A stretch of DNA of 64,000 nucleotides, from positions 124,001-188,000 of the forward strand of contig NZ_FXTP01000001.1 of the NCBI RefSeq assembly GCF_900182705.1, written 5' to 3'. This stretch comes from Gracilimonas mengyeensis (GTDB lineage Bacteria > Bacteroidota > Rhodothermia > Balneolales > Balneolaceae). The notes beneath the pieces were generated by a model. It was not told where the DNA came from. It was given only the letters and a program-made list of their open reading frames with translations, and made no database searches. Position 1 is the first letter of the stretch. Every line of letters starts with the position of its first letter. The translations under genes were made by a program, and so were the position numbers. This document shows, piece after piece, positions 1 to 64,000 of this stretch.

Positions 1-1733
1 TCCGGTTTCTGCTGAACTTGTATCCCGAAACCCCGGAAGCCGTGCAGTGGGCGGCTGCGGCTTGCCTGAATGCCCAGCAAAAGGGTCATGTGTGCCTGGA
101 CATCAGCAAACTATCGGGATTTGTTTTTGGTGATCCTTCTTCCGGCATGGAAATATCTGACCAGCTAAAAAAAGAATGGCTGCATCAGCTGGAAAAATGT
201 GAATGGGTGAGTGACGGGGTAGAAGTGAGTCCACTTGTTTTAGAAGACAGCCGTTTATATTTACACCGGTTTTGGAAGTATGAAGAAGAACTTGCCAGGT
301 GGTTAACCGAAAAAGCACATCAAACCAATACCATTACTGCCGATCAGGAGCGGATTATCCGGAAACTGGCAGCACCCGCAGCTGATTTATTTGAGGTGAA
401 CTGGCAACAGGTGGCACTGTGTCTAAGTTTCTTAAAAGACATGGTGGTTATTTCTGGAGGGCCCGGAACTGGAAAAACCTATACGGTATTGAATATCATT
501 GCAGCCCAGGCCATGGCCGCTTCGGATGACAAGTTTCGTATTGCTCTGGCAGCGCCTACCGGTAAGGCTGCCCGACGCTTGATTGAATCAATTGAAGCAG
601 GAAAGGCACAATTGCCAGAACCAGTTCAAGAGGAGATTGAAATACCAGAGACAGCTCTGACCGTTCATAAACTGTTGGGAGCCGGGTACCGGCAAAATCA
701 GTTCAGGTATCACACCAAAAATAAGCTTCCGTATGATTTGGTGGTAGTAGACGAAGCCTCTATGCTGGATATTACCATGTGGGTTCGGTTGGTGCAGGCT
801 TTGGACGAAGACACCAAATTGGTGGTATTGGGTGATAAAGATCAGCTGGCTTCGGTAGAATCGGGTTCTATTTTGGGTGATATCTGTGCCGGTGACAATA
901 GCTTTTCTGTTCCTGTCACTCAGCAGATTGCACGGATTACCGGTATGCAGATAGACTCTGTTGATGAACATCCGGTTATCAATGATTGTGTAGTATTTCT
1001 TACCAAGAGCTATCGATTTGGGGAAGAAAGCGGCATTGGGAAATTTGCAAATGCTGTGAACCGCTCGGATACGGAAGAGGCTCTGAAGCTCTTAAAAAGT
1101 GATCGGTATGATGACTTGAACTGGCAGGGTTTGTCGAACAAGAATATGAAAGCTTTGATTGACACTTATGCCGTGCAGCATTTTGAGAACTATTCCGGTC
1201 ATGCCGAAAACGAACAGCTTGCGCAATCAAACCAAAGAAAAATACTATGTGCATTACGGCGCGGACCTTTTGGAGTGGAGCAAATTAACCGGGAGGCGGA
1301 ACGAAAAATCCGACACAGAAAAGGACTCTTACAAAGTCAGGAGTGGTATGCCGGGCGTATTGTAATGAGTACTCGAAACGATAGTGTTCTAAAAGTTAAA
1401 AACGGTGAGCTTGGAATATGTCAGGGTGAGGAAACTCCACGGATCAGTTTTGAAGGTGAAAAAGCACTAAAGGTAGCACCTGCCCGTTTGATGAATTACG
1501 AGCCGGCTTACGCCATTACGATTCATAAAAGCCAGGGCTCAGAGTTCAATGAAATTGCAATAATTCTCCCGGATAAAATGAACCCTGTTTTATCAAAAGA
1601 GATTATCTATACTGCAGTGACACGTGCACGGAAAGACACCCTCATTTTAGCCGAAGAAGAAGTGCTCCGAAAAGCCATCGAAAATTCAGTTGAACGGCAC
1701 AGCGGATTAAAGAAAAAACTTTGGAACAATTGA
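1..1733 (+). CDS. recD: RecD-like exodeoxyribonuclease V alpha subunit (5' end outside window)
   Basis: This is the helicase subunit of RecBCD, a 5'-3' motor that works in double-strand break processing. The reading frame is open to the window edge: in-frame codons from position 3 run into the TTG at 18, so the true start lies upstream and only the last ~576 residues are visible. The Walker A motif GGPGTGKT is encoded near 457-480 and the Walker B segment VVVDEASMLD near 741-770. The C-terminal UvrD-like part shows AYAITIHKSQGSEF near 1510-1550 and the VTRAR motif near 1616-1630, both typical of superfamily 1B RecD helicases. Partner recB/recC genes would be expected upstream but cannot be seen. 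The gene ends at TGA and is followed by a candidate terminator. The family assignment is firm; the missing N-terminus is inferred from the open frame. Confidence 0.93.
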   Translation, partial: RFLLNLYPETPEAVQWAAAACLNAQQKGHVCLDISKLSGFVFGDPSSGMEISDQLKKEWLHQLEKCEWVSDGVEVSPLVLEDSRLYLHRFWKYEEELARWLTEKAHQTNTITADQERIIRKLAAPAADLFEVNWQQVALCLSFLKDMVVISGGPGTGKTYTVLNIIAAQAMAASDDKFRIALAAPTGKAARRLIESIEAGKAQLPEPVQEEIEIPETALTVHKLLGAGYRQNQFRYHTKNKLPYDLVVVDEASMLDITMWVRLVQALDEDTKLVVLGDKDQLASVESGSILGDICAGDNSFSVPVTQQIARITGMQIDSVDEHPVINDCVVFLTKSYRFGEESGIGKFANAVNRSDTEEALKLLKSDRYDDLNWQGLSNKNMKALIDTYAVQHFENYSGHAENEQLAQSNQRKILCALRRGPFGVEQINREAERKIRHRKGLLQSQEWYAGRIVMSTRNDSVLKVKNGELGICQGEETPRISFEGEKALKVAPARLMNYEPAYAITIHKSQGSEFNEIAIILPDKMNPVLSKEIIYTAVTRARKDTLILAEEEVLRKAIENSVERHSGLKKKLWNN

Positions 1734-1805
1734 AATAAAAAAAGCTACAATGCCGTGAAGCATCATAGCTTAATAAATATTGTACCCCAAAAGCCAACGT
1801 ATCAG

Positions 1806-1845
1806 GGGAGGCGGGTTGAGAGCCAGCCTCCCTTTACTTTTTCTA
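1806..1845 (+). terminator. recD: Candidate rho-independent terminator of recD
   Basis: A perfect 7-bp stem (gggaggc at 1806-1812, gcctccc at 1826-1832) with a 13-nt loop is followed by a T-rich tract (tttactttttct). It lies about 75 bases after the recD stop and fits intrinsic termination of plus-strand transcription. The loop is longer than usual, so confidence is moderate. Confidence 0.55.
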
Positions 1846-1976
1846 AACTCGCCTTTCTACGATTAAAATGTGCTTAGATGTTTTTAATCTGTGTTAGATA
1901 ATTTTTAAATCCAATAAATATTCACGGTTAACTATAGCTAATATGTTAATTAACGGGAGTTCGGGATGAGAAATAA

Positions 1977-2195
1977 ATTGCTCCGGCCTTCAGGGCGGTG
2001 AAAAAATATTCCTTTTATATTATAAAGAACCCGAATTTTGATGGTACTAAAGTCCATACGTTTGTCGAGGGTTGCTACAAAAATAGTAAAAGCCCCATAG
2101 TGCCAAAGCTTTGTAGAACGAATAATTTTGTAGCTCCATTGGGATAAAGCTTCATTTTTCTTTTCATTCTTCACCGGCCTGAAGGCCGGAGCAAT
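1977..2195. repeat. MITE/REPIN-like element with 24-bp terminal inverted repeats
   Basis: The two ends are inverted copies matching at 23 of 24 positions: 1977-2000 reads attgctccggccttcagggc+ggtg, and its reverse complement recurs at 2172-2195. Each arm contains the palindromic core cggcctgaaggccg or a near copy, so each can also fold on itself. The 171-bp interior has a 74-codon minus-strand frame but no transposase signature. This is the architecture of a small non-autonomous element mobilised in trans, either a MITE or a REP pair acted on by a RAYT-type TnpA. A similar downstream flank (acagtgaaagttgagatg) recurs near 5422-5440 beside another such element. Confidence 0.6.
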
Positions 2196-2669
2196 TACAG
2201 TGAAAGTTGAGATGTTATCTTGAATTCAGGTTAATGAGGGAAATACAGCCAAATCCATCATTCCATTTTCCGGTGTAAAGACTTGATGTTTTTTAAGAGA
2301 GAAACGGGGTGATTGATGTGTTGGATTTTATCTTGCTGCCCGGGGGCTATTCCATCACCTGGCTCTGGCATCAGCAAATGCTATATTCTTGCTCACGCTG
2401 AGCCGAATGATGGAATTTGTTGCATCTACGCCCATACCATTGCACGTTAATTTTATCTTCAAAAAAACGTTTCAAAAGAACTCCTATCTCGAAGCCGGCT
2501 TGATCTGGGTCTCCGCCCTTATCACTATAATGGGAAAAATTTTATTTTACATATATAATTGATTCTACTTTCTTTAACCTAATTTTTTCTTATTCATTTA
2601 TTAGATATTGGAACAAGTGTTCGTTTAGCTTTTACAAGGGAATGAACATCAATAAAAAATATATCAGAT

Positions 2670-3968
2670 ATGAATTTGACTAAATTAAATTTTCACAAGC
2701 TGTCGGTTTTTATATTGGGATTAGGCTTATTAGGATCTGCCTGTTCTTCAGATTCCAGCAGTAACAGTGATAGTAATTCAGCAATTATTGAAGGTTCTGT
2801 TCAGCAGCAACAAGCTAAAGCCGTACAAAGCGATGCCTACGTAGTGTCTGCTGCCAGAATAAATTCAGACGGATCTTTTTCAATCATTGAAGGATCAGAA
2901 ACAGAAGTAGATGCTTCTGGAAACTTTACCCTTACCGTGGATGCTGAAACTGCCAATAACATAGCAGTAGTGGCAGAAAATGAAGGACAAGAATTTAAGG
3001 GCTATCTTTCCTCAGAAATAGAAAACGGACAAACTTACACTTTAAAAACACTGAACACGGAATATACAGCCGAATCAGAAGTGTATGCGGAAGTAATAGC
3101 CTCTGGAAATTCTGACATCGTCCAGAAATCAGATATCGAAGCGATGATCTCAAGTGAAGCCGCTGCCAATATCGAATCGGATGCATCTGCAGCAGCAAAC
3201 ATTGCTTCCTCGCTGGAACACGCAGCGGAAGCCCGGGCAGAGTTTTTTGCCGTCCATGTTGAGAATAATTCACAAGCAGCACTGGAAACTACTTACGAGG
3301 AACTTGCAGAAGCCCAGGTTCGCCTTGAAGCTGAATTAGAGGCCAATACCAATGCCGAAGCGCGCCAGGAAGCGTATGAAGTGTTTACTCAATCCATCGT
3401 TGATGCCTACGCTGCAGCTGAACTGGAGGCTTCTTCCACAGCTAAAGCGATCGAGATGTGGAGCCGTGTAGCCATTAACAGTATGAGTGATGTTGAAGCA
3501 GACGTAAGAGAAGACGCAAGACTTCATGCCTCAACTATTACTGCTATTGCATTAGATCTGGCCGTACAAGCAGAAGCAGATGAGATGAATGACTCATCGC
3601 AGGAGGCTATTGCCGATGCTGGTCTGGAGCTTCAATCTGCGATAGAAACCAGTAATGGTATTCAGGGAGACATTGAAGCTGCCTTTGAGAGCTATCATGA
3701 AGACATAAGAAGTATAATAGAAAGTGATGGAGTTTTTGAAGCTGCATTGATCCTGGAAATTGACTCACAGATTAATGGTCCAAATGGAGCGAAAGCAGAT
3801 TTTTCCGGCTCTATTTCGTCCTCAGTAAGTGCTTCAATGATCAATAACATTTATACGGATTTCTATACCAGTATAGAGACTACCGTTGAGAACATATTTG
3901 GTTCAGATAATGAGGCCATGGTTGAAAGCATAACTGAAATCATGATTCTGATTAACCTGAATTCATAA
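2670..3968 (+). CDS. Alanine/glutamate-rich helical lipoprotein of unknown function
   Basis: I do not recognise a family. The product of 432 residues begins with a lipoprotein signal peptide: a basic N-terminus, a hydrophobic core (FILGLGLLG) and a lipobox ending at Cys25 (LGSAC-SS), then a Ser/Asn-rich linker. Residues ~37-130 look like a small beta-domain (IIEGSV..., 'DASGNFTLTVDAET'), similar in style to carboxypeptidase-regulatory or DUF4382-like folds. Residues ~135-400 are very rich in Ala, Glu, Ser and Asn, with long runs that should be alpha-helical and perhaps coiled coil. Export to the outer membrane is likely. It is a single-gene unit flanked by candidate terminators on both sides (1806-1845 and 3994-4023). 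Function is unknown. Confidence 0.8.
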   Translation: MNLTKLNFHKLSVFILGLGLLGSACSSDSSSNSDSNSAIIEGSVQQQQAKAVQSDAYVVSAARINSDGSFSIIEGSETEVDASGNFTLTVDAETANNIAVVAENEGQEFKGYLSSEIENGQTYTLKTLNTEYTAESEVYAEVIASGNSDIVQKSDIEAMISSEAAANIESDASAAANIASSLEHAAEARAEFFAVHVENNSQAALETTYEELAEAQVRLEAELEANTNAEARQEAYEVFTQSIVDAYAAAELEASSTAKAIEMWSRVAINSMSDVEADVREDARLHASTITAIALDLAVQAEADEMNDSSQEAIADAGLELQSAIETSNGIQGDIEAAFESYHEDIRSIIESDGVFEAALILEIDSQINGPNGAKADFSGSISSSVSASMINNIYTDFYTSIETTVENIFGSDNEAMVESITEIMILINLNS

Positions 3969-3993
3969 AGACTCCTTTTTAGAGAATAATCAG

Positions 3994-4023
3994 ACCCCGG
4001 GAGCTTTCTTCCGGGGTTTTTTT
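3994..4023 (+). terminator. Rho-independent terminator after the lipoprotein gene
   Basis: The stem accccgg (3994-4000) pairs with ccggggt (4011-4017), enclosing a 10-nt loop, and is followed directly by a run of seven T. It lies 26 bases downstream of the lipoprotein stop codon and is a textbook intrinsic terminator for plus-strand transcription. Confidence 0.85.
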
Positions 4024-4184
4024 ATGTGCCTTAAACAATTCTTTTCAAAACTCAGTTTTGGTATTTCACATATTATTGGTTCCTTTTGCAAGTGTAAAAG
4101 CAGGCATTACTTATGCCTTATCGCTGAGTAACTAATTATATTAATGCGTACTATTGGGCACGTTCTAAATTTTTTAGATTTTTC

Positions 4185-5015
4185 ATGAAATACCCCATTC
4201 AAAAAAAGTATCATTCTTTTAAAGAGCGCAGGAAAAGGCGTAAAAAAAACCTGCCGCCCGTAAATAAAAAAATTGCGGTTCCCAGCTTCTTTACCCTGAT
4301 GAACTTGTTTTCGGGTTTCCTTGCGATTATCTCAGTATCAGACGGAGATTTTATACGAGGTGCCTGGCTTATTGCTTTAGCCGGTTTGTTTGATGTGTTT
4401 GACGGGTTGATGGCCCGCCTGGCTGATGCCACCAGTGATTTTGGCATCGAACTGGATTCTATTTGTGATATGGTTTCTTTTGGAGTGGCACCGGGCTTTT
4501 TGATCTACACCTGGACACTGCATGAATTGGGACTCGTGGGCATCATTGTAAGTGCTTTGCCACCTTTGTGTGGGGCGGTACGTTTGGCCCGTTTCAACGT
4601 AAATGCACGTCTGCAACCCAGTCAGGATCATTTTATAGGACTGCCTATCCCGGCTCAGGCCATCATTCTTGGGGCATTTTTTCTGACCTTCCGCAACTCT
4701 AGCGAGCTTTTTTCCTTTTTTGAAAATGGCGTTAACTCTGTACTAATTCCTATTGTAGTAGTGATTTCATTCCTAATGGTGAGTACCATTCCATTTGACA
4801 AAATTCCCCGTTTTGACCGAAACACCCTTCGCAACAAAAAAGGCAACATCGTACTCTTTGTATTCTATCTGTTATTAATTGTGCTTTTTAAGGAATACGG
4901 ACTCATGGCTGTCTTTTCGATTTTTATTCTGAAAGGGATCGTAGTGGGTACTATTCGGTTTTTCAGGGATGATTTTCAGCAAGAGATGGAAGAAGAGTTT
5001 CAGGATTATAGTTAA
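4185..5015 (+). CDS. pssA: CDP-diacylglycerol--serine O-phosphatidyltransferase
   Basis: This integral membrane enzyme transfers phosphatidyl from CDP-diacylglycerol to L-serine, making phosphatidylserine, the precursor of phosphatidylethanolamine. The CDP-alcohol phosphotransferase signature D-G-x2-A-R-x8-G-x3-D-x3-D is complete, with Asp73-Gly74, Ala77-Arg78, Gly87, Asp91 and Asp95. The 276 residues carry about six to eight hydrophobic segments after a strongly basic N-terminal tail (KERRKRRKK, residues ~13-21). The length is normal for the Gram-positive/Bacteroidota-type PssA. No psd gene is adjacent. The ATG at 4185 follows a 216-base spacer after the previous gene, so it probably has its own promoter. 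Assignment is firm from the motif. Confidence 0.92.
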   Translation: MKYPIQKKYHSFKERRKRRKKNLPPVNKKIAVPSFFTLMNLFSGFLAIISVSDGDFIRGAWLIALAGLFDVFDGLMARLADATSDFGIELDSICDMVSFGVAPGFLIYTWTLHELGLVGIIVSALPPLCGAVRLARFNVNARLQPSQDHFIGLPIPAQAIILGAFFLTFRNSSELFSFFENGVNSVLIPIVVVISFLMVSTIPFDKIPRFDRNTLRNKKGNIVLFVFYLLLIVLFKEYGLMAVFSIFILKGIVVGTIRFFRDDFQQEMEEEFQDYS

Positions 5016-5057
5016 AAAAGTGAAGATGTCAGTAATTCGATTGCCATTTGTAAGCTA

Positions 5058-5376
5058 GTCCCCGAATGGGGACATACAATAATAGCCCAAGGTTACATCC
5101 ACTTAAGTAGATGTAACCCTGGGTAAGCAATACCAAAAAGATAAACCCGAGGCTTGCAAGTTTTTGAGTGATGAATGCTGGTCGAGGGTTGGGCGAAAGG
5201 GACTTTGGAGATAGCTTGCTAAAGCTTCGATTGAAATAATTGCCCGCTTCACCTTATGGGCGAAGCTTGGTGTTCTCATTTTTATCAACCCCGGGTTGCG
5301 CCTGTTAGCTCCCCGCAAGCGGGAGAGACTACACAGGCTTAACCGGGGCTATTCTTGTTTGACCCCATTCGGGGTC
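5058..5376. repeat. REP/MITE-like element with inverted ends and nested hairpins
   Basis: The left end gtccccgaatggggac (5058-5073) and right end gaccccattcggggtc (5361-5376) are inverted copies (14 of 16 matched) and each is itself palindromic. Just inside lies a hairpin pairing ggttacatc with gatgtaacc (about 5090-5120), framed by the tagccc...ctgggt core that also appears in the trp spacers at 23517-23537 and 25822-25845. The right half contains another palindromic block, ccccgcaagcgggg-like (about 5310-5330). A 71-codon minus-strand frame inside (5103-5318) has no family features and I treat it as spurious. This element fills the spacer between convergent pssA and wecB. Confidence 0.6.
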
Positions 5377-5458
5377 TTACTGTTCAGAGTACTATCGAAA
5401 TATCTAAAATGTACAGCAACTACTGTAAAAGTTGAGATGGTATATCGAACCGACTTTA

Positions 5459-6550
5459 TTATAACTGCTGAATGAAATCAGCGATACGTCTGGCAGCTTG
5501 TCCATCTCCAAAAACATCAGTGGCTTTAATCTCAGAAGGAGAGGTGAGGAGCTTGCCGGTTTCTTCAATAATTTTTGCAGTATCACTGCCTACCAATTTT
5601 CCTAAACCGGCATCGATGAGTTCCTGTCGTTCGGTTTCATTTCGTAACACTAAAACAGGTTTTCCCAAAGCCGCGGCTTCTTCCTGTATGCCCCCCGAAT
5701 CCGTAAGAATTAAATCAGCCCGCTCAATCAGGTGCAGAAAAGGAAGATAATCCAGTGGCTCAACCATCAAAAAGCGATCATTGGAAATACCGGAAGCATC
5801 TACTGCTTTTTTCACGTTTGGATTTGGATGAGCCGGAAATACTACCTTGGCGTGGGTATGTTTCTTCAGGATGCTTTCCACCGCTTTAAATATATTTACC
5901 AGGGGAGTGCCATGATTCTCTCGCCGGTGTGCGGTTAAAAGTATGAGAGTTTCTTCCGGATTGATATCAGATAACAGCTCCGGTTTGTGACTGGTAAAAT
6001 CCTGCATCTTCCTGATCATATGCAAGGCATCGATAACGGTATTGCCGGTGATGCTTACAGATGCTTCTGGCACGCCTTCCTTCAAGAGATTTTGCTGGCT
6101 GAGTTTTGTTGGTGCAAAATGATGGGAAGCTATCACCGAAATCTGTTTCCGGTTCATCTCTTCGGGAAAGGGATTGTAGAGGTCATGGCTCCGAAGACCA
6201 GCTTCCACATGCAGTACGGGGATTTTTAGGTAAAAAGCTGCAAGAGCAGTAAGGTATGAGGTAGTAGTGTCGCCCTGAACAATTACGTAATCGGGGGCCT
6301 TTTTACTCAATACATCTTTGAGCTTGGGCATCAGGTTTGCCGTCAAATCAAACAGATCCTGACCGGGTTTCATAATAGCAAGGTTCTCATCCGGCTGAAT
6401 ATCAAACAATGAAAGCAGCGGATCTGCAAGTTCCCGATGTTGTCCGGAATGCAGAACACTGACCTTGCTTGTATTTTCAAGGGCTCTAATGACTGGTGCC
6501 AGTTTTATGATTTCGGGACGGGTCCCAAAAGCAACTAAAATATGCTTCAT
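5459..6550 (-). CDS. wecB: UDP-N-acetylglucosamine 2-epimerase (non-hydrolysing)
   Basis: The enzyme interconverts UDP-GlcNAc and UDP-ManNAc in the cytoplasm, supplying ManNAc or ManNAcA units for surface polysaccharides. The 363-residue product begins with the diagnostic GTRPEIIK (residues 9-16) and shows VQGDTTTS, HVEAGLRS, TAHRREN and the C-terminal TDSGGIQEEAAALGKPVLVLR segment that binds the nucleotide. Length is normal. It is the last gene of the minus-strand polysaccharide run, 5 bases downstream of a glycosyltransferase gene, so it is almost certainly co-transcribed with it. No UDP-ManNAc dehydrogenase (wecC) is in the window. The assignment is firm; the polymer it serves is unknown. 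Confidence 0.95.
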   Translation of the reverse strand: MKHILVAFGTRPEIIKLAPVIRALENTSKVSVLHSGQHRELADPLLSLFDIQPDENLAIMKPGQDLFDLTANLMPKLKDVLSKKAPDYVIVQGDTTTSYLTALAAFYLKIPVLHVEAGLRSHDLYNPFPEEMNRKQISVIASHHFAPTKLSQQNLLKEGVPEASVSITGNTVIDALHMIRKMQDFTSHKPELLSDINPEETLILLTAHRRENHGTPLVNIFKAVESILKKHTHAKVVFPAHPNPNVKKAVDASGISNDRFLMVEPLDYLPFLHLIERADLILTDSGGIQEEAAALGKPVLVLRNETERQELIDAGLGKLVGSDTAKIIEETGKLLTSPSEIKATDVFGDGQAARRIADFIQQL

Positions 6551-6555
6551 CGTAA

Positions 6556-7587
6556 TTAATTCACCAAGGTTTTATAACTGTGGAGTGTTTTTTCAGCCAC
6601 TTTCTCCCAGCTGTACTGTTCCAAAATATGTTTTTTTAGATACGGACTGCTTTCTTTTCTAAACGCTTTTTGAATGCCGGCATAAATTGATTCTTCTGAT
6701 GCCGGCTCGATATATTCTACGCTTTCTCCAAAATAATCCTTAGTGCCGCCGTGTTTGGTTATCACAATCTGCGCTCCGGCCAATGCAGCTTCCATAGCAG
6801 CGATGCCGGGAGTTTCATAAAGGGAAGGCAACACAAATACTTTACATGCGGCGTAGGCTGAAGCCAGCAACTCAGAGTCGTGTGGGAGCGATGGAATTAA
6901 ATGCACATGATCTAACACAGCAGCAAGCTTTAGACACTCTTGGCTGTAATCATCATCCGCAAAATCACCAATAATAACCACCGGCATATCCAGCTTTTCG
7001 GCCGCCTTCAGCAAGCTCAATACATTTTTCCGGGCTGCTCCTGCCTGACCCGTAAAAAGCACAAAATCTTTAATTCCGTATTCGTTGATAAAAGCATCGG
7101 GCTTTGCCTCCGAAAAATGTGCTTCAACGCCATTGGGAATGACTTCTATTTTATCACCAGAAACAGAAAACCCTTCTTCAATCAACCGGGCTTCTTCGGA
7201 GGTGTTGGGCAAAAGCAGGTCTGCCTTGTGGCAAAGGTCGGCTTTGATACTGAAATCGGAACGTATACCTGATCCCAGGGAAGACAACCATTTTTCTGCG
7301 TTGATGGCTGTTTTTATGGTTCCGCTGCTTCGGGTAGAATAAAAAACGGTGGATAGTGCCAGGGGAACTTTGCTTGCCGCCACCTGATCGATAATGCCCG
7401 TGTTTTCGATGGAGGCACCAAACACATGCACCAGGTCCAGTTCCTCAAGTTTAGTTTCTTTCCACGGGGATATAAGATGAGCGGAAATGCCCAGCTTCTC
7501 CAAAAACTGAATGGTAAAGGAAGCCTGAGTGCGGATGCCACCATTTACAACAGAAATACTCATGGGAGCCACAAAGCCTACTTTCAT
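6556..7587 (-). CDS. GT4-type glycosyltransferase
   Basis: This is a retaining GT-B glycosyltransferase of the GT4/Glycos_transf_1 type, 343 residues. The N-terminal domain starts MKVGFVAPMSI and has a glycine-rich turn (NGGIRT, about residues 15-20), as in GT4 enzymes that receive lipid-linked acceptors. The C-terminal donor domain has the LFTGQAGARKN-type strand-loop (res ~155-165, FTGQAGAARKN) and the E-x7-E motif within SLYETPGIAAMEAALA. It overlaps the upstream deacetylase-domain gene by 4 bases, which supports translational coupling. It probably adds a sugar to the polysaccharide repeat assembled by the neighbouring genes. Donor and acceptor cannot be read from the sequence. Confidence 0.88.
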   Translation of the reverse strand: MKVGFVAPMSISVVNGGIRTQASFTIQFLEKLGISAHLISPWKETKLEELDLVHVFGASIENTGIIDQVAASKVPLALSTVFYSTRSSGTIKTAINAEKWLSSLGSGIRSDFSIKADLCHKADLLLPNTSEEARLIEEGFSVSGDKIEVIPNGVEAHFSEAKPDAFINEYGIKDFVLFTGQAGAARKNVLSLLKAAEKLDMPVVIIGDFADDDYSQECLKLAAVLDHVHLIPSLPHDSELLASAYAACKVFVLPSLYETPGIAAMEAALAGAQIVITKHGGTKDYFGESVEYIEPASEESIYAGIQKAFRKESSPYLKKHILEQYSWEKVAEKTLHSYKTLVN

Positions 7588-9119
7588 AGTCTGATCCTGT
7601 TTTTCCAGTCTAAAAGGGATGTCTTCATCAGTTTCAGATCTTTGGTTCTCATTTCAGCTATCTGTTTAGGTTCGGGAAGATAGGCTTTCGAGTACTCAAA
7701 TTTGGGAGATTTTTGAGGAGTGATCGCTTGTCCTGATCCCTCCAAAAGAGAAAAACCTTGATGGCTGAATGAGACCTGGAATAACATGTGACAGTTATTA
7801 TTTTTTTCTATATGGACTTTTCCTTTGTCCCAATGTGCTTCAAAATGGGTTTCCCGGCGTTTTTTCCAAAAGCGAGCATATTCATCAAAAGTGAGGTTCT
7901 CGAAGTTGGCATCCTGTACTTTTTGGAATACGGGTTCCAGGGTATGCAAACCAGGCTGTAGCGGGTGATGATAGAGAAAAACAGGCTCAAACCGGGCCGC
8001 TTTGCGAGCCATCACTTGCAAAAAATAGGCACTCATTTGGTTGGGAGTGTATCGCCGCCGACGCATGCTGCCGGTACAAATGGGATGAATCGGAATCTGT
8101 ATCGGTTGCTTTTGAGCTGTAATCTGAATCGGGAGCCCATCGTAGGCAAAAGTAAACTCGGATGAATAACTGAAATCAAAGTTTTCCAAGGCTTTTTGCA
8201 GAGCTTCATTGTAGATACCATAGGGAGCGCAAAAACCAGTTAGGCCATAACCGGCCTCTTCAAGCAGCTCTTTGCCATGAGAGAGATTCTGCAATACTTT
8301 AGAGCTATGTTTGGAAGTGCCATGCCGGTAGCCGTGCAGAGCTATTTCCTGGTTATCAAACTGATGAAAATAATCCAGCCAGTTTTCATGAGCTTGTACA
8401 TGCAAGAACCAGGTCGCTTTTATTTGATAGCGCTTTAAAACTTCATACAGCCCTTCAATTGATTCCATATCTCCAAAATCACTATCAATACGGAAACCGA
8501 ATACGGGTTTCTGAGTTGGGGATATCCACTTTTGAACCAGCGGGAGTCCTTGTTTGAAATGCAATTCCTTGAGTACTGCCTCAAACAAACCGGCCAGGGT
8601 ATGCTTGGATACTTGACTGACAATCTCATCCGGTGGGGTATGCTCGGCGCTGTAAAATCTCTTACGCTTGTATTCAGTGTCTTGCATCAATTCAGCAATG
8701 TTTGCCCCAAAATAGGCTAACTGGCCATCTTTTTTATTTTGAAAATGAACCAAGCCTTCAAAAATACCTGATTGCTTGTGAAGACCTACCTTGTTGTACA
8801 AATCAAGATAGGGAAGATGGGTAAAGGCCGTATCTTCTGTATTCCGGTATACTGTTTTTTGGTATGATTTTCGAATCTCTCCGGCTGGAGTAAACGGATG
8901 GAATGCTGAAACTTCCAAAATGGCCCCGCCGGCTTTTACGTATGATTCCAGTTTAGCCAGTTGTTCTCGGTTTGTTTGGTCATTAATGATGATGACCGAG
9001 TAGTGTGTGGATAAATCAAGGCTAAAATTGACTTCATGGTACCAGAGCCCCAGCTGATCCATTAAAGCAGTCCATTCAGGGCTGAGGTGTAAAAGTCCTA
9101 TGCATAATTGTTTACTCAT
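7584..9119 (-). CDS. Polysaccharide deacetylase-domain protein with an N-terminal GATase-like region
   Basis: The product has 511 residues. From about residue 205 it resembles the NodB/CE4 polysaccharide deacetylase fold: the metal-binding Asp pair lies in FRIDSDFGD, the His motif in ALHGYRHGTSKH, and the downstream catalytic-loop segment in GFCAPYG. Residues ~1-110 look like a Rossmann or glutamine-amidotransferase-like domain (YSVIIINDQTN, YVKAGGAILEV), and the last ~100 residues are an unassigned beta-rich tail. No signal peptide is evident, so it may act in the cytoplasm or periplasmically by an unseen route. It overlaps both neighbours by 4 bases. Likely role is removal of acetyl groups from a surface polysaccharide or its lipid-linked precursor; this is an inference. 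Confidence 0.75.
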   Translation of the reverse strand: MSKQLCIGLLHLSPEWTALMDQLGLWYHEVNFSLDLSTHYSVIIINDQTNREQLAKLESYVKAGGAILEVSAFHPFTPAGEIRKSYQKTVYRNTEDTAFTHLPYLDLYNKVGLHKQSGIFEGLVHFQNKKDGQLAYFGANIAELMQDTEYKRKRFYSAEHTPPDEIVSQVSKHTLAGLFEAVLKELHFKQGLPLVQKWISPTQKPVFGFRIDSDFGDMESIEGLYEVLKRYQIKATWFLHVQAHENWLDYFHQFDNQEIALHGYRHGTSKHSSKVLQNLSHGKELLEEAGYGLTGFCAPYGIYNEALQKALENFDFSYSSEFTFAYDGLPIQITAQKQPIQIPIHPICTGSMRRRRYTPNQMSAYFLQVMARKAARFEPVFLYHHPLQPGLHTLEPVFQKVQDANFENLTFDEYARFWKKRRETHFEAHWDKGKVHIEKNNNCHMLFQVSFSHQGFSLLEGSGQAITPQKSPKFEYSKAYLPEPKQIAEMRTKDLKLMKTSLLDWKNRIRL

Positions 9120-10519
9120 GCGCCCATTTTTTCTTTAGCCCAGCTCATTTGTTCTTTTGAAACCAAATCACTTTTAAAAATCACAATCAGATAAATAAAA
9201 GTGGCAATAAATACATTCAACAGGGGATGTAGTGGACTTACAACTGAGGCAAAAAAGAGCACCAAAGCAGGAAGTACGGTTAATAAAATGGGCTTTATGA
9301 TTTTCAGGGGTATCACTTTTCTAAACCAGTAATAAGTGAAGGCGGTAATGATAAGCTCAGATAAAAAAACCGAAACAGCAACCGAATATACATTTCCAAA
9401 TAGGGCGAAGCCGCAAATGAGTACAGCTGAAATGATGCCCCCAAAAGAGGTAGACAGGAAATACTCCTTGTCTTTATTAGTGGCAATGAGTCCGAATGAA
9501 AATAAGCTGTTTACGAAGGTTGCAGCAATCATAATACTCAACAACTGCAGGATGAGCACACTTTGCTGGTATTCCGCACCATATAAAATATCAATAACCG
9601 GACCGGCTGTAATGGCGAATATTAGTGCTATTAAAACCCCGGTGGCCATTACCAGTCGGTACACAATGCTAATACGACGGGTGGCGAGGGCTGGATTTTT
9701 GGTCCAGGTTGACGCCAGGTTAGGAAGCAACAGGTTCACAAATACACGGTCAATCATCATGGCTATGATGATGATCCTGAAAGCAGCCCCGTATTGCCCG
9801 GCATCGGAAAGGGAGAGGAGCGTTCCGATGAGAAGTTGGGGTAGCAATTGGACCATCTGGGCAAAGAATTTCCCGAGTCCTATGACCGAACTGGTTTTAA
9901 CAAGATCGGTGTATACTTGTATGCCCCGGGAAGGCAGGGAGAAGGTTTTTTCCCGAAAAGCAAAAGCTCCCAAAGTTAAAGCGGCTAAGCTGATGCCTGC
10001 TGCATAAAGTACAGGAACCAATGCTACATCACCGGAAGACGAAACAAACGTAATCACAAGTAGAAAATAGACCCCGCCATTCAGCACTTTGGAGAGGGCA
10101 ATTTTCCCGAACTCCTGTTTTCCGGAATAGAACCATTCCAGTAAAGCCATATAGGGTATGATGGAAAAAAGATATCCTAAAATCACCTGTTTCTCAGTAC
10201 TACCCATATCCAAAAAGTATACGATACTCACCGATAGCAGCAATACTATAATACCGAGAAATAGTTTGGTGCGGAACACTTCAAGTACCCTGAAAATACG
10301 CTTTTCAGGAGGTTTCGCAGTTTCCCGCGTCCCGATACTGTTCAACCCTAAATCAGAAAACCAGGTAGCATAGCCCAGAACCGAGATGGCTACGGTTATC
10401 AAACCATAGAATTCAGAACCTAAAACACGGGCCAGGTAAATGGAGGATAAAAAAGATAAGCCACGGCCGGCTATATCACCGGTAAGAATCCAGAAAGCTT
10501 TCTCTTTCAGCTTTGCCAT
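9116..10519 (-). CDS. Oligosaccharide flippase (Wzx/RfbX-like, MOP superfamily)
   Basis: This 467-residue polytopic membrane protein has about 12-14 hydrophobic segments and the N-terminal pattern of polysaccharide transporters: AFWILTGDIAGRGLSFLSS (res ~8-26), then LGSEFYGLI. These match the Polysacc_synt family that flips undecaprenyl-linked oligosaccharides across the inner membrane. Its position between glycosyltransferase genes and wecB supports that role. The 3' end overlaps the deacetylase-domain gene by 4 bases and the 5' end abuts the upstream glycosyltransferase gene. I see no polymerase (Wzy) candidate in the cluster, so polymerisation, if any, relies on a gene elsewhere. Confidence 0.88.
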   Translation of the reverse strand: MAKLKEKAFWILTGDIAGRGLSFLSSIYLARVLGSEFYGLITVAISVLGYATWFSDLGLNSIGTRETAKPPEKRIFRVLEVFRTKLFLGIIVLLLSVSIVYFLDMGSTEKQVILGYLFSIIPYMALLEWFYSGKQEFGKIALSKVLNGGVYFLLVITFVSSSGDVALVPVLYAAGISLAALTLGAFAFREKTFSLPSRGIQVYTDLVKTSSVIGLGKFFAQMVQLLPQLLIGTLLSLSDAGQYGAAFRIIIIAMMIDRVFVNLLLPNLASTWTKNPALATRRISIVYRLVMATGVLIALIFAITAGPVIDILYGAEYQQSVLILQLLSIMIAATFVNSLFSFGLIATNKDKEYFLSTSFGGIISAVLICGFALFGNVYSVAVSVFLSELIITAFTYYWFRKVIPLKIIKPILLTVLPALVLFFASVVSPLHPLLNVFIATFIYLIVIFKSDLVSKEQMSWAKEKMGA

Positions 10520-10520
10520 A

Positions 10521-11537
10521 CTATTGTTCCTGAAGGGCTTTCAGATGAACATTCAGTAAGGCTTTCAGTCCGTCCTGCCGGTGAAAAAGATGAACATTTG
10601 GATGATGCACTTCCTCAGAAAGACACCCCATATCCGGGGCAATAATCAGTTTATCGTACGCCTGGGCCATGTGATATCCCCCGGAAGACAGGATTTCCCG
10701 GTAGTTAAATACACAAATATCGGAGGCATGATAAAACCACGGTACTTCTTCTTCATCAATGAAGTGAGGAATCAGGACAATCCGTTTATTTTGCTCAGCT
10801 AATTCTTTCAGTTCTTCATACAAGTCCTGATTGCCTTTTTTTACCGGGCCTACAATCAAAAGATTACAAGGCGTATCTAAGTCTGTGACTATTCGTGCCA
10901 CTTCCTCGATTTGTTTATACCGGCTGATATTGCCGAACATTAATATGTTGGAAATGTCTGGCGAAAGAGTACAGTCAAATTTTTCATTGATCTTAGCAAT
11001 ACCCGTTTTCTTATCACTAGGCATGGCGGGAAAATCAGGGTGGGGAACAAGGTGAAATTTTGATTTCGGAGCCCGTAAACGATGACTCATGATATCCACC
11101 GCTTTTTGGCAATGCACGTGAAGAGCGTCGGCCCATTTAGCCATTCTTCTATGCAGAAATTGGTGGAGCTCCAGATACTTTTGATCATGCGGGAACTCGT
11201 TATGCAAAGTCCAAACGATATTGCCGCCAAAGATCTTAAAAAGGAAGATACAAGCCATTTTCCAGGGCATTCCAGCCAGCGATTTGAAATCCTGGAACTC
11301 GAGCCAGTGATAGTGTAGAATTACATTTTTGTTAATGAGGGCCCCAAAAATCAGCTTTACATGATTAAAGATACTGATAGATTCAATTTGGTAGCGGTCT
11401 GATTCGATCAGGTCCTGATACAGCAAATACAAATAATCCGATTTCTTATGCGAATACCGGATCAATGGTACCACATAAATGGTTTTTGCCTCCGCATTCA
11501 CGGACGCATAAACCTCATCCAGCGATGTTGCCTTCAT
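10521..11537 (-). CDS. Glycosyltransferase (GT-B, family-1-like)
   Basis: The 338-residue product looks like a GT-B glycosyltransferase. The N-terminal half has ILHYHWLEF (about residue 94) and IVWTLHNEFPHD (about residue 128), typical acceptor-domain segments of GT4-like enzymes acting on capsule or exopolysaccharide. The C-terminal half has SNILMFGNISRYKQIEE (res ~196-212) and CNLLIVGPV, the donor-domain strands. A canonical E-x7-E motif is not obvious; the corresponding region reads YREILSSGGYHMA, so donor binding may be unusual. It sits 1 base upstream of the flippase gene and 15 bases downstream of a PorV/PorQ-like gene, consistent with one transcript. The fold is confident; specificity is unknown. 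Confidence 0.8.
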   Translation of the reverse strand: MKATSLDEVYASVNAEAKTIYVVPLIRYSHKKSDYLYLLYQDLIESDRYQIESISIFNHVKLIFGALINKNVILHYHWLEFQDFKSLAGMPWKMACIFLFKIFGGNIVWTLHNEFPHDQKYLELHQFLHRRMAKWADALHVHCQKAVDIMSHRLRAPKSKFHLVPHPDFPAMPSDKKTGIAKINEKFDCTLSPDISNILMFGNISRYKQIEEVARIVTDLDTPCNLLIVGPVKKGNQDLYEELKELAEQNKRIVLIPHFIDEEEVPWFYHASDICVFNYREILSSGGYHMAQAYDKLIIAPDMGCLSEEVHHPNVHLFHRQDGLKALLNVHLKALQEQ

Positions 11538-11552
11538 ACAATGCCCCGGCTC

Positions 11553-12497
11553 TTAGAATTTGTACTGTAATCCTATGGAATGTACTGTTCCGTATCCGGT
11601 ATTGAAAGGGATAATTGCGTAGTTAACGGTAATGTCATTGGTGATGAATTCCGCGCCGAAAGAAACCGGGCGAACGTTGTTCTGGGTTTTGTACCCTCCG
11701 CTAACCTGTACGGTCTCAGCAATAGTGAGAGACAGCCCCATGTTTAGGTATGGATCTGTTTTGCTGTAATCGGCGTAATCCCGGTCTTCGGTTTTTGATA
11801 AGGGGTGAGCATAATCTAAATAAGCGGAAATCAATATGGGAAGCTCGTCGCCCGGAGAGGCAGAGAATTGTACAACATCTGCAGATACCCCGGCTTTAAG
11901 ACTGGTGGGCAGTTCGGTTGCTTCTACATTCAGCTTCTGCATTTCACCGGCATTGGTAATCGAAAGCCCGGTACGGACACGGTCATCCACAAAATTACGG
12001 GCAATCCCTGCATTAAAAGCATAGCCATTGGCTCGGTAGGTATAGTTTTGCTCATTTAGGAATTGAAAAGCAGCTCCTAAGGAAAATAATCCAAAATCAT
12101 GTGCATAGGCACCTGAAATAGAAATATGCTGTATAGAAAAAGTACCATTAGATTCACCTGGCCTGTCATATTGTTCGTAATCTGAGGCCCCGGCCGTATA
12201 AAAAGCAAAGGCAATGGCGCGCTTATCGTTCTTAAAATTCACGCCACCAAATCCGTGAGTGAGGTTGGCTATCCAGAAAGAATAGCCGGCATCAATGGAG
12301 GAGTAATCGCTGAGGGCGAGCAATGCGGGATTGGAATAGATGGATGCTGCGCCTTCAGGTACAGACGTATTGGCATCTGCTTTTGAAAGGGAAGAAGGCA
12401 TGGGGGAAATTCCCAATACCTGGAATCCGCTTCCCTGCGCGAAGAGTGGGGCAGAACTAATTAGTAAAATGGTGAGGGCGAATAAGAGCTTTCTCAT
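11553..12497 (-). CDS. PorV/PorQ-like outer-membrane beta-barrel protein
   Basis: The 314-residue product has a signal peptide (LLFALTILLISSAPLFAQ, res 3-20). The mature part begins with the PorV/PorQ/UPF0164 pattern: an N-terminal stretch of small residues, EGAASIYSNPALLALS (res ~49-64), then alternating beta strands and an aromatic C-terminus (IGLQYKF). Members of this family are FadL-like barrels in the outer membrane, and in T9SS organisms they shuttle or cap secreted cargo. The start overlaps the stop of the upstream barrel gene by 4 bases. The pairing with a second barrel and FlgD-domain cargo suggests a role in displaying those proteins; that is an inference. It could instead be a generic barrel unrelated to T9SS. 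Confidence 0.78.
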   Translation of the reverse strand: MRKLLFALTILLISSAPLFAQGSGFQVLGISPMPSSLSKADANTSVPEGAASIYSNPALLALSDYSSIDAGYSFWIANLTHGFGGVNFKNDKRAIAFAFYTAGASDYEQYDRPGESNGTFSIQHISISGAYAHDFGLFSLGAAFQFLNEQNYTYRANGYAFNAGIARNFVDDRVRTGLSITNAGEMQKLNVEATELPTSLKAGVSADVVQFSASPGDELPILISAYLDYAHPLSKTEDRDYADYSKTDPYLNMGLSLTIAETVQVSGGYKTQNNVRPVSFGAEFITNDITVNYAIIPFNTGYGTVHSIGLQYKF

Positions 12498-13549
12498 AAA
12501 TTTAGACGTAATGAAAATACATGCATGTTGGAAATTTGGTAAGGCTCCAGTACAAAGGCGTAGTCGATGGATGGAGATAGCATATCAAAGGGGAGGTGTA
12601 CGGAAAAGCCGCTGCTAAGTCCCCAGCTTGCAGAATCGTCCAGGTCGGGCAACTGCCAGCCGGCACGCAGAGTAAAACGCTCATGGGCATTCCACATGCC
12701 GCCAAGCCTTAATTTGGAGGTACTGGTGGTGATATTTTTGGAACGGGTTTGAAGATTGGGAGTCCCGTTTTCAACGAAATATTCCTGGGTAGTAGTTTCA
12801 GATTCTTGAACCTGAACTTCGAAATCTGCAGAAATAGTGAAGGCCTGTGGCTGCCAGGCCAGTCCCCAAACCAAACGGGTTGGAAAATTATTAACCACAT
12901 TGCGGGCCTGATCCAGTTGGTAGAGATCTTGAGAATTCCAGGTGTAGCTTGCCAGCATATCTTTCACCGTAAAAGCTACATTGATATTACGGTCGGATTG
13001 ATACAAAAGCCCCAGGTCTAAGCCAAAACTGGTTGTATTTTCTAAATCAGGATGATAATTGGCAAGGTTAAATTTTACGCCAATTCCACCGCTCATTTTT
13101 TCGCTTAGGCGAATACCAAAGCTGCTGGCCAATTGGTATTCGGATGCATCAAACATCTGGGTGGGATATCCACTTTGGGTACGGCCGTCAATATCAGTCA
13201 CCCCGGTTCTAAGAATGTGAAAAGAAATACCGGCAGAGGGTGGAAGCTGAAATTGAGCTCCCGTACTTTGAAATACACGATCGTACTGCAAAGCACCAAC
13301 AGTAAGGTCAGCTTGACGGCTTTCAGAAAATAAAGCAGATTGGGCAGGATTATAATAAGCATAGGAACCCTGAGAGGTTACGGCTGCCATCGCGTTACTC
13401 ATGGCCATGCCCCGGGCACTGTAGCCTATACGACTGGAAGCTCCGGCATAACCACCGTGCTGTGCCAATGCCTCGTTAACACTTAGGGAAAGCAGGAGTA
13501 TCCCCGCCAGTACTGCTAATAGTTTTTGTGACTTAATCTCTTGCATCAT
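12494..13549 (-). CDS. PorV-like outer-membrane beta-barrel protein
   Basis: The 351-residue product has a signal peptide ending near ALAQ (res ~27-30) and the hallmark PorV/UPF0164 opening: SARGMAMSNAMAAVTSQ followed by YAYYNPAQSALFS (res ~44-76). The rest is strand-rich and closes with the aromatic/Leu end FSLRLNL typical of barrel insertion signals. Its ATG overlaps the TAA stop of the upstream FlgD-domain gene (taatg), and its own end overlaps the next barrel gene by 4 bases, so the three are translationally coupled. In characterised T9SS, PorV carries cargo from the translocon to the attachment complex. A dedicated PorV-type partner for the neighbouring cargo is plausible but unproven. 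Confidence 0.8.
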   Translation of the reverse strand: MMQEIKSQKLLAVLAGILLLSLSVNEALAQHGGYAGASSRIGYSARGMAMSNAMAAVTSQGSYAYYNPAQSALFSESRQADLTVGALQYDRVFQSTGAQFQLPPSAGISFHILRTGVTDIDGRTQSGYPTQMFDASEYQLASSFGIRLSEKMSGGIGVKFNLANYHPDLENTTSFGLDLGLLYQSDRNINVAFTVKDMLASYTWNSQDLYQLDQARNVVNNFPTRLVWGLAWQPQAFTISADFEVQVQESETTTQEYFVENGTPNLQTRSKNITTSTSKLRLGGMWNAHERFTLRAGWQLPDLDDSASWGLSSGFSVHLPFDMLSPSIDYAFVLEPYQISNMHVFSLRLNL

Positions 13550-15138
13550 TAATCTACCACTAAAATTTTGCCGCTTAGTTCTTTACCGGCCGTTTCTACT
13601 ATATAAATGTAGGCCCCGTTGGCCACTTTTCGTCCTTGCCCGTCATAACCGTCCCAAACGGCTTCATAGGTGCCAGGACCAAAAGAATCATTTTCTACCT
13701 CTCGTACCAGATTCATTCCGAAATCAAAAATACGTACGCGGACATTACCCTGCTTTTTAACCTCAAATTTCATCCGAACCACATCATACACAGAAGCAGA
13801 AAAGGGGTTTGGATAGGCGTAGGTGTTGGTATTACGGCCGTCGGGTACATGCACATTTCCACCTTTAAGAGGATAGTTGACACGCGTGATCTGCCAGTTG
13901 TCGAATTGCTGATTCTGGCTGCAACATTCGATAGAGGCAATGCCGTCACTGGTGCCAATCCAGAGACGATCTGGGGTGGAGGCTACAGAATAATAAAAGG
14001 CGGATGATTTTATAAAAGTGTTTGGGCTTTCTAATCGGGGGAGTTTAATCCAGGTATCTCCGACATCTGAAGAAACAAACATTCCATCATCGCCGGCGGC
14101 AAACACATAGCCATCTTTAAAGCCAATGTCATTGATGCGCTCTCCAATCAGCATCTGAGTAAAGCTTTCGCCATCATCGTCGGTGTAAACAATTCCTTCT
14201 TTCTGTGGGGTATTCTGAATCCAGTTGGTCATCCAAATACGATCAGAACCTGGTTCTTCACGAATGGTGATAATCCAATTCCCGAGCAGGCCATCGCTAC
14301 TTCCATCATAGCTGATATGCTGCCAAACGATACTATCGGTTGGAGCGGTAAGTGCATTTTCAGAGATGTTGATGCCACCGGCACTGCCAAACCAGACGCG
14401 GTCTTGTGAATCAATTAACAGCCCAAATCCTTTCAGGTTGTCATCATATACCGGGTCATATTTGTTATTTGATTGGATGCAATTATTATCGCCGTCGCGA
14501 TCGGTGCAATCGGTCCAGTAGTAGTCGTTTCCTTGGGGGGTAAGTTGTTCTAAATCGGAAGGAGGTAAGATGACGCGTTCCCAGTTATCTCCAAAGTCCC
14601 GGCTTCTAAGCAATCCCGAAGCCCAGTTCGCTGATAAAATGACATCGTTTTTGAAACTCACATCGTAGGGGGGAGATTGTTCACCAGCTGCAATTCTGAT
14701 CCGGTCGTACGTTTGTCCGCCATACACAAAGGTGGTGTCGCCTTCTCCTCTGGGATCCAATAAAAGAGGTTCAAACTCCCAATTTTGCCCACCGTCAACA
14801 CTTTTGTAATAGCCGAAGCCATAAGGTAAGGGGCCGCTTTCTGTTTCTGAGGTATAGCCAAGTCCGGCCAGCACGGTGTCCTGTCCCAGGGCAAGCGAGT
14901 ATACACGACCAATGCCATCACCGGTCACGCTGTCTGCATTTTCCGGGGTATACCATTCAAAACTGTTGCCGATGTTACGGTTCAGTTGTGGGCTTACCCA
15001 AACTGTATCCCCGAAAGCAGCAATGGTGCTAACCCCGTTTTGGCGGATGGTATTGAATTGCTCATCAACGGGACCAATGACCTGGGCATAAACACCGGAT
15101 GAAATAAAAACAAATAACAGAAATAGTACTTTCCTCAT
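13549..15138 (-). CDS. Secreted Asp-box (BNR) propeller protein with C-terminal FlgD-like Ig domain
   Basis: The 529-residue product has a signal peptide (VLFLLFVFISSGVYAQ, res 4-19). The central region contains several Asp-box or sialidase-type repeats (SVDGGQNW, SRDFGDNW, TDDDGESF, SSDVGDTW), which form a beta-propeller as in Vps10/sortilin-like or two-component-regulator-propeller proteins. The last ~85 residues carry YAYPNPFSASVYDVV followed by NVRVRIFDFGMNLV and WDGYDGQGRKVANGAYIY, a FlgD-Ig-like domain used as a T9SS-type sorting module in this group. An unusual conserved ECCSQNQQFDNW segment precedes it. It is a close paralogue of the product of 16079-17767. It is probably displayed on or released from the cell surface. 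Ligand unknown. Confidence 0.8.
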   Translation of the reverse strand: MRKVLFLLFVFISSGVYAQVIGPVDEQFNTIRQNGVSTIAAFGDTVWVSPQLNRNIGNSFEWYTPENADSVTGDGIGRVYSLALGQDTVLAGLGYTSETESGPLPYGFGYYKSVDGGQNWEFEPLLLDPRGEGDTTFVYGGQTYDRIRIAAGEQSPPYDVSFKNDVILSANWASGLLRSRDFGDNWERVILPPSDLEQLTPQGNDYYWTDCTDRDGDNNCIQSNNKYDPVYDDNLKGFGLLIDSQDRVWFGSAGGINISENALTAPTDSIVWQHISYDGSSDGLLGNWIITIREEPGSDRIWMTNWIQNTPQKEGIVYTDDDGESFTQMLIGERINDIGFKDGYVFAAGDDGMFVSSDVGDTWIKLPRLESPNTFIKSSAFYYSVASTPDRLWIGTSDGIASIECCSQNQQFDNWQITRVNYPLKGGNVHVPDGRNTNTYAYPNPFSASVYDVVRMKFEVKKQGNVRVRIFDFGMNLVREVENDSFGPGTYEAVWDGYDGQGRKVANGAYIYIVETAGKELSGKILVVD

Positions 15139-15144
15139 GCTAAA

Positions 15145-15942
15145 TTACTCTCTGATGCTGAATGTAGTTCTGACAGTATCACTGGATAGACCGCCTTTAT
15201 CAAGGGCATAAAATTCAATGTCAAAATCGCGGTTAGGATTATTATCAGTTTGAGTAACAGGCAGAGACCATGTATAGGTGGAATCATTTTCAACTTCATC
15301 CCCAAAGCTGCTGCCATCATCAAACATTTCAAAAGGAGAGCCTTCCACTTCTCCGGATTGCTGACTAATTACCCGAAGATAAACTTTGTCAATATTCTCT
15401 TGTCCATCCTGATCAGTAACCTTTGCGGTAAATGTAGCTGGAATTTCTCCGGTTGAGGGCCTTGTGATTTCGCCGGGACTATCCGTTTCAATAATTTGAG
15501 GGGCAAAGTTAGAGAAACCTTTAACTTTAAATAGTGCCTGGGCATAATTGCCCGGGTTACTTTCATTATATGCAAAAACGTTAATCAGATAGTCCTGAAA
15601 AGAAGTAGTGCTTGTTTCCAATTCAAAAGTGCCTGAGAACGATCCGCCATTAAAATTAGTCAGGCTATCCTCAAGGATGGTTTCTCCTCCTTTATAAGAA
15701 ATTGTATATAGCAGTTGGTCATCAGCTGAAAAGTGTTTTACAGAGCCCTGAATTTGTACTGTTAAAGTGGTGTCTCTGAAGCCATCTTCTTGGGTGAATG
15801 CTGCCTCAGAAGGATATAGTGCCAGGAAGGTAATGGCTGGTGTCTCTTCAAGTGGGTTTTGCGGAGAGGTGGTAGAGTCGCAAGCATAAAATCCCAGTCC
15901 AATAAAACACACCAGGATGGTGTAAGTGAAAAGGTTCTTCAA
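15145..15942 (-). CDS. Lipoprotein with beta-sandwich (Ig/cadherin-like) repeats
   Basis: The 265-residue product has a lipoprotein signal with the lipobox Cys at residue 21 (GFYAC-DS), followed by a Thr/Ser/Pro linker (STTSPQNPLEE). The remainder looks beta-rich, with 'DTTLTVQIQGSV' and a C-terminal domain with TFTAKVTDQDGQENIDKVYLRV and FEMFDDGSSFGDEVENDSTYTWSLPV, which resembles DUF4625 or Ig-like exopolysaccharide-associated domains. I do not recognise a named family. It sits 6 bases upstream of the Asp-box/FlgD protein gene and is a paralogue of the lipoprotein at 17774-18586. The conserved lipoprotein-propeller pairing suggests they function together at the outer membrane. Confidence 0.78.
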   Translation of the reverse strand: MKNLFTYTILVCFIGLGFYACDSTTSPQNPLEETPAITFLALYPSEAAFTQEDGFRDTTLTVQIQGSVKHFSADDQLLYTISYKGGETILEDSLTNFNGGSFSGTFELETSTTSFQDYLINVFAYNESNPGNYAQALFKVKGFSNFAPQIIETDSPGEITRPSTGEIPATFTAKVTDQDGQENIDKVYLRVISQQSGEVEGSPFEMFDDGSSFGDEVENDSTYTWSLPVTQTDNNPNRDFDIEFYALDKGGLSSDTVRTTFSIRE

Positions 15943-16078
15943 GTGAATAATTTCTTTTTCGGTTGAGCAGTTAATGGTACGGATATCACAAACTTAAATC
16001 CAATACGGTTTTGACGCTTTAAAATTGTGCAGGGATTGAACCAGACTGGTTATTTACATGATTTTCGGAGGAAGAAAA

Positions 16079-17767
16079 CTAATCAACCACCATCATTTTC
16101 CCACTTAATTCTCTGCTAGCTGTTTCTACAATATAGATGTAAGGACCATTGTCCACTTTGCGGCCTTTCCCGTCGTAACCATCCCAAACAGCCTCGTAGG
16201 TTCCGGGAGTGAAAGTGCCGTTTTCTATTTCCCGAACAAGGTTCATCCCAAAATCAAAAATACGGATGCGTACGTTTCCTTGTTCTTTCACTTCAAACTT
16301 GATGCGCACCAGTTCATACACACTGGATGAAAAAGGATTGGGATAGGCATAAGTAGTGGTATTCCGTTTGTCCGGTTCGTGCACGTTGCCGCCTTTAAGC
16401 GGATAATTGACACGTGTAATCTGCCAGTTGTCAAAGCGCTGGTTTTCTGAACAGCATTCAATAGAGGCAAGGCCATCATCGGTGCCAATCCAAACCCGGT
16501 TGGTGGTAGTGGCAACAGCACTATGAACAGTGGATGATTTAATAAAGGTATTTGGACTTTTTATCTGGGGAATTTTCGTCCAGCTTTCTCCCGCATCATC
16601 AGAAACAAACAGCCCGTTATTGCCGGGGGCAAATACGTAGCCATCTTTAAAGCCGATATCATTAATACGTTCGCCCACCAGCATTTGCTTGAAGCTTTCA
16701 CCGCCATCAGCGGTATAAACCAGACCTTCTCGCTGTGGAGGGTCTTCATGCCAGTTGGTCATCCAAACCCGGTCGGAATGGGGCTCTTGTCTTATATTAG
16801 TGATCCAGTTGGCCAGTAAGGTATAGTTAATTTTGTCGTAGCTGATATGTCTCCAGGAAATACTGTCGATGGGAGCCGTGAGGGCATTTTCCGAGATATT
16901 GACTCCTTTGGCAGTTCCTACCCAAACCCGGTTCTGATTGTCAATCTCCACGCTGAATGCCAGCAGGTTTAATCCCGTGTTGGGATTGGTGGGATCGTAT
17001 CGGTTAACGGTGATACCCACTTCTTCCTCATCACCATCTTCCGTTACCGTGATGATATAATTTGAATTCCACCAATAAATGCCCTCCGGGGTCATCTCTT
17101 CTACATTGTCAGGGGGGAGAAGAACAGGTTCCCAGTTCATTCCTGCATCGGTACTTCTCAATAAAGAGCGACCCCAGTTCGCAGAGAAAAACACCTCATT
17201 TTTAAAATCCACTTCATATGGGGGAGACTGTTCGTCTACGGTAAACCGAATTCTGTTATAAACAAATCCACCATATACAACCTGAATGTCGCATTCAGGA
17301 CGGTAAGAGGGAGGGTATGGATAAGATTTTTCTCCTTTGTCTTCCGTCCCCTTACATTTCAATTCATCAGGTGGATTATTATCCAGTTGAGGTGGTATGT
17401 ATCTCCAGGATTGACCCCCGTTGGAACTAAAGTAATAGCCAAATCCGGTTGGTGGATCGCCAGGTTGATCAAAATTCGTATATCCAAGCCCTGCAAGTAT
17501 CGAATCTTTTCCCAGTTCCAGGGAGAAAACGTTACCCTTAGGGTTATTGATAAGGCTATCGGCATTTTGGGGTATATGCCACTCCAGCTGGTTGCTGATA
17601 TTTCGGGTTAGTTTTGGGCTGATCCATAAGGTATCTCCATATGCTTCCATCGTACTTACCCCATTTCGGTGGATAGAGAAATAGGGATTCGTAGTTGGAC
17701 CAGTAACCTGGGCCTGAATAAAATATATAGGAGAAAAAATGAATATCAGGATGAATGTTTTTTTCAT
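16079..17767 (-). CDS. Secreted Asp-box propeller protein with FlgD-like Ig domain (paralogue of 13549-15138)
   Basis: The 562-residue product has the same plan as its downstream paralogue: signal peptide (FILIFIFSPIYFIQAQ, res 5-20), Asp-box repeats (SSNGGQSW, STDAGMNW, TADGGESF, SDDAGESW), the conserved IECCSENQRFDNWQITRVNY segment and a C-terminal FlgD-Ig domain (YAYPNPFSSSVYELV, then WDGYDGKGRKVDNG). The C-terminal ~200 residues are nearly superimposable on the paralogue. A ~30-residue insertion (CKGTEDKGEKSYPYPP region, res ~140-160) is unique to this copy. It follows its lipoprotein partner gene by 6 bases, exactly as in the other pair. A 136-base spacer separates it from the next pair. 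Role unknown; likely T9SS-exported surface protein. Confidence 0.8.
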   Translation of the reverse strand: MKKTFILIFIFSPIYFIQAQVTGPTTNPYFSIHRNGVSTMEAYGDTLWISPKLTRNISNQLEWHIPQNADSLINNPKGNVFSLELGKDSILAGLGYTNFDQPGDPPTGFGYYFSSNGGQSWRYIPPQLDNNPPDELKCKGTEDKGEKSYPYPPSYRPECDIQVVYGGFVYNRIRFTVDEQSPPYEVDFKNEVFFSANWGRSLLRSTDAGMNWEPVLLPPDNVEEMTPEGIYWWNSNYIITVTEDGDEEEVGITVNRYDPTNPNTGLNLLAFSVEIDNQNRVWVGTAKGVNISENALTAPIDSISWRHISYDKINYTLLANWITNIRQEPHSDRVWMTNWHEDPPQREGLVYTADGGESFKQMLVGERINDIGFKDGYVFAPGNNGLFVSDDAGESWTKIPQIKSPNTFIKSSTVHSAVATTTNRVWIGTDDGLASIECCSENQRFDNWQITRVNYPLKGGNVHEPDKRNTTTYAYPNPFSSSVYELVRIKFEVKEQGNVRIRIFDFGMNLVREIENGTFTPGTYEAVWDGYDGKGRKVDNGPYIYIVETASRELSGKMMVVD

Positions 17768-17773
17768 AAAAGA

Positions 17774-18586
17774 TTATTCAACAATGGTAAAAGTAGTTCG
17801 TGCGGTATCGCTCACCATACCGGCATTATCGATGGCGAAGTAGAGGATGTCGTAAGTTTCAGGCCGGTTTCCACTGTAAATGGGAAAATTGATGGTATAG
17901 ACAGAGTCATTTTTTGCTGAATCATCATAGGTATCACCATCATCAAAGAGTTCAAAAGGTGAATTACTGGCTTCCCCTGTGCGCCGACTTATAAGGCGTA
18001 AGAAAACACCGTAAATGGTAGAATCTCCATCTACATCGATAACTGTCGCTTTGAAGTAAGCTTTTTTGCTTCCGGATTCTGGTCTTTGGAATTCTGATTC
18101 ATTTTCTGCGGATAAAATCTTTGGCGGGGCACTGGAGAAACCATTTACCCTTAATTCGGTTTGGGCATAGTTTCCATACCCGGAAGAATCATTAACAAAC
18201 ACATTTACTACATAATCCCAAATATTGGTGGTAGTAGTTCTAAATTGAACGGGTTGAGAGGTAGAGAAAGAGCCGGTTTCTCCCATTTTTAGTTGACCAC
18301 TTGCTCCGGTTTTAACTGGAAAGCGGTCTTTTGGTTTTGTGGAAATGTTGTATTGAAGCACATCCGTAGATGCTAAATTCTGTACATCAAACTGCAGCTT
18401 CAGGGTGATAGTGGTGTCTTTAAAACCATCGGCATTTTCAGTAAAGGATACGATGGCAGGCGATACGCTCAGGTTGCTTACGCCGGGGGCATCGTCGAGT
18501 AATGAGCGTGGAGAGGTGGTTGAATCACATCCCAAAAAAGCAATGCTTACCGCACTTAGCAAAATGGCCCCGAAAAATTTATTCAT
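17774..18586 (-). CDS. Lipoprotein with beta-sandwich repeats (paralogue of 15145-15942), first gene of the minus-strand run
   Basis: The 270-residue product has a lipobox Cys at residue 20 (AFLGC-DS) followed by STTSPRSLLDDAPG, nearly the same linker as the paralogue (STTSPQNPLEETPA). Its C-terminal part repeats the paralogue's pattern, YFKATVIDVDGDSTIYGVFLRL and FELFDDGDTYDDSAKNDSVYTINFPI, and ends TFTIVE where the paralogue ends TFSIRE. It is the promoter-proximal gene of the eleven-gene minus-strand run and is divergent from the trp operon. The shared 132-base divergent region also holds the trp promoter. No specific function can be assigned. Confidence 0.78.
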   Translation of the reverse strand: MNKFFGAILLSAVSIAFLGCDSTTSPRSLLDDAPGVSNLSVSPAIVSFTENADGFKDTTITLKLQFDVQNLASTDVLQYNISTKPKDRFPVKTGASGQLKMGETGSFSTSQPVQFRTTTTNIWDYVVNVFVNDSSGYGNYAQTELRVNGFSSAPPKILSAENESEFQRPESGSKKAYFKATVIDVDGDSTIYGVFLRLISRRTGEASNSPFELFDDGDTYDDSAKNDSVYTINFPIYSGNRPETYDILYFAIDNAGMVSDTARTTFTIVE

Positions 18587-18680
18587 TGAAAATAGTTTAT
18601 GATCAGATTCAGCATTTATAATAGCATAACGAGAACTTAGAACCTATACGAACTAAAAATCAATAAATTGTGCAGGAATA

Positions 18681-18709
18681 TTGCATGTACTTTCCGAGCC
18701 TGTTATATT
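18681..18709 (+). promoter_or_regulatory. Candidate trp operon promoter
   Basis: A -35-like ttgcat (18681-18686) and a -10-like tatatt (18704-18709) are separated by 17 bases, close to the sigma-70 consensus. Transcription would start near 18716, only about 3 bases before the leader ATG at 18719, so the leader peptide would be read from a leaderless or nearly leaderless transcript. No Shine-Dalgarno sequence is visible upstream of that ATG, which fits. A promoter further upstream cannot be excluded. Confidence 0.5.
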
Positions 18710-18718
18710 CGGCGCGTT

Positions 18719-18793
18719 ATGAAAACTAAAAATGCTCAAATCAACAATTGGTGGTGGCCTGTTATTTCAAATAACAGTGGGCCCGCTACGTAA
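18719..18793 (+). CDS. trpL: trp leader peptide (24 codons, three consecutive Trp codons)
   Basis: ATG at 18719 opens a 24-codon frame ending in TAA at 18791-18793. The peptide begins MKTKNAQINN, continues with three tandem tryptophans (TGG TGG TGG, 18749-18757), then PVISNNSGPAT. Three Trp codons in a 24-codon frame immediately before trpE are very unlikely by chance, and the frame sits directly upstream of a terminator and an alternative hairpin (see 18760-18854). The ribosome would stall on these codons when charged tRNA-Trp is scarce. It is too short for standard gene finders. Evidence is from sequence logic; translation has not been shown. Confidence 0.87.
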   Translation: MKTKNAQINNWWWPVISNNSGPAT

Positions 18794-18854
18794 TTGAGCG
18801 ACGGACAAAAGAATGTTAAAAAACCCACTGTTCATCCGGATAGTGGGTTTTTTT
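18760..18854 (+). promoter_or_regulatory. trp operon transcription attenuator (alternative RNA hairpins)
   Basis: Three mutually exclusive pairings can be read. Hairpin 1:2 pairs tgttatt (18760-18766) with aataaca (18770-18776). The antiterminator 2:3 pairs aacagtggg (18773-18781) with cccactgtt (18824-18832), an exact 9-bp match. The terminator 3:4 pairs aaacccact (18821-18829) with agtgggttt (18842-18850), followed by a T run to 18854. Strand 18773-18776 is shared by 1:2 and 2:3, and strand 18824-18829 by 2:3 and 3:4. A ribosome stalled on the Trp codons (18749-18757) covers strand 1 and frees strand 2 for the antiterminator, so trp genes are read. With ample Trp the terminator forms. This is the logic of the E. 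coli trp attenuator. Confidence 0.87.
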
Positions 18855-18940
18855 GTTTCTATAGATTGGTTATTGGTTAGTTGAAAATGGTTTTCGAAAT
18901 CACAATTAATCTTTCTAATCTGGAAGCATGAAAAAGAATG

Positions 18941-19029
18941 CTGGTTCCAACGCAGAGTGTAGGAACCAGTGGTGAAGTTCGAGAATATGAAAGACAGGAC
19001 CTCGCTCCACACGCTCTGCGTTGGAGCGA
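18941..19029. repeat. REPIN-like pair of inverted palindromes before trpE
   Basis: The first palindrome pairs ctggttcc (18941-18948) with ggaaccag (18962-18969). The second pairs tcgctcca (19002-19009) with tggagcga (19022-19029). Their loop-side cores are inverted copies of each other: aacgcagagtgt in the first, and acgctctgcgtt in the second. This is the arrangement of a REP doublet. The pair lies in the untranslated stretch between the attenuator and trpE and ends 28 bases before the trpE ATG. It may stabilise the mRNA or be only a genomic parasite. Confidence 0.6.
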
Positions 19030-19056
19030 ATAGTAGGTTTATGGATAACTAACCAA

Positions 19057-20517
19057 ATGAATAAAGAACAGTTTTTAGCACTTAGTAAAGAATATACAGC
19101 CATCCCGGTGTACCGGCGGCTATTGGCGGATGTACTTACCCCGGTTTCCCTGTTTATGAATATCCGCGAAGGTGCGGAATACCCCTTTCTGCTGGAATCG
19201 GTTGAAGGAGGGGAGCAACTGGCCCGGTATTCTTTTATCGGGCGCAATCCTTACCAAATTCTGAAATTTGACGGTGAGGATACAACGCTTTCTGCAAATG
19301 GAGAAACTGAACAGGTAGAGGTTCCATATTTCGACAAACTTAAGGAACTCACCACTGCTTATTCCGAGCCCACGCTTCCAGAATTACCCAGGTTGAAAGG
19401 CGGTGCCGTAGGATTTTCGGCCTATGATACTTTTCGCTTGGTGGAAGATTTGCCGGATGTGCCGGACGATGACCTTCAGCTCCCCGAAGCCATCTGGGCG
19501 TTTTATGATCAGATATTTGCTTTCGATCATGTGAAGCACCAGGTAGTGCTGATCAAAACTGTGTTTGTGGAAGAGGAAGATGATCTGGATGAAGCTTACC
19601 AAAAGGCACAATCCAGTCTGGATGAAATGGAGGAGGCGGCTTTGAGTTCTAACTATGAAAACCGTCCCTTTAGCATTGATACGGAATCGCTGTCCAGCAA
19701 TATGGAGCAGGATTATTTTGAAAAGATTGTAGAAAAGGGAAAGGAGTACATCTACGAAGGCGACATCTTCCAGGTAGTGCTATCCCAGCGCTTTGAAGCT
19801 GATATGAGTGGCGATCCATTCATGCTCTACCGTGCGTTACGAATGGTGAATCCATCCCCGTATTTATTCTATTTAGATTTTGAGGATTTCCAACTCGTCG
19901 GTTCCTCACCGGAAGTGCTGGTGCGCGTGCAGGAAGGCGAAACACGGGTGCTGCCCATTGCCGGTACACGTCCACGAGGCAAAACCCATGAAGAGGATTT
20001 AGCACTGGAAGAAGATCTTAAAAACGATCCCAAGGAAGTAGCCGAACACATTATGCTGGTTGATTTGGGACGGAATGATCTCTCACGTGTATGCAAAGCC
20101 GGTACCGTAAAAATGGAACGAAATCAGGTGATAGAGCGCTATTCGCACGTGATGCATATTGTCAGCGATGTGGTGGGGGAATTGCGGGAGGATCAAACCT
20201 CGGTGGATGCCCTGATGCAATGCTTTCCCGCTGGTACCGTAAGCGGCGCTCCAAAAATCCGGGCGATGGAAATTATTGACGAACTAGAACCTTCTAAACG
20301 CGGCGTATATGCCGGGGCGGTGGGCTATTTCGATTTTTCCGGTAATATGGACACCTGTATTGCCATCCGAACCATGGTGGTTACGGATAACAAAGCCTAC
20401 ATTCAGGCCGGTGCGGGTATTGTGGCCGACAGCGATCCCACCAAAGAATTTGAAGAAACACAAAACAAAGCAGGCGCGCTGATTCAAGCGCTAAGCGTAG
20501 CTTTAGATATTCAATAA
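19057..20517 (+). CDS. trpE: Anthranilate synthase component I
   Basis: TrpE converts chorismate to anthranilate using ammonia delivered by TrpG, the first committed step of tryptophan synthesis. The frame opens at TTG 19021, but the ATG at 19057 ([14 protein letters not shown]) fits the family start, giving 486 residues. The N-terminal part contains the [18 protein letters not shown] feedback-binding segment (res ~45-62), and the chorismate-binding domain shows [16 protein letters not shown], the PIAGTRPRG loop and [10 protein letters not shown] near the C-terminus. It is the first structural gene behind the attenuator. Trp feedback inhibition is likely from the conserved LLES element. Assignment is firm. 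Confidence 0.95.
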
Positions 20518-20608
20518 ATGTTAACCACGGAGGACTCAGAGTTTCGCGGAGTATTTTCTGTAGCGCGATCCTCTGAAAAATCTAATCAACACTCGATCAA
20601 TCAAATTA

Positions 20609-21595
20609 ATGAGTAGCAAAAAGACCATACTTTCAGGAATTCAGCCTTCGGGCAAATTGCATATAGGAAACTATTTTGGCGCGATCCGTCAGCACATAGC
20701 GATGCAGGAGGAGGGAGAGGCTTTTTACTTCATCGCCAACTATCATTCCCTGACTTCTCTTAATGATGGCGAAAAACTTCGGGAAAACACCATTGACGTC
20801 ACGCTTGATTACCTGGCGCTTGGCTTAGATCCCAAGAAGGCGACTTTCTTTGCCCAGTCGGATGTGCCCCAGGTGACCGAACTCGCTTGGATATTGGGCA
20901 CATTGACTCCGGTTTCACTGATGGAGAAAGGCGTTTCCTATAAAGATAAAATTGCGGCGGGATTGAGTCCTAATATCGGCCTTTTTACCTATCCAATTTT
21001 ACAAGCTGCCGATATCCTGATTTATCACTCCGATATAGTGCCGGTGGGTGAAGATCAAAAGCAAAATATTGAGATTACCCGTGACCTGGCCGGGAAATTC
21101 AACTATGCTTACGAAGGCGAATACTTGAAAATCCCCGAAGAACACATTGTGAAATCTGTAGCCGTGGTACCGGGTATCGACGGACGAAAGATGAGCAAAA
21201 GCTACGACAACACCATCAATATTTTTGCTGAGGGCAAGCAGCTGAAGAAACGGGTGATGTCTATTGAGACGGATTCCACACCACTGGATGATCCCAAAGA
21301 TCCCGAAAACGATAATGTGTTTGCCCTAATCAAGCTGTTTGCGGATAAAGAAAAGCAGGATGAAATTGCAGAGAAATATCGTGCAGGCGGATACGGCTAC
21401 GGTCATGCCAAAAAGGAATTATTAGGCATGATTGAAGATTATTTTGGTGAAGCTCGTGAAAAGCGGCGTGAGATGGCCAAAGATTTGGATTACGTGCACG
21501 ATGTACTCCGCGAAGGCGGAAAGAAAGCCCGGGAGCGTGCGGAAGAGGTGATGGAGCCTATAAGAGAAGTGGCGGGCATAGTGAATCACAGATGA
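20609..21595 (+). CDS. trpS: Tryptophanyl-tRNA synthetase
   Basis: This class I synthetase charges tRNA-Trp. The 328-residue product begins with the family pattern ILSGIQPSGKLHIGNYFGA, where HIGN (18-21) is the HIGH motif, and carries GRKMSKSYDNT (KMSKS at about residues 195-199). Length is normal for bacterial TrpRS. It lies inside the trp operon, 91 bases after trpE and 139 bases before trpG. That placement puts the charging enzyme under the same attenuator that senses charged tRNA-Trp. Assignment is firm; the regulatory consequence is inferred. Confidence 0.95.
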   Translation: MSSKKTILSGIQPSGKLHIGNYFGAIRQHIAMQEEGEAFYFIANYHSLTSLNDGEKLRENTIDVTLDYLALGLDPKKATFFAQSDVPQVTELAWILGTLTPVSLMEKGVSYKDKIAAGLSPNIGLFTYPILQAADILIYHSDIVPVGEDQKQNIEITRDLAGKFNYAYEGEYLKIPEEHIVKSVAVVPGIDGRKMSKSYDNTINIFAEGKQLKKRVMSIETDSTPLDDPKDPENDNVFALIKLFADKEKQDEIAEKYRAGGYGYGHAKKELLGMIEDYFGEAREKRREMAKDLDYVHDVLREGGKKARERAEEVMEPIREVAGIVNHR

Positions 21596-21608
21596 TAAGG
21601 ATTACACT

Positions 21609-21646
21609 GATTTCACAGATTTCTTATCAAGAAAATCTGTGAAATC
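21609..21646 (+). repeat. 14-bp stem hairpin between trpS and trpG
   Basis: gatttcacagattt (21609-21622) is exactly complementary to aaatctgtgaaatc (21633-21646), with a 10-base loop. No T run follows, so it is not an intrinsic terminator. Words of the same kind (aatcagcgaaatctgtgat) recur at 21721-21740 and near 50886-50917, marking a dispersed intergenic repeat. It could alter message stability between trpS and trpG. Confidence 0.5.
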
Positions 21647-21734
21647 CCTAAATCCGCTAATCCGTGGTTCCAACTCCTTATAAACACAATATCCGGCATT
21701 TAACTAAGAACAATCAACGAAATCAGCGAAATCT

Positions 21735-22298
21735 GTGATCCTTATTATTGACAACTACGACTCCTTCACCTACAACCTGGTGCATCTGGTTGCAGCAGAG
21801 ACGGATGATTACAAAGTGATTCGCAACGACGCGATGACCCTGGATGAAATACGGGCATTAAAGCCGACAAAAATTTTGATTTCTCCCGGGCCAGGCCGAC
21901 CGCATGAAGCCGGTATCACCGAAGAAATTATCCGGGAGCTGGGAAAGGAAACTCCGGTTTTAGGTGTTTGCCTCGGACATCAGGCCATTGGCGAAGTGTT
22001 TGGAGCTAAAGTGGTACATGCCCCAAAGTTGATGCACGGCAAGGTTTCTAAAGTGTCTCACAACGGGCAGTTTATTTTTAAGGATGTGGAGAAGGATTTC
22101 ACGGCCACGCGGTATCACTCCCTGGTGCTGGATCCGGATACCATTCCCGAAGTACTGGAAATTACAGCTCATTCCGATGATGGAGTGGTGCAGGGTGTTC
22201 GGCATAAAGAGTTCCCGATTCAGGGAATACAATTTCACCCTGAAAGCATTTTGACTACGGAAGGCCCCAAGTTAATCTCAAACTGGTTACGACAATAA
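21735..22298 (+). CDS. trpG: Anthranilate synthase component II (glutamine amidotransferase)
   Basis: TrpG hydrolyses glutamine and passes ammonia to TrpE. The 187-residue product starts at GTG (21735) with MILIIDNYDSFTYNLVHL. It has the class I amidotransferase triad: Cys79 in GVCLGHQ, and His168 and Glu170 in QFHPESI. The PGPG oxyanion segment is at 51-54 (SPGPGRPHEAG). In some bacteria the same subunit also serves PabB in folate synthesis. It is 7 bases upstream of trpD, so the two are translationally close. Assignment is firm. Confidence 0.95.
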   Translation: MILIIDNYDSFTYNLVHLVAAETDDYKVIRNDAMTLDEIRALKPTKILISPGPGRPHEAGITEEIIRELGKETPVLGVCLGHQAIGEVFGAKVVHAPKLMHGKVSKVSHNGQFIFKDVEKDFTATRYHSLVLDPDTIPEVLEITAHSDDGVVQGVRHKEFPIQGIQFHPESILTTEGPKLISNWLRQ

Positions 22299-22305
22299 CA
22301 CACTC

Positions 22306-23346
22306 ATGGACTTTAAAGAAATACTGAACAAACTCTCTTTTTCTGAAGATCTTACCAAAATTGAAGCCGAGTCTGCGATGAACCTGATTATGTCGGGGGA
22401 TATTTCGGATCCGCAAATTGCGGCTTTTATTACCGCTATGCGCTTGAAAGGTGAAAGTGTGGAAGAACTCACCGCTTTTGTAAAAGTGATGCGCAGTAAA
22501 GCGGTAAAAGTAGAAGTAAATGTGGATGGGGCTATCGATTTAGTAGGCACCGGCGGCGATCAGTCCGGGACTTTCAACATCTCAACCTCGGCCTCTTTTA
22601 TCACAGCGGCGGCCGGTGTACCAGTTATCAAGCACGGAAACCGAAGTGCTTCAAGCAAGTGCGGCAGTGCTGATGTGTTGGAACATCTCGGCGCAGCTAT
22701 AGAATTAGGTAAGGAACAGGTTGAGCAAGTATATAAAGAAGTAGGCATGGCCTTTATGTTTGCCCCGATGTTTCACCCGGCTATGAAGCATGTGATGCCC
22801 GCCCGGCGCGAAGTTGGTTTTCGAACCTTCTTCAATATTTTAGGTCCCATGGTGAATCCGGCTGGCGTACAGCGCTATGTAATCGGTGCTTTTAATAAAG
22901 AGACCGCTGAGAAAATGGTGCATATTTTAGCCAATCTTGGTACCGAATTCGCGTATACATTTAACGCTCATGATGGGTTGGATGAAGTGAGCCTGACTTC
23001 TCAATCCGAAATTTTTGAGTTGAAAGATAACCTGGTTTCCACCTCCATTGTGTTTGACCCGGAATCCATTGGGTTTGAGAAAGTAGAAATGAAGGCACTG
23101 ATGGGCGGAGGAAAAGAAGAAAATGCAGAAATCCTAACAAATATTATGGCCAATAAAGCCACAGATGCGCAGAAAGGCATTGCTTTATTGAATGCCGCTT
23201 TTGCAATACAGGCCTCGGGCAAAGTTAAGACGCTGGAAGAAGGCAAAGAACTGGCTGAAGAAGCCCTGGAATCAGGCAAGGCACGTAAGTTATTCAACGA
23301 CTTTGTGGATGCCACCAACGATGCTATGGGTACTTTTAAGTTTTGA
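22306..23346 (+). CDS. trpD: Anthranilate phosphoribosyltransferase
   Basis: TrpD transfers the phosphoribosyl group of PRPP to anthranilate. The 346-residue product has the helical N-terminal domain, the PRPP-binding loop DLVGTGGDQSGTFNIST (res ~79-95), the anthranilate-site segment HGNRSASSKCGSADVLEHLG (~107-126) and the conserved RREVGFRTFFNILGPMVNPA (~167-186). Metal-site acidic residues lie around the MGGGKEENA segment near residue 267. Length is normal. It follows trpG closely and is separated from trpC by a 643-base repeat-filled spacer. Assignment is firm. Confidence 0.95.
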   Translation: MDFKEILNKLSFSEDLTKIEAESAMNLIMSGDISDPQIAAFITAMRLKGESVEELTAFVKVMRSKAVKVEVNVDGAIDLVGTGGDQSGTFNISTSASFITAAAGVPVIKHGNRSASSKCGSADVLEHLGAAIELGKEQVEQVYKEVGMAFMFAPMFHPAMKHVMPARREVGFRTFFNILGPMVNPAGVQRYVIGAFNKETAEKMVHILANLGTEFAYTFNAHDGLDEVSLTSQSEIFELKDNLVSTSIVFDPESIGFEKVEMKALMGGGKEENAEILTNIMANKATDAQKGIALLNAAFAIQASGKVKTLEEGKELAEEALESGKARKLFNDFVDATNDAMGTFKF

Positions 23347-23989
23347 GTGGTGAGTGCTTAGTTTTGAGTTTGTTGAAGCTTTATTACTTGCTAAAGAAAA
23401 CGATGTTTTTGTTTACTAAGGAACGGAATAGAACACGGATGACGCAGATTGAGTAGATAATCGCTGAAATATGTTGAATTACTAAAAAGCATAATCCCGA
23501 AGGGATGAAACATAAATAGCCCTGGGTTTTAACCCGGGGAAAAGAACGGAAATGGAAGAACCTCCGCCCGGCTGGTGTTTTAGACTAATTGGCTTCCGGA
23601 GGTTGGGCAACAAGGTTTAACTATGATACTTGTGATGAATTTGATGAACGGTGATTTGGTATTGGACATCATGCCAGTTGATTATTGAATAGAAAGCAGG
23701 AACCTTGCAACGTGAACGAATAGGTTTCAAGCGGACGATTAAATAGAAATTATTGTTTGAAACGTACAGATAGAAATCCCTCATAGATGACAGAATATAG
23801 CCCACGACTTCAGTCGTGGGTAAAATGAAGAGATCAAAGAACCTCCGCCCGAATGGCATTTTAGACCAGAGGGTTACCGGAGGTTGGGCAATAATATCAC
23901 AAATGATATATCGAGAAGCTGGAGCTTCTCAGCACGCGTTACCAAGCCAGAGCTTGGTAACGAGAAACAAATATTGAGTTAATGTAAAC
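23347..23989. repeat. Repeat-filled spacer between trpD and trpC
   Basis: No gene is seen. Three structured blocks are present. Unit A (23492-23609) starts taatcccgaaggg, contains the hairpin ccctgggttttaacccggg and ends in cctccg...cggaggttgggcaa. Unit B (23795-23891) has cccacgacttcagtcgtggg in place of that hairpin, then the same cctccgccc...cggaggttgggcaa end. Next come two compact hairpins, gagaagct/agcttctc (23913-23930) and cgttaccaagc/gcttggtaacg (23937-23962), the latter 27 bases before the trpC ATG. Unit A recurs at 25797-25914. The structure is typical of REP-type elements moved in trans. Confidence 0.65.
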
Positions 23990-24811
23990 ATGAGCAACAT
24001 CTTAGAAAAAATAACCGAGAAGACTTCTGAAGATTTGGTGAAGCGTAAGCAGAAGGTTTCTTTCAATGACTTCAATTCCTTTGAGGGATTTGAGAAAGAG
24101 CGAATTTCATTCCAAGAAGCACTGGATGGAACCGATCAGGTTTCCATCATTTCAGAAGTCAAGAAAGCCTCGCCGTCGAAAGGCATCATCCGGCCTGATT
24201 TTAATCCCGTAGATATCGCCTTGCGATACGAGGAGGGAGGCGCTTCGGCTATTTCTGTACTTACCGACCAACCTTTTTTCCAGGGAGAACTGAAATACTT
24301 GGAAGCTATCTCAAAACGGGTTCAGCTGCCTCTTTTGCGAAAGGATTTCATCATCGATCCCTACCAAATAAAAGAAGCCCGGGCTCATGGAGCAGATGCT
24401 GTGCTCATCATCGTGGCTATCACCGAAGGCAAGCAACTGGAAGAGCTGCTGCATGCGGCCAAAGAGTTTGGGTTGGACGCGTTGGTTGAATGTTACGATC
24501 AAACCGACTTTGACCGTGTGGACTTTAATTTGGTAGATATCCTTGGCGTAAATAACAGAGATTTAAAGAATTTTGAGGTGGATGTGCACCGCGGAATCTC
24601 TATCTTGCAACAAGCTCCCGAAGAAACCGTGCTGGTTTCTGAAAGCGGACTTTCTTCAGGCGAAGATCTGGCATTATTGAAAAAAGAAGGGATTCATTCT
24701 GCTTTGATTGGCGAATATTTTATGCGTCAGCAGGATCCAGGACAGGCGGTGAAAGATTTGCTGGAGCAAACGGAAGAGGCTTACGAACAATTGATGAAAG
24801 CTTCTTCATAA
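23990..24811 (+). CDS. trpC: Indole-3-glycerol phosphate synthase
   Basis: TrpC closes the indole ring, turning CdRP into indole-3-glycerol phosphate. The 273-residue TIM barrel shows the catalytic lysine segment ISEVKKASPSKG (res ~53-64), LLRKDFIIDPYQ (~113-124) with the second lysine, LVECYDQTD, ILGVNNRDLKNF (~184-195) and the phosphate-binding VSESGLSS (~216-223). Length is normal. It lies after a repeat-rich spacer and before trpF, and is a stand-alone enzyme rather than a TrpCF fusion. Assignment is firm. Confidence 0.95.
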   Translation: MSNILEKITEKTSEDLVKRKQKVSFNDFNSFEGFEKERISFQEALDGTDQVSIISEVKKASPSKGIIRPDFNPVDIALRYEEGGASAISVLTDQPFFQGELKYLEAISKRVQLPLLRKDFIIDPYQIKEARAHGADAVLIIVAITEGKQLEELLHAAKEFGLDALVECYDQTDFDRVDFNLVDILGVNNRDLKNFEVDVHRGISILQQAPEETVLVSESGLSSGEDLALLKKEGIHSALIGEYFMRQQDPGQAVKDLLEQTEEAYEQLMKASS

Positions 24812-24998
24812 TAACACTGTCAGATTAGAATGGAAAAGTTTTTAGTTGTGAATTTTTAGTTTTGAGTTTATTGATCCTGAATTTAACGAAATAGTAAATA
24901 CTGACTTTGGTTAAAACTGAATGGAATGTTGTTGAGACGGGTATTTGCTGACTACGAACACGCAACCTATAACACGAGACACGAAACCCATACTTCGA

Positions 24999-25631
24999 AT
25001 GAAAATTAAAATTTGCGGAATTACGAACCTTGAAGATGCCCGTTTTGCGGCGGGAGCCCTTGTGGATTACCTGGGCTTTATCTTTTATGATAAAAGCCCG
25101 CGTTACATTGAACCTGGAGAAGCCGGGGCTATCATCAACTGGATTGAAGGACCGGAAAAGGTTGGTGTGTTTGTAAATCAACCTCTGGATGATGTAAACC
25201 GCATTGCCAAAGAAACCGGGCTTGACTATGTGCAGCTGCACGGGGATGAATCTCCCGAATACTGCAGCCTGGTTGAAAAATCCGTGATAAAAGTGATTCA
25301 TATTGAAGAAGAATCGGTAGAATATTTGTTGAAACACCAGATAGAACAATATGCAGAGGTTGCCGACTATCTTTTGTTTGATACGAAAATTAATGGCCTC
25401 TGGGGCGGAACCGGTAAAAGTTTTGATTGGTCGATGATCACGGATTTGGATATCGAGATTCCGTTTTTTCTATCCGGTGGATTGAGTGCTGATAACATTA
25501 AGGAAGCTATCGAAACCGTTCAGCCTTTTGCTATTGATGTATCAAGCAGCCTGGAGAAAGAGCCCGGGCTCAAAGACTTTGGGAAAATTGAGGATTTTAT
25601 GGATGAAATCCGTGACTTGGAGCTGGAGTAG
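24999..25631 (+). CDS. trpF: Phosphoribosylanthranilate isomerase
   Basis: TrpF performs the Amadori rearrangement of PRA to CdRP. The frame is open from 24945, but the family begins MKIKICGITNLEDA, so I take the ATG at 24999 (210 residues). Cys6 in KICGIT is the catalytic base residue. DYVQLHGDESPEYC and LLFDTKINGLWGGTGKSFDW carry the phosphate site and the catalytic Asp, followed by FFLSGGLSADNI and AIDVSSSLEKEPG. Length is normal. It follows trpC after a 187-base spacer. Assignment is firm; the start is chosen on homology. Confidence 0.94.
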   Translation: MKIKICGITNLEDARFAAGALVDYLGFIFYDKSPRYIEPGEAGAIINWIEGPEKVGVFVNQPLDDVNRIAKETGLDYVQLHGDESPEYCSLVEKSVIKVIHIEEESVEYLLKHQIEQYAEVADYLLFDTKINGLWGGTGKSFDWSMITDLDIEIPFFLSGGLSADNIKEAIETVQPFAIDVSSSLEKEPGLKDFGKIEDFMDEIRDLELE

Positions 25632-26155
25632 TTATTAGTTCGGAGTGTTTAGTTTTGAGTTTGGTAATAAATTATTCCTCATGGAAAATAGTATCTGTGG
25701 TTACAATAGAATGGAACCCCGAATAAATCGGGACAGGCGCGGATGACGCTGATTTAGCGGGTTATTGCTGAGATATTTTGAAATTTTGATAAGATTAAAT
25801 CCCGAAGGGATGAAACCTGGATAGCCCCGGGTTTTAAGCCGGGGAAAAGAACTGAAATGAAAGAACCTCCGCCCGGAAGATATTTTGAGGCCAAATGGTT
25901 AGCGGAGGTTGGAGAATTTCGTTGAACTGTGATGCCCGTGATGTATTAGATAGGTTGTGAAGTTTTTAAACATTATCACAGTGTATCAGTTAAATCGCAC
26001 CCAATCACAGTTAACAACCGTTGAAAAATATAAAAGACTTTGTGACAATCGAATTAAAATGGATAACAAGGATTATGTTGATACTAACACAGTAGCATTT
26101 TTTCCACGTAAAATTGTGGATCAGCATGATATCTGTTCCCTAACAATGTTTATTT
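25632..26155. repeat. Repeat-filled spacer between trpF and trpB
   Basis: No convincing gene is present; a 71-codon frame (25957-26172) overlaps trpB and has no family features. Positions 25797-25914 are a second copy of unit A from the trpD-trpC spacer: same atcccgaagggatgaaac start, the hairpin cccgggttttaagccggg and the cctccgcccgg...cggaggttgg end. Positions 25975-26014 match 27420-27459, after trpB, at 34 of 40 bases (atcacagtg...cccaatcacagttaa). The spacer is therefore assembled from at least two repeat families. Confidence 0.6.
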
Positions 26156-27376
26156 ATGAACACACAGACTAAAGAAAAGAAGTATACATTTCCTGACAGC
26201 CGGGGATATTTTGGTAATTTTGGAGGCAAATTTGTCCCGGAAATACTCATTCCTGCTATCGAAGAGCTGGAAAAAGAATTTTTGAAAGCCAAGAAAGATC
26301 CTGAATTCAATACCGAACTTGCTGAACTGCTGGATGAATATGTGGGACGTCCTACCAAATTGACTTATGCTAACCGTCTTACGGAGCATTATGGCAAAGC
26401 TAAAATCTACCTGAAACGGGAAGATTTATGCCATACCGGGGCCCATAAAATCAACAATGCGATCGGGCAGGTTTTGCTGGCCCGACGCATGGGGAAGAAG
26501 CGTATTATCGCTGAAACAGGTGCCGGTCAGCATGGCGTGGCAACAGCTACAGCCTGTGCCAAGTTTGGGCTGGATTGTATCGTGTATATGGGTGAAGAGG
26601 ACATGGTGCGCCAAAAACTGAATGTGGACCGGATGGAACTCATGGGAGCAGAAGTCCGAAGCGTTACAAGCGGCTCCAAAACCCTTAAAGATGCAACTAA
26701 CGAAGCTATTCGTGACTGGGTTACCAATGTGGATACTACCTTTTATATCATTGGTTCTGTTGTGGGGCCACATCCTTATCCGATGATGGTGCGTCACTTC
26801 CATCAGATAATTGGCAATGAGGCCAAAGAACAAATTCAGAAGGCCGAAGGGCGAAATCCGGATTACATCGTAGCTTGTGTAGGCGGAGGTTCTAACGCCA
26901 TAGGTTTATTCTATCCTTTCATTGATGATGAGGAAGTGAAGATCATAGGAGTAGAAGCGGCTGGTTTTGGTGTGGATTCAGGTCAGACGGCCGCCACTAT
27001 TACCAAAGGCACTCCCGGCATTTTACATGGTTCGTTAAGCTATTTGTTACAAAGCAATGAGGGACAAATTGAGCTGGCTCATTCCATTAGTGCCGGACTG
27101 GATTACCCCGGGGTGGGGCCAGAGCATTCTCACCTCAAAGATTTAGGCCGTGTACAATATTACGCCGTTACGGATAAGGAAGCCATGGATGCCGTGAAAC
27201 TTCTATCCAAAACGGAAGGGATTATACCTGCCCTTGAAACGGCACATGCTTTTGCCCAACTGGAAAAATTAATGCCTGAAACTTCTGAAGATGAAATTGT
27301 GATCCTGAATCTTTCTGGCCGGGGAGATAAGGACATGGGAACTATTTCTGAATATATCCGGGATGAGGAAGGGTGA
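26156..27376 (+). CDS. trpB: Tryptophan synthase beta subunit
   Basis: TrpB condenses indole with serine using PLP. The 406-residue product has the TrpB1-type start [20 protein letters not shown], the PLP lysine Lys98 in HTGAHKINN, the phosphate loop [10 protein letters not shown] (res ~242-251) and [10 protein letters not shown]. The C-terminus holds [13 protein letters not shown]. Length is normal for the canonical TrpB that pairs with TrpA. Unusually, trpA does not follow directly: a toxin-antitoxin pair occupies the next kilobase. Assignment is firm. Confidence 0.96.
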
Positions 27377-27602
27377 TCTCTGTGATAGTTTTGATGTACT
27401 GCGATGTTTGAAAAAAATGATCACAGTGCATCACATTAATCATACCCAATCACAGTTAAAACTGAAACGCGAACTACATGGATGCTCAGATAATCGCCGA
27501 TAAAAGCTTTGTAATCTGAGTCTCAGAATGTTCTTTTGAGGATTACTTTTGTATCCAAGATCAATACTTCTCTCGAATCTAATTGATTAAATAACTACTT
27601 TA

Positions 27603-27630
27603 CACGTGTGATATAAAATTTTATACACGT
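27603..27630. promoter_or_regulatory. Palindromic operator-like site at the antitoxin start
   Basis: A central ataaaattttat palindrome (27613-27624) is flanked by cgtgt (27605-27609) and acacg (27625-27629), with a 3-base offset on the left. The site ends at the antitoxin ATG (27631). Toxin-antitoxin modules are commonly autoregulated by the antitoxin binding such an inverted repeat. A -7-like tacttttg (27544-27551) upstream may be the matching promoter element. This is read from symmetry and position only. Confidence 0.5.
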
Positions 27631-27879
27631 ATGAATAAAAAGCTCACATTAACTATTGAAGAAGATATAGTAGAAGAGGCCAAAAAGGTTGCTTCCAGCA
27701 AAGGAAGGAGTCTGTCCAGTATGGTTGAAGACTATTTACGAGTAATCACCAAGAATGAAACAGAGACTAAAACTTCTTCCGGAAGGGTAAAAAAGTTGAA
27801 GGGAATTCTGAAAGTTGACAGCGATTTTGATTATCAGAAAATTTTGAAGGAAGAAATAAACAAGAAACACCATGGATAA
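27631..27879 (+). CDS. DUF6364-like antitoxin (ribbon-helix-helix type) of a PIN toxin
   Basis: The 82-residue product starts MNKKLTLTIEEDIVEEAKKVA and continues SSKGRSLSSMVEDYLRVI, the pattern of DUF6364/RHH antitoxins that pair with PIN toxins. The basic C-terminal half (SSGRVKKLKG) would wrap and block the toxin. It overlaps the toxin gene by 8 bases, the usual layout for such pairs. A palindrome just before the start suggests autoregulation. It interrupts the trp operon between trpB and trpA. Confidence 0.82.
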   Translation: MNKKLTLTIEEDIVEEAKKVASSKGRSLSSMVEDYLRVITKNETETKTSSGRVKKLKGILKVDSDFDYQKILKEEINKKHHG

Positions 27880-28294
27880 GGTTTTTCTTGATACGGATGT
27901 ACTTATTGATTTTCTGATCGACCGGGAACCTTTTGCTACCTATGCGGCAGAAATTATGTCTCTTGCAGATAAAGGTTCTATCCAGGTGTCTGTATCTGCC
28001 TTAAGTATTAATAATATTCACTATATCATTCGAAAGTATTTAAGCGAAAAGAAAACCAGAGATATATTGGGCGACTTGTTGGCAATGATTGAGATCTTAA
28101 AGGTAGATAAACAGGATATTCAACAAGCTCTGGTTAGTCCTTTTAAAGATTTTGAAGACGCTATTCAGCACAGTGTAGCTACTCAGGAAGGAGAGTTGGA
28201 AGTCATCATCACCAGAAACATAAAAGATTATAAAAAAGCAGCCATTCAGGTATTTTCACCGGAACAATATTTGAAATTGCGCTCACTCAGTTAA
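27872..28294 (+). CDS. PIN-domain toxin (VapC-like ribonuclease)
   Basis: The 140-residue PIN-domain protein has the first acidic residue in VFLDTDVLIDFL (Asp7/Asp9), a middle acidic pair in DFEDAIQHSVA and the final segment EVIITRNIKDYKKA. These match the Mg-dependent RNase active site of VapC-type toxins that cut tRNA or rRNA. It overlaps its antitoxin gene and ends 15 bases before trpA, so trpA must be reached by read-through from trpB or from the module's own promoter. Family assignment is good; RNA target unknown. Confidence 0.83.
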   Translation: MDKVFLDTDVLIDFLIDREPFATYAAEIMSLADKGSIQVSVSALSINNIHYIIRKYLSEKKTRDILGDLLAMIEILKVDKQDIQQALVSPFKDFEDAIQHSVATQEGELEVIITRNIKDYKKAAIQVFSPEQYLKLRSLS

Positions 28295-28309
28295 AATTTA
28301 CCAAATAGC

Positions 28310-29107
28310 ATGAACCGAATACAACAGACTTTTGCTAACAAAAAAGCCGATGAAAAGCTGATGAGCTTATTCATTACGGCGGGCTTTCCTGATCTTGAAT
28401 CAACCGTGGACCTGGTTTTGGGTTTTGAAGAAAACGGGGCGGATATGATTGAATTGGGCATGCCCTTTAGTGATCCGCTGGCGGATGGGCCCACTATTCA
28501 GTACTCCAGTGATATAGCCATACAGAACGGCATCACCATGAACAAGATTTTTGAGATGGTGGAAGCGATCCGCGAAAAATCAGAGATTCCGATCATCCTG
28601 ATGGGCTATATGAATCCCGTGCTGCATTACGGGGTAGAAAAGTTTGCGCAAAAAGCGGCGGAGGTTGGTGTGGATGGCCTCATCATCCCCGATATTCCTT
28701 TGGAAGAAGATGGTTTGATCAAACATCACGCCGAAAAAAATAAGCTGGATGTAATTCATCTGGTAGCACCCAACACTTCGGATGCCCGTATGAAACTGGC
28801 CGACGAAAACTCCCAAGGATTTGTATATTGCGTTTCGGTTACTGGTGTGACGGGTGCTCGTGATGGGGACGAAGTTTCCCAATCCGTTGCCCGGTTTATA
28901 GAGAGGGTAAACACTCATGTAACAGAAAACCCGGTGATGGTAGGTTTTGGGATTAAGTCGCACCAGGATGCAGTGTCTATTGCAGCTAACACGGACGGCT
29001 TTATTGTGGGCAGTGCCTTAATTGACACCATCAAAAATCATTATCCTCAAGAGGGATGGCAATCCAAATTGTTTTCCTTCGTTCATGCACTGAAACATGG
29101 AAATTAA
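28310..29107 (+). CDS. trpA: Tryptophan synthase alpha subunit
   Basis: TrpA cleaves indole-3-glycerol phosphate to indole and glyceraldehyde 3-phosphate; indole passes to TrpB through the subunit tunnel. The 265-residue TIM barrel has the catalytic Glu48 in MIELGMPFSDPLADGP and the catalytic Asp in LIIPDIPLEE (~res 127). YCVSVTGVTGARDG is the mobile loop and VGFGIKSHQDA is the phosphate site. Length is normal. The gene is 15 bases after the PIN toxin and 9 bases before a DUF4837 lipoprotein gene. Assignment is firm. Confidence 0.95.
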   Translation: MNRIQQTFANKKADEKLMSLFITAGFPDLESTVDLVLGFEENGADMIELGMPFSDPLADGPTIQYSSDIAIQNGITMNKIFEMVEAIREKSEIPIILMGYMNPVLHYGVEKFAQKAAEVGVDGLIIPDIPLEEDGLIKHHAEKNKLDVIHLVAPNTSDARMKLADENSQGFVYCVSVTGVTGARDGDEVSQSVARFIERVNTHVTENPVMVGFGIKSHQDAVSIAANTDGFIVGSALIDTIKNHYPQEGWQSKLFSFVHALKHGN

Positions 29108-29116
29108 TCAGATATC

Positions 29117-30220
29117 ATGCGAACAATTTTAACGGCTACCATTCTTTCAATTTTTTCATTTCTACTCATTTCCTGCGATGGTGATTACCGTCCATTGGCG
29201 GAAGGCAACACCCGTGAAGTCGTTGTGGTGATGGATTCTACCAAATGGGAAAGCGCTACAGCTCAGGCCATTCGTGAGACCATTGGCCGGTATGTGTTTA
29301 CCGTTCCCAATGCCGAGCCTTACTACGATCTTCAATTTACCCAGATACGTTCTCAGTCTCATTTGGAGCGCTTACGTAAGCATAAAAACCTCATCTTTGC
29401 GGCGCCCATTGATGAAGAATCAAATGTTGGGCGACAGATTCGCGGGTTTTTGGATGAATCGGTTGAAGAGCGGGTAAAACAAGGAGAGAGCTTTGCCTTT
29501 CCGGTGATCGATCAATGGTACCGGGATCAGTACGTACTGATTTTAACCTCCACTTCGGATTCGACTTTGGCTCAGAAAATTCGAAATACGGAAAATTCCC
29601 TGCTTTCCAATATGCTGCAGAAAGAGCTTAAGCGCTGGGAATATTTTGTGTATGAGAAAAAAGAACAAACCAACCTGTCTGACTCCCTGTGGGAAGATCA
29701 TGGCTTTAAAGTTCGTTTCCAGCATGATTATGTGAAGAATGTGGATACCCTCAATTTTCAAACCTATCGAAGGTTTCTTCCCCAAAACGATCGCTGGATG
29801 TGGATTTGGTGGAAAAATGATGTAGAGGATATTTCTTTCCTGGATGACAACTGGATCAATACTACAAGGGATTCACTATCCAGAGAATACATCAAAGGCG
29901 CTCGAGACAGCATGTACGTAAATACCTATTATGGCAGGCCTGAAACTCGTCCCGTAATCACCGAATCATTCCAAAAAGGCCGGCTTTTGGCGTATGAAAC
30001 ACGTGGCACCTGGCATATGGTAAACGGAGCCATGGGCGGACCTTTTGTGAACTTTACCTATTACGATCCAGATACCAACCGTTTGTTTATGATTGAATAT
30101 TCACAGTTTGCGCCTTCTGTTCGCACCAAACTTCCGTTTGTACGGCAATTCCGCGCCATGGGCCGAACCTTTCAGTCTGATTCTACTTGGACGCCGGAAG
30201 AAAATGGGCTGCCTTCATAG
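29117..30220 (+). CDS. DUF4837 family lipoprotein
   Basis: The 367-residue product has a lipoprotein signal with the lipobox Cys at residue 20 (FLLISC-DGDYRP). The body matches the DUF4837 pattern as I recall it: EVVVVMDSTKWES near the start, RSQSHLERLRKHKNLIF, and the C-terminal ARGTWHMVNGAMGGPFVN-like segment (TRGTWHMVNGAMGGPF). Members are found in Bacteroidota and relatives and have no known function. It follows trpA by 9 bases and probably rides on the trp transcript. A link to tryptophan is not evident. Confidence 0.8.
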   Translation: MRTILTATILSIFSFLLISCDGDYRPLAEGNTREVVVVMDSTKWESATAQAIRETIGRYVFTVPNAEPYYDLQFTQIRSQSHLERLRKHKNLIFAAPIDEESNVGRQIRGFLDESVEERVKQGESFAFPVIDQWYRDQYVLILTSTSDSTLAQKIRNTENSLLSNMLQKELKRWEYFVYEKKEQTNLSDSLWEDHGFKVRFQHDYVKNVDTLNFQTYRRFLPQNDRWMWIWWKNDVEDISFLDDNWINTTRDSLSREYIKGARDSMYVNTYYGRPETRPVITESFQKGRLLAYETRGTWHMVNGAMGGPFVNFTYYDPDTNRLFMIEYSQFAPSVRTKLPFVRQFRAMGRTFQSDSTWTPEENGLPS

Positions 30221-30271
30221 GGTAGAGAAGTATCTTACCGCATCAAAGTCTTTCATTCAAGAAACTATGGT

Positions 30272-31045
30272 TTGAAGCAAGAAGATATACCTCAAAACTA
30301 TCATCAAGAAGCAGAGATACAGCAAAAAGTAGCCGAGGGCCTTATGTCTTCGCTGATTCCATGGCAGGGGATGCTACCGGACGGACCTATTTTGGAGGTT
30401 GGTTGCCGTACGGGTTTTCTCACAGAAAAGCTTCTTAGGCAGTTTCCGGAACGAGAGTTTCTGATTATGGACAGCTCCTCGGAAATGTTAGCCTTTTGTA
30501 AGCAACGGTTGGATGAAGAGGGGCTCTTAACCGATAAGGTGCGTTTTCAGTTGTTATCATCTGATTTCTTTTCAGCAGAGGGAGAAGAGCGGTTTGCGAT
30601 GATTGTAAGCAATTTTGCGGTCCACTGGCAAAAAGATACCTCGCTATTCTTACAGCGTTCTACCGATAAATTATTGCCCGGCGGGTTGATTCTGTGCTCG
30701 TTTCCAGGTAATCATTCTTATCCTGATTGGTATGAGCATTGCCTGAAATTGGGCTTGCCACATACGGCCAATCCCTTGCCGGACGTAGAGGAGGTCGCCG
30801 TAAAACTTTCCATGGGTCCCATGCAGATCGATTATTACGAAAACGATCTGTACCAGGAATTTGATAGTTCACTGGATTTCTTCCTGCATTTAAAACGTAT
30901 TGGGGCTGCTGAAAGTACTTTAGGTAAATCACTGAATTATAAACAGTTTAAGCTGCTTACGGATCATTGGGATAAACAGGCTGATGATAAGGTGAAAATC
31001 AAATGGCACATTGTATACTTAGCCGGTAAAAAGGATCTCATCTGA
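30272..31045 (+). CDS. SAM-dependent methyltransferase (BioC-like)
   Basis: The 257-residue product carries the class I methyltransferase motif I as ILEVGCRTGFLTEKLL (res ~41-56), motif II FLIMDSSSEMLAFCKQRL and the motif IV-like FAMIVSNFAVHWQKD. The last resembles malonyl-ACP methyltransferase BioC (NFAVHWQ). The frame is open from 30221; TTG at 30272 is taken as start because no ATG or GTG is available nearer the conserved N-terminus. No other biotin genes are adjacent, so the BioC role is only a possibility. It is 51 bases after the DUF4837 gene and convergent with the ROK regulator. Confidence 0.72.
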   Translation: MKQEDIPQNYHQEAEIQQKVAEGLMSSLIPWQGMLPDGPILEVGCRTGFLTEKLLRQFPEREFLIMDSSSEMLAFCKQRLDEEGLLTDKVRFQLLSSDFFSAEGEERFAMIVSNFAVHWQKDTSLFLQRSTDKLLPGGLILCSFPGNHSYPDWYEHCLKLGLPHTANPLPDVEEVAVKLSMGPMQIDYYENDLYQEFDSSLDFFLHLKRIGAAESTLGKSLNYKQFKLLTDHWDKQADDKVKIKWHIVYLAGKKDLI

Positions 31046-31100
31046 TAAAAACACAATCGAAGGCCTAAGTTGTATTTCTCCAAACAAGCCTATTATAAAA

Positions 31101-32321
31101 TTAGTCGTCTGAGTTATTTTGCCCGTTTTTCTTAATTAAGACCTGGGGCTGGGGAGCATACAGATCAAACATCGGTAAGGTAGCGGCTCCCAGGGCTGCG
31201 GCATCCTCGCCGGCAGTAGCAGTTAAAAATTCAGGTCCGGTCGTTTTTTCAACGATCCGCATATTGTTTAAGCGTGTGGAGAGCCCATCACTAAAATCCT
31301 TAAGGATTTCTTCGGGGAGACGCCCCCCGAGAATTATTACTTCGGGATCTAAAAGATTTTCTACGGAAAGGAAGGCTGGAGCTAATAGTTCTTTAGCCAG
31401 TTCTATCCATTCCATGAATTTTTCATTTTTGTCCAGATATAACGCCCTTAAGTCTTGTGGACTCTTAACTTTAATATCACTTTTCGCAAGCCAGTTATAC
31501 AGGCGTGTTAAGTCAAAATGCTCACCTATATGTGGATGGTCTGAATTGCTCAACGGACTAACTCCAGCATCCATAGGGGTATATCCGAGCTCGCCGGCAT
31601 TATCATTAGCGCCTTCATACAATTGTCCGTTAAGGATAATGCCTCCCCCCAAACCAACTCCAAAGAAGGAATAGAGAAATGAAGAGATATTGCGACCAAC
31701 GCCGTACCATCTCTCACCAATAGCGGCAGCCGAGGCGTTGTTTTCAAGAAAGATGGGGGCATCGATATGCTGGCTCAAAAGTTTTAAAACAGGAACGTTT
31801 TTCCAGTGGGTAAAAGATTTTGGATTCACCACGTTAGATACGGTATTGTCCTGATTTACCTGCATGGGACCAGGAAAGCCAATGCCAATTCCACTCAAGT
31901 AGCTGTTTTTGTACTTATCCTTTTCAAATAAATCCTCTGCAGTCTCTGCCATCAATTTGATGGATGCTTCCGGGGTAGGGTCGTTGACTTCAAAATACTT
32001 TTTATCTACGAGGTTCCCGGCAAGATCAACTAAAATGCCCGTGAGGTGATCACGATTAAAATCCAAACCAATGGAGTATGCTCCCTTTGGATTAATATCC
32101 AGGGTGACGGAAGGGGCCCCGCGTTTCTTTTGCATGCGCTTGCCTTCCATGATGAGGTTACGCTTTAAAAGCCGGTTAACAATATTGGATACGGTTTGGG
32201 CAGTTAAATTGGTAGCCCGGGCGATATCAGCCCTGGAAATAGGGCCATTTAGCCGAATAGTTTCAAAAACAATCCGGTGATTAAAAGCTTTGGTATAGGT
32301 TAAGTTTGTTCCTGTAAGCAT
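31101..32321 (-). CDS. ROK family transcriptional regulator of the mannan locus
   Basis: The 406-residue product has an N-terminal MarR-like winged helix (RLNGPISRADIARATNLTAQTVSNIVNRLL, encoded around res 22-53) and a ROK sugar-kinase-like domain. GLGLDFN-type ATP/sugar loops appear as YSIGLDFNRDHL and GIGIGFPGP, plus SFFGVGLGGGIILNGQ. The zinc motif CxCGxxGCxE usual in ROK proteins is missing; the matching region reads GELGYTPMDAGVSPLSN. It is divergent from the TonB receptor gene across a 561-base control region. It likely senses a mannose-derived sugar and controls the mannan genes; this is an inference from position. Confidence 0.86.
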   Translation of the reverse strand: MLTGTNLTYTKAFNHRIVFETIRLNGPISRADIARATNLTAQTVSNIVNRLLKRNLIMEGKRMQKKRGAPSVTLDINPKGAYSIGLDFNRDHLTGILVDLAGNLVDKKYFEVNDPTPEASIKLMAETAEDLFEKDKYKNSYLSGIGIGFPGPMQVNQDNTVSNVVNPKSFTHWKNVPVLKLLSQHIDAPIFLENNASAAAIGERWYGVGRNISSFLYSFFGVGLGGGIILNGQLYEGANDNAGELGYTPMDAGVSPLSNSDHPHIGEHFDLTRLYNWLAKSDIKVKSPQDLRALYLDKNEKFMEWIELAKELLAPAFLSVENLLDPEVIILGGRLPEEILKDFSDGLSTRLNNMRIVEKTTGPEFLTATAGEDAAALGAATLPMFDLYAPQPQVLIKKNGQNNSDD

Positions 32322-32439
32322 GGTAGTCCCAATAGTAATGAGTCAATTGCCAACGCCGAAAGAGAGGTTGGATAATATTTGCGGAAAGTAGGCATTTAAT
32401 CCTCTAAAATAAAAAAAGAGTAAAAGCGGCAGTGATCCT

Positions 32440-32453
32440 TGTAAGCGTTTTCT
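32440..32453. promoter_or_regulatory. LacI-family operator-like site (ROK side)
   Basis: tgtaagcgttttct matches the TGWAARCGYTWWCW pattern recognised by CcpA/LacI-family proteins at every position. It lies 119 bases upstream of the ROK start. No LacI-family gene is in the window, so the binding protein, if any, is encoded elsewhere. ROK proteins usually bind different, AT-rich sites. Confidence 0.45.
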
Positions 32454-32797
32454 GCAGAATTGCTCCAAAAATAGTTAAGTACACTTTTTATTTAATATTG
32501 AAGACAATTCGCCGAAAAACCGAGAAGGAAATAGTAAAGTCTTGTCAATTTTTTTTAAAAAATATTTGGTTAAATAAACTGAATTGATTAATCTTTGGGT
32601 GTATTAAATCAAATAAATTGAATAATTGAAATATTGCTTCAATAGCTTTTATTTGAGGAAAAGTGGAAAAAGTAAATCGATCAGCCTGCGTGTTTGGGAA
32701 AAGATAAAGTGGGCATAGCAGCGACTAACATCATTTTTAAAGCAGTGAAAATCTGATGCAGAGGTTCACCCAATTTTCAAATTTGATTCGTATTATT

Positions 32798-32811
32798 TGG
32801 AAGCGCTTTTT
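32798..32811. promoter_or_regulatory. LacI-family operator-like site (receptor side)
   Basis: tggaagcgcttttt contains the perfect palindrome aagcgctt and resembles the first operator-like site. It is centred about 35-40 bases upstream of the putative -7 element (32839-32846), a position suited to an activator or to repression by looping with 32440-32453. Confidence 0.45.
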
Positions 32812-32882
32812 AGAGCACGACATTCGATCCTGTTTTTTTAACTTTGCGCAATACTCTCAGCTAATTACAACCAACAAGAAAT

Positions 32883-35800
32883 ATGCGGAAACTTAGTACT
32901 ATATTTTTAACGCTCACCTTTCTATTTATGTATCAGGCAAATGTGCATGCACAGGGTACGGGGAATATTGAAGGAGTGATTACAGAAGCCGGAACTGACG
33001 AACCTTTATTTGGGGCAAACGTTATTATCGCTGGAACCAGTAAAGGGGCGGCAACAGATATCGAAGGTGCTTTTCTGATACGCAATGTAGAGGCAGGCAC
33101 GCAAACGCTCAGAATTACCTACCTGGGATACCGGACTATTGAGGAAACGGTAGAGGTAGAAGCCGGAGAAACGATTGAAGTCAACTTTAGGCTGGAATGG
33201 GCCGGTGTTGAAGGAGATGAGATTAATATCACAGCGCAAGCACAGGGGCAAATTAGTGCCATTAACGAGCAGTTAGCCTCAAATACCATTTCAAATATTG
33301 TATCAAGTGACCGTATTCAAGAGCTCCCGGATGTAAATGCTGCGGAATCTATTGGTCGCTTGCCGGGTATTTCCATTCAACGTTCAGGAGGCGAGGCCAC
33401 GCGTGTGGCTATTCGGGGACTGGCACCAAAATTTAGCACAGTTAGTGTGAATGGGGTACGGGTTCCCTCAACCGGTGCAGACGACCGAAGTGTTGATTTA
33501 TCCCTTATTTCATCAAATATGCTGGATGGTATCGAGGTGAAAAAAGCAATTACTCCGGATATGGATGCTGATGCCATTGCAGGCTCCATTGATTTGAAAT
33601 TAAAGGATGCGCCGAAAGGTTTGAAGTTTGATGTACAAGCTCAAGGTGGCTATGCGCAATTGCAAGACTATTATGGTAACTACAAAGTTAATGCTACCGC
33701 CAGTAACCGCTTTTTAGATAACAAACTGGGCGTTATAGCTACTTTTAATACGGATGAGTATGATCGCAGTGCGGATAAGTTTTCTGCAAATTACGGGCGA
33801 TCAAGTGACCCACAAACCGGTGAGACGACGGTACTCATCGAATCAATTACATTAAATGAAGATAATGTAACTCGTGGCCGTACAGGGGCAAGTTTACTGT
33901 TAGACTATGTTTTGCCTAAGGGGCAGTTAAAAGGAAATATGTTCTTTACCCGTTTACAAGGAGATGTGTTAAACCGTAACAATGAGATATATAACGGATA
34001 TGATAATCGCCATCGTTACAATTTGAATTTGACTGATTATACTACGTCAATTATGACTTCTCAGTTGGCTATCGATCAGGATTATGGCTGGGCTTCTTTT
34101 GATGCGGGTGTTTCCTATTCAACCTCAAGATCAGAAAATCCCAGAGATTATTCATTTCAGTTTGTTCAGGAATCAAATGTCATCATGTCTGAGGATACTG
34201 ATACTACCCAAGCTTTTTCCAGATATCCCGGAATGCATCCTAGTGAGGTAATTCCCTTTATTACTCCAGATGATGAAGAGACCCGATTAGCGAATGTAAT
34301 AATTAATGATATTACACGAGATGAAGAAAATTACTCTGTACAGTTTAACGGTAAGATTCCATTCGATTTTGGAGAATTTTTTAATGGACACATTAAAACT
34401 GGCTTCAAATTTCAATGGTTAGACCGAGTCAACGATGAAAATTCTATAGGGAAAACAAATTTTCAATACGGAGGCTATTCAGGAAGTTCATCTAATGCGG
34501 AATATCTGCGCTGTGCAATGGAAAATGTAGGTGGCACCTTGAATGGCTATGCCATAGATGAGTTGGTCATAGATAATTATGGTTGGATACCCATGACATT
34601 CCTAATGAATGATTACTCCAGAGATGATTTTTTAAGTGGTTTTAAAGGAGATTGGCCTATTGGATATACGATGGACCCAGATGCGATGGTTACTTTTGCT
34701 AACGCCATAGAATCCTGTGAAAACTCTTCTGGTGAACGGGCTATTAAGGAAAGGGTAGCCGAAAGCCGTGCTAATGATTATAAAGGCGAAGAGCGTTATT
34801 CTGCTGGATATGTGATGTCAGAGATTAATCTTGGAGAGTATGTAACCCTGATACCCGGGGTACGATTTGTAAATGATTATTCACGATACGAGGCAGAACA
34901 ATTTCGTGAGGTAAATGTGAACAATACGCAACGACCTCCTACAGAATTGGACACGCTTGATCGTGTTCGTGATTTTAACTTTGCACTTCCAATGGTTCAT
35001 CTTCAAATAGACCCTGTTGATTGGTTGAAGATACGCCTTGCAAGAACTGAAACTTTAGCACGTCCCGATTATACGCAGTATATCCCAAGAACAAATATCA
35101 ATTACCAAGGCGATCAAATTCAGGCCGGTAACTCTACACTAAAGCCATCAACTTCTGTTAATTATGATGCTTCTGTTTCAGTGTATGAGAATAAAATTGG
35201 GTTATTTACGGCTTCTGTTTTCCATAAACGTATTGAAGATTTGGTGCGTTGGACTCGTCTATATTCTGTGACGTTGGATGAAATCCCGGAAGGATTAAAT
35301 ATTCCTGATGGCTGGCTAACAGAAAATCCAAAAATTGATACGTTTATTAACAGTCCTAATGATGCTACTTACCGTGGTATAGAATTAGACTGGCAGACAA
35401 ACTTCTGGTATTTGCCATCGTTCTTAAAAGGGTTGGTTCTGAATGTAAATTACACCCGAATATTCTCTAATACCGACTATGAGTGGAAATTCCGTACCGA
35501 GGAATGTATCAGAAATTGTGGTACACCCCGTCCAATTTATACGTCCGTTTTTAAAGATACTTTAAGAACGGACGCCCGGATGCTTGATCAACCGGCACAT
35601 ATTGCTAACGTGACTATAGGTTATGATTACAAAGGATTTTCAACCCGCTTATCCTACTTATATCAAACCGACCGATTGACAGGTGTTAACGAATCATCAC
35701 CTATTCTCGATACTTTTTCAGGAGAATATCAAAGATATGATCTTCAGATTAAACAACGGTTTACTTCTTACCTGGAAGCTTTTGCCAATTTCAGTAATCT

Positions 35801-35927
35801 GACTAACCGACCTGACAGAAACTTCCAGGGGGGCGAGGGAAACTCTGAAGCCTTAGGATCAGGAAGTCCAACCTATATCGAATATTACGGCTTCACCATG
35901 GATGTTGGAGTACGACTTAGATTTTAA
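32883..35927 (+). CDS. TonB-dependent receptor, glycan importer of the mannan locus
   Basis: The 1014-residue product has a signal peptide ending near VHAQ (res ~21-24), then a carboxypeptidase-regulatory-like domain (GTGNIEGVITEAGTDEPLFGANV, TYLGYRT, res ~25-110). The plug domain starts near residue 125 with IQELPDVNAAESIGRLPGISIQRSGGEA, and a large 22-strand barrel ends in VGVRLRF. The plug motif is that of the TonB-Xanth-Caul receptor group rather than classical SusC, which fits the absence of a SusD gene. It probably imports manno-oligosaccharides released by the GH5/GH26 enzymes. It is the first gene of the putative mannan operon. Receptor class is firm; substrate is inferred. Confidence 0.9.
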   Translation: MRKLSTIFLTLTFLFMYQANVHAQGTGNIEGVITEAGTDEPLFGANVIIAGTSKGAATDIEGAFLIRNVEAGTQTLRITYLGYRTIEETVEVEAGETIEVNFRLEWAGVEGDEINITAQAQGQISAINEQLASNTISNIVSSDRIQELPDVNAAESIGRLPGISIQRSGGEATRVAIRGLAPKFSTVSVNGVRVPSTGADDRSVDLSLISSNMLDGIEVKKAITPDMDADAIAGSIDLKLKDAPKGLKFDVQAQGGYAQLQDYYGNYKVNATASNRFLDNKLGVIATFNTDEYDRSADKFSANYGRSSDPQTGETTVLIESITLNEDNVTRGRTGASLLLDYVLPKGQLKGNMFFTRLQGDVLNRNNEIYNGYDNRHRYNLNLTDYTTSIMTSQLAIDQDYGWASFDAGVSYSTSRSENPRDYSFQFVQESNVIMSEDTDTTQAFSRYPGMHPSEVIPFITPDDEETRLANVIINDITRDEENYSVQFNGKIPFDFGEFFNGHIKTGFKFQWLDRVNDENSIGKTNFQYGGYSGSSSNAEYLRCAMENVGGTLNGYAIDELVIDNYGWIPMTFLMNDYSRDDFLSGFKGDWPIGYTMDPDAMVTFANAIESCENSSGERAIKERVAESRANDYKGEERYSAGYVMSEINLGEYVTLIPGVRFVNDYSRYEAEQFREVNVNNTQRPPTELDTLDRVRDFNFALPMVHLQIDPVDWLKIRLARTETLARPDYTQYIPRTNINYQGDQIQAGNSTLKPSTSVNYDASVSVYENKIGLFTASVFHKRIEDLVRWTRLYSVTLDEIPEGLNIPDGWLTENPKIDTFINSPNDATYRGIELDWQTNFWYLPSFLKGLVLNVNYTRIFSNTDYEWKFRTEECIRNCGTPRPIYTSVFKDTLRTDARMLDQPAHIANVTIGYDYKGFSTRLSYLYQTDRLTGVNESSPILDTFSGEYQRYDLQIKQRFTSYLEAFANFSNLTNRPDRNFQGGEGNSEALGSGSPTYIEYYGFTMDVGVRLRF

Positions 35928-36026
35928 CCAACCATTTTTCGAGACAGCAGGCATGGGATTCCTTGCCTGCCGCCGGAAAAGAAAATCACAAAACAAAACC
36001 ACACCAAACCAAGCTAGGAGATAAAC

Positions 36027-38663
36027 ATGAAGAACAATTACATACTGATGTTTTTTACCCTGATTTTAGGGGCAGTATTGCTCCCGGCACAGGCTATGGC
36101 TCAGGATGAGGCATTCTATACAGAGTGTCCTACCGACCAGGCTGAATGCTGGGTAGAGTGGCATTCCGGGGATTTTAACCCCATACCGAATGCCCTCAGG
36201 AATACTATTGCAAATGACACATTACGTCCAGATAACAGGATATATATGCTCGAGAGAGGAGGGATATACTATGTGCGTGCAGCCATCGAATACAACGATT
36301 TTCACTTACGATTAGTGGGAGACCCTAATCCGCCCGCTGAAGGCCCCGACTTTGGCCCACCGGTCATTCAGCTTACTGTTAATGAAGATGGAAGTGAAAA
36401 TGGACGGATTATTACCGTTGGTAATGACCTTACGATGAAAAACGTTTGGGTGACTAACCAGGATACGGAAGGTTCAAGAGCTGGTTATCTTCCAATTTTT
36501 GTTGAAGCCCAAGGCGCCCGTATCACGGTTGATAATTCCGTATTCGAGCGCAGTAATTTCTCTCTGTTTGGATTTTCCAGCGGAGGTAATAAGGTATATT
36601 TCACCAATAACGTAGTACGAAACCACGATAACAAGACCCAGCAATGGGAAGGTAGAGGGTTAGTATTTAGTAGTGGAGCCGATTCGGTTATTGTTGAAAA
36701 CAACACCTTTTTTAACCTTGGTATGACGGTTATTCAATCTGAAGTTGAACCACTTCAGTATGCACGCCTGGTACATAATACCATGGTAAATATTGGCCGT
36801 ATGTTTAACACAGGTGGGATCTGGCAGGAAGCATATATTGCCAACAACCTGAATGTGAACCACTACTGGCACGGAGAAGGTCATGATGATATTGTTGGAG
36901 ACCGAGATTACCCTTATACCGGATATTTCACGATTGCCCCAATGCCTCCAGCTTATGGATTGGACGCCGGCCGACGTATCGTATACACCAACAACTCACA
37001 CTGGAGAGATCCACAGTTTGAAGCCTATTATGCTGATACCATTCGATCTCAGCCACTGTATAATGCTCAAACCGACTCTATGTTCGAGAACTTTGATGCC
37101 ATGTATAAAGGTCAGGATTTTGCAACCAACCCAGGACTAGTTTCTTACACCGAAGCTCCTGAAGTGGATCAATTCCCTGAAACTTCGTTCCCATTAGAAG
37201 ACTTGGTACCTGAGCAGATCCAAAATATTCAGGATTTGAGAACCGGACAACCTACCCCATTTAACAGCTGGTTGTGGGATCCAGGCAGAGATCCGGATCT
37301 CTACGTAGCGGCTAACTTTGTATGGCCACTGCCTGAAAACTTCACATATTCTAACAGCGATCTAATGGATGCCGGTACGGATGGTTTACCTTTGGGTGAC
37401 TTGAACTGGCAGGATGAAAGCGCCATGAGTGACTGGGAATCTAACCGTGACACCTATGTGGAAGAAATTGAAGCCCTTGCCGGTGATGAAATTGAACTCG
37501 TAGTGGTAGGAGAAGCCCAGGCCGAGGATGGCAGTATGGAAGGTGAAGCTGCTGTTGATGTATTTGATGGCTTTGCTTATTACATGATGGAAGCAGGTGG
37601 CTTCATTGAGTGGACTTTTGATGTTGAGACCGCCGGAACCTATGATCTCAATGTACTTACCAATCTCGAAGGTAATGGCATTCGTGGACAGCGCGTAATT
37701 CTTACTAACGAAACCTATCCAGAAGGACTTTCTCTGAAAGATCCATGCGGTTGGGGTGAATATCTATGGGATGCAGTAGATGATGCTGGTGGCTGTAACC
37801 CACATGTTGGCATTCCAACGGAAGAGTGGGTATGGACCCGAATTAACAACTCAGAACTACACCCAGAACAATCTCCTGACGGACTGGTACTGCCTGCTGG
37901 CACCAACACACTCCGTCTTGAGCCATCATGGGGTTACCAAAGCTTTTCTACCATTGAGGTTTTAGAAGCAGGAACTGAAAATGTAGCTATTGAACTTACC
38001 ATTCCCAATGCTACTGCCAACCTGGTACAGCCAAACGGTTTAGTACCTGACGAAAACGGTGAAGCTGCTCCCTGGGTTGCTACCGGATTTAAATCTGTAA
38101 ACTTAGGATCTAACGGTTCAGTAACCATGAACTTGGATTTCCCTTCTGATGGAACGTACTTAGTTCGAGGTTTCTATCAGTCAGAAGCAGGTGGATCAGG
38201 TACAGTTTCTTTAAATGGCACCGAAGTTAGCACGTTTGATTTCGTAGCCGATGAAGAAGGGAGCAACTTCCTGACCGATGAATTTGAAGCCACTGCAGGT
38301 GCACATACTGTGACCGTTGCCGGTTCCGGTGGAAGCTTGGACTACGTACAGCTTATTGAAATGGGTGTAGCCACTTCAAATGAAATCAGTGAAATGCCAG
38401 AAGGATATGAGCTTTCACAAAATTACCCGAACCCGTTCAACCCAACTACCAAGATCAATTATACCATTCCTGAAGCCGCCAATGTGCAGCTGAGTGTGTA
38501 TAACATTCTTGGCCAAAAGGTTGCAACACTTATGGACGGCCGACAGTTTGCCGGATCTCACACTGTAAACTTTGATGCCAGTAACCTTGCTTCCGGTGTG
38601 TATTTCTATCAGCTGAAAGCGGGTGAAGTTGTTCACCAACGTAAAATGACGCTGATCAAATAA
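36027..38663 (+). CDS. Secreted beta-helix protein with C-terminal T9SS sorting domain
   Basis: The 878-residue product has a signal peptide (LILGAVLLPAQAMAQ, res ~12-26). Residues ~70-290 show short repeated strands with Asn ladders (ARITVDNSVFERSNFSLFG, KVYFTNNVVRNHD, SVIVENNTFFNLG, YARLVHNTMVNIG) typical of a right-handed parallel beta-helix, as in polysaccharide lyases and surface glycan-binding proteins. The middle and C-terminal parts have two carbohydrate-module-like beta-sandwiches (YYMMEAGGFIEWTFDVETAG; SVTMNLDFPSDGTYLVRGFY). The end is a type A T9SS domain: YPNPFNPTTKINYTIP, VYNILGQKVATL, ASGVYFYQLKAG. No catalytic residues can be assigned. A surface mannan-binding role, replacing SusD, is my speculation. 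Confidence 0.8.
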   Translation: MKNNYILMFFTLILGAVLLPAQAMAQDEAFYTECPTDQAECWVEWHSGDFNPIPNALRNTIANDTLRPDNRIYMLERGGIYYVRAAIEYNDFHLRLVGDPNPPAEGPDFGPPVIQLTVNEDGSENGRIITVGNDLTMKNVWVTNQDTEGSRAGYLPIFVEAQGARITVDNSVFERSNFSLFGFSSGGNKVYFTNNVVRNHDNKTQQWEGRGLVFSSGADSVIVENNTFFNLGMTVIQSEVEPLQYARLVHNTMVNIGRMFNTGGIWQEAYIANNLNVNHYWHGEGHDDIVGDRDYPYTGYFTIAPMPPAYGLDAGRRIVYTNNSHWRDPQFEAYYADTIRSQPLYNAQTDSMFENFDAMYKGQDFATNPGLVSYTEAPEVDQFPETSFPLEDLVPEQIQNIQDLRTGQPTPFNSWLWDPGRDPDLYVAANFVWPLPENFTYSNSDLMDAGTDGLPLGDLNWQDESAMSDWESNRDTYVEEIEALAGDEIELVVVGEAQAEDGSMEGEAAVDVFDGFAYYMMEAGGFIEWTFDVETAGTYDLNVLTNLEGNGIRGQRVILTNETYPEGLSLKDPCGWGEYLWDAVDDAGGCNPHVGIPTEEWVWTRINNSELHPEQSPDGLVLPAGTNTLRLEPSWGYQSFSTIEVLEAGTENVAIELTIPNATANLVQPNGLVPDENGEAAPWVATGFKSVNLGSNGSVTMNLDFPSDGTYLVRGFYQSEAGGSGTVSLNGTEVSTFDFVADEEGSNFLTDEFEATAGAHTVTVAGSGGSLDYVQLIEMGVATSNEISEMPEGYELSQNYPNPFNPTTKINYTIPEAANVQLSVYNILGQKVATLMDGRQFAGSHTVNFDASNLASGVYFYQLKAGEVVHQRKMTLIK

Positions 38664-38708
38664 TCACCTTCCATATTTGATCATCGACAACTACATCATA
38701 TAGTTTTT

Positions 38709-38749
38709 GGGGTGAGGCCCCGAGCTTCACCCCATTAACTATTTTTTTT
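38709..38749 (+). terminator. Candidate terminator after the beta-helix gene
   Basis: ggggtga (38709-38715) pairs with tcacccc (38727-38733) around an 11-base loop, and a run of eight T follows after an 8-base gap (about 38742-38749). The gap weakens the call. It would separate the receptor/beta-helix pair from the symporter and enzyme genes or cause partial read-through. Confidence 0.45.
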
Positions 38750-38936
38750 GATAATTCTTTTCAATAATAGCTTAGGCTATTAAGGAATTACTGCCTGTTC
38801 TAATCTACCAGTAATTCCTTAATAACCTGATCACTACTGATTTACTGAATTGAGGCCTCATGTTCGGCTAACAAATTAATTAGGTTTCTTCCTATTCAAC
38901 TTTAAAACAAGCATTTAACTTTCTACAGATTATAAA

Positions 38937-40766
38937 ATGAGACTAGCCCTTGTTGATGCTCTAATCATATTTGCCTACCTGATCATAACGGTTGTTATTG
39001 GATTGGTCCTAAAGAAAAAGGCACAAGAGTCAAAAAACTCATACATGCTGGGGGGGAATGAACTGCCCTGGTACATGTTGGGTCTCTCCAATGCTTCTGG
39101 AATGTTTGATATTTCAGGGACGGTATGGCTGGTTACCATTCTTTTTGTGTATGGGATGAAAAGTGTCTGGATTCCGTGGCTATGGCCGGTATTCAACCAA
39201 ATCTTCTTGATGGTATTCCTGGCTATGTGGCTGAGGCGTTCCGGTGTAACCACAGGGGCGGAATGGATCAGGACCCGTTTTGGCTATAAACAAGGAGCCA
39301 AGCTATCGCATATCATTGTTGTGGTGTTTGCGCTTATAATGGGCTTGGGTTATCTCACCTATGGCTTTATTGGTTTAGGCAAATTTGTAGAGATTTTTGT
39401 GCCTTGGGAATTCCTGAGTCAATATCTGTTTTTTGATATCCCGGATCAGTATGTGGCTCATTTCTATGGCATTATATTTACTATATTTGCGGTTTTCTAT
39501 TCTGTATTGGGTGGTATGCGCAGTATTGTTTGGGCCGATTTGGTACAGTTCATCATTATGGCCATATCCGGAATTGTGATTGGGGTGATTGCCATGCAAG
39601 CCCTTATGGATAACCCATTGGCCGTTCCTGATGGCTGGATGAACCCATTTTTTGGCTGGGAGCTCAACATGGATTGGTCTGGGATTATCGATGAAGTCAA
39701 TCAGAAAATAAAAGAGGATGGTTTCGGACTGTTTACCATCTTCTTTATGATGATGGTTTTCAAAGGTGTCTTGGTGAGTTTGGCCGGACCGGCTCCCAAC
39801 TACGACATGCAAAAAATCCTTTCCACTAAATCCGTTCGGGAAGCTGCACTGATGAGTGGTTCGGTATCTGTGATCCTGATGCCCATCCGTTATTTCATGA
39901 TTGCGGGTTTTGCTATTCTTGGCCTGCTTTATTACAACCAATTAGACCTTGTAGTACCCGGCCGTGGTATTGATTTTGAACAGGTATTGCCGGCCACCAT
40001 GGTAGAATTTGCTCCCGTTGGGGTGATGGGATTATTGCTGGCGGGATTGCTCGCAGCATTTATGTCTACTTTCGCCGGCACCTTAAATGCTGCACAGGCT
40101 TATACTGTAAATGACATCTACCTGAAGTACATCAACCCGGATGCCGATAACAAACAGATCTCGTCTATGAACTACATAACGGGCGTGGTGATTGTGCTTA
40201 TCAGTATCGTGTTCGGCTTCTTTGCCAAGGATGTTAACGATGTGCTCCAGTGGATTGTATCGGGGCTGTATGGAAGCTATGTGGCTGCCAACGTGTTAAA
40301 ATGGTACTGGTGGAGATTTAACGGCCATGGATTTTTCTGGGGCATGGTCGGAGGACTTATCCCGGCACTTACCTTCCGGTTCATCTTTCCGGGAGTGTTG
40401 GATCTATACACCTTCCCGCTCATGCTGCTGATCTCAGTTATCGCCTGCCTAATTGGAACCTATATGGCGCCACCGGTAGAAGAGGATGTACTTAAAGACT
40501 TTTATAAATCCGTTCGTCCATGGGGCTTCTGGAAACCTATCCACGATAAGGTAGTGGCTGAAGACCCCTCATTTGAGAAAAACACCAACTTTAAGCGGGA
40601 TGCCTTCAACGTATTCATAGGAATCATCTGGCAAACTGCGCTGGTTATTTTTCCCATTTACCTGGTTTTAATGGAAGTAGTGCCACTGGCCATCAGTATA
40701 GCCATTGCGGTAGTTACTTCAATCATCCTCAAGAAAACCTGGTACGACAAGCTCCCCGCGGAGTAA
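38937..40766 (+). CDS. Sodium:solute symporter (SSS family), probable mannobiose/mannose importer
   Basis: The 609-residue inner-membrane protein has about 13-14 hydrophobic segments and SSS family landmarks: an opening VDALIIFAYLIITVVIGLVL, the GGNELPWYMLGLSNASGMFDISG substrate/sodium-site helix (res ~37-60), SVLGGMRSIVWADLVQFIIM (~186-205) and the later GLLAAFMSTFAGTLNAAQAY (~372-391). SGLT-like sugar symporters commonly sit in glycan loci next to GH130 phosphorylase genes. It is followed after 39 bases by GH130 and epimerase genes, so mannobiose is a good substrate guess. Sugar specificity is inferred, not visible. Confidence 0.85.
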   Translation: MRLALVDALIIFAYLIITVVIGLVLKKKAQESKNSYMLGGNELPWYMLGLSNASGMFDISGTVWLVTILFVYGMKSVWIPWLWPVFNQIFLMVFLAMWLRRSGVTTGAEWIRTRFGYKQGAKLSHIIVVVFALIMGLGYLTYGFIGLGKFVEIFVPWEFLSQYLFFDIPDQYVAHFYGIIFTIFAVFYSVLGGMRSIVWADLVQFIIMAISGIVIGVIAMQALMDNPLAVPDGWMNPFFGWELNMDWSGIIDEVNQKIKEDGFGLFTIFFMMMVFKGVLVSLAGPAPNYDMQKILSTKSVREAALMSGSVSVILMPIRYFMIAGFAILGLLYYNQLDLVVPGRGIDFEQVLPATMVEFAPVGVMGLLLAGLLAAFMSTFAGTLNAAQAYTVNDIYLKYINPDADNKQISSMNYITGVVIVLISIVFGFFAKDVNDVLQWIVSGLYGSYVAANVLKWYWWRFNGHGFFWGMVGGLIPALTFRFIFPGVLDLYTFPLMLLISVIACLIGTYMAPPVEEDVLKDFYKSVRPWGFWKPIHDKVVAEDPSFEKNTNFKRDAFNVFIGIIWQTALVIFPIYLVLMEVVPLAISIAIAVVTSIILKKTWYDKLPAE

Positions 40767-40805
40767 AAACTCACATCATCGAATTAGATACCAAAATATT
40801 AATCA

Positions 40806-41996
40806 ATGAGTATTACCAATAATACAACCGACGTATTCGAAGAGCGGAAAAAGAAGCTCTCTGATCATTATAAATCTATTATTAACAAAGAAAATAAGCC
40901 GCAGAATATTAGCAACGGTATCTACACTAAATATCAGAATCCGGTGGTAACCCGGCATCATGTACCATTAGAATGGCGTTATGATTTTAACCCTGAAACC
41001 AATCCTCTGTTCATGGAGCGTTTGGGAATTAATGCCGTATTCAATCCCGGTGCCATGAAATTTGATGGCAAATATATCCTGATGTGCAGGGTAGAAGGCA
41101 CCGACCGAAAATCTTTTTTCGGTGTTGCCGAAAGTGATTCCCCGACAGAGGGATTTCGTTTCTGGGATGAACCGGTAGTGATGCCTGAAACAGACGATCC
41201 GGACATAAACCTGTACGATATGCGCCTCACCGAACATGAAGATGGCTGGATTTACGGCATTTTCTGCACCGAACGCAAAGACCCTGATGCCGATCCATTT
41301 GATAAGAGCAGTGCTATTGCCCAGGCCGGTATCGCACGTACCAAAGATTTGAAGAAGTGGGAACGTCTGCCGGACCTTAAAACCTCATCCGACCAGCAGC
41401 GCAATGTGGTATTACACCCCGAATTTATAGATGGCAAATATGCACTTTATACGCGTCCCCAGGATGGCTTCATTCAGGCTGGATCGGGTGGAGGTATCGC
41501 ATGGGGACTTACGGAAGACATCACCCAAGCTGAAGTTGGTGAAGAAACGGTCATAGATGAGCGTCTTTATCACACCATTAAAGAAGTTAAGAACGGACAG
41601 GGACCTCCGCCTCTAAAAACCGAGGAAGGATGGATTCATCTGGCTCACGGGGTGAGGAATACCGCTGCCGGACTGCGGTATGTGCTCTATCTCTTTGTAA
41701 CTGAACTGGACAAGCCCTGGGTAATTAAATATGCACCCGGCGGACACTTTATTGCTCCTTATGGACCAGAGCGCGTGGGAGATGTTTCTAATGTAGTATT
41801 CACAAACGGTTGGATTCGTGACGAGGACGATTCCGTTCATATCTATTACGCTTCATCCGATACGCGTATTCATGTAGCCGAGAGTTCTATTCAGCAGCTT
41901 CTGGATTATGCCAAAAATACCCCGGCCGACGAATTACGGTCCGCGGCAAGTGTGCAGCAACGTGTGGACTTGATTGAGCGAAATAAGAAGTGGTGA
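40806..41996 (+). CDS. GH130 4-O-beta-D-mannosyl-D-glucose phosphorylase
   Basis: This cytoplasmic inverting phosphorylase turns Man-beta-1,4-Glc plus phosphate into alpha-Man-1-P and glucose. The 396-residue product has the GH130_1-type segments [19 protein letters not shown] (res ~61-79), [21 protein letters not shown] and [20 protein letters not shown] (~135-154). The last holds the conserved Asp that acts as proton donor in characterised family members. It lies between the symporter and cellobiose 2-epimerase genes, the same pathway order of functions known from Bacteroides fragilis and Rhodothermus marinus. A mannooligosaccharide phosphorylase activity (GH130_2) is less likely given the sequence style and epimerase neighbour. 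Confidence 0.9.
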
Positions 41997-42002
41997 GGTC
42001 TC

Positions 42003-43283
42003 ATGGAAATAACCGTAGAGCAAGCAATTGCTAATCTCCAAGAGGAGCTTAAAGCTGAACTACTCTCAGACATTGTTCCTTATTGGCTCAATAATACTGT
42101 GGACCATAAAAATGGCGGGTTTATTGGTCGGATCACCTATGACAATGAACCTGTATTTGATGCAGGCAAAGGAGCAATCCTGACAGCCCGTGTACTTTGG
42201 ACTTTTTCATCCATTTATCGCCGGATTCAGAAAGAAGAATACCGCACGATGGCTGATCATGCTTACAAATACCTTACCAGCAAGCTTTGGGATGAAGAAT
42301 ATGGCGGGGTGTATTGGATGGTTACAGCCAATGGAGAGCCAAAGGATACCCGAAAACATGTATATGTACAGGCTTTTGCTATTTATGCTTTGTCTGAATA
42401 TTACCTGGCCTTCCATAAAGAGGAAGCGCTTGAACAGGCGAAAGAGTTGTATCATCTGATTGAGGATAAATGTACTGATAGTGAAAATGGCGGCTACTAT
42501 GAGTCATATACCTACGCCTGGCAGTTGATGGACGATGTTCGCCTCAGCGACAAGGACATCAACGAGCCCAAAAGCATGAATACCCATCTCCATGTGCTGG
42601 AAGCTTATACCAACCTGTATCGTTGCTGGCCTGATGAACTTGTAGCCGAGCGCCTTTCCCAGCTGATTGACATATTTGCCGGTCACATTGTGAATCCGGA
42701 AAGAAGTTCAATGCATACCTTTTTGGGTGAGGATTGGGAGCCAAGATCAGACGAAATTTCATTTGGCCATGATATTGAAGCAAGTTGGTTGTTGATTGAA
42801 GCAGCTGAAGTACTTGGAAATTATCCCCGAAGAGAAGAGGTGAAATCCATCAGTCTGTCGCTGGCCAAAGCCGTGATGAAAGATGGGTTAGATCAGAATG
42901 GCGGTTTACTAAATGAAGCCGATTCGTCCGGTATCACCGATGATAACAAAGACTGGTGGCCCCAGGCCGAAGCCATTGTGGGCTTTTATAATGCCTGGCA
43001 GCTCACAGGTGATCCTGAATTTTTGGCGGCCTCCTGCAGTGTTTGGGATTTTATACAGAAATATGTGCTCGATAAGAAATATGGAGAATGGCACGAAAAA
43101 GTGACCCGGATGGGTGTACCTCACAAGTTGGATAAAGTACGTTCCTGGAAATGTCCCTATCATAACAGCCGGGCTGTTTTAGAAATTTTGGCACGTAGTG
43201 AGAATTCCCAGAATATACTTTCGCCTTCCAAACTGGGTGAATTGATCCAGGTTAATACAACTTCAAAGAAAGAAAAATCATAA
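42003..43283 (+). CDS. Cellobiose 2-epimerase (AGE family)
   Basis: The enzyme epimerises the reducing-end sugar of beta-1,4 disaccharides, here mannobiose to Man-Glc for the GH130 partner. The 426-residue (alpha/alpha)6 barrel has the segments GAILTARVLWTFSSIYRR (res ~57-74), YGGVYWMV, HVYVQAFAIYALSEYY, SMNTHLHVLEAYTNLYR with His195/His197, SFGHDIEASW with His256 and CPYHNSRA with His387. These correspond to the catalytic histidines of Rhodothermus marinus CE. It starts 6 bases after the GH130 stop, so the two are tightly coupled. The AGE-family alternative (GlcNAc 2-epimerase) is disfavoured by these CE-specific stretches and context. Confidence 0.9.
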   Translation: MEITVEQAIANLQEELKAELLSDIVPYWLNNTVDHKNGGFIGRITYDNEPVFDAGKGAILTARVLWTFSSIYRRIQKEEYRTMADHAYKYLTSKLWDEEYGGVYWMVTANGEPKDTRKHVYVQAFAIYALSEYYLAFHKEEALEQAKELYHLIEDKCTDSENGGYYESYTYAWQLMDDVRLSDKDINEPKSMNTHLHVLEAYTNLYRCWPDELVAERLSQLIDIFAGHIVNPERSSMHTFLGEDWEPRSDEISFGHDIEASWLLIEAAEVLGNYPRREEVKSISLSLAKAVMKDGLDQNGGLLNEADSSGITDDNKDWWPQAEAIVGFYNAWQLTGDPEFLAASCSVWDFIQKYVLDKKYGEWHEKVTRMGVPHKLDKVRSWKCPYHNSRAVLEILARSENSQNILSPSKLGELIQVNTTSKKEKS

Positions 43284-43308
43284 ATACATCAACGTTTATT
43301 ATTCATTT

Positions 43309-44610
43309 ATGAAGCATTTATATAACCGTTTATTTGGGTATCTATTTATCTTAACTCTGTTCTTTGGCGCTTGTTCAGTCAAAAAAGAAAAGCCTTCGTC
43401 AGACTTTGTTACCGTTGATGGAATCCGCTTCGTGGTATCCGATACTACCTATAGTTATGTGGGTACCAACTTTTGGTATGGCGCCTATCTTGGGCAAGCT
43501 GGAGAACTGGGTAACAGAGAGCGTTTAAAGAAAGAACTGGATTTCTTAGTAGGTCACGGCATCACCAATTTGCGGGTGATGGGAGCTTCCGAAGAGTCTG
43601 TTTTTGATAATTCTCTGGATCCTGTCTACATCAATGAAGATGTAAGCTACAACGATGATTTGTTGATTGGGCTGGATTATTTACTGGCTGAAATGGATAA
43701 ACGCGGAATGAAAGCCGTGATCTTCCTGAATAACTACTGGGAATGGTCGGGGGGTATGTCGACCTACCAAAGCTGGTATTCGGATCAGGAAGCCATTGAT
43801 CCCGCCGATGGAGACTGGCCGGGCTTTATGGACTTTTCCGCTGAATTTTACAAGAATGAAGAAGCCAATCGTGCCTGGAGAGATTATATAGAGCAGCTCA
43901 TTAAGCGCGAAAATACAATCACGGGCAAACCTTATTACGAAGATCCAGCCATCATGGCCTGGCAACTGGCGAATGAGCCGAGACCAGGACAGGGAGAAAT
44001 CACCCAGCAAAAACATGATATTTACGTGGAATGGGTGGAAGAAACGGCGGCTTTTATCAAAAGCCATGACCCGAATCACCTGGTTTCAACAGGAAGTGAA
44101 GGGGAGATGGGCAGCCTGAATTCCATGGATATTTTTGTGGATGCGCATGACTCGGAATACATTGATTACCTGACTTTTCACATGTGGGCCAAAAACTGGA
44201 GCTGGATCGATCCTTACGATATGGAAGGTACCTATCAGAATGCGTTGGATAACGCGGCTGCATACATTGAATCGCACGTAGCTGTGGCTGATTCGCTCAA
44301 TAAACCCATTGTGATGGAGGAGTTTGGTTTTCCTAGGGATGGCGAATCGTACGAGCGAAACAGCCCGGTTCAATACCGGAATCTCTATTATGAAATGGTG
44401 TTTGAAAAAGTGGAGCAGTATGAAGCTTTTGCCGGTTCAAACTTCTGGAGCTGGGGCGGATTTGGAGAAGCTCAAAACGAAGACTTCTGGTGGCAACCCG
44501 GCGATCCTTTCACCGGTGACCCCCCGCAAGAGCCTCAGGGATTGAATTCTGTGTTTGCAGATGATTCAACTACGCTTCAGATCATTAAAAATCACGCCGA
44601 GAATTTATAA
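43309..44610 (+). CDS. GH5 family endo-beta-1,4-mannanase lipoprotein
   Basis: The 433-residue product has a lipobox Cys at residue 22 (FFGAC-SV), so it is probably anchored to the outer membrane. The GH5 (subfamily 7-like) TIM barrel begins TTYSYVGTNFWYGAYLG (res ~45-61). The acid/base is Glu223 in WQLANEPRPG and the nucleophile is Glu338 in VMEEFGFPRD; ITNLRVMG and FLNNYWEWSGG are further family segments. It would cut mannan or glucomannan backbones to manno-oligosaccharides. It is followed after 12 bases by a GH26 mannanase gene. Family is firm; subfamily is from memory of motifs. Confidence 0.9.
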   Translation: MKHLYNRLFGYLFILTLFFGACSVKKEKPSSDFVTVDGIRFVVSDTTYSYVGTNFWYGAYLGQAGELGNRERLKKELDFLVGHGITNLRVMGASEESVFDNSLDPVYINEDVSYNDDLLIGLDYLLAEMDKRGMKAVIFLNNYWEWSGGMSTYQSWYSDQEAIDPADGDWPGFMDFSAEFYKNEEANRAWRDYIEQLIKRENTITGKPYYEDPAIMAWQLANEPRPGQGEITQQKHDIYVEWVEETAAFIKSHDPNHLVSTGSEGEMGSLNSMDIFVDAHDSEYIDYLTFHMWAKNWSWIDPYDMEGTYQNALDNAAAYIESHVAVADSLNKPIVMEEFGFPRDGESYERNSPVQYRNLYYEMVFEKVEQYEAFAGSNFWSWGGFGEAQNEDFWWQPGDPFTGDPPQEPQGLNSVFADDSTTLQIIKNHAENL

Positions 44611-44622
44611 ACCAACGACTGT

Positions 44623-45777
44623 ATGAAATTTTTTTCTGCTCTTTTACTCATTACTATTATCGTGCTTAGTGCAGGTTGCAATAACTCACAAGAGGAACAA
44701 AAAACGGAGGCCGTGGACTTATCTATTGACCAGGAAGCAACAGCCGAGACCGTTGCTCTTTATAACAACCTGAAGGAAGTTGCTAAAACCCATGTGCTGT
44801 ATGGCCATCAGGATGATTTGGCCTATGGCTATAGCTGGTGGGCGGAGGAGGGCCGCTCGGATGTGAAAGAAGTGACGGGTTCTTATCCGGCCGTGTATGG
44901 CTGGGAGCTTGGTAATTTACGACAGGATACCGATGTAAACCTCGATGGCGTTTCCTTTGAGAAAATGAAAGGCTGGATTCAGGAAGGATACGAGCGGGGT
45001 GGTGTCATCACTATTGCCTGGCATATGAATCATCCGGTAACGGATGGAGATAGCTGGGACCGAACGCCAGCTGTATCTGCAATACTGCCCGGCGGCGAAG
45101 AGCATGAAAAATTCAACAACTGGCTGGATAAATTTGCGGTTTATGTCACGGATTTAAGAGGAAAAGACGGGGAGCTGATACCGGTCATATTCCGTCCTTA
45201 CCATGAGCATACCGGCTCGTGGTTTTGGTGGGGAGATGAGCAAACGACAGTGGAAGAGTATGTAGCCTTATGGCGCTATACAGTGGAATATCTACGGAAT
45301 GAAAAACAGGTGCACAATCTGTTGTGGGCTTATTCTCCTGATGGGCAAAGCGGCCGGGCTCTATCCAAATACTTTGAGAAATATCCCGGTGACGATTATG
45401 TGGATATTCTCGGACTGGATGACTATGGAAGTTTAAATGACCGTGATCCGGGCGAATTCAGTGATGACTTGGCCTGGCTGGTTGAGGAGGCCAAAAAACG
45501 AGATAAGATTCCCGCATTGACAGAAACCGGGGTAGAAACCATCCCAAATGAAAACTGGTGGACCGAACAGGTTTTGGTTGCACTGGAAAGCAATCCCAAA
45601 GCTAAAGGAATTGCATATGTGTTGACCTGGAGGAATGCCAATTACGAACGGGAGCAACGCGAACATTTTTATGCCTCGCATCCCGAACATCCAAGTGCAC
45701 CGGATATGAAAGCCTTCCGCGATACGGAACTCGTGATGTTTGAAGATGAGCTTCCGGATTTGTATACATTGGATTAA
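44623..45777 (+). CDS. GH26 family beta-mannanase lipoprotein
   Basis: The 384-residue product has a lipobox Cys at residue 19 (LSAGC-NN). The GH26 TIM barrel contains VLYGHQDDLAYGY (res ~59-71), GVITIAWHMNHP (~126-137), the acid/base Glu195 in FRPYHEHTGSWFWWG and the nucleophile Glu301 in PALTETGVE. The product is likely an endo-mannanase or mannobiohydrolase on the cell surface that yields mannobiose, the substrate of the epimerase-GH130 pair. It is the last gene of the mannan run and is convergent with the RelE-type pair. Family is firm; endo or exo mode cannot be told. Confidence 0.92.
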   Translation: MKFFSALLLITIIVLSAGCNNSQEEQKTEAVDLSIDQEATAETVALYNNLKEVAKTHVLYGHQDDLAYGYSWWAEEGRSDVKEVTGSYPAVYGWELGNLRQDTDVNLDGVSFEKMKGWIQEGYERGGVITIAWHMNHPVTDGDSWDRTPAVSAILPGGEEHEKFNNWLDKFAVYVTDLRGKDGELIPVIFRPYHEHTGSWFWWGDEQTTVEEYVALWRYTVEYLRNEKQVHNLLWAYSPDGQSGRALSKYFEKYPGDDYVDILGLDDYGSLNDRDPGEFSDDLAWLVEEAKKRDKIPALTETGVETIPNENWWTEQVLVALESNPKAKGIAYVLTWRNANYEREQREHFYASHPEHPSAPDMKAFRDTELVMFEDELPDLYTLD

Positions 45778-45801
45778 TCGGTGCTTGGTATCAAAATACT
45801 T

Positions 45802-46068
45802 TTAGGGAAAGAGACGGTAGATATCTTTGCGATGTGCAACACGAACCAATTCAAGAGTATCTTCGTGCAGATAAAGTCCTATGCGATAATCCCCAGCACG
45901 GAGTCGAAAGGCATTTTTTTCTCCTTTTATAGACTTAATATTGGTGATTTTTTTAAAATCATCTACTTTTTTAGCTTTTTGAATCGCCCTTTTGATTTGT
46001 TGACGCGTATTTCGGTCATTAATTTTCGAAAGGTCTTTCTTAAAGGAAATAGCGTAGATGATTTTCAT
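45802..46068 (-). CDS. RelE/ParE-type toxin
   Basis: The 88-residue product MKIIYAISFKKDLSKIND... with FRLRAGDYRIGLYLHEDTLELVRVAHRKDIYRLFP has the RelE fold pattern: a basic N-terminal helix hairpin and a C-terminal sheet carrying R and K residues (RLRAGDYRIG, VAHRKDIY). It overlaps the upstream antitoxin gene by 4 bases (ATGA). RelE toxins cleave mRNA on the ribosome; ParE members poison gyrase. The HRKDIY ending favours RelE. The pair lies between the mannan locus and the aldo/keto reductase. Confidence 0.82.
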   Translation of the reverse strand: MKIIYAISFKKDLSKINDRNTRQQIKRAIQKAKKVDDFKKITNIKSIKGEKNAFRLRAGDYRIGLYLHEDTLELVRVAHRKDIYRLFP

Positions 46069-46265
46069 TTTTCATCCAGCATCCGCATAATATCTTCTTC
46101 CTCTACATATTCTGATCGATCTGCTTCTCTCATAAGTACAGCCATGCCAAGATCTTCCATTTCTTCTTCTGTGATGATTTTTGAATCAATTCCCATTTTC
46201 TTCAAAAGCTCACGAGCTTGTCTTAATTCGGCTTTATTTCCACTTTTAGCTATAATTGCTTCCAT
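46065..46265 (-). CDS. Antitoxin of the RelE-type pair
   Basis: The 66-residue acidic product (ELRQARELLKKMGIDSKIITEEEMEDLGMAVLM...) matches small antitoxins that precede RelE-type toxins in Bacteroidota and cyanobacteria. The IITEEEMEDLGMAVLM stretch would form the toxin-binding helix. No DNA-binding domain is evident, so autoregulation may rely on the complex. Start ATG at 46265 follows an A/T-rich stretch. It overlaps the toxin gene by 4 bases. Confidence 0.78.
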   Translation of the reverse strand: MEAIIAKSGNKAELRQARELLKKMGIDSKIITEEEMEDLGMAVLMREADRSEYVEEEDIMRMLDEK

Positions 46266-46357
46266 TTCAATTCCTCTTTTTTCAAAAATATACTTTGATT
46301 TTCTTTTAGGTTCAATTTGACCACTTTAATTGTATAAATCGACTACATAATAAGAAT

Positions 46358-47347
46358 ATGAATTTTGCATCCAATCGCTACCAAAAAATACCCTACAGAC
46401 ATGTTGGAAACAGCGGATTAAAATTAGCCCCTTTATCGCTGGGCTTATGGCATAATTTCGGAGGTAAGGCAGATTTAGATAATGCCCGGGAGATACTAAA
46501 AACTGCTTTTGATCATGGTATTACCCATTTTGATCTTGCCAACAACTACGGTCCGCCTCCGGGTTCGGCTGAAGAAAATTTTGGAAAGATTCTGCATTCC
46601 GACTTCAAGGGTTACCGGGATGAGCTGATAATTTCCACCAAAGCAGGCTATAAAATGTGGGAGGGACCCTATGGAGAATGGGGTTCTCGCAAATACCTGA
46701 TTTCCAGCCTCGATCAGTCCTTAAAACGTATGAAGCTGGATTATGTGGATATCTTCTATCATCATCGACCAGATCCCAATACGCCACTGGAAGAATCCAT
46801 GCGGGCTTTGGATCACATTGTGCAATCGGGGAAGGCTTTGTATGTAGGTATTTCGAACTATGGCGGAGAGCGAACACGCAAGGCTAAAGCCATATTGGAT
46901 GAGTTGGGCACGCCGTTTATCATCCATCAACCCAAATACAACATGTTTGTTCGAGAACCTGAAACGGATTTATTCCCCGTACTTCGGGAAGAAGGCATAG
47001 GGTGTATCCCATTTTCTCCGCTACAGCAAGGCTTGCTCACCAATAAATACATTGATGGAATTCCTGAAGATTCCCGCATTGCGGATCCGGAAGGATTTCT
47101 CCAGGAGAATGATTTGACGCAAGAACGCCTGGATAAAATAGTGGCGCTAAATAAAATCGCAGAAAAAAGGGGCCAATCGCTTGCTCAGCTGGCATTAATC
47201 TGGGTACTTCGTGACCCGGTTGTTACATCAGCCCTGGTAGGAGTGAGTCGCAAAGAGCAACTGTTGGATAACCTAGCTGCCCTGGACAATATGGAGCTAT
47301 CCGAAGAAGAAGAGCAACAGATTGAGGGTATATTAGGTGCAAGTTGA
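46358..47347 (+). CDS. Aldo/keto reductase (YghZ/GAP-reductase-like)
   Basis: The 329-residue (alpha/beta)8 NADPH-dependent oxidoreductase has the AKR tetrad: Asp and Tyr in FDLANNYGPPPG (res ~53-64), Lys in IISTKAGYKMWEGP and His in FYHHRPDP. The AKR14/YghZ-type insertion GYKMWEGPYGEWGSRKYL is present, as in E. coli YghZ, which reduces L-glyceraldehyde 3-phosphate and methylglyoxal. It has its own start after a 92-base spacer from the antitoxin and is convergent with the Tat-exported protein gene. Substrate here is unknown; a link to sugar metabolism is only suggested by the neighbouring locus. Confidence 0.88.
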   Translation: MNFASNRYQKIPYRHVGNSGLKLAPLSLGLWHNFGGKADLDNAREILKTAFDHGITHFDLANNYGPPPGSAEENFGKILHSDFKGYRDELIISTKAGYKMWEGPYGEWGSRKYLISSLDQSLKRMKLDYVDIFYHHRPDPNTPLEESMRALDHIVQSGKALYVGISNYGGERTRKAKAILDELGTPFIIHQPKYNMFVREPETDLFPVLREEGIGCIPFSPLQQGLLTNKYIDGIPEDSRIADPEGFLQENDLTQERLDKIVALNKIAEKRGQSLAQLALIWVLRDPVVTSALVGVSRKEQLLDNLAALDNMELSEEEEQQIEGILGAS

Positions 47348-47810
47348 TAGGTTCAATGTGCAAGTCAGAGTATTGCTGAGACGATACTTTTGAGTCAGTC
47401 TATTGTCTTTCTCGCAAACACCTCTCATCCCGAATGTTCGGGAGAATAGCTGTTTTGTTTGATCTCTCCTCAAGGAGTGACTTTTCAAGCTAACATTACA
47501 GCTAAGATGCCTGACTTTTCTTGAAGTTAAAATCCATCTCGAAAAAGTCCTCCCTTGAGGGAGGTGGATTGCGCAGCGATAGCGTAGCAAGACGGAGGGT
47601 GTCCGCGCCAAGGCTTGGTTCGTTAAAATGGCATTTCCTATTCCACTTAGCACTGAAGCTGGAGCTTCATATTTTCGCTCCCAACGAGGACGTTGGGAGC
47701 GAGGCTGCGAGAGGGAATAAGCTTGACCCCATCATTCCGCTCAGACAGCAAGGCCTATTGGCTTACAATTCGAGAGAGCGGGGTGATGGATTTTAAAGAG
47801 CCAAGCAAAG
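47348..47810. repeat. Spacer packed with palindromic repeats
   Basis: No gene is seen. Palindromes include cccgaatgttcggg (47429-47442), cctcccttgagggagg (47549-47564) inside the block 47546-47602 that reads on as tggattgcgcagcgatagcg, tgaagct/agcttca (47654-47669) and cgctcccaacg...cgttgggagcg (47676-47702). The core gaagctggagcttc is shared with the trpC upstream hairpin at 23913-23930. Such blocks are typical REP-type elements, and this spacer separates two convergent genes. Confidence 0.6.
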
Positions 47811-50600
47811 CTATTTTACATGCTCGCCCACAAGCGCCGATACCTGTATCGCGGCCAGTCCCCACTGGGCAGAATCATTGGTGCTAACCCAGGGTGCTTC
47901 ATCCACCGGGTTAATAGATTCGGGGCCCTCAATACGAAGAGTAGACAATGACTTTTGCATTCTGGGTGCATTGGCATGGACGCCCCATTCATCCTGGATC
48001 AACTCGGGAACGGCTCGTTTAGCCAGCTCTTCATCGTTAGTCATGGCAGCTGCATAAGCTGTGATTCTGGAATGAGATTGTACAAAACCGGGATCACGAT
48101 AATCACTTCCCAATGCTTCTTGCTGTACTTCTTGTGGGGCATTGTAAAGGCGGCAATAATTCAGCCAGGCTTCTTTAAACTCCGGTACATCGATAAGCAC
48201 AATCAATTCTGCACAGAGCTCAGGTAAACCGAACATAGTGCTTAAGTGAGAAGCCCGTGGTTCTGGGTTATCGGGTTCCGTCATTTTCTTGGTATCTACA
48301 TCATAGGCAAAACTTCCGGTGAAGAAACCCCACTTGGATTCACCGATCGAACGCATAGCCTGTTCGATCCATCTTTTCACTTTTGGATCACCAGTACGCT
48401 CCCATTCGGTGAGCCAGTTCGCCGCTGCAGATCCAAAATCGGTACCCACGCCCATACGGCTTTCCTCCACTTTAAACGGCTGCCCAGGCAGTTTCCGTAC
48501 CGGATTGATATTAGCAAGCTGCCGGTCGGCTTCGAGCACTTCGTGCAGCACATCTCCAGTTCTTTCGTCAGTGGTCAAGAAATAGTGAAAGCGTCGATTC
48601 ATACAGGTACTGATACGCAGTTGTTTCGCACTACATCCCCAATGCTGCACATTATGGCGAGTGCCTAGTCCGGCAAAGCGTCCCTGGTGGTAGATATCTA
48701 CATCGCGATTATGACGGTTCATGGCTTCTGCCAGGCGATAGGCCTTCATATCGCCGGAGCGAAGGAAGGTATACCACAGCCACATATCTGTGGACAATTC
48801 GGAGTTATCCCAAGCATAGCCCCCCACATCGTATCGCCACATATGACGATCGGTGTCATAGGTATGCATAAAGTCTCCATAGTCCCAAAATCCATACCAG
48901 TGATGCTGATCTACTTGATCATCGTAATATTGGATAGACCAATCAAGCCGGTCTTCAAGCTCACTGAGTTTTTTGTTGGATCGATCAGGAAGTCCCCACA
49001 TATTGCTAAATACACCTGCATTCAAGAAATCCTTGGGCTGAACGGATAATTGCGGCGGTTGCTCTACCGACCGGGCAAAATTCCCGAGAAAGGTGTTGGA
49101 AGGAGTTCCGTCGCAAATCCTAAGAAACAGGTCGGTAGACCGGGCTACGCCATAAGGTGTACCAAATCCGGGTTCGTAATCTTCATAAGTGATTCTAAGT
49201 GCATCCAGCTGTTTCGCATAAGGGGTATCGGGAACGCTGGGTTCCACTCCATCTACTGGTTCAATATCGAGCGGGCCACTAACGTCCTGTCCCATTCCAT
49301 CATGATAGAAACGAATATCCATGGGCTGAGCATCGGGTGACCACATCCATATCATCACTTCTGCTTTATCATCAATGGCATTTCGAATATCAATTTGAGT
49401 GGGGTGTAGTTTCCAGAAATCCCGCATACCAAAGGCAACGCCACCGGAAGCTCCCCCAATGTACGCTGCTCCCGAGGAACGGCCTCCATGGGCCGAAGGA
49501 ATCCAGGAGTGTCCTTTCTTGGTTCGTTTTTCAACTTTAAATCCGTTTGCCGATAGCTGAGAGAGTTTGTAGTCACCCCAGCGTGGAATCCAGTGGATGC
49601 GGGAGCTGACACGCCGATCCCAGGTACTTGGTGGGGGAACGGCCTTTCCTGCGATTTGTGCTTTGCGAACTTCTTCGCCCGGATCGCGTCGGAGTCCTGT
49701 GAGTCCCTGTATGGCTTCAGCCCAAATTCCGTTCTGAGGACCAGATAAGCGAACATGCCGGTTATAAAGCTCATCGTGCATGGGTACTTCAAATTTTACT
49801 CCAAGGCTGGAAATGAAATCCTCATTTTCATCCCCATCAAACACAAAAGTATGAACCATGCGTATCGCGTCACTGTCAGCATGAAAATACAGGCGAACTG
49901 AAAAGGGAAGCCATGTGCGACCTTCTTCAAACTTGTGGGTGCCATCAATTTTGATGACTGCCCGTATGGGGCCGTCCTGTTCTACCTCAATATCAGAAAT
50001 ATCTGAGGTGAAATGGATTTGGGGAGAGCCAGCTTCTGGTGAATCTTGTTTGGTACCTTCTAAACGACCATTTTCAAAAACTTTTTTACCATTACGTTCA
50101 ATAGAAGTGATTAGATTTTCACCTTTTTTGGAAATCAAGCATTTCATCTTTCCCGTATTCACATGTACTTCTCCGCTGGTTTCTTTAACCTGAACAGCCG
50201 TATCGGGACGTGCAGGCTTTCCAGGCTGGATCTGATAATGATCACTCACACCGTTAGAACCGGAAACGGCATGTCCCGTCCATTTGATGGATCCATCCGG
50301 CCATGTGGCCGTGATCCATGTTTGAACCGGCACGTTTTTACCTTGAGCATCCATCAGTTTGAACTCTGTTCCTTTGGCATGCTTTCCCTTAGGCCAGGGC
50401 ACACCGAAAGCCGTTCCGTTTTGCAGGGCAGGGGTGTCTCCATCTACCCAGCTAAGAGCATTGGGTTTGTCGGGGATGAATTTTGTCTTTGAAAGCTTAT
50501 CCTTGTTCGCTTCTGATAAACTGTTTTTTAATATTGGAATACCAGCTACTGCAAGTGCTGTGTTTTTGACGAAATCGCGACGGGAAAAATTTTTACTCAT
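47811..50600 (-). CDS. Tat-exported PcRGLX/YetA-like protein (exo-rhamnogalacturonan lyase-like)
   Basis: The 929-residue product starts with a twin-arginine signal, SRRDFVKNTALAVAG (res 6-20), so it is exported folded. The N-terminal part shows ALSWVDGDTPALQNGTAFGVPWPKGKH (encoded near res 48-74), TWPDGSIKWTGHAV and FSVRLYFHADSDAIRMVHTFVFDG, which match the PcRGLX/YetA-like (RIFT-barrel) family, whose characterised member is an exo-rhamnogalacturonan lyase. The C-terminal half has the barrel-like DHHWYGFWDYGDFMHTYDTDRHMWRYDVGGY stretch (as QHHWYGFWDYGDF). Substrate here is unknown. It is a lone minus-strand gene convergent with the aldo/keto reductase. Fit is to family, not to proven activity. 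Confidence 0.75.
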   Translation of the reverse strand: MSKNFSRRDFVKNTALAVAGIPILKNSLSEANKDKLSKTKFIPDKPNALSWVDGDTPALQNGTAFGVPWPKGKHAKGTEFKLMDAQGKNVPVQTWITATWPDGSIKWTGHAVSGSNGVSDHYQIQPGKPARPDTAVQVKETSGEVHVNTGKMKCLISKKGENLITSIERNGKKVFENGRLEGTKQDSPEAGSPQIHFTSDISDIEVEQDGPIRAVIKIDGTHKFEEGRTWLPFSVRLYFHADSDAIRMVHTFVFDGDENEDFISSLGVKFEVPMHDELYNRHVRLSGPQNGIWAEAIQGLTGLRRDPGEEVRKAQIAGKAVPPPSTWDRRVSSRIHWIPRWGDYKLSQLSANGFKVEKRTKKGHSWIPSAHGGRSSGAAYIGGASGGVAFGMRDFWKLHPTQIDIRNAIDDKAEVMIWMWSPDAQPMDIRFYHDGMGQDVSGPLDIEPVDGVEPSVPDTPYAKQLDALRITYEDYEPGFGTPYGVARSTDLFLRICDGTPSNTFLGNFARSVEQPPQLSVQPKDFLNAGVFSNMWGLPDRSNKKLSELEDRLDWSIQYYDDQVDQHHWYGFWDYGDFMHTYDTDRHMWRYDVGGYAWDNSELSTDMWLWYTFLRSGDMKAYRLAEAMNRHNRDVDIYHQGRFAGLGTRHNVQHWGCSAKQLRISTCMNRRFHYFLTTDERTGDVLHEVLEADRQLANINPVRKLPGQPFKVEESRMGVGTDFGSAAANWLTEWERTGDPKVKRWIEQAMRSIGESKWGFFTGSFAYDVDTKKMTEPDNPEPRASHLSTMFGLPELCAELIVLIDVPEFKEAWLNYCRLYNAPQEVQQEALGSDYRDPGFVQSHSRITAYAAAMTNDEELAKRAVPELIQDEWGVHANAPRMQKSLSTLRIEGPESINPVDEAPWVSTNDSAQWGLAAIQVSALVGEHVK

Positions 50601-50914
50601 GGTATAACTACTTGTAAATCATTGTCGAATTAGAAAAATGCCAAAACGTTTATAGGCATTTGTCCATATGAAATTTTGGAATCTGTTATTCTTACACTTA
50701 AAAAGAGACATCCAAAGTGTGGATTTACCGTGTTAGAACTTAATTTTTGTTACATCACTTGTGGCTTCTGACAGCAGGGCTTTTAGCACAGTATAGTAAG
50801 GGCGCATTGCCTCTAAACCATTAGTGGTTTAAACAAAAACTATCGCATAAAAAAAACCGGCCGAAGCCGGTTTTTTAAAATCAATTTAATCAGTGTAATC
50901 AGCGAAATCAGTGA
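50601..50914. other. Spacer upstream of the Tat-exported protein gene
   Basis: It contains the short palindrome taaacca/tggttta (50814-50831), the bidirectional terminator at 50852-50877 and, near 50886-50914, a copy of the dispersed aatcagcgaaatcagtgatc repeat that overlaps the nuoH stop region. I see no gene. Confidence 0.5.
50852..50877 (-). terminator. nuoH: Bidirectional rho-independent terminator after nuoH
   Basis: ccggc (50858-50862) pairs with gccgg (50867-50871) around a cgaa loop, extended by a run of A on the left and T on the right to an 11-bp stem. It can work on both strands. It lies 37 bases downstream of the nuoH stop, so it closes the nuo operon. Confidence 0.85.
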
Positions 50915-51949
50915 TCAAAAGAGGTGTGTATAAGCATACATCCCAGCAGCAATCAGCAGGAAGTTGAGAATACTCAGAGGTAACATACGTCCCCAGCCCA
51001 ACTTCATTACCTGATTGTATTTGAAACGTGGAATTGTCCAGCGAACCCAAATAAATACAAAGCACCAGAAAACAACTTTAGCCGTGAATACTCCCACATC
51101 CAGGAAGCCTTTGGCCAGAGAACTCATCTCCGGCAACCAGTATCCTGCAAAGGGCAGGTGGTAACTTCCAAAGAAGAAAGTAGTAATCAATACACTGCCA
51201 ATGAATACGTGCATGTACTCAGCAAGGAAGAACATCCCGAATTTCATCCCGGAATACTCGGTGTGGAAACCACCTACCAGTTCCTGCTCGGCCTCTACAA
51301 GGTCGAAAGGCGTACGGTTAGCTTCCGCAAATGCGGCAATAATGAAAATGATTGCACCTATTGGGTTGATGAACACGTTCCAGAGATACTCTTGAGAAGC
51401 GGCAATTTCAACAACACTTAATGAACCGGCAACCAATACTACAGATGCCACGGCCATACCCATTGGTAGTTCATAGCTAATCATCTGTGCGGCAGCACGA
51501 AGTCCCCCAAGAAGGGAATATTTACTATTTGATGACCAGCCGGCCAGGGTTACGCCATATACTCCCAAAGAAGCAACAGCCAGCAAAAACAGCACGCCAG
51601 CGTTGATGTCTGTTACATATAATCCCTCTCCGAAAGGAATTACGGCTACCGACATAAAAGCGGTAATAACCGGGATCATAGGAGCTACGGTGTGAAGGGT
51701 TTTAAACCCCTGAGAAGGAGTTACATCCTCTTTAATTAACAATTTAAGTACGTCAGCAATAGGCTGAAGTAGACCTGCAGGACCTACTCGGTTGGGTCCT
51801 ACACGGTTTTGAATTAAACCTGCAATGCGGCGTTCTGCATATACCAGAATTGCCGCAGAGTTTAACCACATAAACACTCCTAAACCAAGCGTAGCCACCC
51901 AGGTTGGGATAAATAATAAACCAAATAAATCAATTCCACCTGTACTCAT
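50915..51949 (-). CDS. nuoH: NADH-quinone oxidoreductase subunit H
   Basis: NuoH is the membrane subunit that forms the quinone chamber with NuoB and NuoD and links the arms of complex I. The 344-residue product has about eight hydrophobic segments and family stretches: AERRIAGLIQNRVGPNRVGP (res ~34-53), ELPMGMAVASVVL, AEANRTPFDLVEAEQELVGGFHTEYSG (~208-234) and WVRWTIPRFKYNQ (~301-313). The start ATG lies directly next to the nuoG stop. It is the last complex I gene here; a terminator follows and no nuoI-N genes are seen. Assignment is firm. Confidence 0.95.
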   Translation of the reverse strand: MSTGGIDLFGLLFIPTWVATLGLGVFMWLNSAAILVYAERRIAGLIQNRVGPNRVGPAGLLQPIADVLKLLIKEDVTPSQGFKTLHTVAPMIPVITAFMSVAVIPFGEGLYVTDINAGVLFLLAVASLGVYGVTLAGWSSNSKYSLLGGLRAAAQMISYELPMGMAVASVVLVAGSLSVVEIAASQEYLWNVFINPIGAIIFIIAAFAEANRTPFDLVEAEQELVGGFHTEYSGMKFGMFFLAEYMHVFIGSVLITTFFFGSYHLPFAGYWLPEMSSLAKGFLDVGVFTAKVVFWCFVFIWVRWTIPRFKYNQVMKLGWGRMLPLSILNFLLIAAGMYAYTHLF

Positions 51950-53686
51950 TTATGCTGTAGCCTCTTGTTTGGTTGAAGGGTTAAGGTTGATGCCCATTTC
52001 GTTATCCATGCGTTCGTAGCTTACACCATCAAAAGCAGAAATGGAGGATGCAATTTCATCCATAATTTCGCGGGATGGACCAAAGGATACATCCAGTCCA
52101 ATGCGTTCGGCCAACTTGTCCATGATTTCCCAGGCGGGCACACAGTCCACTTTATTTTCCTCGGTTCTCCAGTTGTCAAAATTGGTTCCAAAACGATCCA
52201 ATCTACCTTGGTTCATTTCAAGATCCAGACTACGGTTGGTGTATTTGGTTTCTTTCGCAGGGAAGGAGCGTTGGATGCGTCCGTCTACGTTTACGTAACT
52301 GGCAGCATGCTCGGCAATACAAGTTACCGGGATTACCAGATCAGCCGCTTTGGTGGTCTCACATTCATTCGTGGCCATCAGGATGCTGAAGGTATCTTTA
52401 AGATCATCAGCAGATAGGGCTCCGCGATCAATAAGTTCATCCGTTAGCAGAATGGTAACCTTGGCTTTTTTCACGTCGTCCGCAATATTGGCGCTTTCTT
52501 CGTAGCCCAATAATTTTACGCCATTGGTGTTCGGCGCCTGATCGTCCGTAAGCAATAAATCATCACCGGCACCTTCTTCAACATGAGGTGCAAACTTGAA
52601 GTTACTTACGCCCCACAGGTTGAATACTTTCATTAAGGCGAAGTTTTCTTCAACCGATGCATGGGGACTTCCAATCACCAATACATCTTCCGGTTTGTTA
52701 GACTCAAGTGTTTCCGCAAAAGTCTCAATGGCGTTGTTCCAGGAAGTTTTGGACTGATTATCGCCATCCAATTTGATAGCAGGGCGAGAGAAGCGTTTCT
52801 CGTTAAATCTTCTGTACGCTTCCCGTCCGGCATCCGGCATCCAGTGGTCGTTCACTTCACCGTTATATCTTGGGGTGATACGTAGGATAAGATTGTCACG
52901 CGTCCAAAGATCAATATTGGTTCCTTTTCCACCGGTAATATCAATACTTGGTGTCTGGTTCATTTCCCAAACACGGGCTTTGAACCTGAAATCCGTAGAG
53001 GTGAGAGCACCTACCGGACAAATATCCACAGTATTCAGTGAATAGGGATCGTCAAACTCACGTCCGGGAGCTGTGATTGGGTAATTTTTGTCGCCACGGG
53101 AAGTGATGGTCAGCTGGTTGGTTTCACTAATTTCTTCGGTAAACCGAACGCATCGTGTACAGTTGATGCAACGTTCGGCATCCAGCGTAACTCTTGGGCC
53201 AAGCTCAACACGTTTCGGTTTGTGTTGTTTCTTAACCTCAAAACGGCTGCCTTCCGGTCCATATTTATAGGTTTGGATCTGTAGCGGACATTCACCGGCC
53301 TGATCACAAATAGGGCAGTCAAGCGGGTGGTTGATCAGGATAAACTCCATAGTATCCTTTTGAGCCCGGGCCACTTCATCACTGGTTTCCTGGGTATGAA
53401 CCACCATGCCATCCTGCATCTGTGTAGTACAGGAAGTCTGCATTTTTGGGAACCAGCGAATTTGGCGATCACCATTTTCATCCAGTTCGTATTCACCGGT
53501 ATCACGGTTTTTTACGGGAGTACCTACTTTTACGTAGCATTGCCGGCAGTTTGCCGGTGCACTCATACTGGGGTGATAACAGAAGAACGGAACTTCCTTA
53601 CCATTATCTAAAATGAACTGAAGCAAGCCACGATCGTCGCCTTCTTCAAATTCGTATCGTTGTCCGTCTATAAATATTTCTGACAT
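51950..53686 (-). CDS. nuoG: NADH-quinone oxidoreductase subunit G
   Basis: NuoG carries electron-transfer Fe-S clusters in the peripheral arm. The 578-residue product has the N-terminal ferredoxin-like 2Fe-2S site (PFFCYHPSMSAPANCRQCYV, res ~33-52), the CPICDQAGECPLQ site, the CINCTRCVRF site and DICPVGALTS, then a molybdopterin-oxidoreductase-like domain (TPSIDITGGKGTNID). At 578 residues it is shorter than the ~900-residue E. coli protein, as is common in this group. It is separated from nuoF by an inserted four-helix-bundle gene. Assignment is firm. Confidence 0.93.
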   Translation of the reverse strand: MSEIFIDGQRYEFEEGDDRGLLQFILDNGKEVPFFCYHPSMSAPANCRQCYVKVGTPVKNRDTGEYELDENGDRQIRWFPKMQTSCTTQMQDGMVVHTQETSDEVARAQKDTMEFILINHPLDCPICDQAGECPLQIQTYKYGPEGSRFEVKKQHKPKRVELGPRVTLDAERCINCTRCVRFTEEISETNQLTITSRGDKNYPITAPGREFDDPYSLNTVDICPVGALTSTDFRFKARVWEMNQTPSIDITGGKGTNIDLWTRDNLILRITPRYNGEVNDHWMPDAGREAYRRFNEKRFSRPAIKLDGDNQSKTSWNNAIETFAETLESNKPEDVLVIGSPHASVEENFALMKVFNLWGVSNFKFAPHVEEGAGDDLLLTDDQAPNTNGVKLLGYEESANIADDVKKAKVTILLTDELIDRGALSADDLKDTFSILMATNECETTKAADLVIPVTCIAEHAASYVNVDGRIQRSFPAKETKYTNRSLDLEMNQGRLDRFGTNFDNWRTEENKVDCVPAWEIMDKLAERIGLDVSFGPSREIMDEIASSISAFDGVSYERMDNEMGINLNPSTKQEATA

Positions 53687-53705
53687 ATTCGATTGTTGAT
53701 TTTTG

Positions 53706-54148
53706 AATGATGATTGATGATTTGTTCTAAATCAGTTCATGCATCATTTTCTTTGTGATGTTCTTCTGGAAGAAATAAATATTGATGTCAATTCATTGGC
53801 TTCTTTCAGCAATGGCTCAACCAATGGTCTTGGCTTGAGTTCTTCATCAATAATGAACTGCATCCAGAATTCACTTTCATCAGCTTCTTCAATAACTATG
53901 CTCAATTTTGCGGTAAAGGCTGCTTTACTATGAGCAATGCAAGCAGCACGATAATTTGCTGCAACTGAAGTACCGCAACGAATCAGTTGCCCTTTAATAT
54001 GATTGCCTAAATATGTATTTGGCAAACTAATAGCCAACTTTACACATCTGTGAGCAAAATCTTTTGTCCTTAATATTAAATCATGTTTGTTCACAATCTC
54101 TTTTTGAATAATGATTGCCGAAAGGACAAATCAACAATCATCAATCAT
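53706..54148. repeat. Inverted repeats flanking the four-helix-bundle insertion
   Basis: Left flank aatgatgattgatgatttgtt (53706-53726, written here as aatgatgattgatg+atttgtt) and right flank aacaatcatcaatcat (54133-54148) are near inverted copies, with one indel over ~16 bases. They bracket the 53744-54094 gene, as expected for a mobile unit. Confidence 0.5.
53744..54094 (-). CDS. Four-helix-bundle protein (23S rRNA intervening-sequence family) inserted in the nuo operon
   Basis: The 116-residue product opens MNKHDLILRTKDFAHRCVKLAISLPNTYLGNHIKGQLIRC and continues GTSVAANYRAACIAHSKAAFTAKLSIVIEEADESEFWMQFI. This is the four-helix-bundle/S23 IVP family known from intervening sequences in rRNA genes and scattered chromosomal sites. 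It starts at GTG (54094). Neighbours are nuoF upstream (66 bases) and nuoG downstream (57 bases), so it splits the operon. Inverted repeats flank it. Function of the family is unknown; it may be a mobile-DNA passenger. Confidence 0.88.
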   Translation of the reverse strand: MNKHDLILRTKDFAHRCVKLAISLPNTYLGNHIKGQLIRCGTSVAANYRAACIAHSKAAFTAKLSIVIEEADESEFWMQFIIDEELKPRPLVEPLLKEANELTSIFISSRRTSQRK

Positions 54149-54160
54149 AAATAATCAATT

Positions 54161-55447
54161 TCATGCAACCGCATGAACAGATTTTTTACAGCGTGCTTCA
54201 AATTCGTCTCTGAAACGGTTAATGGTGTGGCGAACGGGCCATGCGGCGGCATCAGCCAGAGCACAAATTGTCCGGCCTTCCATCTGGGTGGTCACATCCA
54301 GTAACAAGTCGAGGTCACGGATTTCGCCTTCGCCATTTTTAATCTTCAATAACACTTTTTCGAGCCATCCGGTACCTTCGCGGCATGGAGTACACTGGCC
54401 GCAAGATTCATGATGGTAGAAGTGTGATATTCTCCAAAGAGCATCCACCATATCGGTGTCTTCATCCATCACCATCATACCGGCGGTACCCATCATAGAC
54501 CCAACTTCACGTAATGAGTCAGCATCCATGGTTACGCCGTCCAGCATATCAGCACGTAACACCGGGGTAGAAGAACCACCAGGAATCAATGCTTTTAATT
54601 TCTTACCACCACGAACACCCTGAGCTACATCATTAATAAGCTCCATAACAGGCATACCGGTTGGTAGTTCATATACACCAGGACGGTTTACATGCCCTGA
54701 AATTCCATAAAGAACGGGGCCCGGATGTGTTTCAGCACCAATGTTTTTAAACCAGTCGGCGCCGTTGTTGATCACGCCAGGTACGTTGGCCAGCGTTTCG
54801 ATATTGTTAATAGTGGTTGGACGTCCCCACAAACCTTTTTGAGCAGGGAAGGGTGGCTTAACCCGTGGATATCCACGTTTGCCTTCCAGCGATTCCAGCA
54901 TGGAGGTTTCTTCTCCACAAATATAAGCACCGGCTCCTCCGGTCACTTCAAATTCTACGCTGTAGTCGGTTCCAAATAAATTCTTACCAATAAAACCTTT
55001 GTCGCGGGCATCCTGCAAGGCTTTTTCCATCATCTTAATCCACGAATAATACTCCCCGCGGATGTACACATAAATATTGGTCACTTCCATTGCATAAGCG
55101 GCAATGAGTGCGCCTTCAATGAAAAGATGGGGATTGTACTCAAAAATTTTGCGATCCTTAAAGGTGCCCGGCTCCGATTCGTCACCGTTGCAAGCAAGAT
55201 AACGGGGGCCGCCATCGGCAGGGGGCATGAAAGACCATTTTAGTCCGGCATTAAAGCCAGCGCCACCTCGTCCGCGGATGTTGGCCTCTTTTACTTCATT
55301 GACAACGTCTTTGGGTTCCCAGTCTTTGCCCTTAACCACTTTTTCAAAGGCCTTGTATCCGCCATTCTTGATGTATACATCAATTTTCTCAAGATTGGGG
55401 ATGTCGGGAATTAATACCGGTTCAAAAGATTTCCAGTCTGCAGCCAT
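54161..55447 (-). CDS. nuoF: NADH-quinone oxidoreductase subunit F
   Basis: NuoF binds NADH and FMN and passes electrons into complex I. The 428-residue product has the FMN/NADH glycine-rich loop IRGRGGAGFNAGLKW (res ~53-67), LACNGDESEPGTFKDR (~83-98) and GAGAYICGEETSMLESLEG (~171-189). The N3 4Fe-4S site is SCGQCTPCREGTGW (~348-361) plus the later cysteine in RTICALADAAAWP. Length is normal. It lies between nuoE and the inserted gene. Assignment is firm. Confidence 0.95.
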   Translation of the reverse strand: MAADWKSFEPVLIPDIPNLEKIDVYIKNGGYKAFEKVVKGKDWEPKDVVNEVKEANIRGRGGAGFNAGLKWSFMPPADGGPRYLACNGDESEPGTFKDRKIFEYNPHLFIEGALIAAYAMEVTNIYVYIRGEYYSWIKMMEKALQDARDKGFIGKNLFGTDYSVEFEVTGGAGAYICGEETSMLESLEGKRGYPRVKPPFPAQKGLWGRPTTINNIETLANVPGVINNGADWFKNIGAETHPGPVLYGISGHVNRPGVYELPTGMPVMELINDVAQGVRGGKKLKALIPGGSSTPVLRADMLDGVTMDADSLREVGSMMGTAGMMVMDEDTDMVDALWRISHFYHHESCGQCTPCREGTGWLEKVLLKIKNGEGEIRDLDLLLDVTTQMEGRTICALADAAAWPVRHTINRFRDEFEARCKKSVHAVA

Positions 55448-55453
55448 AATCTA

Positions 55454-55996
55454 TTAAATATTTCTTTTTTCGAGGAGGGGCATTCCCACGGATTCAAATT
55501 CGGGCATTTCGCCTTCTTTAAGGCTTTCAATAACTTCATCGAGTTTTTCTTCGGTGAGATTATTGACATACACATCATTGGTTATTTGCATCATCGGGGC
55601 ATAACCACAAGCTCCCAGGCATTCAACCGATTGGATGCTAAACATACCGTCTTCGGTCGTCTCGCCGGCTTTGATGCCCAGCTTGTCTTCCAGATAATGC
55701 AGCATCTTATAACCGCCACATAGCTGGCAACTGGTAGTGGTACAAACATCCAATACATATTTACCCTTGCGCTCTTTGTAATACATGGTGTAGAATGTAG
55801 CAACACCGTGCACATGAGATTCGGGTAATTCCAGGGTTTTAGCCACCAGGCGCTGAACAGCAGGTTCCACATGGCCAAAACGGCGCTGTGCTACCCACAA
55901 TACAGGCAGGGTTGCAGCCGTATTGGTTGGAAATTTAGCCTTGATGGTTTCAATTTCCTGTAAATCTTCTTTCGTGAATTCGTAGGTTTCTTCCAT
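55454..55996 (-). CDS. nuoE: NADH-quinone oxidoreductase subunit E
   Basis: NuoE is the thioredoxin-like 2Fe-2S (N1a) subunit that pairs with NuoF. The 180-residue product shows VHGVATFYTMY, DVCTTTSCQLCGG with the first cysteine pair and SVECLGACGYAPMMQI with the second pair. Length is normal. Its start is adjacent to the nuoD stop, and its end is 6 bases before nuoF. Assignment is firm. Confidence 0.95.
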   Translation of the reverse strand: MEETYEFTKEDLQEIETIKAKFPTNTAATLPVLWVAQRRFGHVEPAVQRLVAKTLELPESHVHGVATFYTMYYKERKGKYVLDVCTTTSCQLCGGYKMLHYLEDKLGIKAGETTEDGMFSIQSVECLGACGYAPMMQITNDVYVNNLTEEKLDEVIESLKEGEMPEFESVGMPLLEKRNI

Positions 55997-57289
55997 TTAT
56001 TTATCTGCTTCTCCCATTACGGGGTCTACTCCTCCAATTATCACAACGGTATCGGCAACCATCTCGCCATCCAGTATATTCTCCAGTACCTGAAGATTTC
56101 GGAAAGACGGGGCGTTTACTTTCAGACGCCAGGGGTGGCCGGTTCCATCACTTTGAATATAATATCCTAATTCGCCTTTTGGGGCCTCCACGGCATGGTA
56201 CACTTCTTTACCTGCCGGTGGACAGATACCCGTGTCGGTCATCATAAAATCATGAATCATGCCTTCCATAGAGTAATATACCTCGTCTTTGGAAGGGTAG
56301 GCCTGTTTGGCATTGTTGGTGCGCACAGGGCCTTTGGGCATCTTATCGAAGCATTGCTGTATAATCTTAATGCTTTCTCCCATTTCCTCCATGCGGACAA
56401 AATATCGGGCAAGGTTGTCGCCTTCCAGTCGGGTAGGCACTTCAAAATCAACCTTGTCATATTGTAAATAAGGATTGATGATTCGTTGATCTACGGCATA
56501 ACCGGCTGCTCGTAGTACGGGGCCTGTTGCACCAATGTCGAGAGCATCTTCGGTTTTAACAATGCCGACATCTTCATTACGATCAATAAACAAGCGGTTA
56601 CGATCCAGCAGTTTGTGCCAGTCTTTGAGTTCCTGAGGAAAGGTTTCCACGAACTCTTTAATGCGGGCAACAGCTTCATCCGTAAAGTCACTGGCCACAC
56701 CACCAATTCTTGAGTGTGATACCGTAAAACGGTGGCCTGCTACTTCGTCAAAAATATCATAAATCTTTTCACGCTCACGGAAGGTCCAGATAAAGAAGGA
56801 TATCGCTCCGGCATCCATAACCATAGTTCCTAACCAAAGAAGGTGAGAGGAAATACGCGCCAGCTCGCAACAAATCATTCTAATATATTGTGCGCGTTCT
56901 GGCACATCTACCTCGGCCAGTTTCTCTACTGCTGTACAAAGCGCAACATTGTTGCTATAAGGGGAGAGGTAATCCATGCGGTCGGTATAAGGCATGAATT
57001 CCTGGTAGGTTTTATTTTCTGCAATTTTCTCAACACCACGGTGCAGGTAACCGATATCAATTTTGGTCTTCTCAATCAGCTCTCCTCTAAGTTGCAGGAT
57101 AAGCCGAAGTACACCGTGAGTGGCAGGGTGCTGAGGCCCCATATTGAGGATCATTTTTGAATTCAGCGGATCTTCGCTGTCAATTTCCTCAATGGTTGTA
57201 TGCTTGTCTTCCAGGCTTTTGTAGATGCTTCGCTGATGCTTCTCAAAAAACCTTGGATTTACTTTGTCGTTAATATCTTTGAGTTTCAT
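55997..57289 (-). CDS. nuoD: NADH-quinone oxidoreductase subunit D
   Basis: NuoD is the 49-kDa hydrogenase-derived subunit forming the quinone site with NuoB. The 430-residue product has NMGPQHPATHGVLRL (res ~50-64), YLHRGVEKIAENKTY, GAISFFIWTFREREKIYD, SRIGGVASDFTD and, near the end, IGGVDPVMGEADK, where other NuoD proteins end in DPVMGEVDR. Length is normal for a non-fused NuoD. It is 3 bases downstream of nuoC, so separate NuoC and NuoD are coded in tandem. Assignment is firm. Confidence 0.95.
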   Translation of the reverse strand: MKLKDINDKVNPRFFEKHQRSIYKSLEDKHTTIEEIDSEDPLNSKMILNMGPQHPATHGVLRLILQLRGELIEKTKIDIGYLHRGVEKIAENKTYQEFMPYTDRMDYLSPYSNNVALCTAVEKLAEVDVPERAQYIRMICCELARISSHLLWLGTMVMDAGAISFFIWTFREREKIYDIFDEVAGHRFTVSHSRIGGVASDFTDEAVARIKEFVETFPQELKDWHKLLDRNRLFIDRNEDVGIVKTEDALDIGATGPVLRAAGYAVDQRIINPYLQYDKVDFEVPTRLEGDNLARYFVRMEEMGESIKIIQQCFDKMPKGPVRTNNAKQAYPSKDEVYYSMEGMIHDFMMTDTGICPPAGKEVYHAVEAPKGELGYYIQSDGTGHPWRLKVNAPSFRNLQVLENILDGEMVADTVVIIGGVDPVMGEADK

Positions 57290-57292
57290 GCC

Positions 57293-57805
57293 TTACTCCG
57301 TATCTGGGGTTGTGTCAGGCAGGGCAATAGAACCGGGGATGCCTAACAGCGGGAATTCTTTACGTAACGGGAAGTATTCGAAATCTTCTGGCATAAAAAT
57401 GCGACGAAGATCGGGATGCTCTTCAAATCGAACACCAAACATGTCATACACTTCGCGTTCATACCAACTGGCTGATTTCCAAACCGAAGTAACGGAATGA
57501 ACAACTGGATTTTCTTCTTCCACGCGGATCTTAATGAAAATGCGGTCTTGTGTGCGCAGATTCATCATGTTATAAATTACTTCAAAACGCTCGTCGGAGG
57601 TGTACCGGTCGGTTCCGAGAATATCACACAAGAATATAAAATGCTGTTCAGTCTTCAGGTACCGGCAGATGTCTACTATATTATCGGCTTCCATACGTAT
57701 ATATGTGTGGTCGCACGACTGATATACCTCGATCAGATCATCGGAGAACTTATCCGATAATCCATCCACAACAGCCTGTTCGGTTTCATTTAAATTCAAA
57801 CTCAT
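57293..57805 (-). CDS. nuoC: NADH-quinone oxidoreductase subunit C
   Basis: NuoC is the 30-kDa structural subunit of the complex I Q-module. The 170-residue product has the signature ERFEVIYNMMNLRTQDRIFIKIRV-type stretch (as FEVIYNMMNLRTQD) and the family motif YEREVYDMFGVRFEEHPDLRRIFMPEDF (within res ~115-145). Length is normal for stand-alone NuoC. It lies 4 bases after nuoB. Assignment is firm. Confidence 0.94.
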   Translation of the reverse strand: MSLNLNETEQAVVDGLSDKFSDDLIEVYQSCDHTYIRMEADNIVDICRYLKTEQHFIFLCDILGTDRYTSDERFEVIYNMMNLRTQDRIFIKIRVEEENPVVHSVTSVWKSASWYEREVYDMFGVRFEEHPDLRRIFMPEDFEYFPLRKEFPLLGIPGSIALPDTTPDTE

Positions 57806-57809
57806 AAAA

Positions 57810-58292
57810 TCAGGTATCTAAAAGTACGGAGTGCTCGGTTTTAATTTTATCCTGGATTTTCATCAAGGCATGAAGGAGGGCATCGGGACGGGGAGGGCAT
57901 CCGGAAATGTAAGCGTCAACCGGGAGATAATTATCTACTCCCTGTACTACTCCATAGCAGCGATGCATACCACCGGTTGATGCGCAAGCGCCCATGGCAA
58001 TGCACCATTTTGGGTCGGGCATCTGGTCCCAGATTCTGCGAATGGCGTGTGACATTTTATAAGTAGACCATCCCGCAACAATCATAACGTCGCTTTGCCG
58101 TGGAGAAAACCGCATTACCTCGGAGCCGAAGCGGGAGGCATCATAGCGGGGGCCGGCAAAGGCCATCATTTCAATAGCGCAACACGCCAAACCCATTGGC
58201 ATAGGCCAGGCGGCATTTGCGCGTGCCCAGTTTGTAAGGGCGTCAATTTTAGTTGTGAAAAAACCTTCACCTAGTGCTGATTCAATTCCCAT
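57810..58292 (-). CDS. nuoB: NADH-quinone oxidoreductase subunit B
   Basis: NuoB carries cluster N2, the last Fe-S center before quinone. The 160-residue product has the paired cysteines Cys37-Cys38 in [10 protein letters not shown], a further cysteine in MGACASTGG (res ~102) and the last in [13 protein letters not shown] (~132). [10 protein letters not shown] is also diagnostic. Length is normal. It lies 8 bases after nuoA. Assignment is firm. Confidence 0.95.
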
Positions 58293-58300
58293 AGTAATTA

Positions 58301-58675
58301 TTAAGATTTAAAATGATTTAGGTCCCAGTCGAGGGTGCCTTTTTTGAGCGTATATAAAAGACCTACAAATAATATGACAATAAAGGCGGTCATGGCCATA
58401 AACGTTCCAAAACCAAGTTCAAGATATCTTACGGCCCATGGATAAATAAAGACCACTTCAAGGTCAAATACTATAAACTCCATGGCTACCAGATAAAAAC
58501 TGATGGAATAACGATCTCTGGCTTCACCCACAGGATCCATACCGCTTTCATAGGGGTTTAATTTGGTTTTGTTTGGCCGGAAAGGACCAAGCACAATGGA
58601 TAATACCAAAAATGCCAGTGCCAGAACTACGGCCACAACGGCAAGGATTAGAATCGGAAAATAATTTTCAAGCAT
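58301..58675 (-). CDS. nuoA: NADH-quinone oxidoreductase subunit A
   Basis: NuoA is a small membrane subunit of complex I near the quinone cavity. The 124-residue product has three hydrophobic segments (res ~4-30, ~60-82, ~88-110) and the family motif [48 protein letters not shown], of which ESGMDPVG and [11 protein letters not shown] are the strongest parts. It is the first gene of the nuo run, with its ATG 3 bases inside the palindrome-bearing leader (58679-58694). Assignment is firm. Confidence 0.94.
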
Positions 58676-58678
58676 GAG

Positions 58679-58694
58679 TTAGAACGTGTTCTAA
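58679..58694. promoter_or_regulatory. Palindrome in the nuoA leader
   Basis: ttagaac-gt-gttctaa has exact 7-bp arms and lies immediately 5' of the nuoA ATG (minus strand, 58675). It occupies the ribosome-binding region, so it could be an operator or an mRNA hairpin that controls nuo expression. No known regulator can be named. Confidence 0.4.
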
Positions 58695-58871
58695 TGTTAA
58701 GGGCTGAAAAGTTAGCCTCAATGTTTTGCAATGTCAACGCAAAACGGGCGAGAATATAAGTGTTTCTTAGCTTTTATTTAGAACAAAAACCCCTAAAAAA
58801 ACAATAAACTTTTTCGAGCCGTAATGAGTTGGGTTACTAAACACATGGTTTAACCCTTAATCAAAAATCAT

Positions 58872-58879
58872 TACCTTTG
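58872..58879 (+). promoter_or_regulatory. Bacteroidota-type -7 promoter element before the bifunctional nuclease gene
   Basis: tacctttg matches TAnnTTTG and is 20 bases before the ATG at 58900. A clear -33 TTTG partner is not seen (tggttt at 58846-58851 is the best candidate), so this is a tentative call. Confidence 0.45.
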
Positions 58880-58899
58880 CATCTAACCTTTAATAGCTT

Positions 58900-59493
58900 A
58901 TGGCAGGTGAAGATTTGAGTAAAGTTTTAATGGAAATATTGGGGCTGTCAACGAGTCCGAGCAGTGGCGGCGCATATGCCCTGATTTTAACAGAAGCAGA
59001 AGGAAATAACCGGCTCCCGATAATTATTGGGTCGTTTGAGGCACAAGCAATAGCTCTTGAGCTTGAGAACATAAAACCACCGCGACCCATGACGCACGAT
59101 TTGCTTAAAAACTTTGTACTTAGCTTTGATACAGAAATCAAGCATGTATACATCAACGATTTATCTGACGGTACTTTTTTCGCGCAGATAATATTTCAGA
59201 AAAATGGGGAAAAGATCGAATTAGATGCTCGGCCCAGCGATGCCATTGCGTTGGCTGTGCGATTTGATGCACCTATTTATGTAAATAAGGATGTGTTGGA
59301 TGAAGCTGGTATTAGTACAGAACCTGAGCATCAAACCCTGGAGCAAGCGTTGAAAGGCGATGAGGTTAAACCGGGTCAGGAAGAGCTTTCCCAGCTCGAA
59401 AAGCTGGAAGAAGAGCTTCAAACTGCTATAGAAACAGAAAACTATGAGAAGGCGGCAAAGCTTAGAGACCGCATATCAAAAATGAAAGGATAA
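58900..59493 (+). CDS. Bifunctional nuclease family protein (DUF151) with UVR motif
   Basis: The 197-residue product has the BFN/DUF151 domain (res ~6-130): ILGLSTSPSSGGAYALIL, LPIIIGSFEAQAIALELE and ARPSDAIALAVRFDAPIYV. A C-terminal UvrB/UvrC (UVR) motif follows (EEELQTAIETENYEKAAKLRDRI, res ~169-191, shown here in part). DUF151 proteins have nuclease activity in plants and occur with UVR motifs in Bacteroidota. It is followed 4 bases later by bshC. Family is firm; cellular role is uncertain. Confidence 0.9.
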   Translation: MAGEDLSKVLMEILGLSTSPSSGGAYALILTEAEGNNRLPIIIGSFEAQAIALELENIKPPRPMTHDLLKNFVLSFDTEIKHVYINDLSDGTFFAQIIFQKNGEKIELDARPSDAIALAVRFDAPIYVNKDVLDEAGISTEPEHQTLEQALKGDEVKPGQEELSQLEKLEEELQTAIETENYEKAAKLRDRISKMKG

Positions 59494-59497
59494 CATT

Positions 59498-61108
59498 TTG
59501 GACCTATCAGGCTGTTCGTTCAGCGAACTTTCCTACTCAACACTATTTAATACATACATTACTAATTTTAGTCAGCTCAGTTCATTTTATGGCTACAATC
59601 CTTTAGATGAAAAGGATGTACAGCAAAGAGCAGAAAAGCAGGGTAAGGCCGCTTATCAAGACGACTATTCCAAAGCGATAGGCGATTATCATGAGGAATT
59701 GGGGATTATGGAAGCCCAGGAAGCCCAACGAAAAAAACTGGCTGAAGAGAAGGCACTGGCGATTGTAACAGGTCAGCAACTGGGAATTTATGGCGGTCCA
59801 ATGTTTACTATATATAAGACGCTTACTGTAATAGCGCTGGCTAGGTATTGGGAGCAAAAACTAAATCGGCCGGTTGTTCCTGTTTTTTGGCTGGCGGATG
59901 AGGATCATGACTTTGAAGAAATTGCTTGGACCGGTATCACTGGAAGAGATGATTTCAATAAAATTCTTTTTGATAAAGAAGGAAATGGTGAACCGGTAGC
60001 TAATCAGCTGGTAACCGATCAGATTGAAGGTTTTCGGGAAAAAGTTAAAGAAGAGCTTTTCGATACGGATTTTACCGATAGCCTGTGGGAACAGCTAAAC
60101 CAGCATTATACTGCAGACAAAACCCATGCTCAGGCTTTTGCCGGGCTTATGAACGATTGGTTTGCAGATGAAGGTCTACTTATCGCCGGAAGTAATTTTC
60201 CTGAGATAAAACATCTGTTAGCTCCTGAATTCAAAAAATCTATTGAACAAGCCTCAGGCTTATACGAGGCTATCGAACAAAAAAGCAGCGAACTGGAAAA
60301 AGATTTTCACCGGCAGGTGATGAATGGTGATTCCAATTTGTTTTACCTGAACGATCAATCCCGTCTAAAAATCAATAAAGATAATGAGCGATGGGTAGCG
60401 GGAGATCATAGCTGGAGTACCGAAGACTTATTGGAGGAAATTGAATCTAATCCTGAACGCTTTTCTCCCAATGTGTTCTTACGACCTGTTATTCAGGATA
60501 AATTATTACCCACTTTAGGGTATGTGGCTGGTCCGGGCGAGATTGCCTATTATGGACAAATGAAATCCTTATATGAGCAGTTTGACTTAGAAATGCCGGT
60601 CATATTTCCACGCTTTACGGGTACGCTTGTTGAGTCCGGCATCACTCGCATCAAAGATAAACTTCCGTTCAAGTTTTGTGAATACGGGAAGCGCATTGAA
60701 GATTTGGAAACGGAGTTTGTTGAGAAAACCGAAACTGTTGACATTGAAAAGGTTTTTGGAGACTGGAAAGACAAAATAGAAGCCTCGGCAGAGGAACCAC
60801 TCGAATTTATTAATGAGATCGATCCTACCTTAGATGGTACGGTGGGTAAGACTGTAGCCGGGTTCACAAATGAACTCGATAAGCTGAAGGGCCGCGTGTA
60901 CCGCTCGGTAAAGAAACAGGAGGAGATACAACTGCGTCGCATTGAGAAAATAAAAGTAAACCTGTTCCCCGATGGTGGGCTGCAAGAACGCTCTGTATCA
61001 CCTATATACTTTATGAATAAGTATGGGTTGGATATATGGAGTAAGCTGCTGAAAGAAGTTGAGCAGGGAGGAATAGATCTTAGCAAGCATCACCTCATTG
61101 AGCTATGA
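59498..61108 (+). CDS. bshC: Bacillithiol biosynthesis cysteine-adding enzyme
   Basis: BshC adds cysteine to GlcN-malate in the last step of bacillithiol synthesis. The 536-residue product starts at TTG (59498) with MDLSGCSFSELSY. It has AIVTGQQLGIYGGPMFTIYKTLTVI (res ~87-111), VFWLADEDHDFEEIAWT (~128-144), the Rossmann-like core and a C-terminal coiled coil. GQQ, WLADEDHD and TGPLYT-like segments are hallmark elements. Length is normal. It follows the nuclease gene and overlaps the next gene by 4 bases, so it is in an operon. It implies bacillithiol is the cell's low-molecular-weight thiol; bshA and bshB are not in the window. Confidence 0.93.
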   Translation: MDLSGCSFSELSYSTLFNTYITNFSQLSSFYGYNPLDEKDVQQRAEKQGKAAYQDDYSKAIGDYHEELGIMEAQEAQRKKLAEEKALAIVTGQQLGIYGGPMFTIYKTLTVIALARYWEQKLNRPVVPVFWLADEDHDFEEIAWTGITGRDDFNKILFDKEGNGEPVANQLVTDQIEGFREKVKEELFDTDFTDSLWEQLNQHYTADKTHAQAFAGLMNDWFADEGLLIAGSNFPEIKHLLAPEFKKSIEQASGLYEAIEQKSSELEKDFHRQVMNGDSNLFYLNDQSRLKINKDNERWVAGDHSWSTEDLLEEIESNPERFSPNVFLRPVIQDKLLPTLGYVAGPGEIAYYGQMKSLYEQFDLEMPVIFPRFTGTLVESGITRIKDKLPFKFCEYGKRIEDLETEFVEKTETVDIEKVFGDWKDKIEASAEEPLEFINEIDPTLDGTVGKTVAGFTNELDKLKGRVYRSVKKQEEIQLRRIEKIKVNLFPDGGLQERSVSPIYFMNKYGLDIWSKLLKEVEQGGIDLSKHHLIEL

Positions 61109-61686
61109 ACGCTGTTAACAAACGTAAAGAGGAACTGCGGGAAGAAGTTCTAACCCGCAGAAGTAAACTGAGTGAAGAAGAATGGCAGGCTAAATCTGAA
61201 AAAATCATTCAGCACTTTTTTTCCGACGATTTGTACGACATGGCAAAGGTTGTGCATTGTTATGTTTCTATGAATGAGCGTAATGAAGTATGTACCGATG
61301 CGCTGATTACCAAGATGCTTGAAGCCGGAAAAAGAGTGGTGGTTCCCGTAACAAACTTCTCAAACGTATTATTGCATCACATTGAGATTGATAGCCTGGA
61401 TGACCTGAAATCGAACAAATGGGGGATTCGTGAACCGGATGCGGAAGAGGAAGAAGAAGTTCCGGTTGAAGAACTTGATGTCGTAATTATCCCTATGGCT
61501 GCTGCCGACCGGAAAGGAAATCGCCTGGGATATGGCAAAGGATTCTATGACCGTTTTTTGGCTAAGACCAATGCCAGAAAGATTGGCTTCGTTTTCAAAG
61601 AGTTTCTTTTTGATGAAATACCAGTTGAAGAATACGATGTAAAGTTGGATGTTATCATAACTGAAGATGGGCCATTAATCCCGTAA
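61105..61686 (+). CDS. 5-formyltetrahydrofolate cyclo-ligase
   Basis: The enzyme converts 5-formyl-THF to 5,10-methenyl-THF using ATP. The 193-residue product has the N-terminal basic region KRKEELREEVLTRR (binding ATP with later basic residues), the mid segment KSNKWGIREPDAEE and the hallmark GYGKGFYDRFLAKT (res ~146-159), then KIGFVFKEFLFDEIPVEEYDVKLDVIITE. Length is normal. It overlaps bshC by 4 bases. Assignment is firm; the name fau/ygfA is used in other bacteria. Confidence 0.93.
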   Translation: MNAVNKRKEELREEVLTRRSKLSEEEWQAKSEKIIQHFFSDDLYDMAKVVHCYVSMNERNEVCTDALITKMLEAGKRVVVPVTNFSNVLLHHIEIDSLDDLKSNKWGIREPDAEEEEEVPVEELDVVIIPMAAADRKGNRLGYGKGFYDRFLAKTNARKIGFVFKEFLFDEIPVEEYDVKLDVIITEDGPLIP

Positions 61687-61733
61687 CATTAACATCTTGT
61701 TGCCGTAAGGATGGCCAAACAAATTGATTGACT

Positions 61734-62489
61734 ATGGCACAACAGACACGACAAAAATCTACTTCCCAAACAGGAACTGCTTCCCTTGAGTTTGACGACT
61801 TCGACCTGAACTCCACCATGCAGGAGTTCTTGAAAGATGAAGAAAAAGAAACAGGTAAAAGCATTTGGAATATCGCCACTATTTCTGGTATGGTGATGCT
61901 TTTTTTGGCCTTCGCTTTTGCTCTGCGAACTATAGGTTTACCTATTGGTGAATTTTTAAGTGGTCTTACCGATGGACTGGTCGGATCTTCAGTTTTACCG
62001 CTGATCGGAGGGGCGTTAATCACCTTGGTTGGTTTTGGTTTTTTTGTAGGCGACCGCAAAAGAGCTCGTAAAATTAAAAAGGCTAAGAAAAAAGCTCGTA
62101 AGCAAGCTCAAAAGGCACAATCAAGTGCAGGTTCTTCTTCCTACACCGATATACCCGGAGCTGAACACTCAACTTTTGACTCGGGGTCAAAATTACGCAA
62201 TGATTTGGACGATGCCACAGCAGGCAGCAAGACGAACAGTTCAAGGTCCTACATTGATTTTGATAATTACGGTTACCGTCATTCCAAAAAACTGACGCGT
62301 TCCAGAACCGACAAGAAACTTACTGGAGTATGCGGTGGCCTGGCTAAATATTTTGGAATCAGTTCAACAGTCGTAAGAATTATGTTTATTGTACTAACTC
62401 CCGTGATGAGTGGCTTTAATTTTCTTATCTATTTTGGTCTTTCTTTAGCTATGCCAAAAGAACCTGTAGATATGATGGATGACTTTTAA
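61734..62489 (+). CDS. PspC-domain membrane protein
   Basis: The 251-residue product starts at the ATG 61734 (MAQQTRQKS); an in-frame TTG at 61728 is a weaker option. An acidic N-terminal region is followed by two hydrophobic segments (res ~45-65 and ~80-102), a strongly basic stretch (KRARKIKKAKKKARKQ) and a Ser-rich linker. The C-terminal PspC domain is clear: RSRTDKKLTGVCGGLAKYFGISSTVVRIMF (written in part; res ~187-217) and YFGLSLAMPKE. PspC proteins take part in envelope stress sensing. It follows the cyclo-ligase by 47 bases. Function beyond the domain is not known. Confidence 0.85.
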   Translation: MAQQTRQKSTSQTGTASLEFDDFDLNSTMQEFLKDEEKETGKSIWNIATISGMVMLFLAFAFALRTIGLPIGEFLSGLTDGLVGSSVLPLIGGALITLVGFGFFVGDRKRARKIKKAKKKARKQAQKAQSSAGSSSYTDIPGAEHSTFDSGSKLRNDLDDATAGSKTNSSRSYIDFDNYGYRHSKKLTRSRTDKKLTGVCGGLAKYFGISSTVVRIMFIVLTPVMSGFNFLIYFGLSLAMPKEPVDMMDDF

Positions 62490-62831
62490 AAGTTGAAATT
62501 GTCAGGCGTACAAGGCAAAACAATTTAAGGGCATAGGCTTATCTTCATTCTGTGCAATGGTGCCCTTTAGATGCTTTTTTTTCTTCTAAAAAAATTAGAG
62601 TATGCCTTATAAATATTTATATTAGGGGCTCATAAGGCAATAATGAAAATGTTAGGTAAATATAAACGGGAATCGGTCTTATAATTCTGTATCAGTATTA
62701 TTCCCATTTATAAATAAATTAAAGGACATCAGCATAAGAAAATTATGTTAGAAATTGCTTCGGATTTTAATAAACCACGAAGCATTTTTTCATCAAGTGC
62801 AGTCAATTACCAATTTAAATAGATCATTGCG
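62490..62831. other. Spacer before the hybrid histidine kinase
   Basis: It holds a short AT-rich stretch and a terminator-like hairpin: tgcttcg (62756-62762) pairs with cgaagca (62778-62784), then six T. A 25-codon frame (62745-62822) overlaps that hairpin. No other gene is seen. Confidence 0.45.
62756..62790 (+). terminator. Terminator-like hairpin upstream of the hybrid kinase
   Basis: A 7-bp stem (tgcttcg / cgaagca) with a 15-base loop is followed by tttttt. It lies 42 bases before the kinase start, so it either ends the PspC transcript or controls read-through into the kinase gene. Confidence 0.45.
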
Positions 62832-63980
62832 TTGAGTTTGAAAGGCTTAATTTTGATTGTAGATGACACTCCAGCCAATCTACATCTGTTATCCAATGTA
62901 TTAAAGAAAGAAGGCTATGAGTATTTAGAAGCCTCCGACGGGAAGACCGCTTTAAAGCTGGCTAAAAGCCATCATCCTGATTTAATACTATTAGATATTA
63001 TGATGCCTGGAATGGATGGGTTGGAAGTAACAAAAGCGCTTAAGAATGATGCTGAACTTGAAGATATTCCGGTTATTTTTCTTAGTTCGCTCAATGATAT
63101 AAAGAATAAGATAGATGCCTTCAAAGTGGGTGGGGTTGATTATATAACCAAACCTTTCCAAAAAGCAGAAACCCTTGCCCGCATTAAAACTCATTTACAT
63201 ATCCGATCGCTGCAGCAGCAATTGGGAGAGCGCATACGAATTCTGAAAGAGCGGGAAGATGAGCTTAGTAAACTAAATCGTAAAAAAGACGATTTAGTAC
63301 GTATGGTAAGCCACGATATAAAGAATCCACTAACAGGAATAGTTGGTCTGGCAAGGTTTTTAAAACATAAACAGGAATTGTCTCGCGATGACCAAGAAGA
63401 GATGTTTACTGTTATAGAGGAAAGTGGAAATAACCTACTTAGAATGGTTCAGGAAATGCTGGATCTGGAAGACAGGGAAATGGAAGGAAAGCCACTTGAT
63501 TGTGTCAAGACTATGCTTGACCCCCTAATTAAACGTGTTATAGCCATTAACAGAGCAAAAGCTGTAACCAAAGAAATCGAATTTGGCTATTCTGTAGAGC
63601 CCAGAGAACTTGAAGCATGTATCGACGCTGCCAAAATTGAAATTCTGGTAAATAACCTGGTGGCAAATGCTTTAAAATTTACGCCAAGTGGCGGTAAAGT
63701 ATTTATTGAAGTGACCATCAATTCTTCCAATACCTTTTTGATAAAAGTGAAAGACACGGGTATCGGCCTTCCGGAAGATTTGAAAGACAATGTTTTTTCA
63801 GGACAATCCCATATTTCAAGAAAGGGTACGGGGGGCGAAACAGGAACCGGACTTGGACTCAATATTGTGAAGTTGTATGTTGAGAAACATCAAGGCAAGG
63901 TATGGACCGAGTCGGAACCCGCCGAGGGCACTACTTTTTTTATTGAATTACCATTAAAGAGTAACATTAAAAACAACTAA
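62832..63980 (+). CDS. Response regulator-histidine kinase hybrid
   Basis: The 382-residue product has a receiver domain (res ~5-122) with the acidic pair IVDDTPAN at 9-16, phospho-acceptor Asp55 in LILLDIMMPGMDG and the Lys in ITKPFQKAE. A coiled-coil linker follows, then HisKA with His161 in MVSHDIKNPLTG and the HATPase domain (LVANALKFTPSGG, DTGIGLP, GTGLGLNIVKLYVEKH). No transmembrane segment is present, so it is a cytoplasmic REC-HK protein. The start is TTG (62832); an in-frame stop lies at 62820-62822. Typical targets are unknown. A new gene, starting MAYKVL at 63982, follows 1 base later. Confidence 0.88.
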   Translation: MSLKGLILIVDDTPANLHLLSNVLKKEGYEYLEASDGKTALKLAKSHHPDLILLDIMMPGMDGLEVTKALKNDAELEDIPVIFLSSLNDIKNKIDAFKVGGVDYITKPFQKAETLARIKTHLHIRSLQQQLGERIRILKEREDELSKLNRKKDDLVRMVSHDIKNPLTGIVGLARFLKHKQELSRDDQEEMFTVIEESGNNLLRMVQEMLDLEDREMEGKPLDCVKTMLDPLIKRVIAINRAKAVTKEIEFGYSVEPRELEACIDAAKIEILVNNLVANALKFTPSGGKVFIEVTINSSNTFLIKVKDTGIGLPEDLKDNVFSGQSHISRKGTGGETGTGLGLNIVKLYVEKHQGKVWTESEPAEGTTFFIELPLKSNIKNN

Positions 63981-63981
63981 A

Positions 63982-64000
63982 ATGGCATATAAGGTTTTAG
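63982..64000 (+). CDS. Start of the next gene (fragment, possible response regulator)
   Basis: ATG at 63982 starts MAYKVL, cut by the window end. That opening is common in response regulators, and the tight spacing after a kinase gene fits, but six codons cannot prove it. Confidence 0.35.

Follow-up and report, generated by a model that had tools for sequence, protein, structure and literature searches.

The tryptophan operon of Gracilimonas mengyeensis, a member of the Balneolaceae (order Balneolales) with a genome of 4.67 Mb, raises a basic question: how is its transcription controlled? TRAP-like attenuation, T-box elements and repression by TrpR are the usual alternatives at trp operons. 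In the window, the 64,000-nt stretch of DNA analysed here, it is very probable that a ribosome-mediated (leader-peptide) transcription attenuator controls trpE-S-G-D-C-F-B-A. A preliminary description of this DNA had given the same reading, which is now supported by conservation, by covariation between RNA strands 2 and 3 (2:3), and by the geometry obtained in masked folding. The trp attenuator is real and conserved; its sequence parts, their conservation, their covariation and their geometry are all matters of observation. It is almost certainly functional, to judge from these sequence features.

The operon, its leader and its promoter

The operon lies on the forward strand and consists of trpE (19057-20517; anthranilate synthase component I, Pfam PF04715 and PF00425), trpS (20609-21595; tryptophanyl-tRNA synthetase, TrpRS, PF00579), trpG (21735-22298; PF00117), trpD (22306-23346; PF00591/PF02885), trpC (23990-24811; PF00218), trpF (24999-25631; PF00697), trpB (26156-27376; PF00291) and trpA (28310-29107; PF00290). 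Thus, the Pfam assignments uphold the gene order of the preliminary description, which had, however, overlooked a pair of genes encoding DUF6364 and PIN_3 domains (VapBC-like; 27631-28294) inserted between trpB and trpA. Since this pair lies inside the operon, it would come under the trp attenuator; a search of named Balneolales loci turned up no homologue of it. The presence of trpS as the second gene would couple the level of TrpRS to charged tRNA-Trp, and trpS is directly 3' of trpE in every named Balneolales locus with enough sequence. The operon is also interspersed with repeats. A dispersed palindromic repeat (CTGGTTCCAACGCAGAGTGTAGGAACCAG, 18942-18972), of which the genome has nine or more other copies, is present between the terminator and trpE. 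The two long intergenic spaces, of 643 nt between trpD and trpC and of 524 nt between trpF and trpB, together contain a REP/MITE-like repeat of roughly 98 nt in three copies (ATAGCCC..GGGTTTTAACCCGGGG..CCTCCGCCCG; 23493-23894 and 25798-25918).

As expected of an attenuator, a short open reading frame (ORF) with tandem Trp codons is found 5' of the trp biosynthetic genes. This leader ORF, trpL (18719-18793, forward strand), encodes MKTKNAQINNWWWPVISNNSGPAT in 24 codons plus a stop codon (18791-18793), and its three tandem Trp (TGG) codons, the putative sensor, lie at 18749-18757; the TGG columns rank among the most conserved in a MAFFT alignment (A1). The frame and its WWW motif are therefore as previously described, and on re-reading the coordinates given earlier for the leader, the hairpin, the antiterminator and the T-tailed terminator proved correct to the base. 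Two bases after the last Trp codon, as had been noted, the sequence TGTTATT (18760-18766) can pair with AATAACA (18770-18776) to form hairpin 1:2. Addition of C18759:G18777 brings this hairpin to 8 bp, so that strand 1 extends over 18759-18766 and the part of strand 2 that faces it over 18770-18777. A second part of strand 2, AACAGTGGG (18773-18781), is exactly complementary over 9 bp to strand 3, CCCACTGTT (18824-18832), just as the preliminary description had it, and a match of this kind arises in shuffled sequence with a P of about 2e-4. Strand 3 is common to this antiterminator and to the intrinsic terminator hairpin (3:4; 18818-18853, -20.3 kcal/mol), whose stem counts 16 pairs when A-U pairs are included; a T-rich tail then runs to about 18858. 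The T-tailed terminator that had been placed after the leader is thus borne out. It is positioned between the leader ORF and the first structural gene, where an attenuator requires it, and is the only strong intrinsic terminator found on the + strand within 18560-29400. Folding of the leader RNA as a whole is much stronger than that of shuffled sequences (z -4.98; none of 200 shuffles as strong).

The ATG of the leader is preceded by a Bacteroidota-type promoter, TTG-N20-TATATTCG. Its upstream element, TTG (18681-18683), is present 20 nt before a -7 box (18704-18711; consensus TAnnTTTG). A TTG-N19..21-TAnnTT sequence ends 2-9 nt 5' of the leader ATG in 47/47 leaders of the order, vs 0/613 control ATGs within the same trpE upstream regions. 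In a Flavobacterium study, the TAnnTTTG box is placed at -12 to -5 (PMC9723704). By this spacing, the promoter position predicts a transcription start at the leader ATG or up to about 4 nt from it. Given a promoter so near the ATG, the trpL ORF is probably leaderless. The same source gives leaderless mRNAs as only 5.5% of the Flavobacterium total (PMC9723704).

Conservation, covariation and ribosome position

Conservation was assessed in 50 trpE upstream regions gathered via TrpE, which comprise the window and regions from the genus, the family and four other families of the order. The closest named TrpE relatives are those of a Balneola-labelled MAG (93%) and Gracilimonas amylolytica (92%). 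A short ORF with WW, WWW, WRW or WWWW, followed by a T-tailed terminator, is present in 47 of the 50 regions, and the leader was found in all 29 usable named Balneolales loci, whose genomes partly overlap the 50-region set. Residues flanking the TGG runs vary across the order, while the runs themselves are kept. A strict test, requiring an ATG start, WWW, and a terminator within 500 nt, was passed by 39/50 real regions vs 0/5000 shuffles; it was passed by none of the 21 genomes of one large family in another class. In the relatives, this combination of leader and terminator is hardly seen outside the trp locus. The remaining three of the 50 regions (L034, L037 and L047), two from species of a single genus and the third from another genome, have lost their Trp codons, although the terminator ahead of trpE is retained. 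These are natural losses, useful as controls.

Because alignment A1 puts strand 2 out of register between clades, base pairs were counted in the register set by the 2:3 helix, with strand 3 swapped between sequences as the control; statistics were taken over 43 non-redundant leaders. In 35/43 leaders, the sequence upstream of the terminator matches the complement of strand 3 better than do its dinucleotide shuffles, and in 41/43 a leader's own strand 3 pairs better than does strand 3 from other sequences (Wilcoxon p 2e-8). Position 3 of strand 3 illustrates the constraint. It pairs with strand 2 as C-G (21) or T-A (18) and with strand 4 as G-C (19) or A-T (18), so that its G/A change is coordinated across strands 2, 3 and 4. 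Hence two features expected of an attenuator, an antiterminator that excludes the terminator and compensatory changes that preserve it, are both seen. The comparison of Trp codons and stems among Balneolaceae relatives that had been proposed earlier came out in favour of the attenuator, with 47/50 leaders and 2:3 covariation.

The positions of the strands relative to the ribosome are conserved as well. Across the 47 leaders the stop codon ranges from W+12 to W+42; leaders with a late stop, among them most on the Gracilimonas side, have strand 2 starting at W+13 to W+21, whereas an early stop goes with a start at about W+6 to W+13. On average, 94% of strand 2 falls within the ribosomal footprint when the ribosome sits at the stop codon, and 0% when it sits at the first Trp codon. 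Over this set, then, a stalled ribosome masks strand 1 only and a stop-codon ribosome masks strand 2, which is the geometry of an attenuator. In masked folding, a ribosome was placed at the first Trp codon, at the stop or nowhere, with strand 4 not yet made. For this early transcript the mean probability of 2:3 is 0.89 when the ribosome is stalled, drops to 0 when it has reached the stop and is 0.36 (median 0.22) on RNA free of ribosomes, so that many relatives retain a substantial antiterminator fraction in this last case. The stalled early RNA of the window folds into 2:3 at -18.6 kcal/mol; for one relative (L053) the folding model gave no antiterminator. In the complete RNA the terminator prevails at equilibrium, stalled ribosome or not, and equilibrium folding of the whole leader is no demonstration of switching on its own. 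Since the terminator is preferred once strand 4 has been made, antitermination must be kinetic, set by the order of folding.

These results bear on the reading that survives best among the alternatives, in which a constitutive or partly read-through terminator sets the level of the operon and the WWW ORF is incidental and non-regulatory. The strength of the terminator, and its retention in three relatives without a Trp leader, would fit such an arrangement. However, most relatives carry the WWW leader together with the terminator, vs 2/5000 shuffles of the order's trpE upstream regions with WWW alone, no terminator being required. The conserved relation between stop codon and strand 2, the 2:3 covariation, and the constant spacing between promoter and leader ATG likewise argue against it, and we consider it very unlikely.

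A model for the switch and other regulators

Transcription start, stalling, termination, read-through and the response to tryptophan are inferred from these parts, and tight coupling of transcription and translation in Bacteroidota is assumed. Transcription would begin at, or a few bases from, the leader ATG, and a ribosome would trail RNA polymerase on what is probably a leaderless message. With ample charged tRNA-Trp, the ribosome would clear the three Trp codons and arrive at the stop codon, where it would cover strand 2. Strand 3 would then be free, allowing 3:4 to form, and the hairpin would end transcription at about 18854-18860. With scarce charged tRNA-Trp, the ribosome would instead stall at the Trp codons, covering strand 1. 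Strand 2 could then pair with newly made strand 3 before strand 4 emerges, and polymerase would continue into trpE. Without translation, 1:2 could form, and termination would be the favoured outcome. As trpS belongs to the operon, the switch would lift the supply of tryptophan and the enzyme that charges its tRNA together.

Tryptophan within a leader peptide, and the Pro that follows WWW in many of the leaders, might also suggest an arrest like that of TnaC, in which the nascent peptide itself halts the ribosome when Trp is high. Yet tandem Trp codons ahead of a biosynthetic operon suit the sensing of starvation, the flanking residues are variable, unlike those of arrest peptides, and the downstream terminator is intrinsic rather than Rho-type; such an arrest is extremely unlikely here. 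That a TRAP-like or T-box attenuator or TrpR repression operates instead is extremely improbable too: although these are the alternatives generally known at trp operons, family or Rfam searches detected none of the three. Specifically, PF02081 (mtrB/TRAP) is absent from the genome, whereas the Bacillus subtilis positive control was detected; TrpR was not found in the genome by a family search that detected it in a positive-control genome; and the window contains no T-box match, nor any other Rfam regulatory element, at the gathering threshold. Control by the ribosome-mediated attenuator thus remains the preferred reading.

Distribution and relation to known systems

The preliminary description placed the element in Balneolota. 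It is indeed present there but is not peculiar to that group, and its distribution, scored directly on trpE upstream regions, is wider than had been supposed, with W-rich leaders and terminators in other classes. In the rest of the class, W-rich leaders are present in 41/67 regions, 40 of these with terminators, and in most sampled families; families f8 and f13 mostly do not have them. In another class, families f26 and f44 carry W-rich leaders and terminators in 13/13, with weak 2:3 support (3/13). A third group, with divergent TrpE, has both in 19/20 sampled genomes. The W-rich trp leader is absent from family f27 (21 regions) and from several other families. The sampled groups may be termed Ignavibacteria-like, Bacteroidia-like and Chlorobiaceae-like, names that we infer. 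The terminator arm used by strand 2 appears to differ between classes. In family f30 (divergent TrpE; L359-L362, L367 and L373), the partner of strand 2, as judged by eye, seems to be the terminator loop and 3' arm, not the 5' arm; for example, strand 2 GTCGTGA lies opposite TCACGAC in the loop/3' arm. These leaders therefore appear to use a different antiterminator topology. It is about as likely as not that classical trp attenuation is both ancestral to the wider Bacteroidota and nearly universal among them, from Balneolota and Rhodothermota to the Ignavibacteria-like and Bacteroidia-like groups. By this proposal it would be the main Trp-responsive control in the absence of TrpR and TRAP and would rely on leaderless ORFs placed behind a fixed Bacteroidota promoter; in Balneolales it would govern trpS together with the pathway.

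Leaders of other kinds were also seen. At three Hydrogenedentota loci (L106, L120 and L126), leaders such as MTECEQHKHWWWRWRRHVCFGRA end 68-82 nt before trpE with no obvious T-tailed hairpin, and these possibly act by translational attenuation. In the G. mengyeensis genome itself (L289, G000:C8), a His-rich leader ORF with 12 His codons, MIKNSLHITHHIHHDVHHAHRGHHHIDVH plus stop, is present 5' of hisG. Nine genus members gave a hisG hit; a search that also covered start codons other than ATG found His-rich hisG leaders in eight of them, the remaining locus (L298) lying at a contig edge, and in several other members of the order (set: L289, L290-L297, L299, L300, L301 and L305). A TTG-N20/21-TAnnTT promoter lies 11-13 nt before the His leader start in all eight genus members and in L299. 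Between stop codon and hisG, the genus leaders contain a G-poor (4-10% G), pyrimidine-rich tract in place of a T-tailed hairpin; it resembles a Rho loading region, which makes this a candidate Rho-dependent His attenuator. A leader with a run of Leu, Ile and Val codons before ilvB was not found in the genus.

These observations extend a textbook mechanism to a large phylum whose control of trp genes is poorly known and in which the curated Rfam model fails to detect the leaders. They make clear predictions, testable in marine bacteria that can be cultured: that read-through depends on Trp, that initiation is leaderless and that TrpRS is controlled together with the pathway, the last two being design features worth testing. 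A search for tandem cognate codons just 3' of a TTG-N20-TAnnTTTG promoter could reveal such switches across Bacteroidota; the His-rich hisG leader is a first example from such a promoter layout.

The literature searched holds nothing on trp attenuators in Balneolota or Rhodothermota. A 2004 study by Vitreschak reportedly mentions Bacteroidetes/Chlorobi. The preliminary statement that such attenuation had not been described in this phylum holds for Balneolota in the literature searched; the mechanism is known and the lineage is new, such switches being hardly described in the wider Bacteroidota. Nor is the mechanism limited to the proteobacteria, to which it had been ascribed, since it is also known from Actinobacteria (PMC1262725). 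In the same wide-sense phylum, a 2021 Flavobacterium study provides strong clues for leader-peptide attenuation 5' of amino-acid operons (PMC9723704). Like those described here, the Flavobacterium psychrophilum leaders encode peptides and lack Rfam hits; they belong to a different class, and the passage on them names no trp element and gives no covariation (PMC9723704).

The Corynebacterium and Streptomyces trp attenuators share a double or triple UGG leader, a GC-rich terminator with poly-U and a conserved complementary triple between strands, but differ in sequence and phylum; one Streptomyces has a trpS attenuator, which is separate, with trpS outside the trp operon (PMC1262725). In Sinorhizobium meliloti, trpL starts at the 5' end of the transcript, as a leaderless ORF, as is predicted for the Gracilimonas leader, and attenuation of trpE(G) operates without TrpR repression; there, however, the 14-aa peptide controls trpE(G) only (PMC7298713). 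Trans activities of peTrpL/rnTrpL are ascribed to the S. meliloti system (PMC7298713). Another close model is the E. coli, or enterobacterial, trp attenuator (RF00513), with which the Gracilimonas element has in common the tandem-Trp ORF, the 1:2/2:3/3:4 alternatives and a T-tailed terminator before trpE. The RF00513 Trp_leader model aligns to the window leader in register, although below its gathering score of 41 (22.3 bits, E 0.031), and gave no gathering-threshold match in 20 related loci; the element would therefore work like the classical attenuator while standing outside the curated family model. Compared with the enterobacterial attenuator, that of Gracilimonas has three Trp codons, a probably leaderless ORF on a Bacteroidota promoter, trpS within the operon it controls, and no TrpR in the genome.
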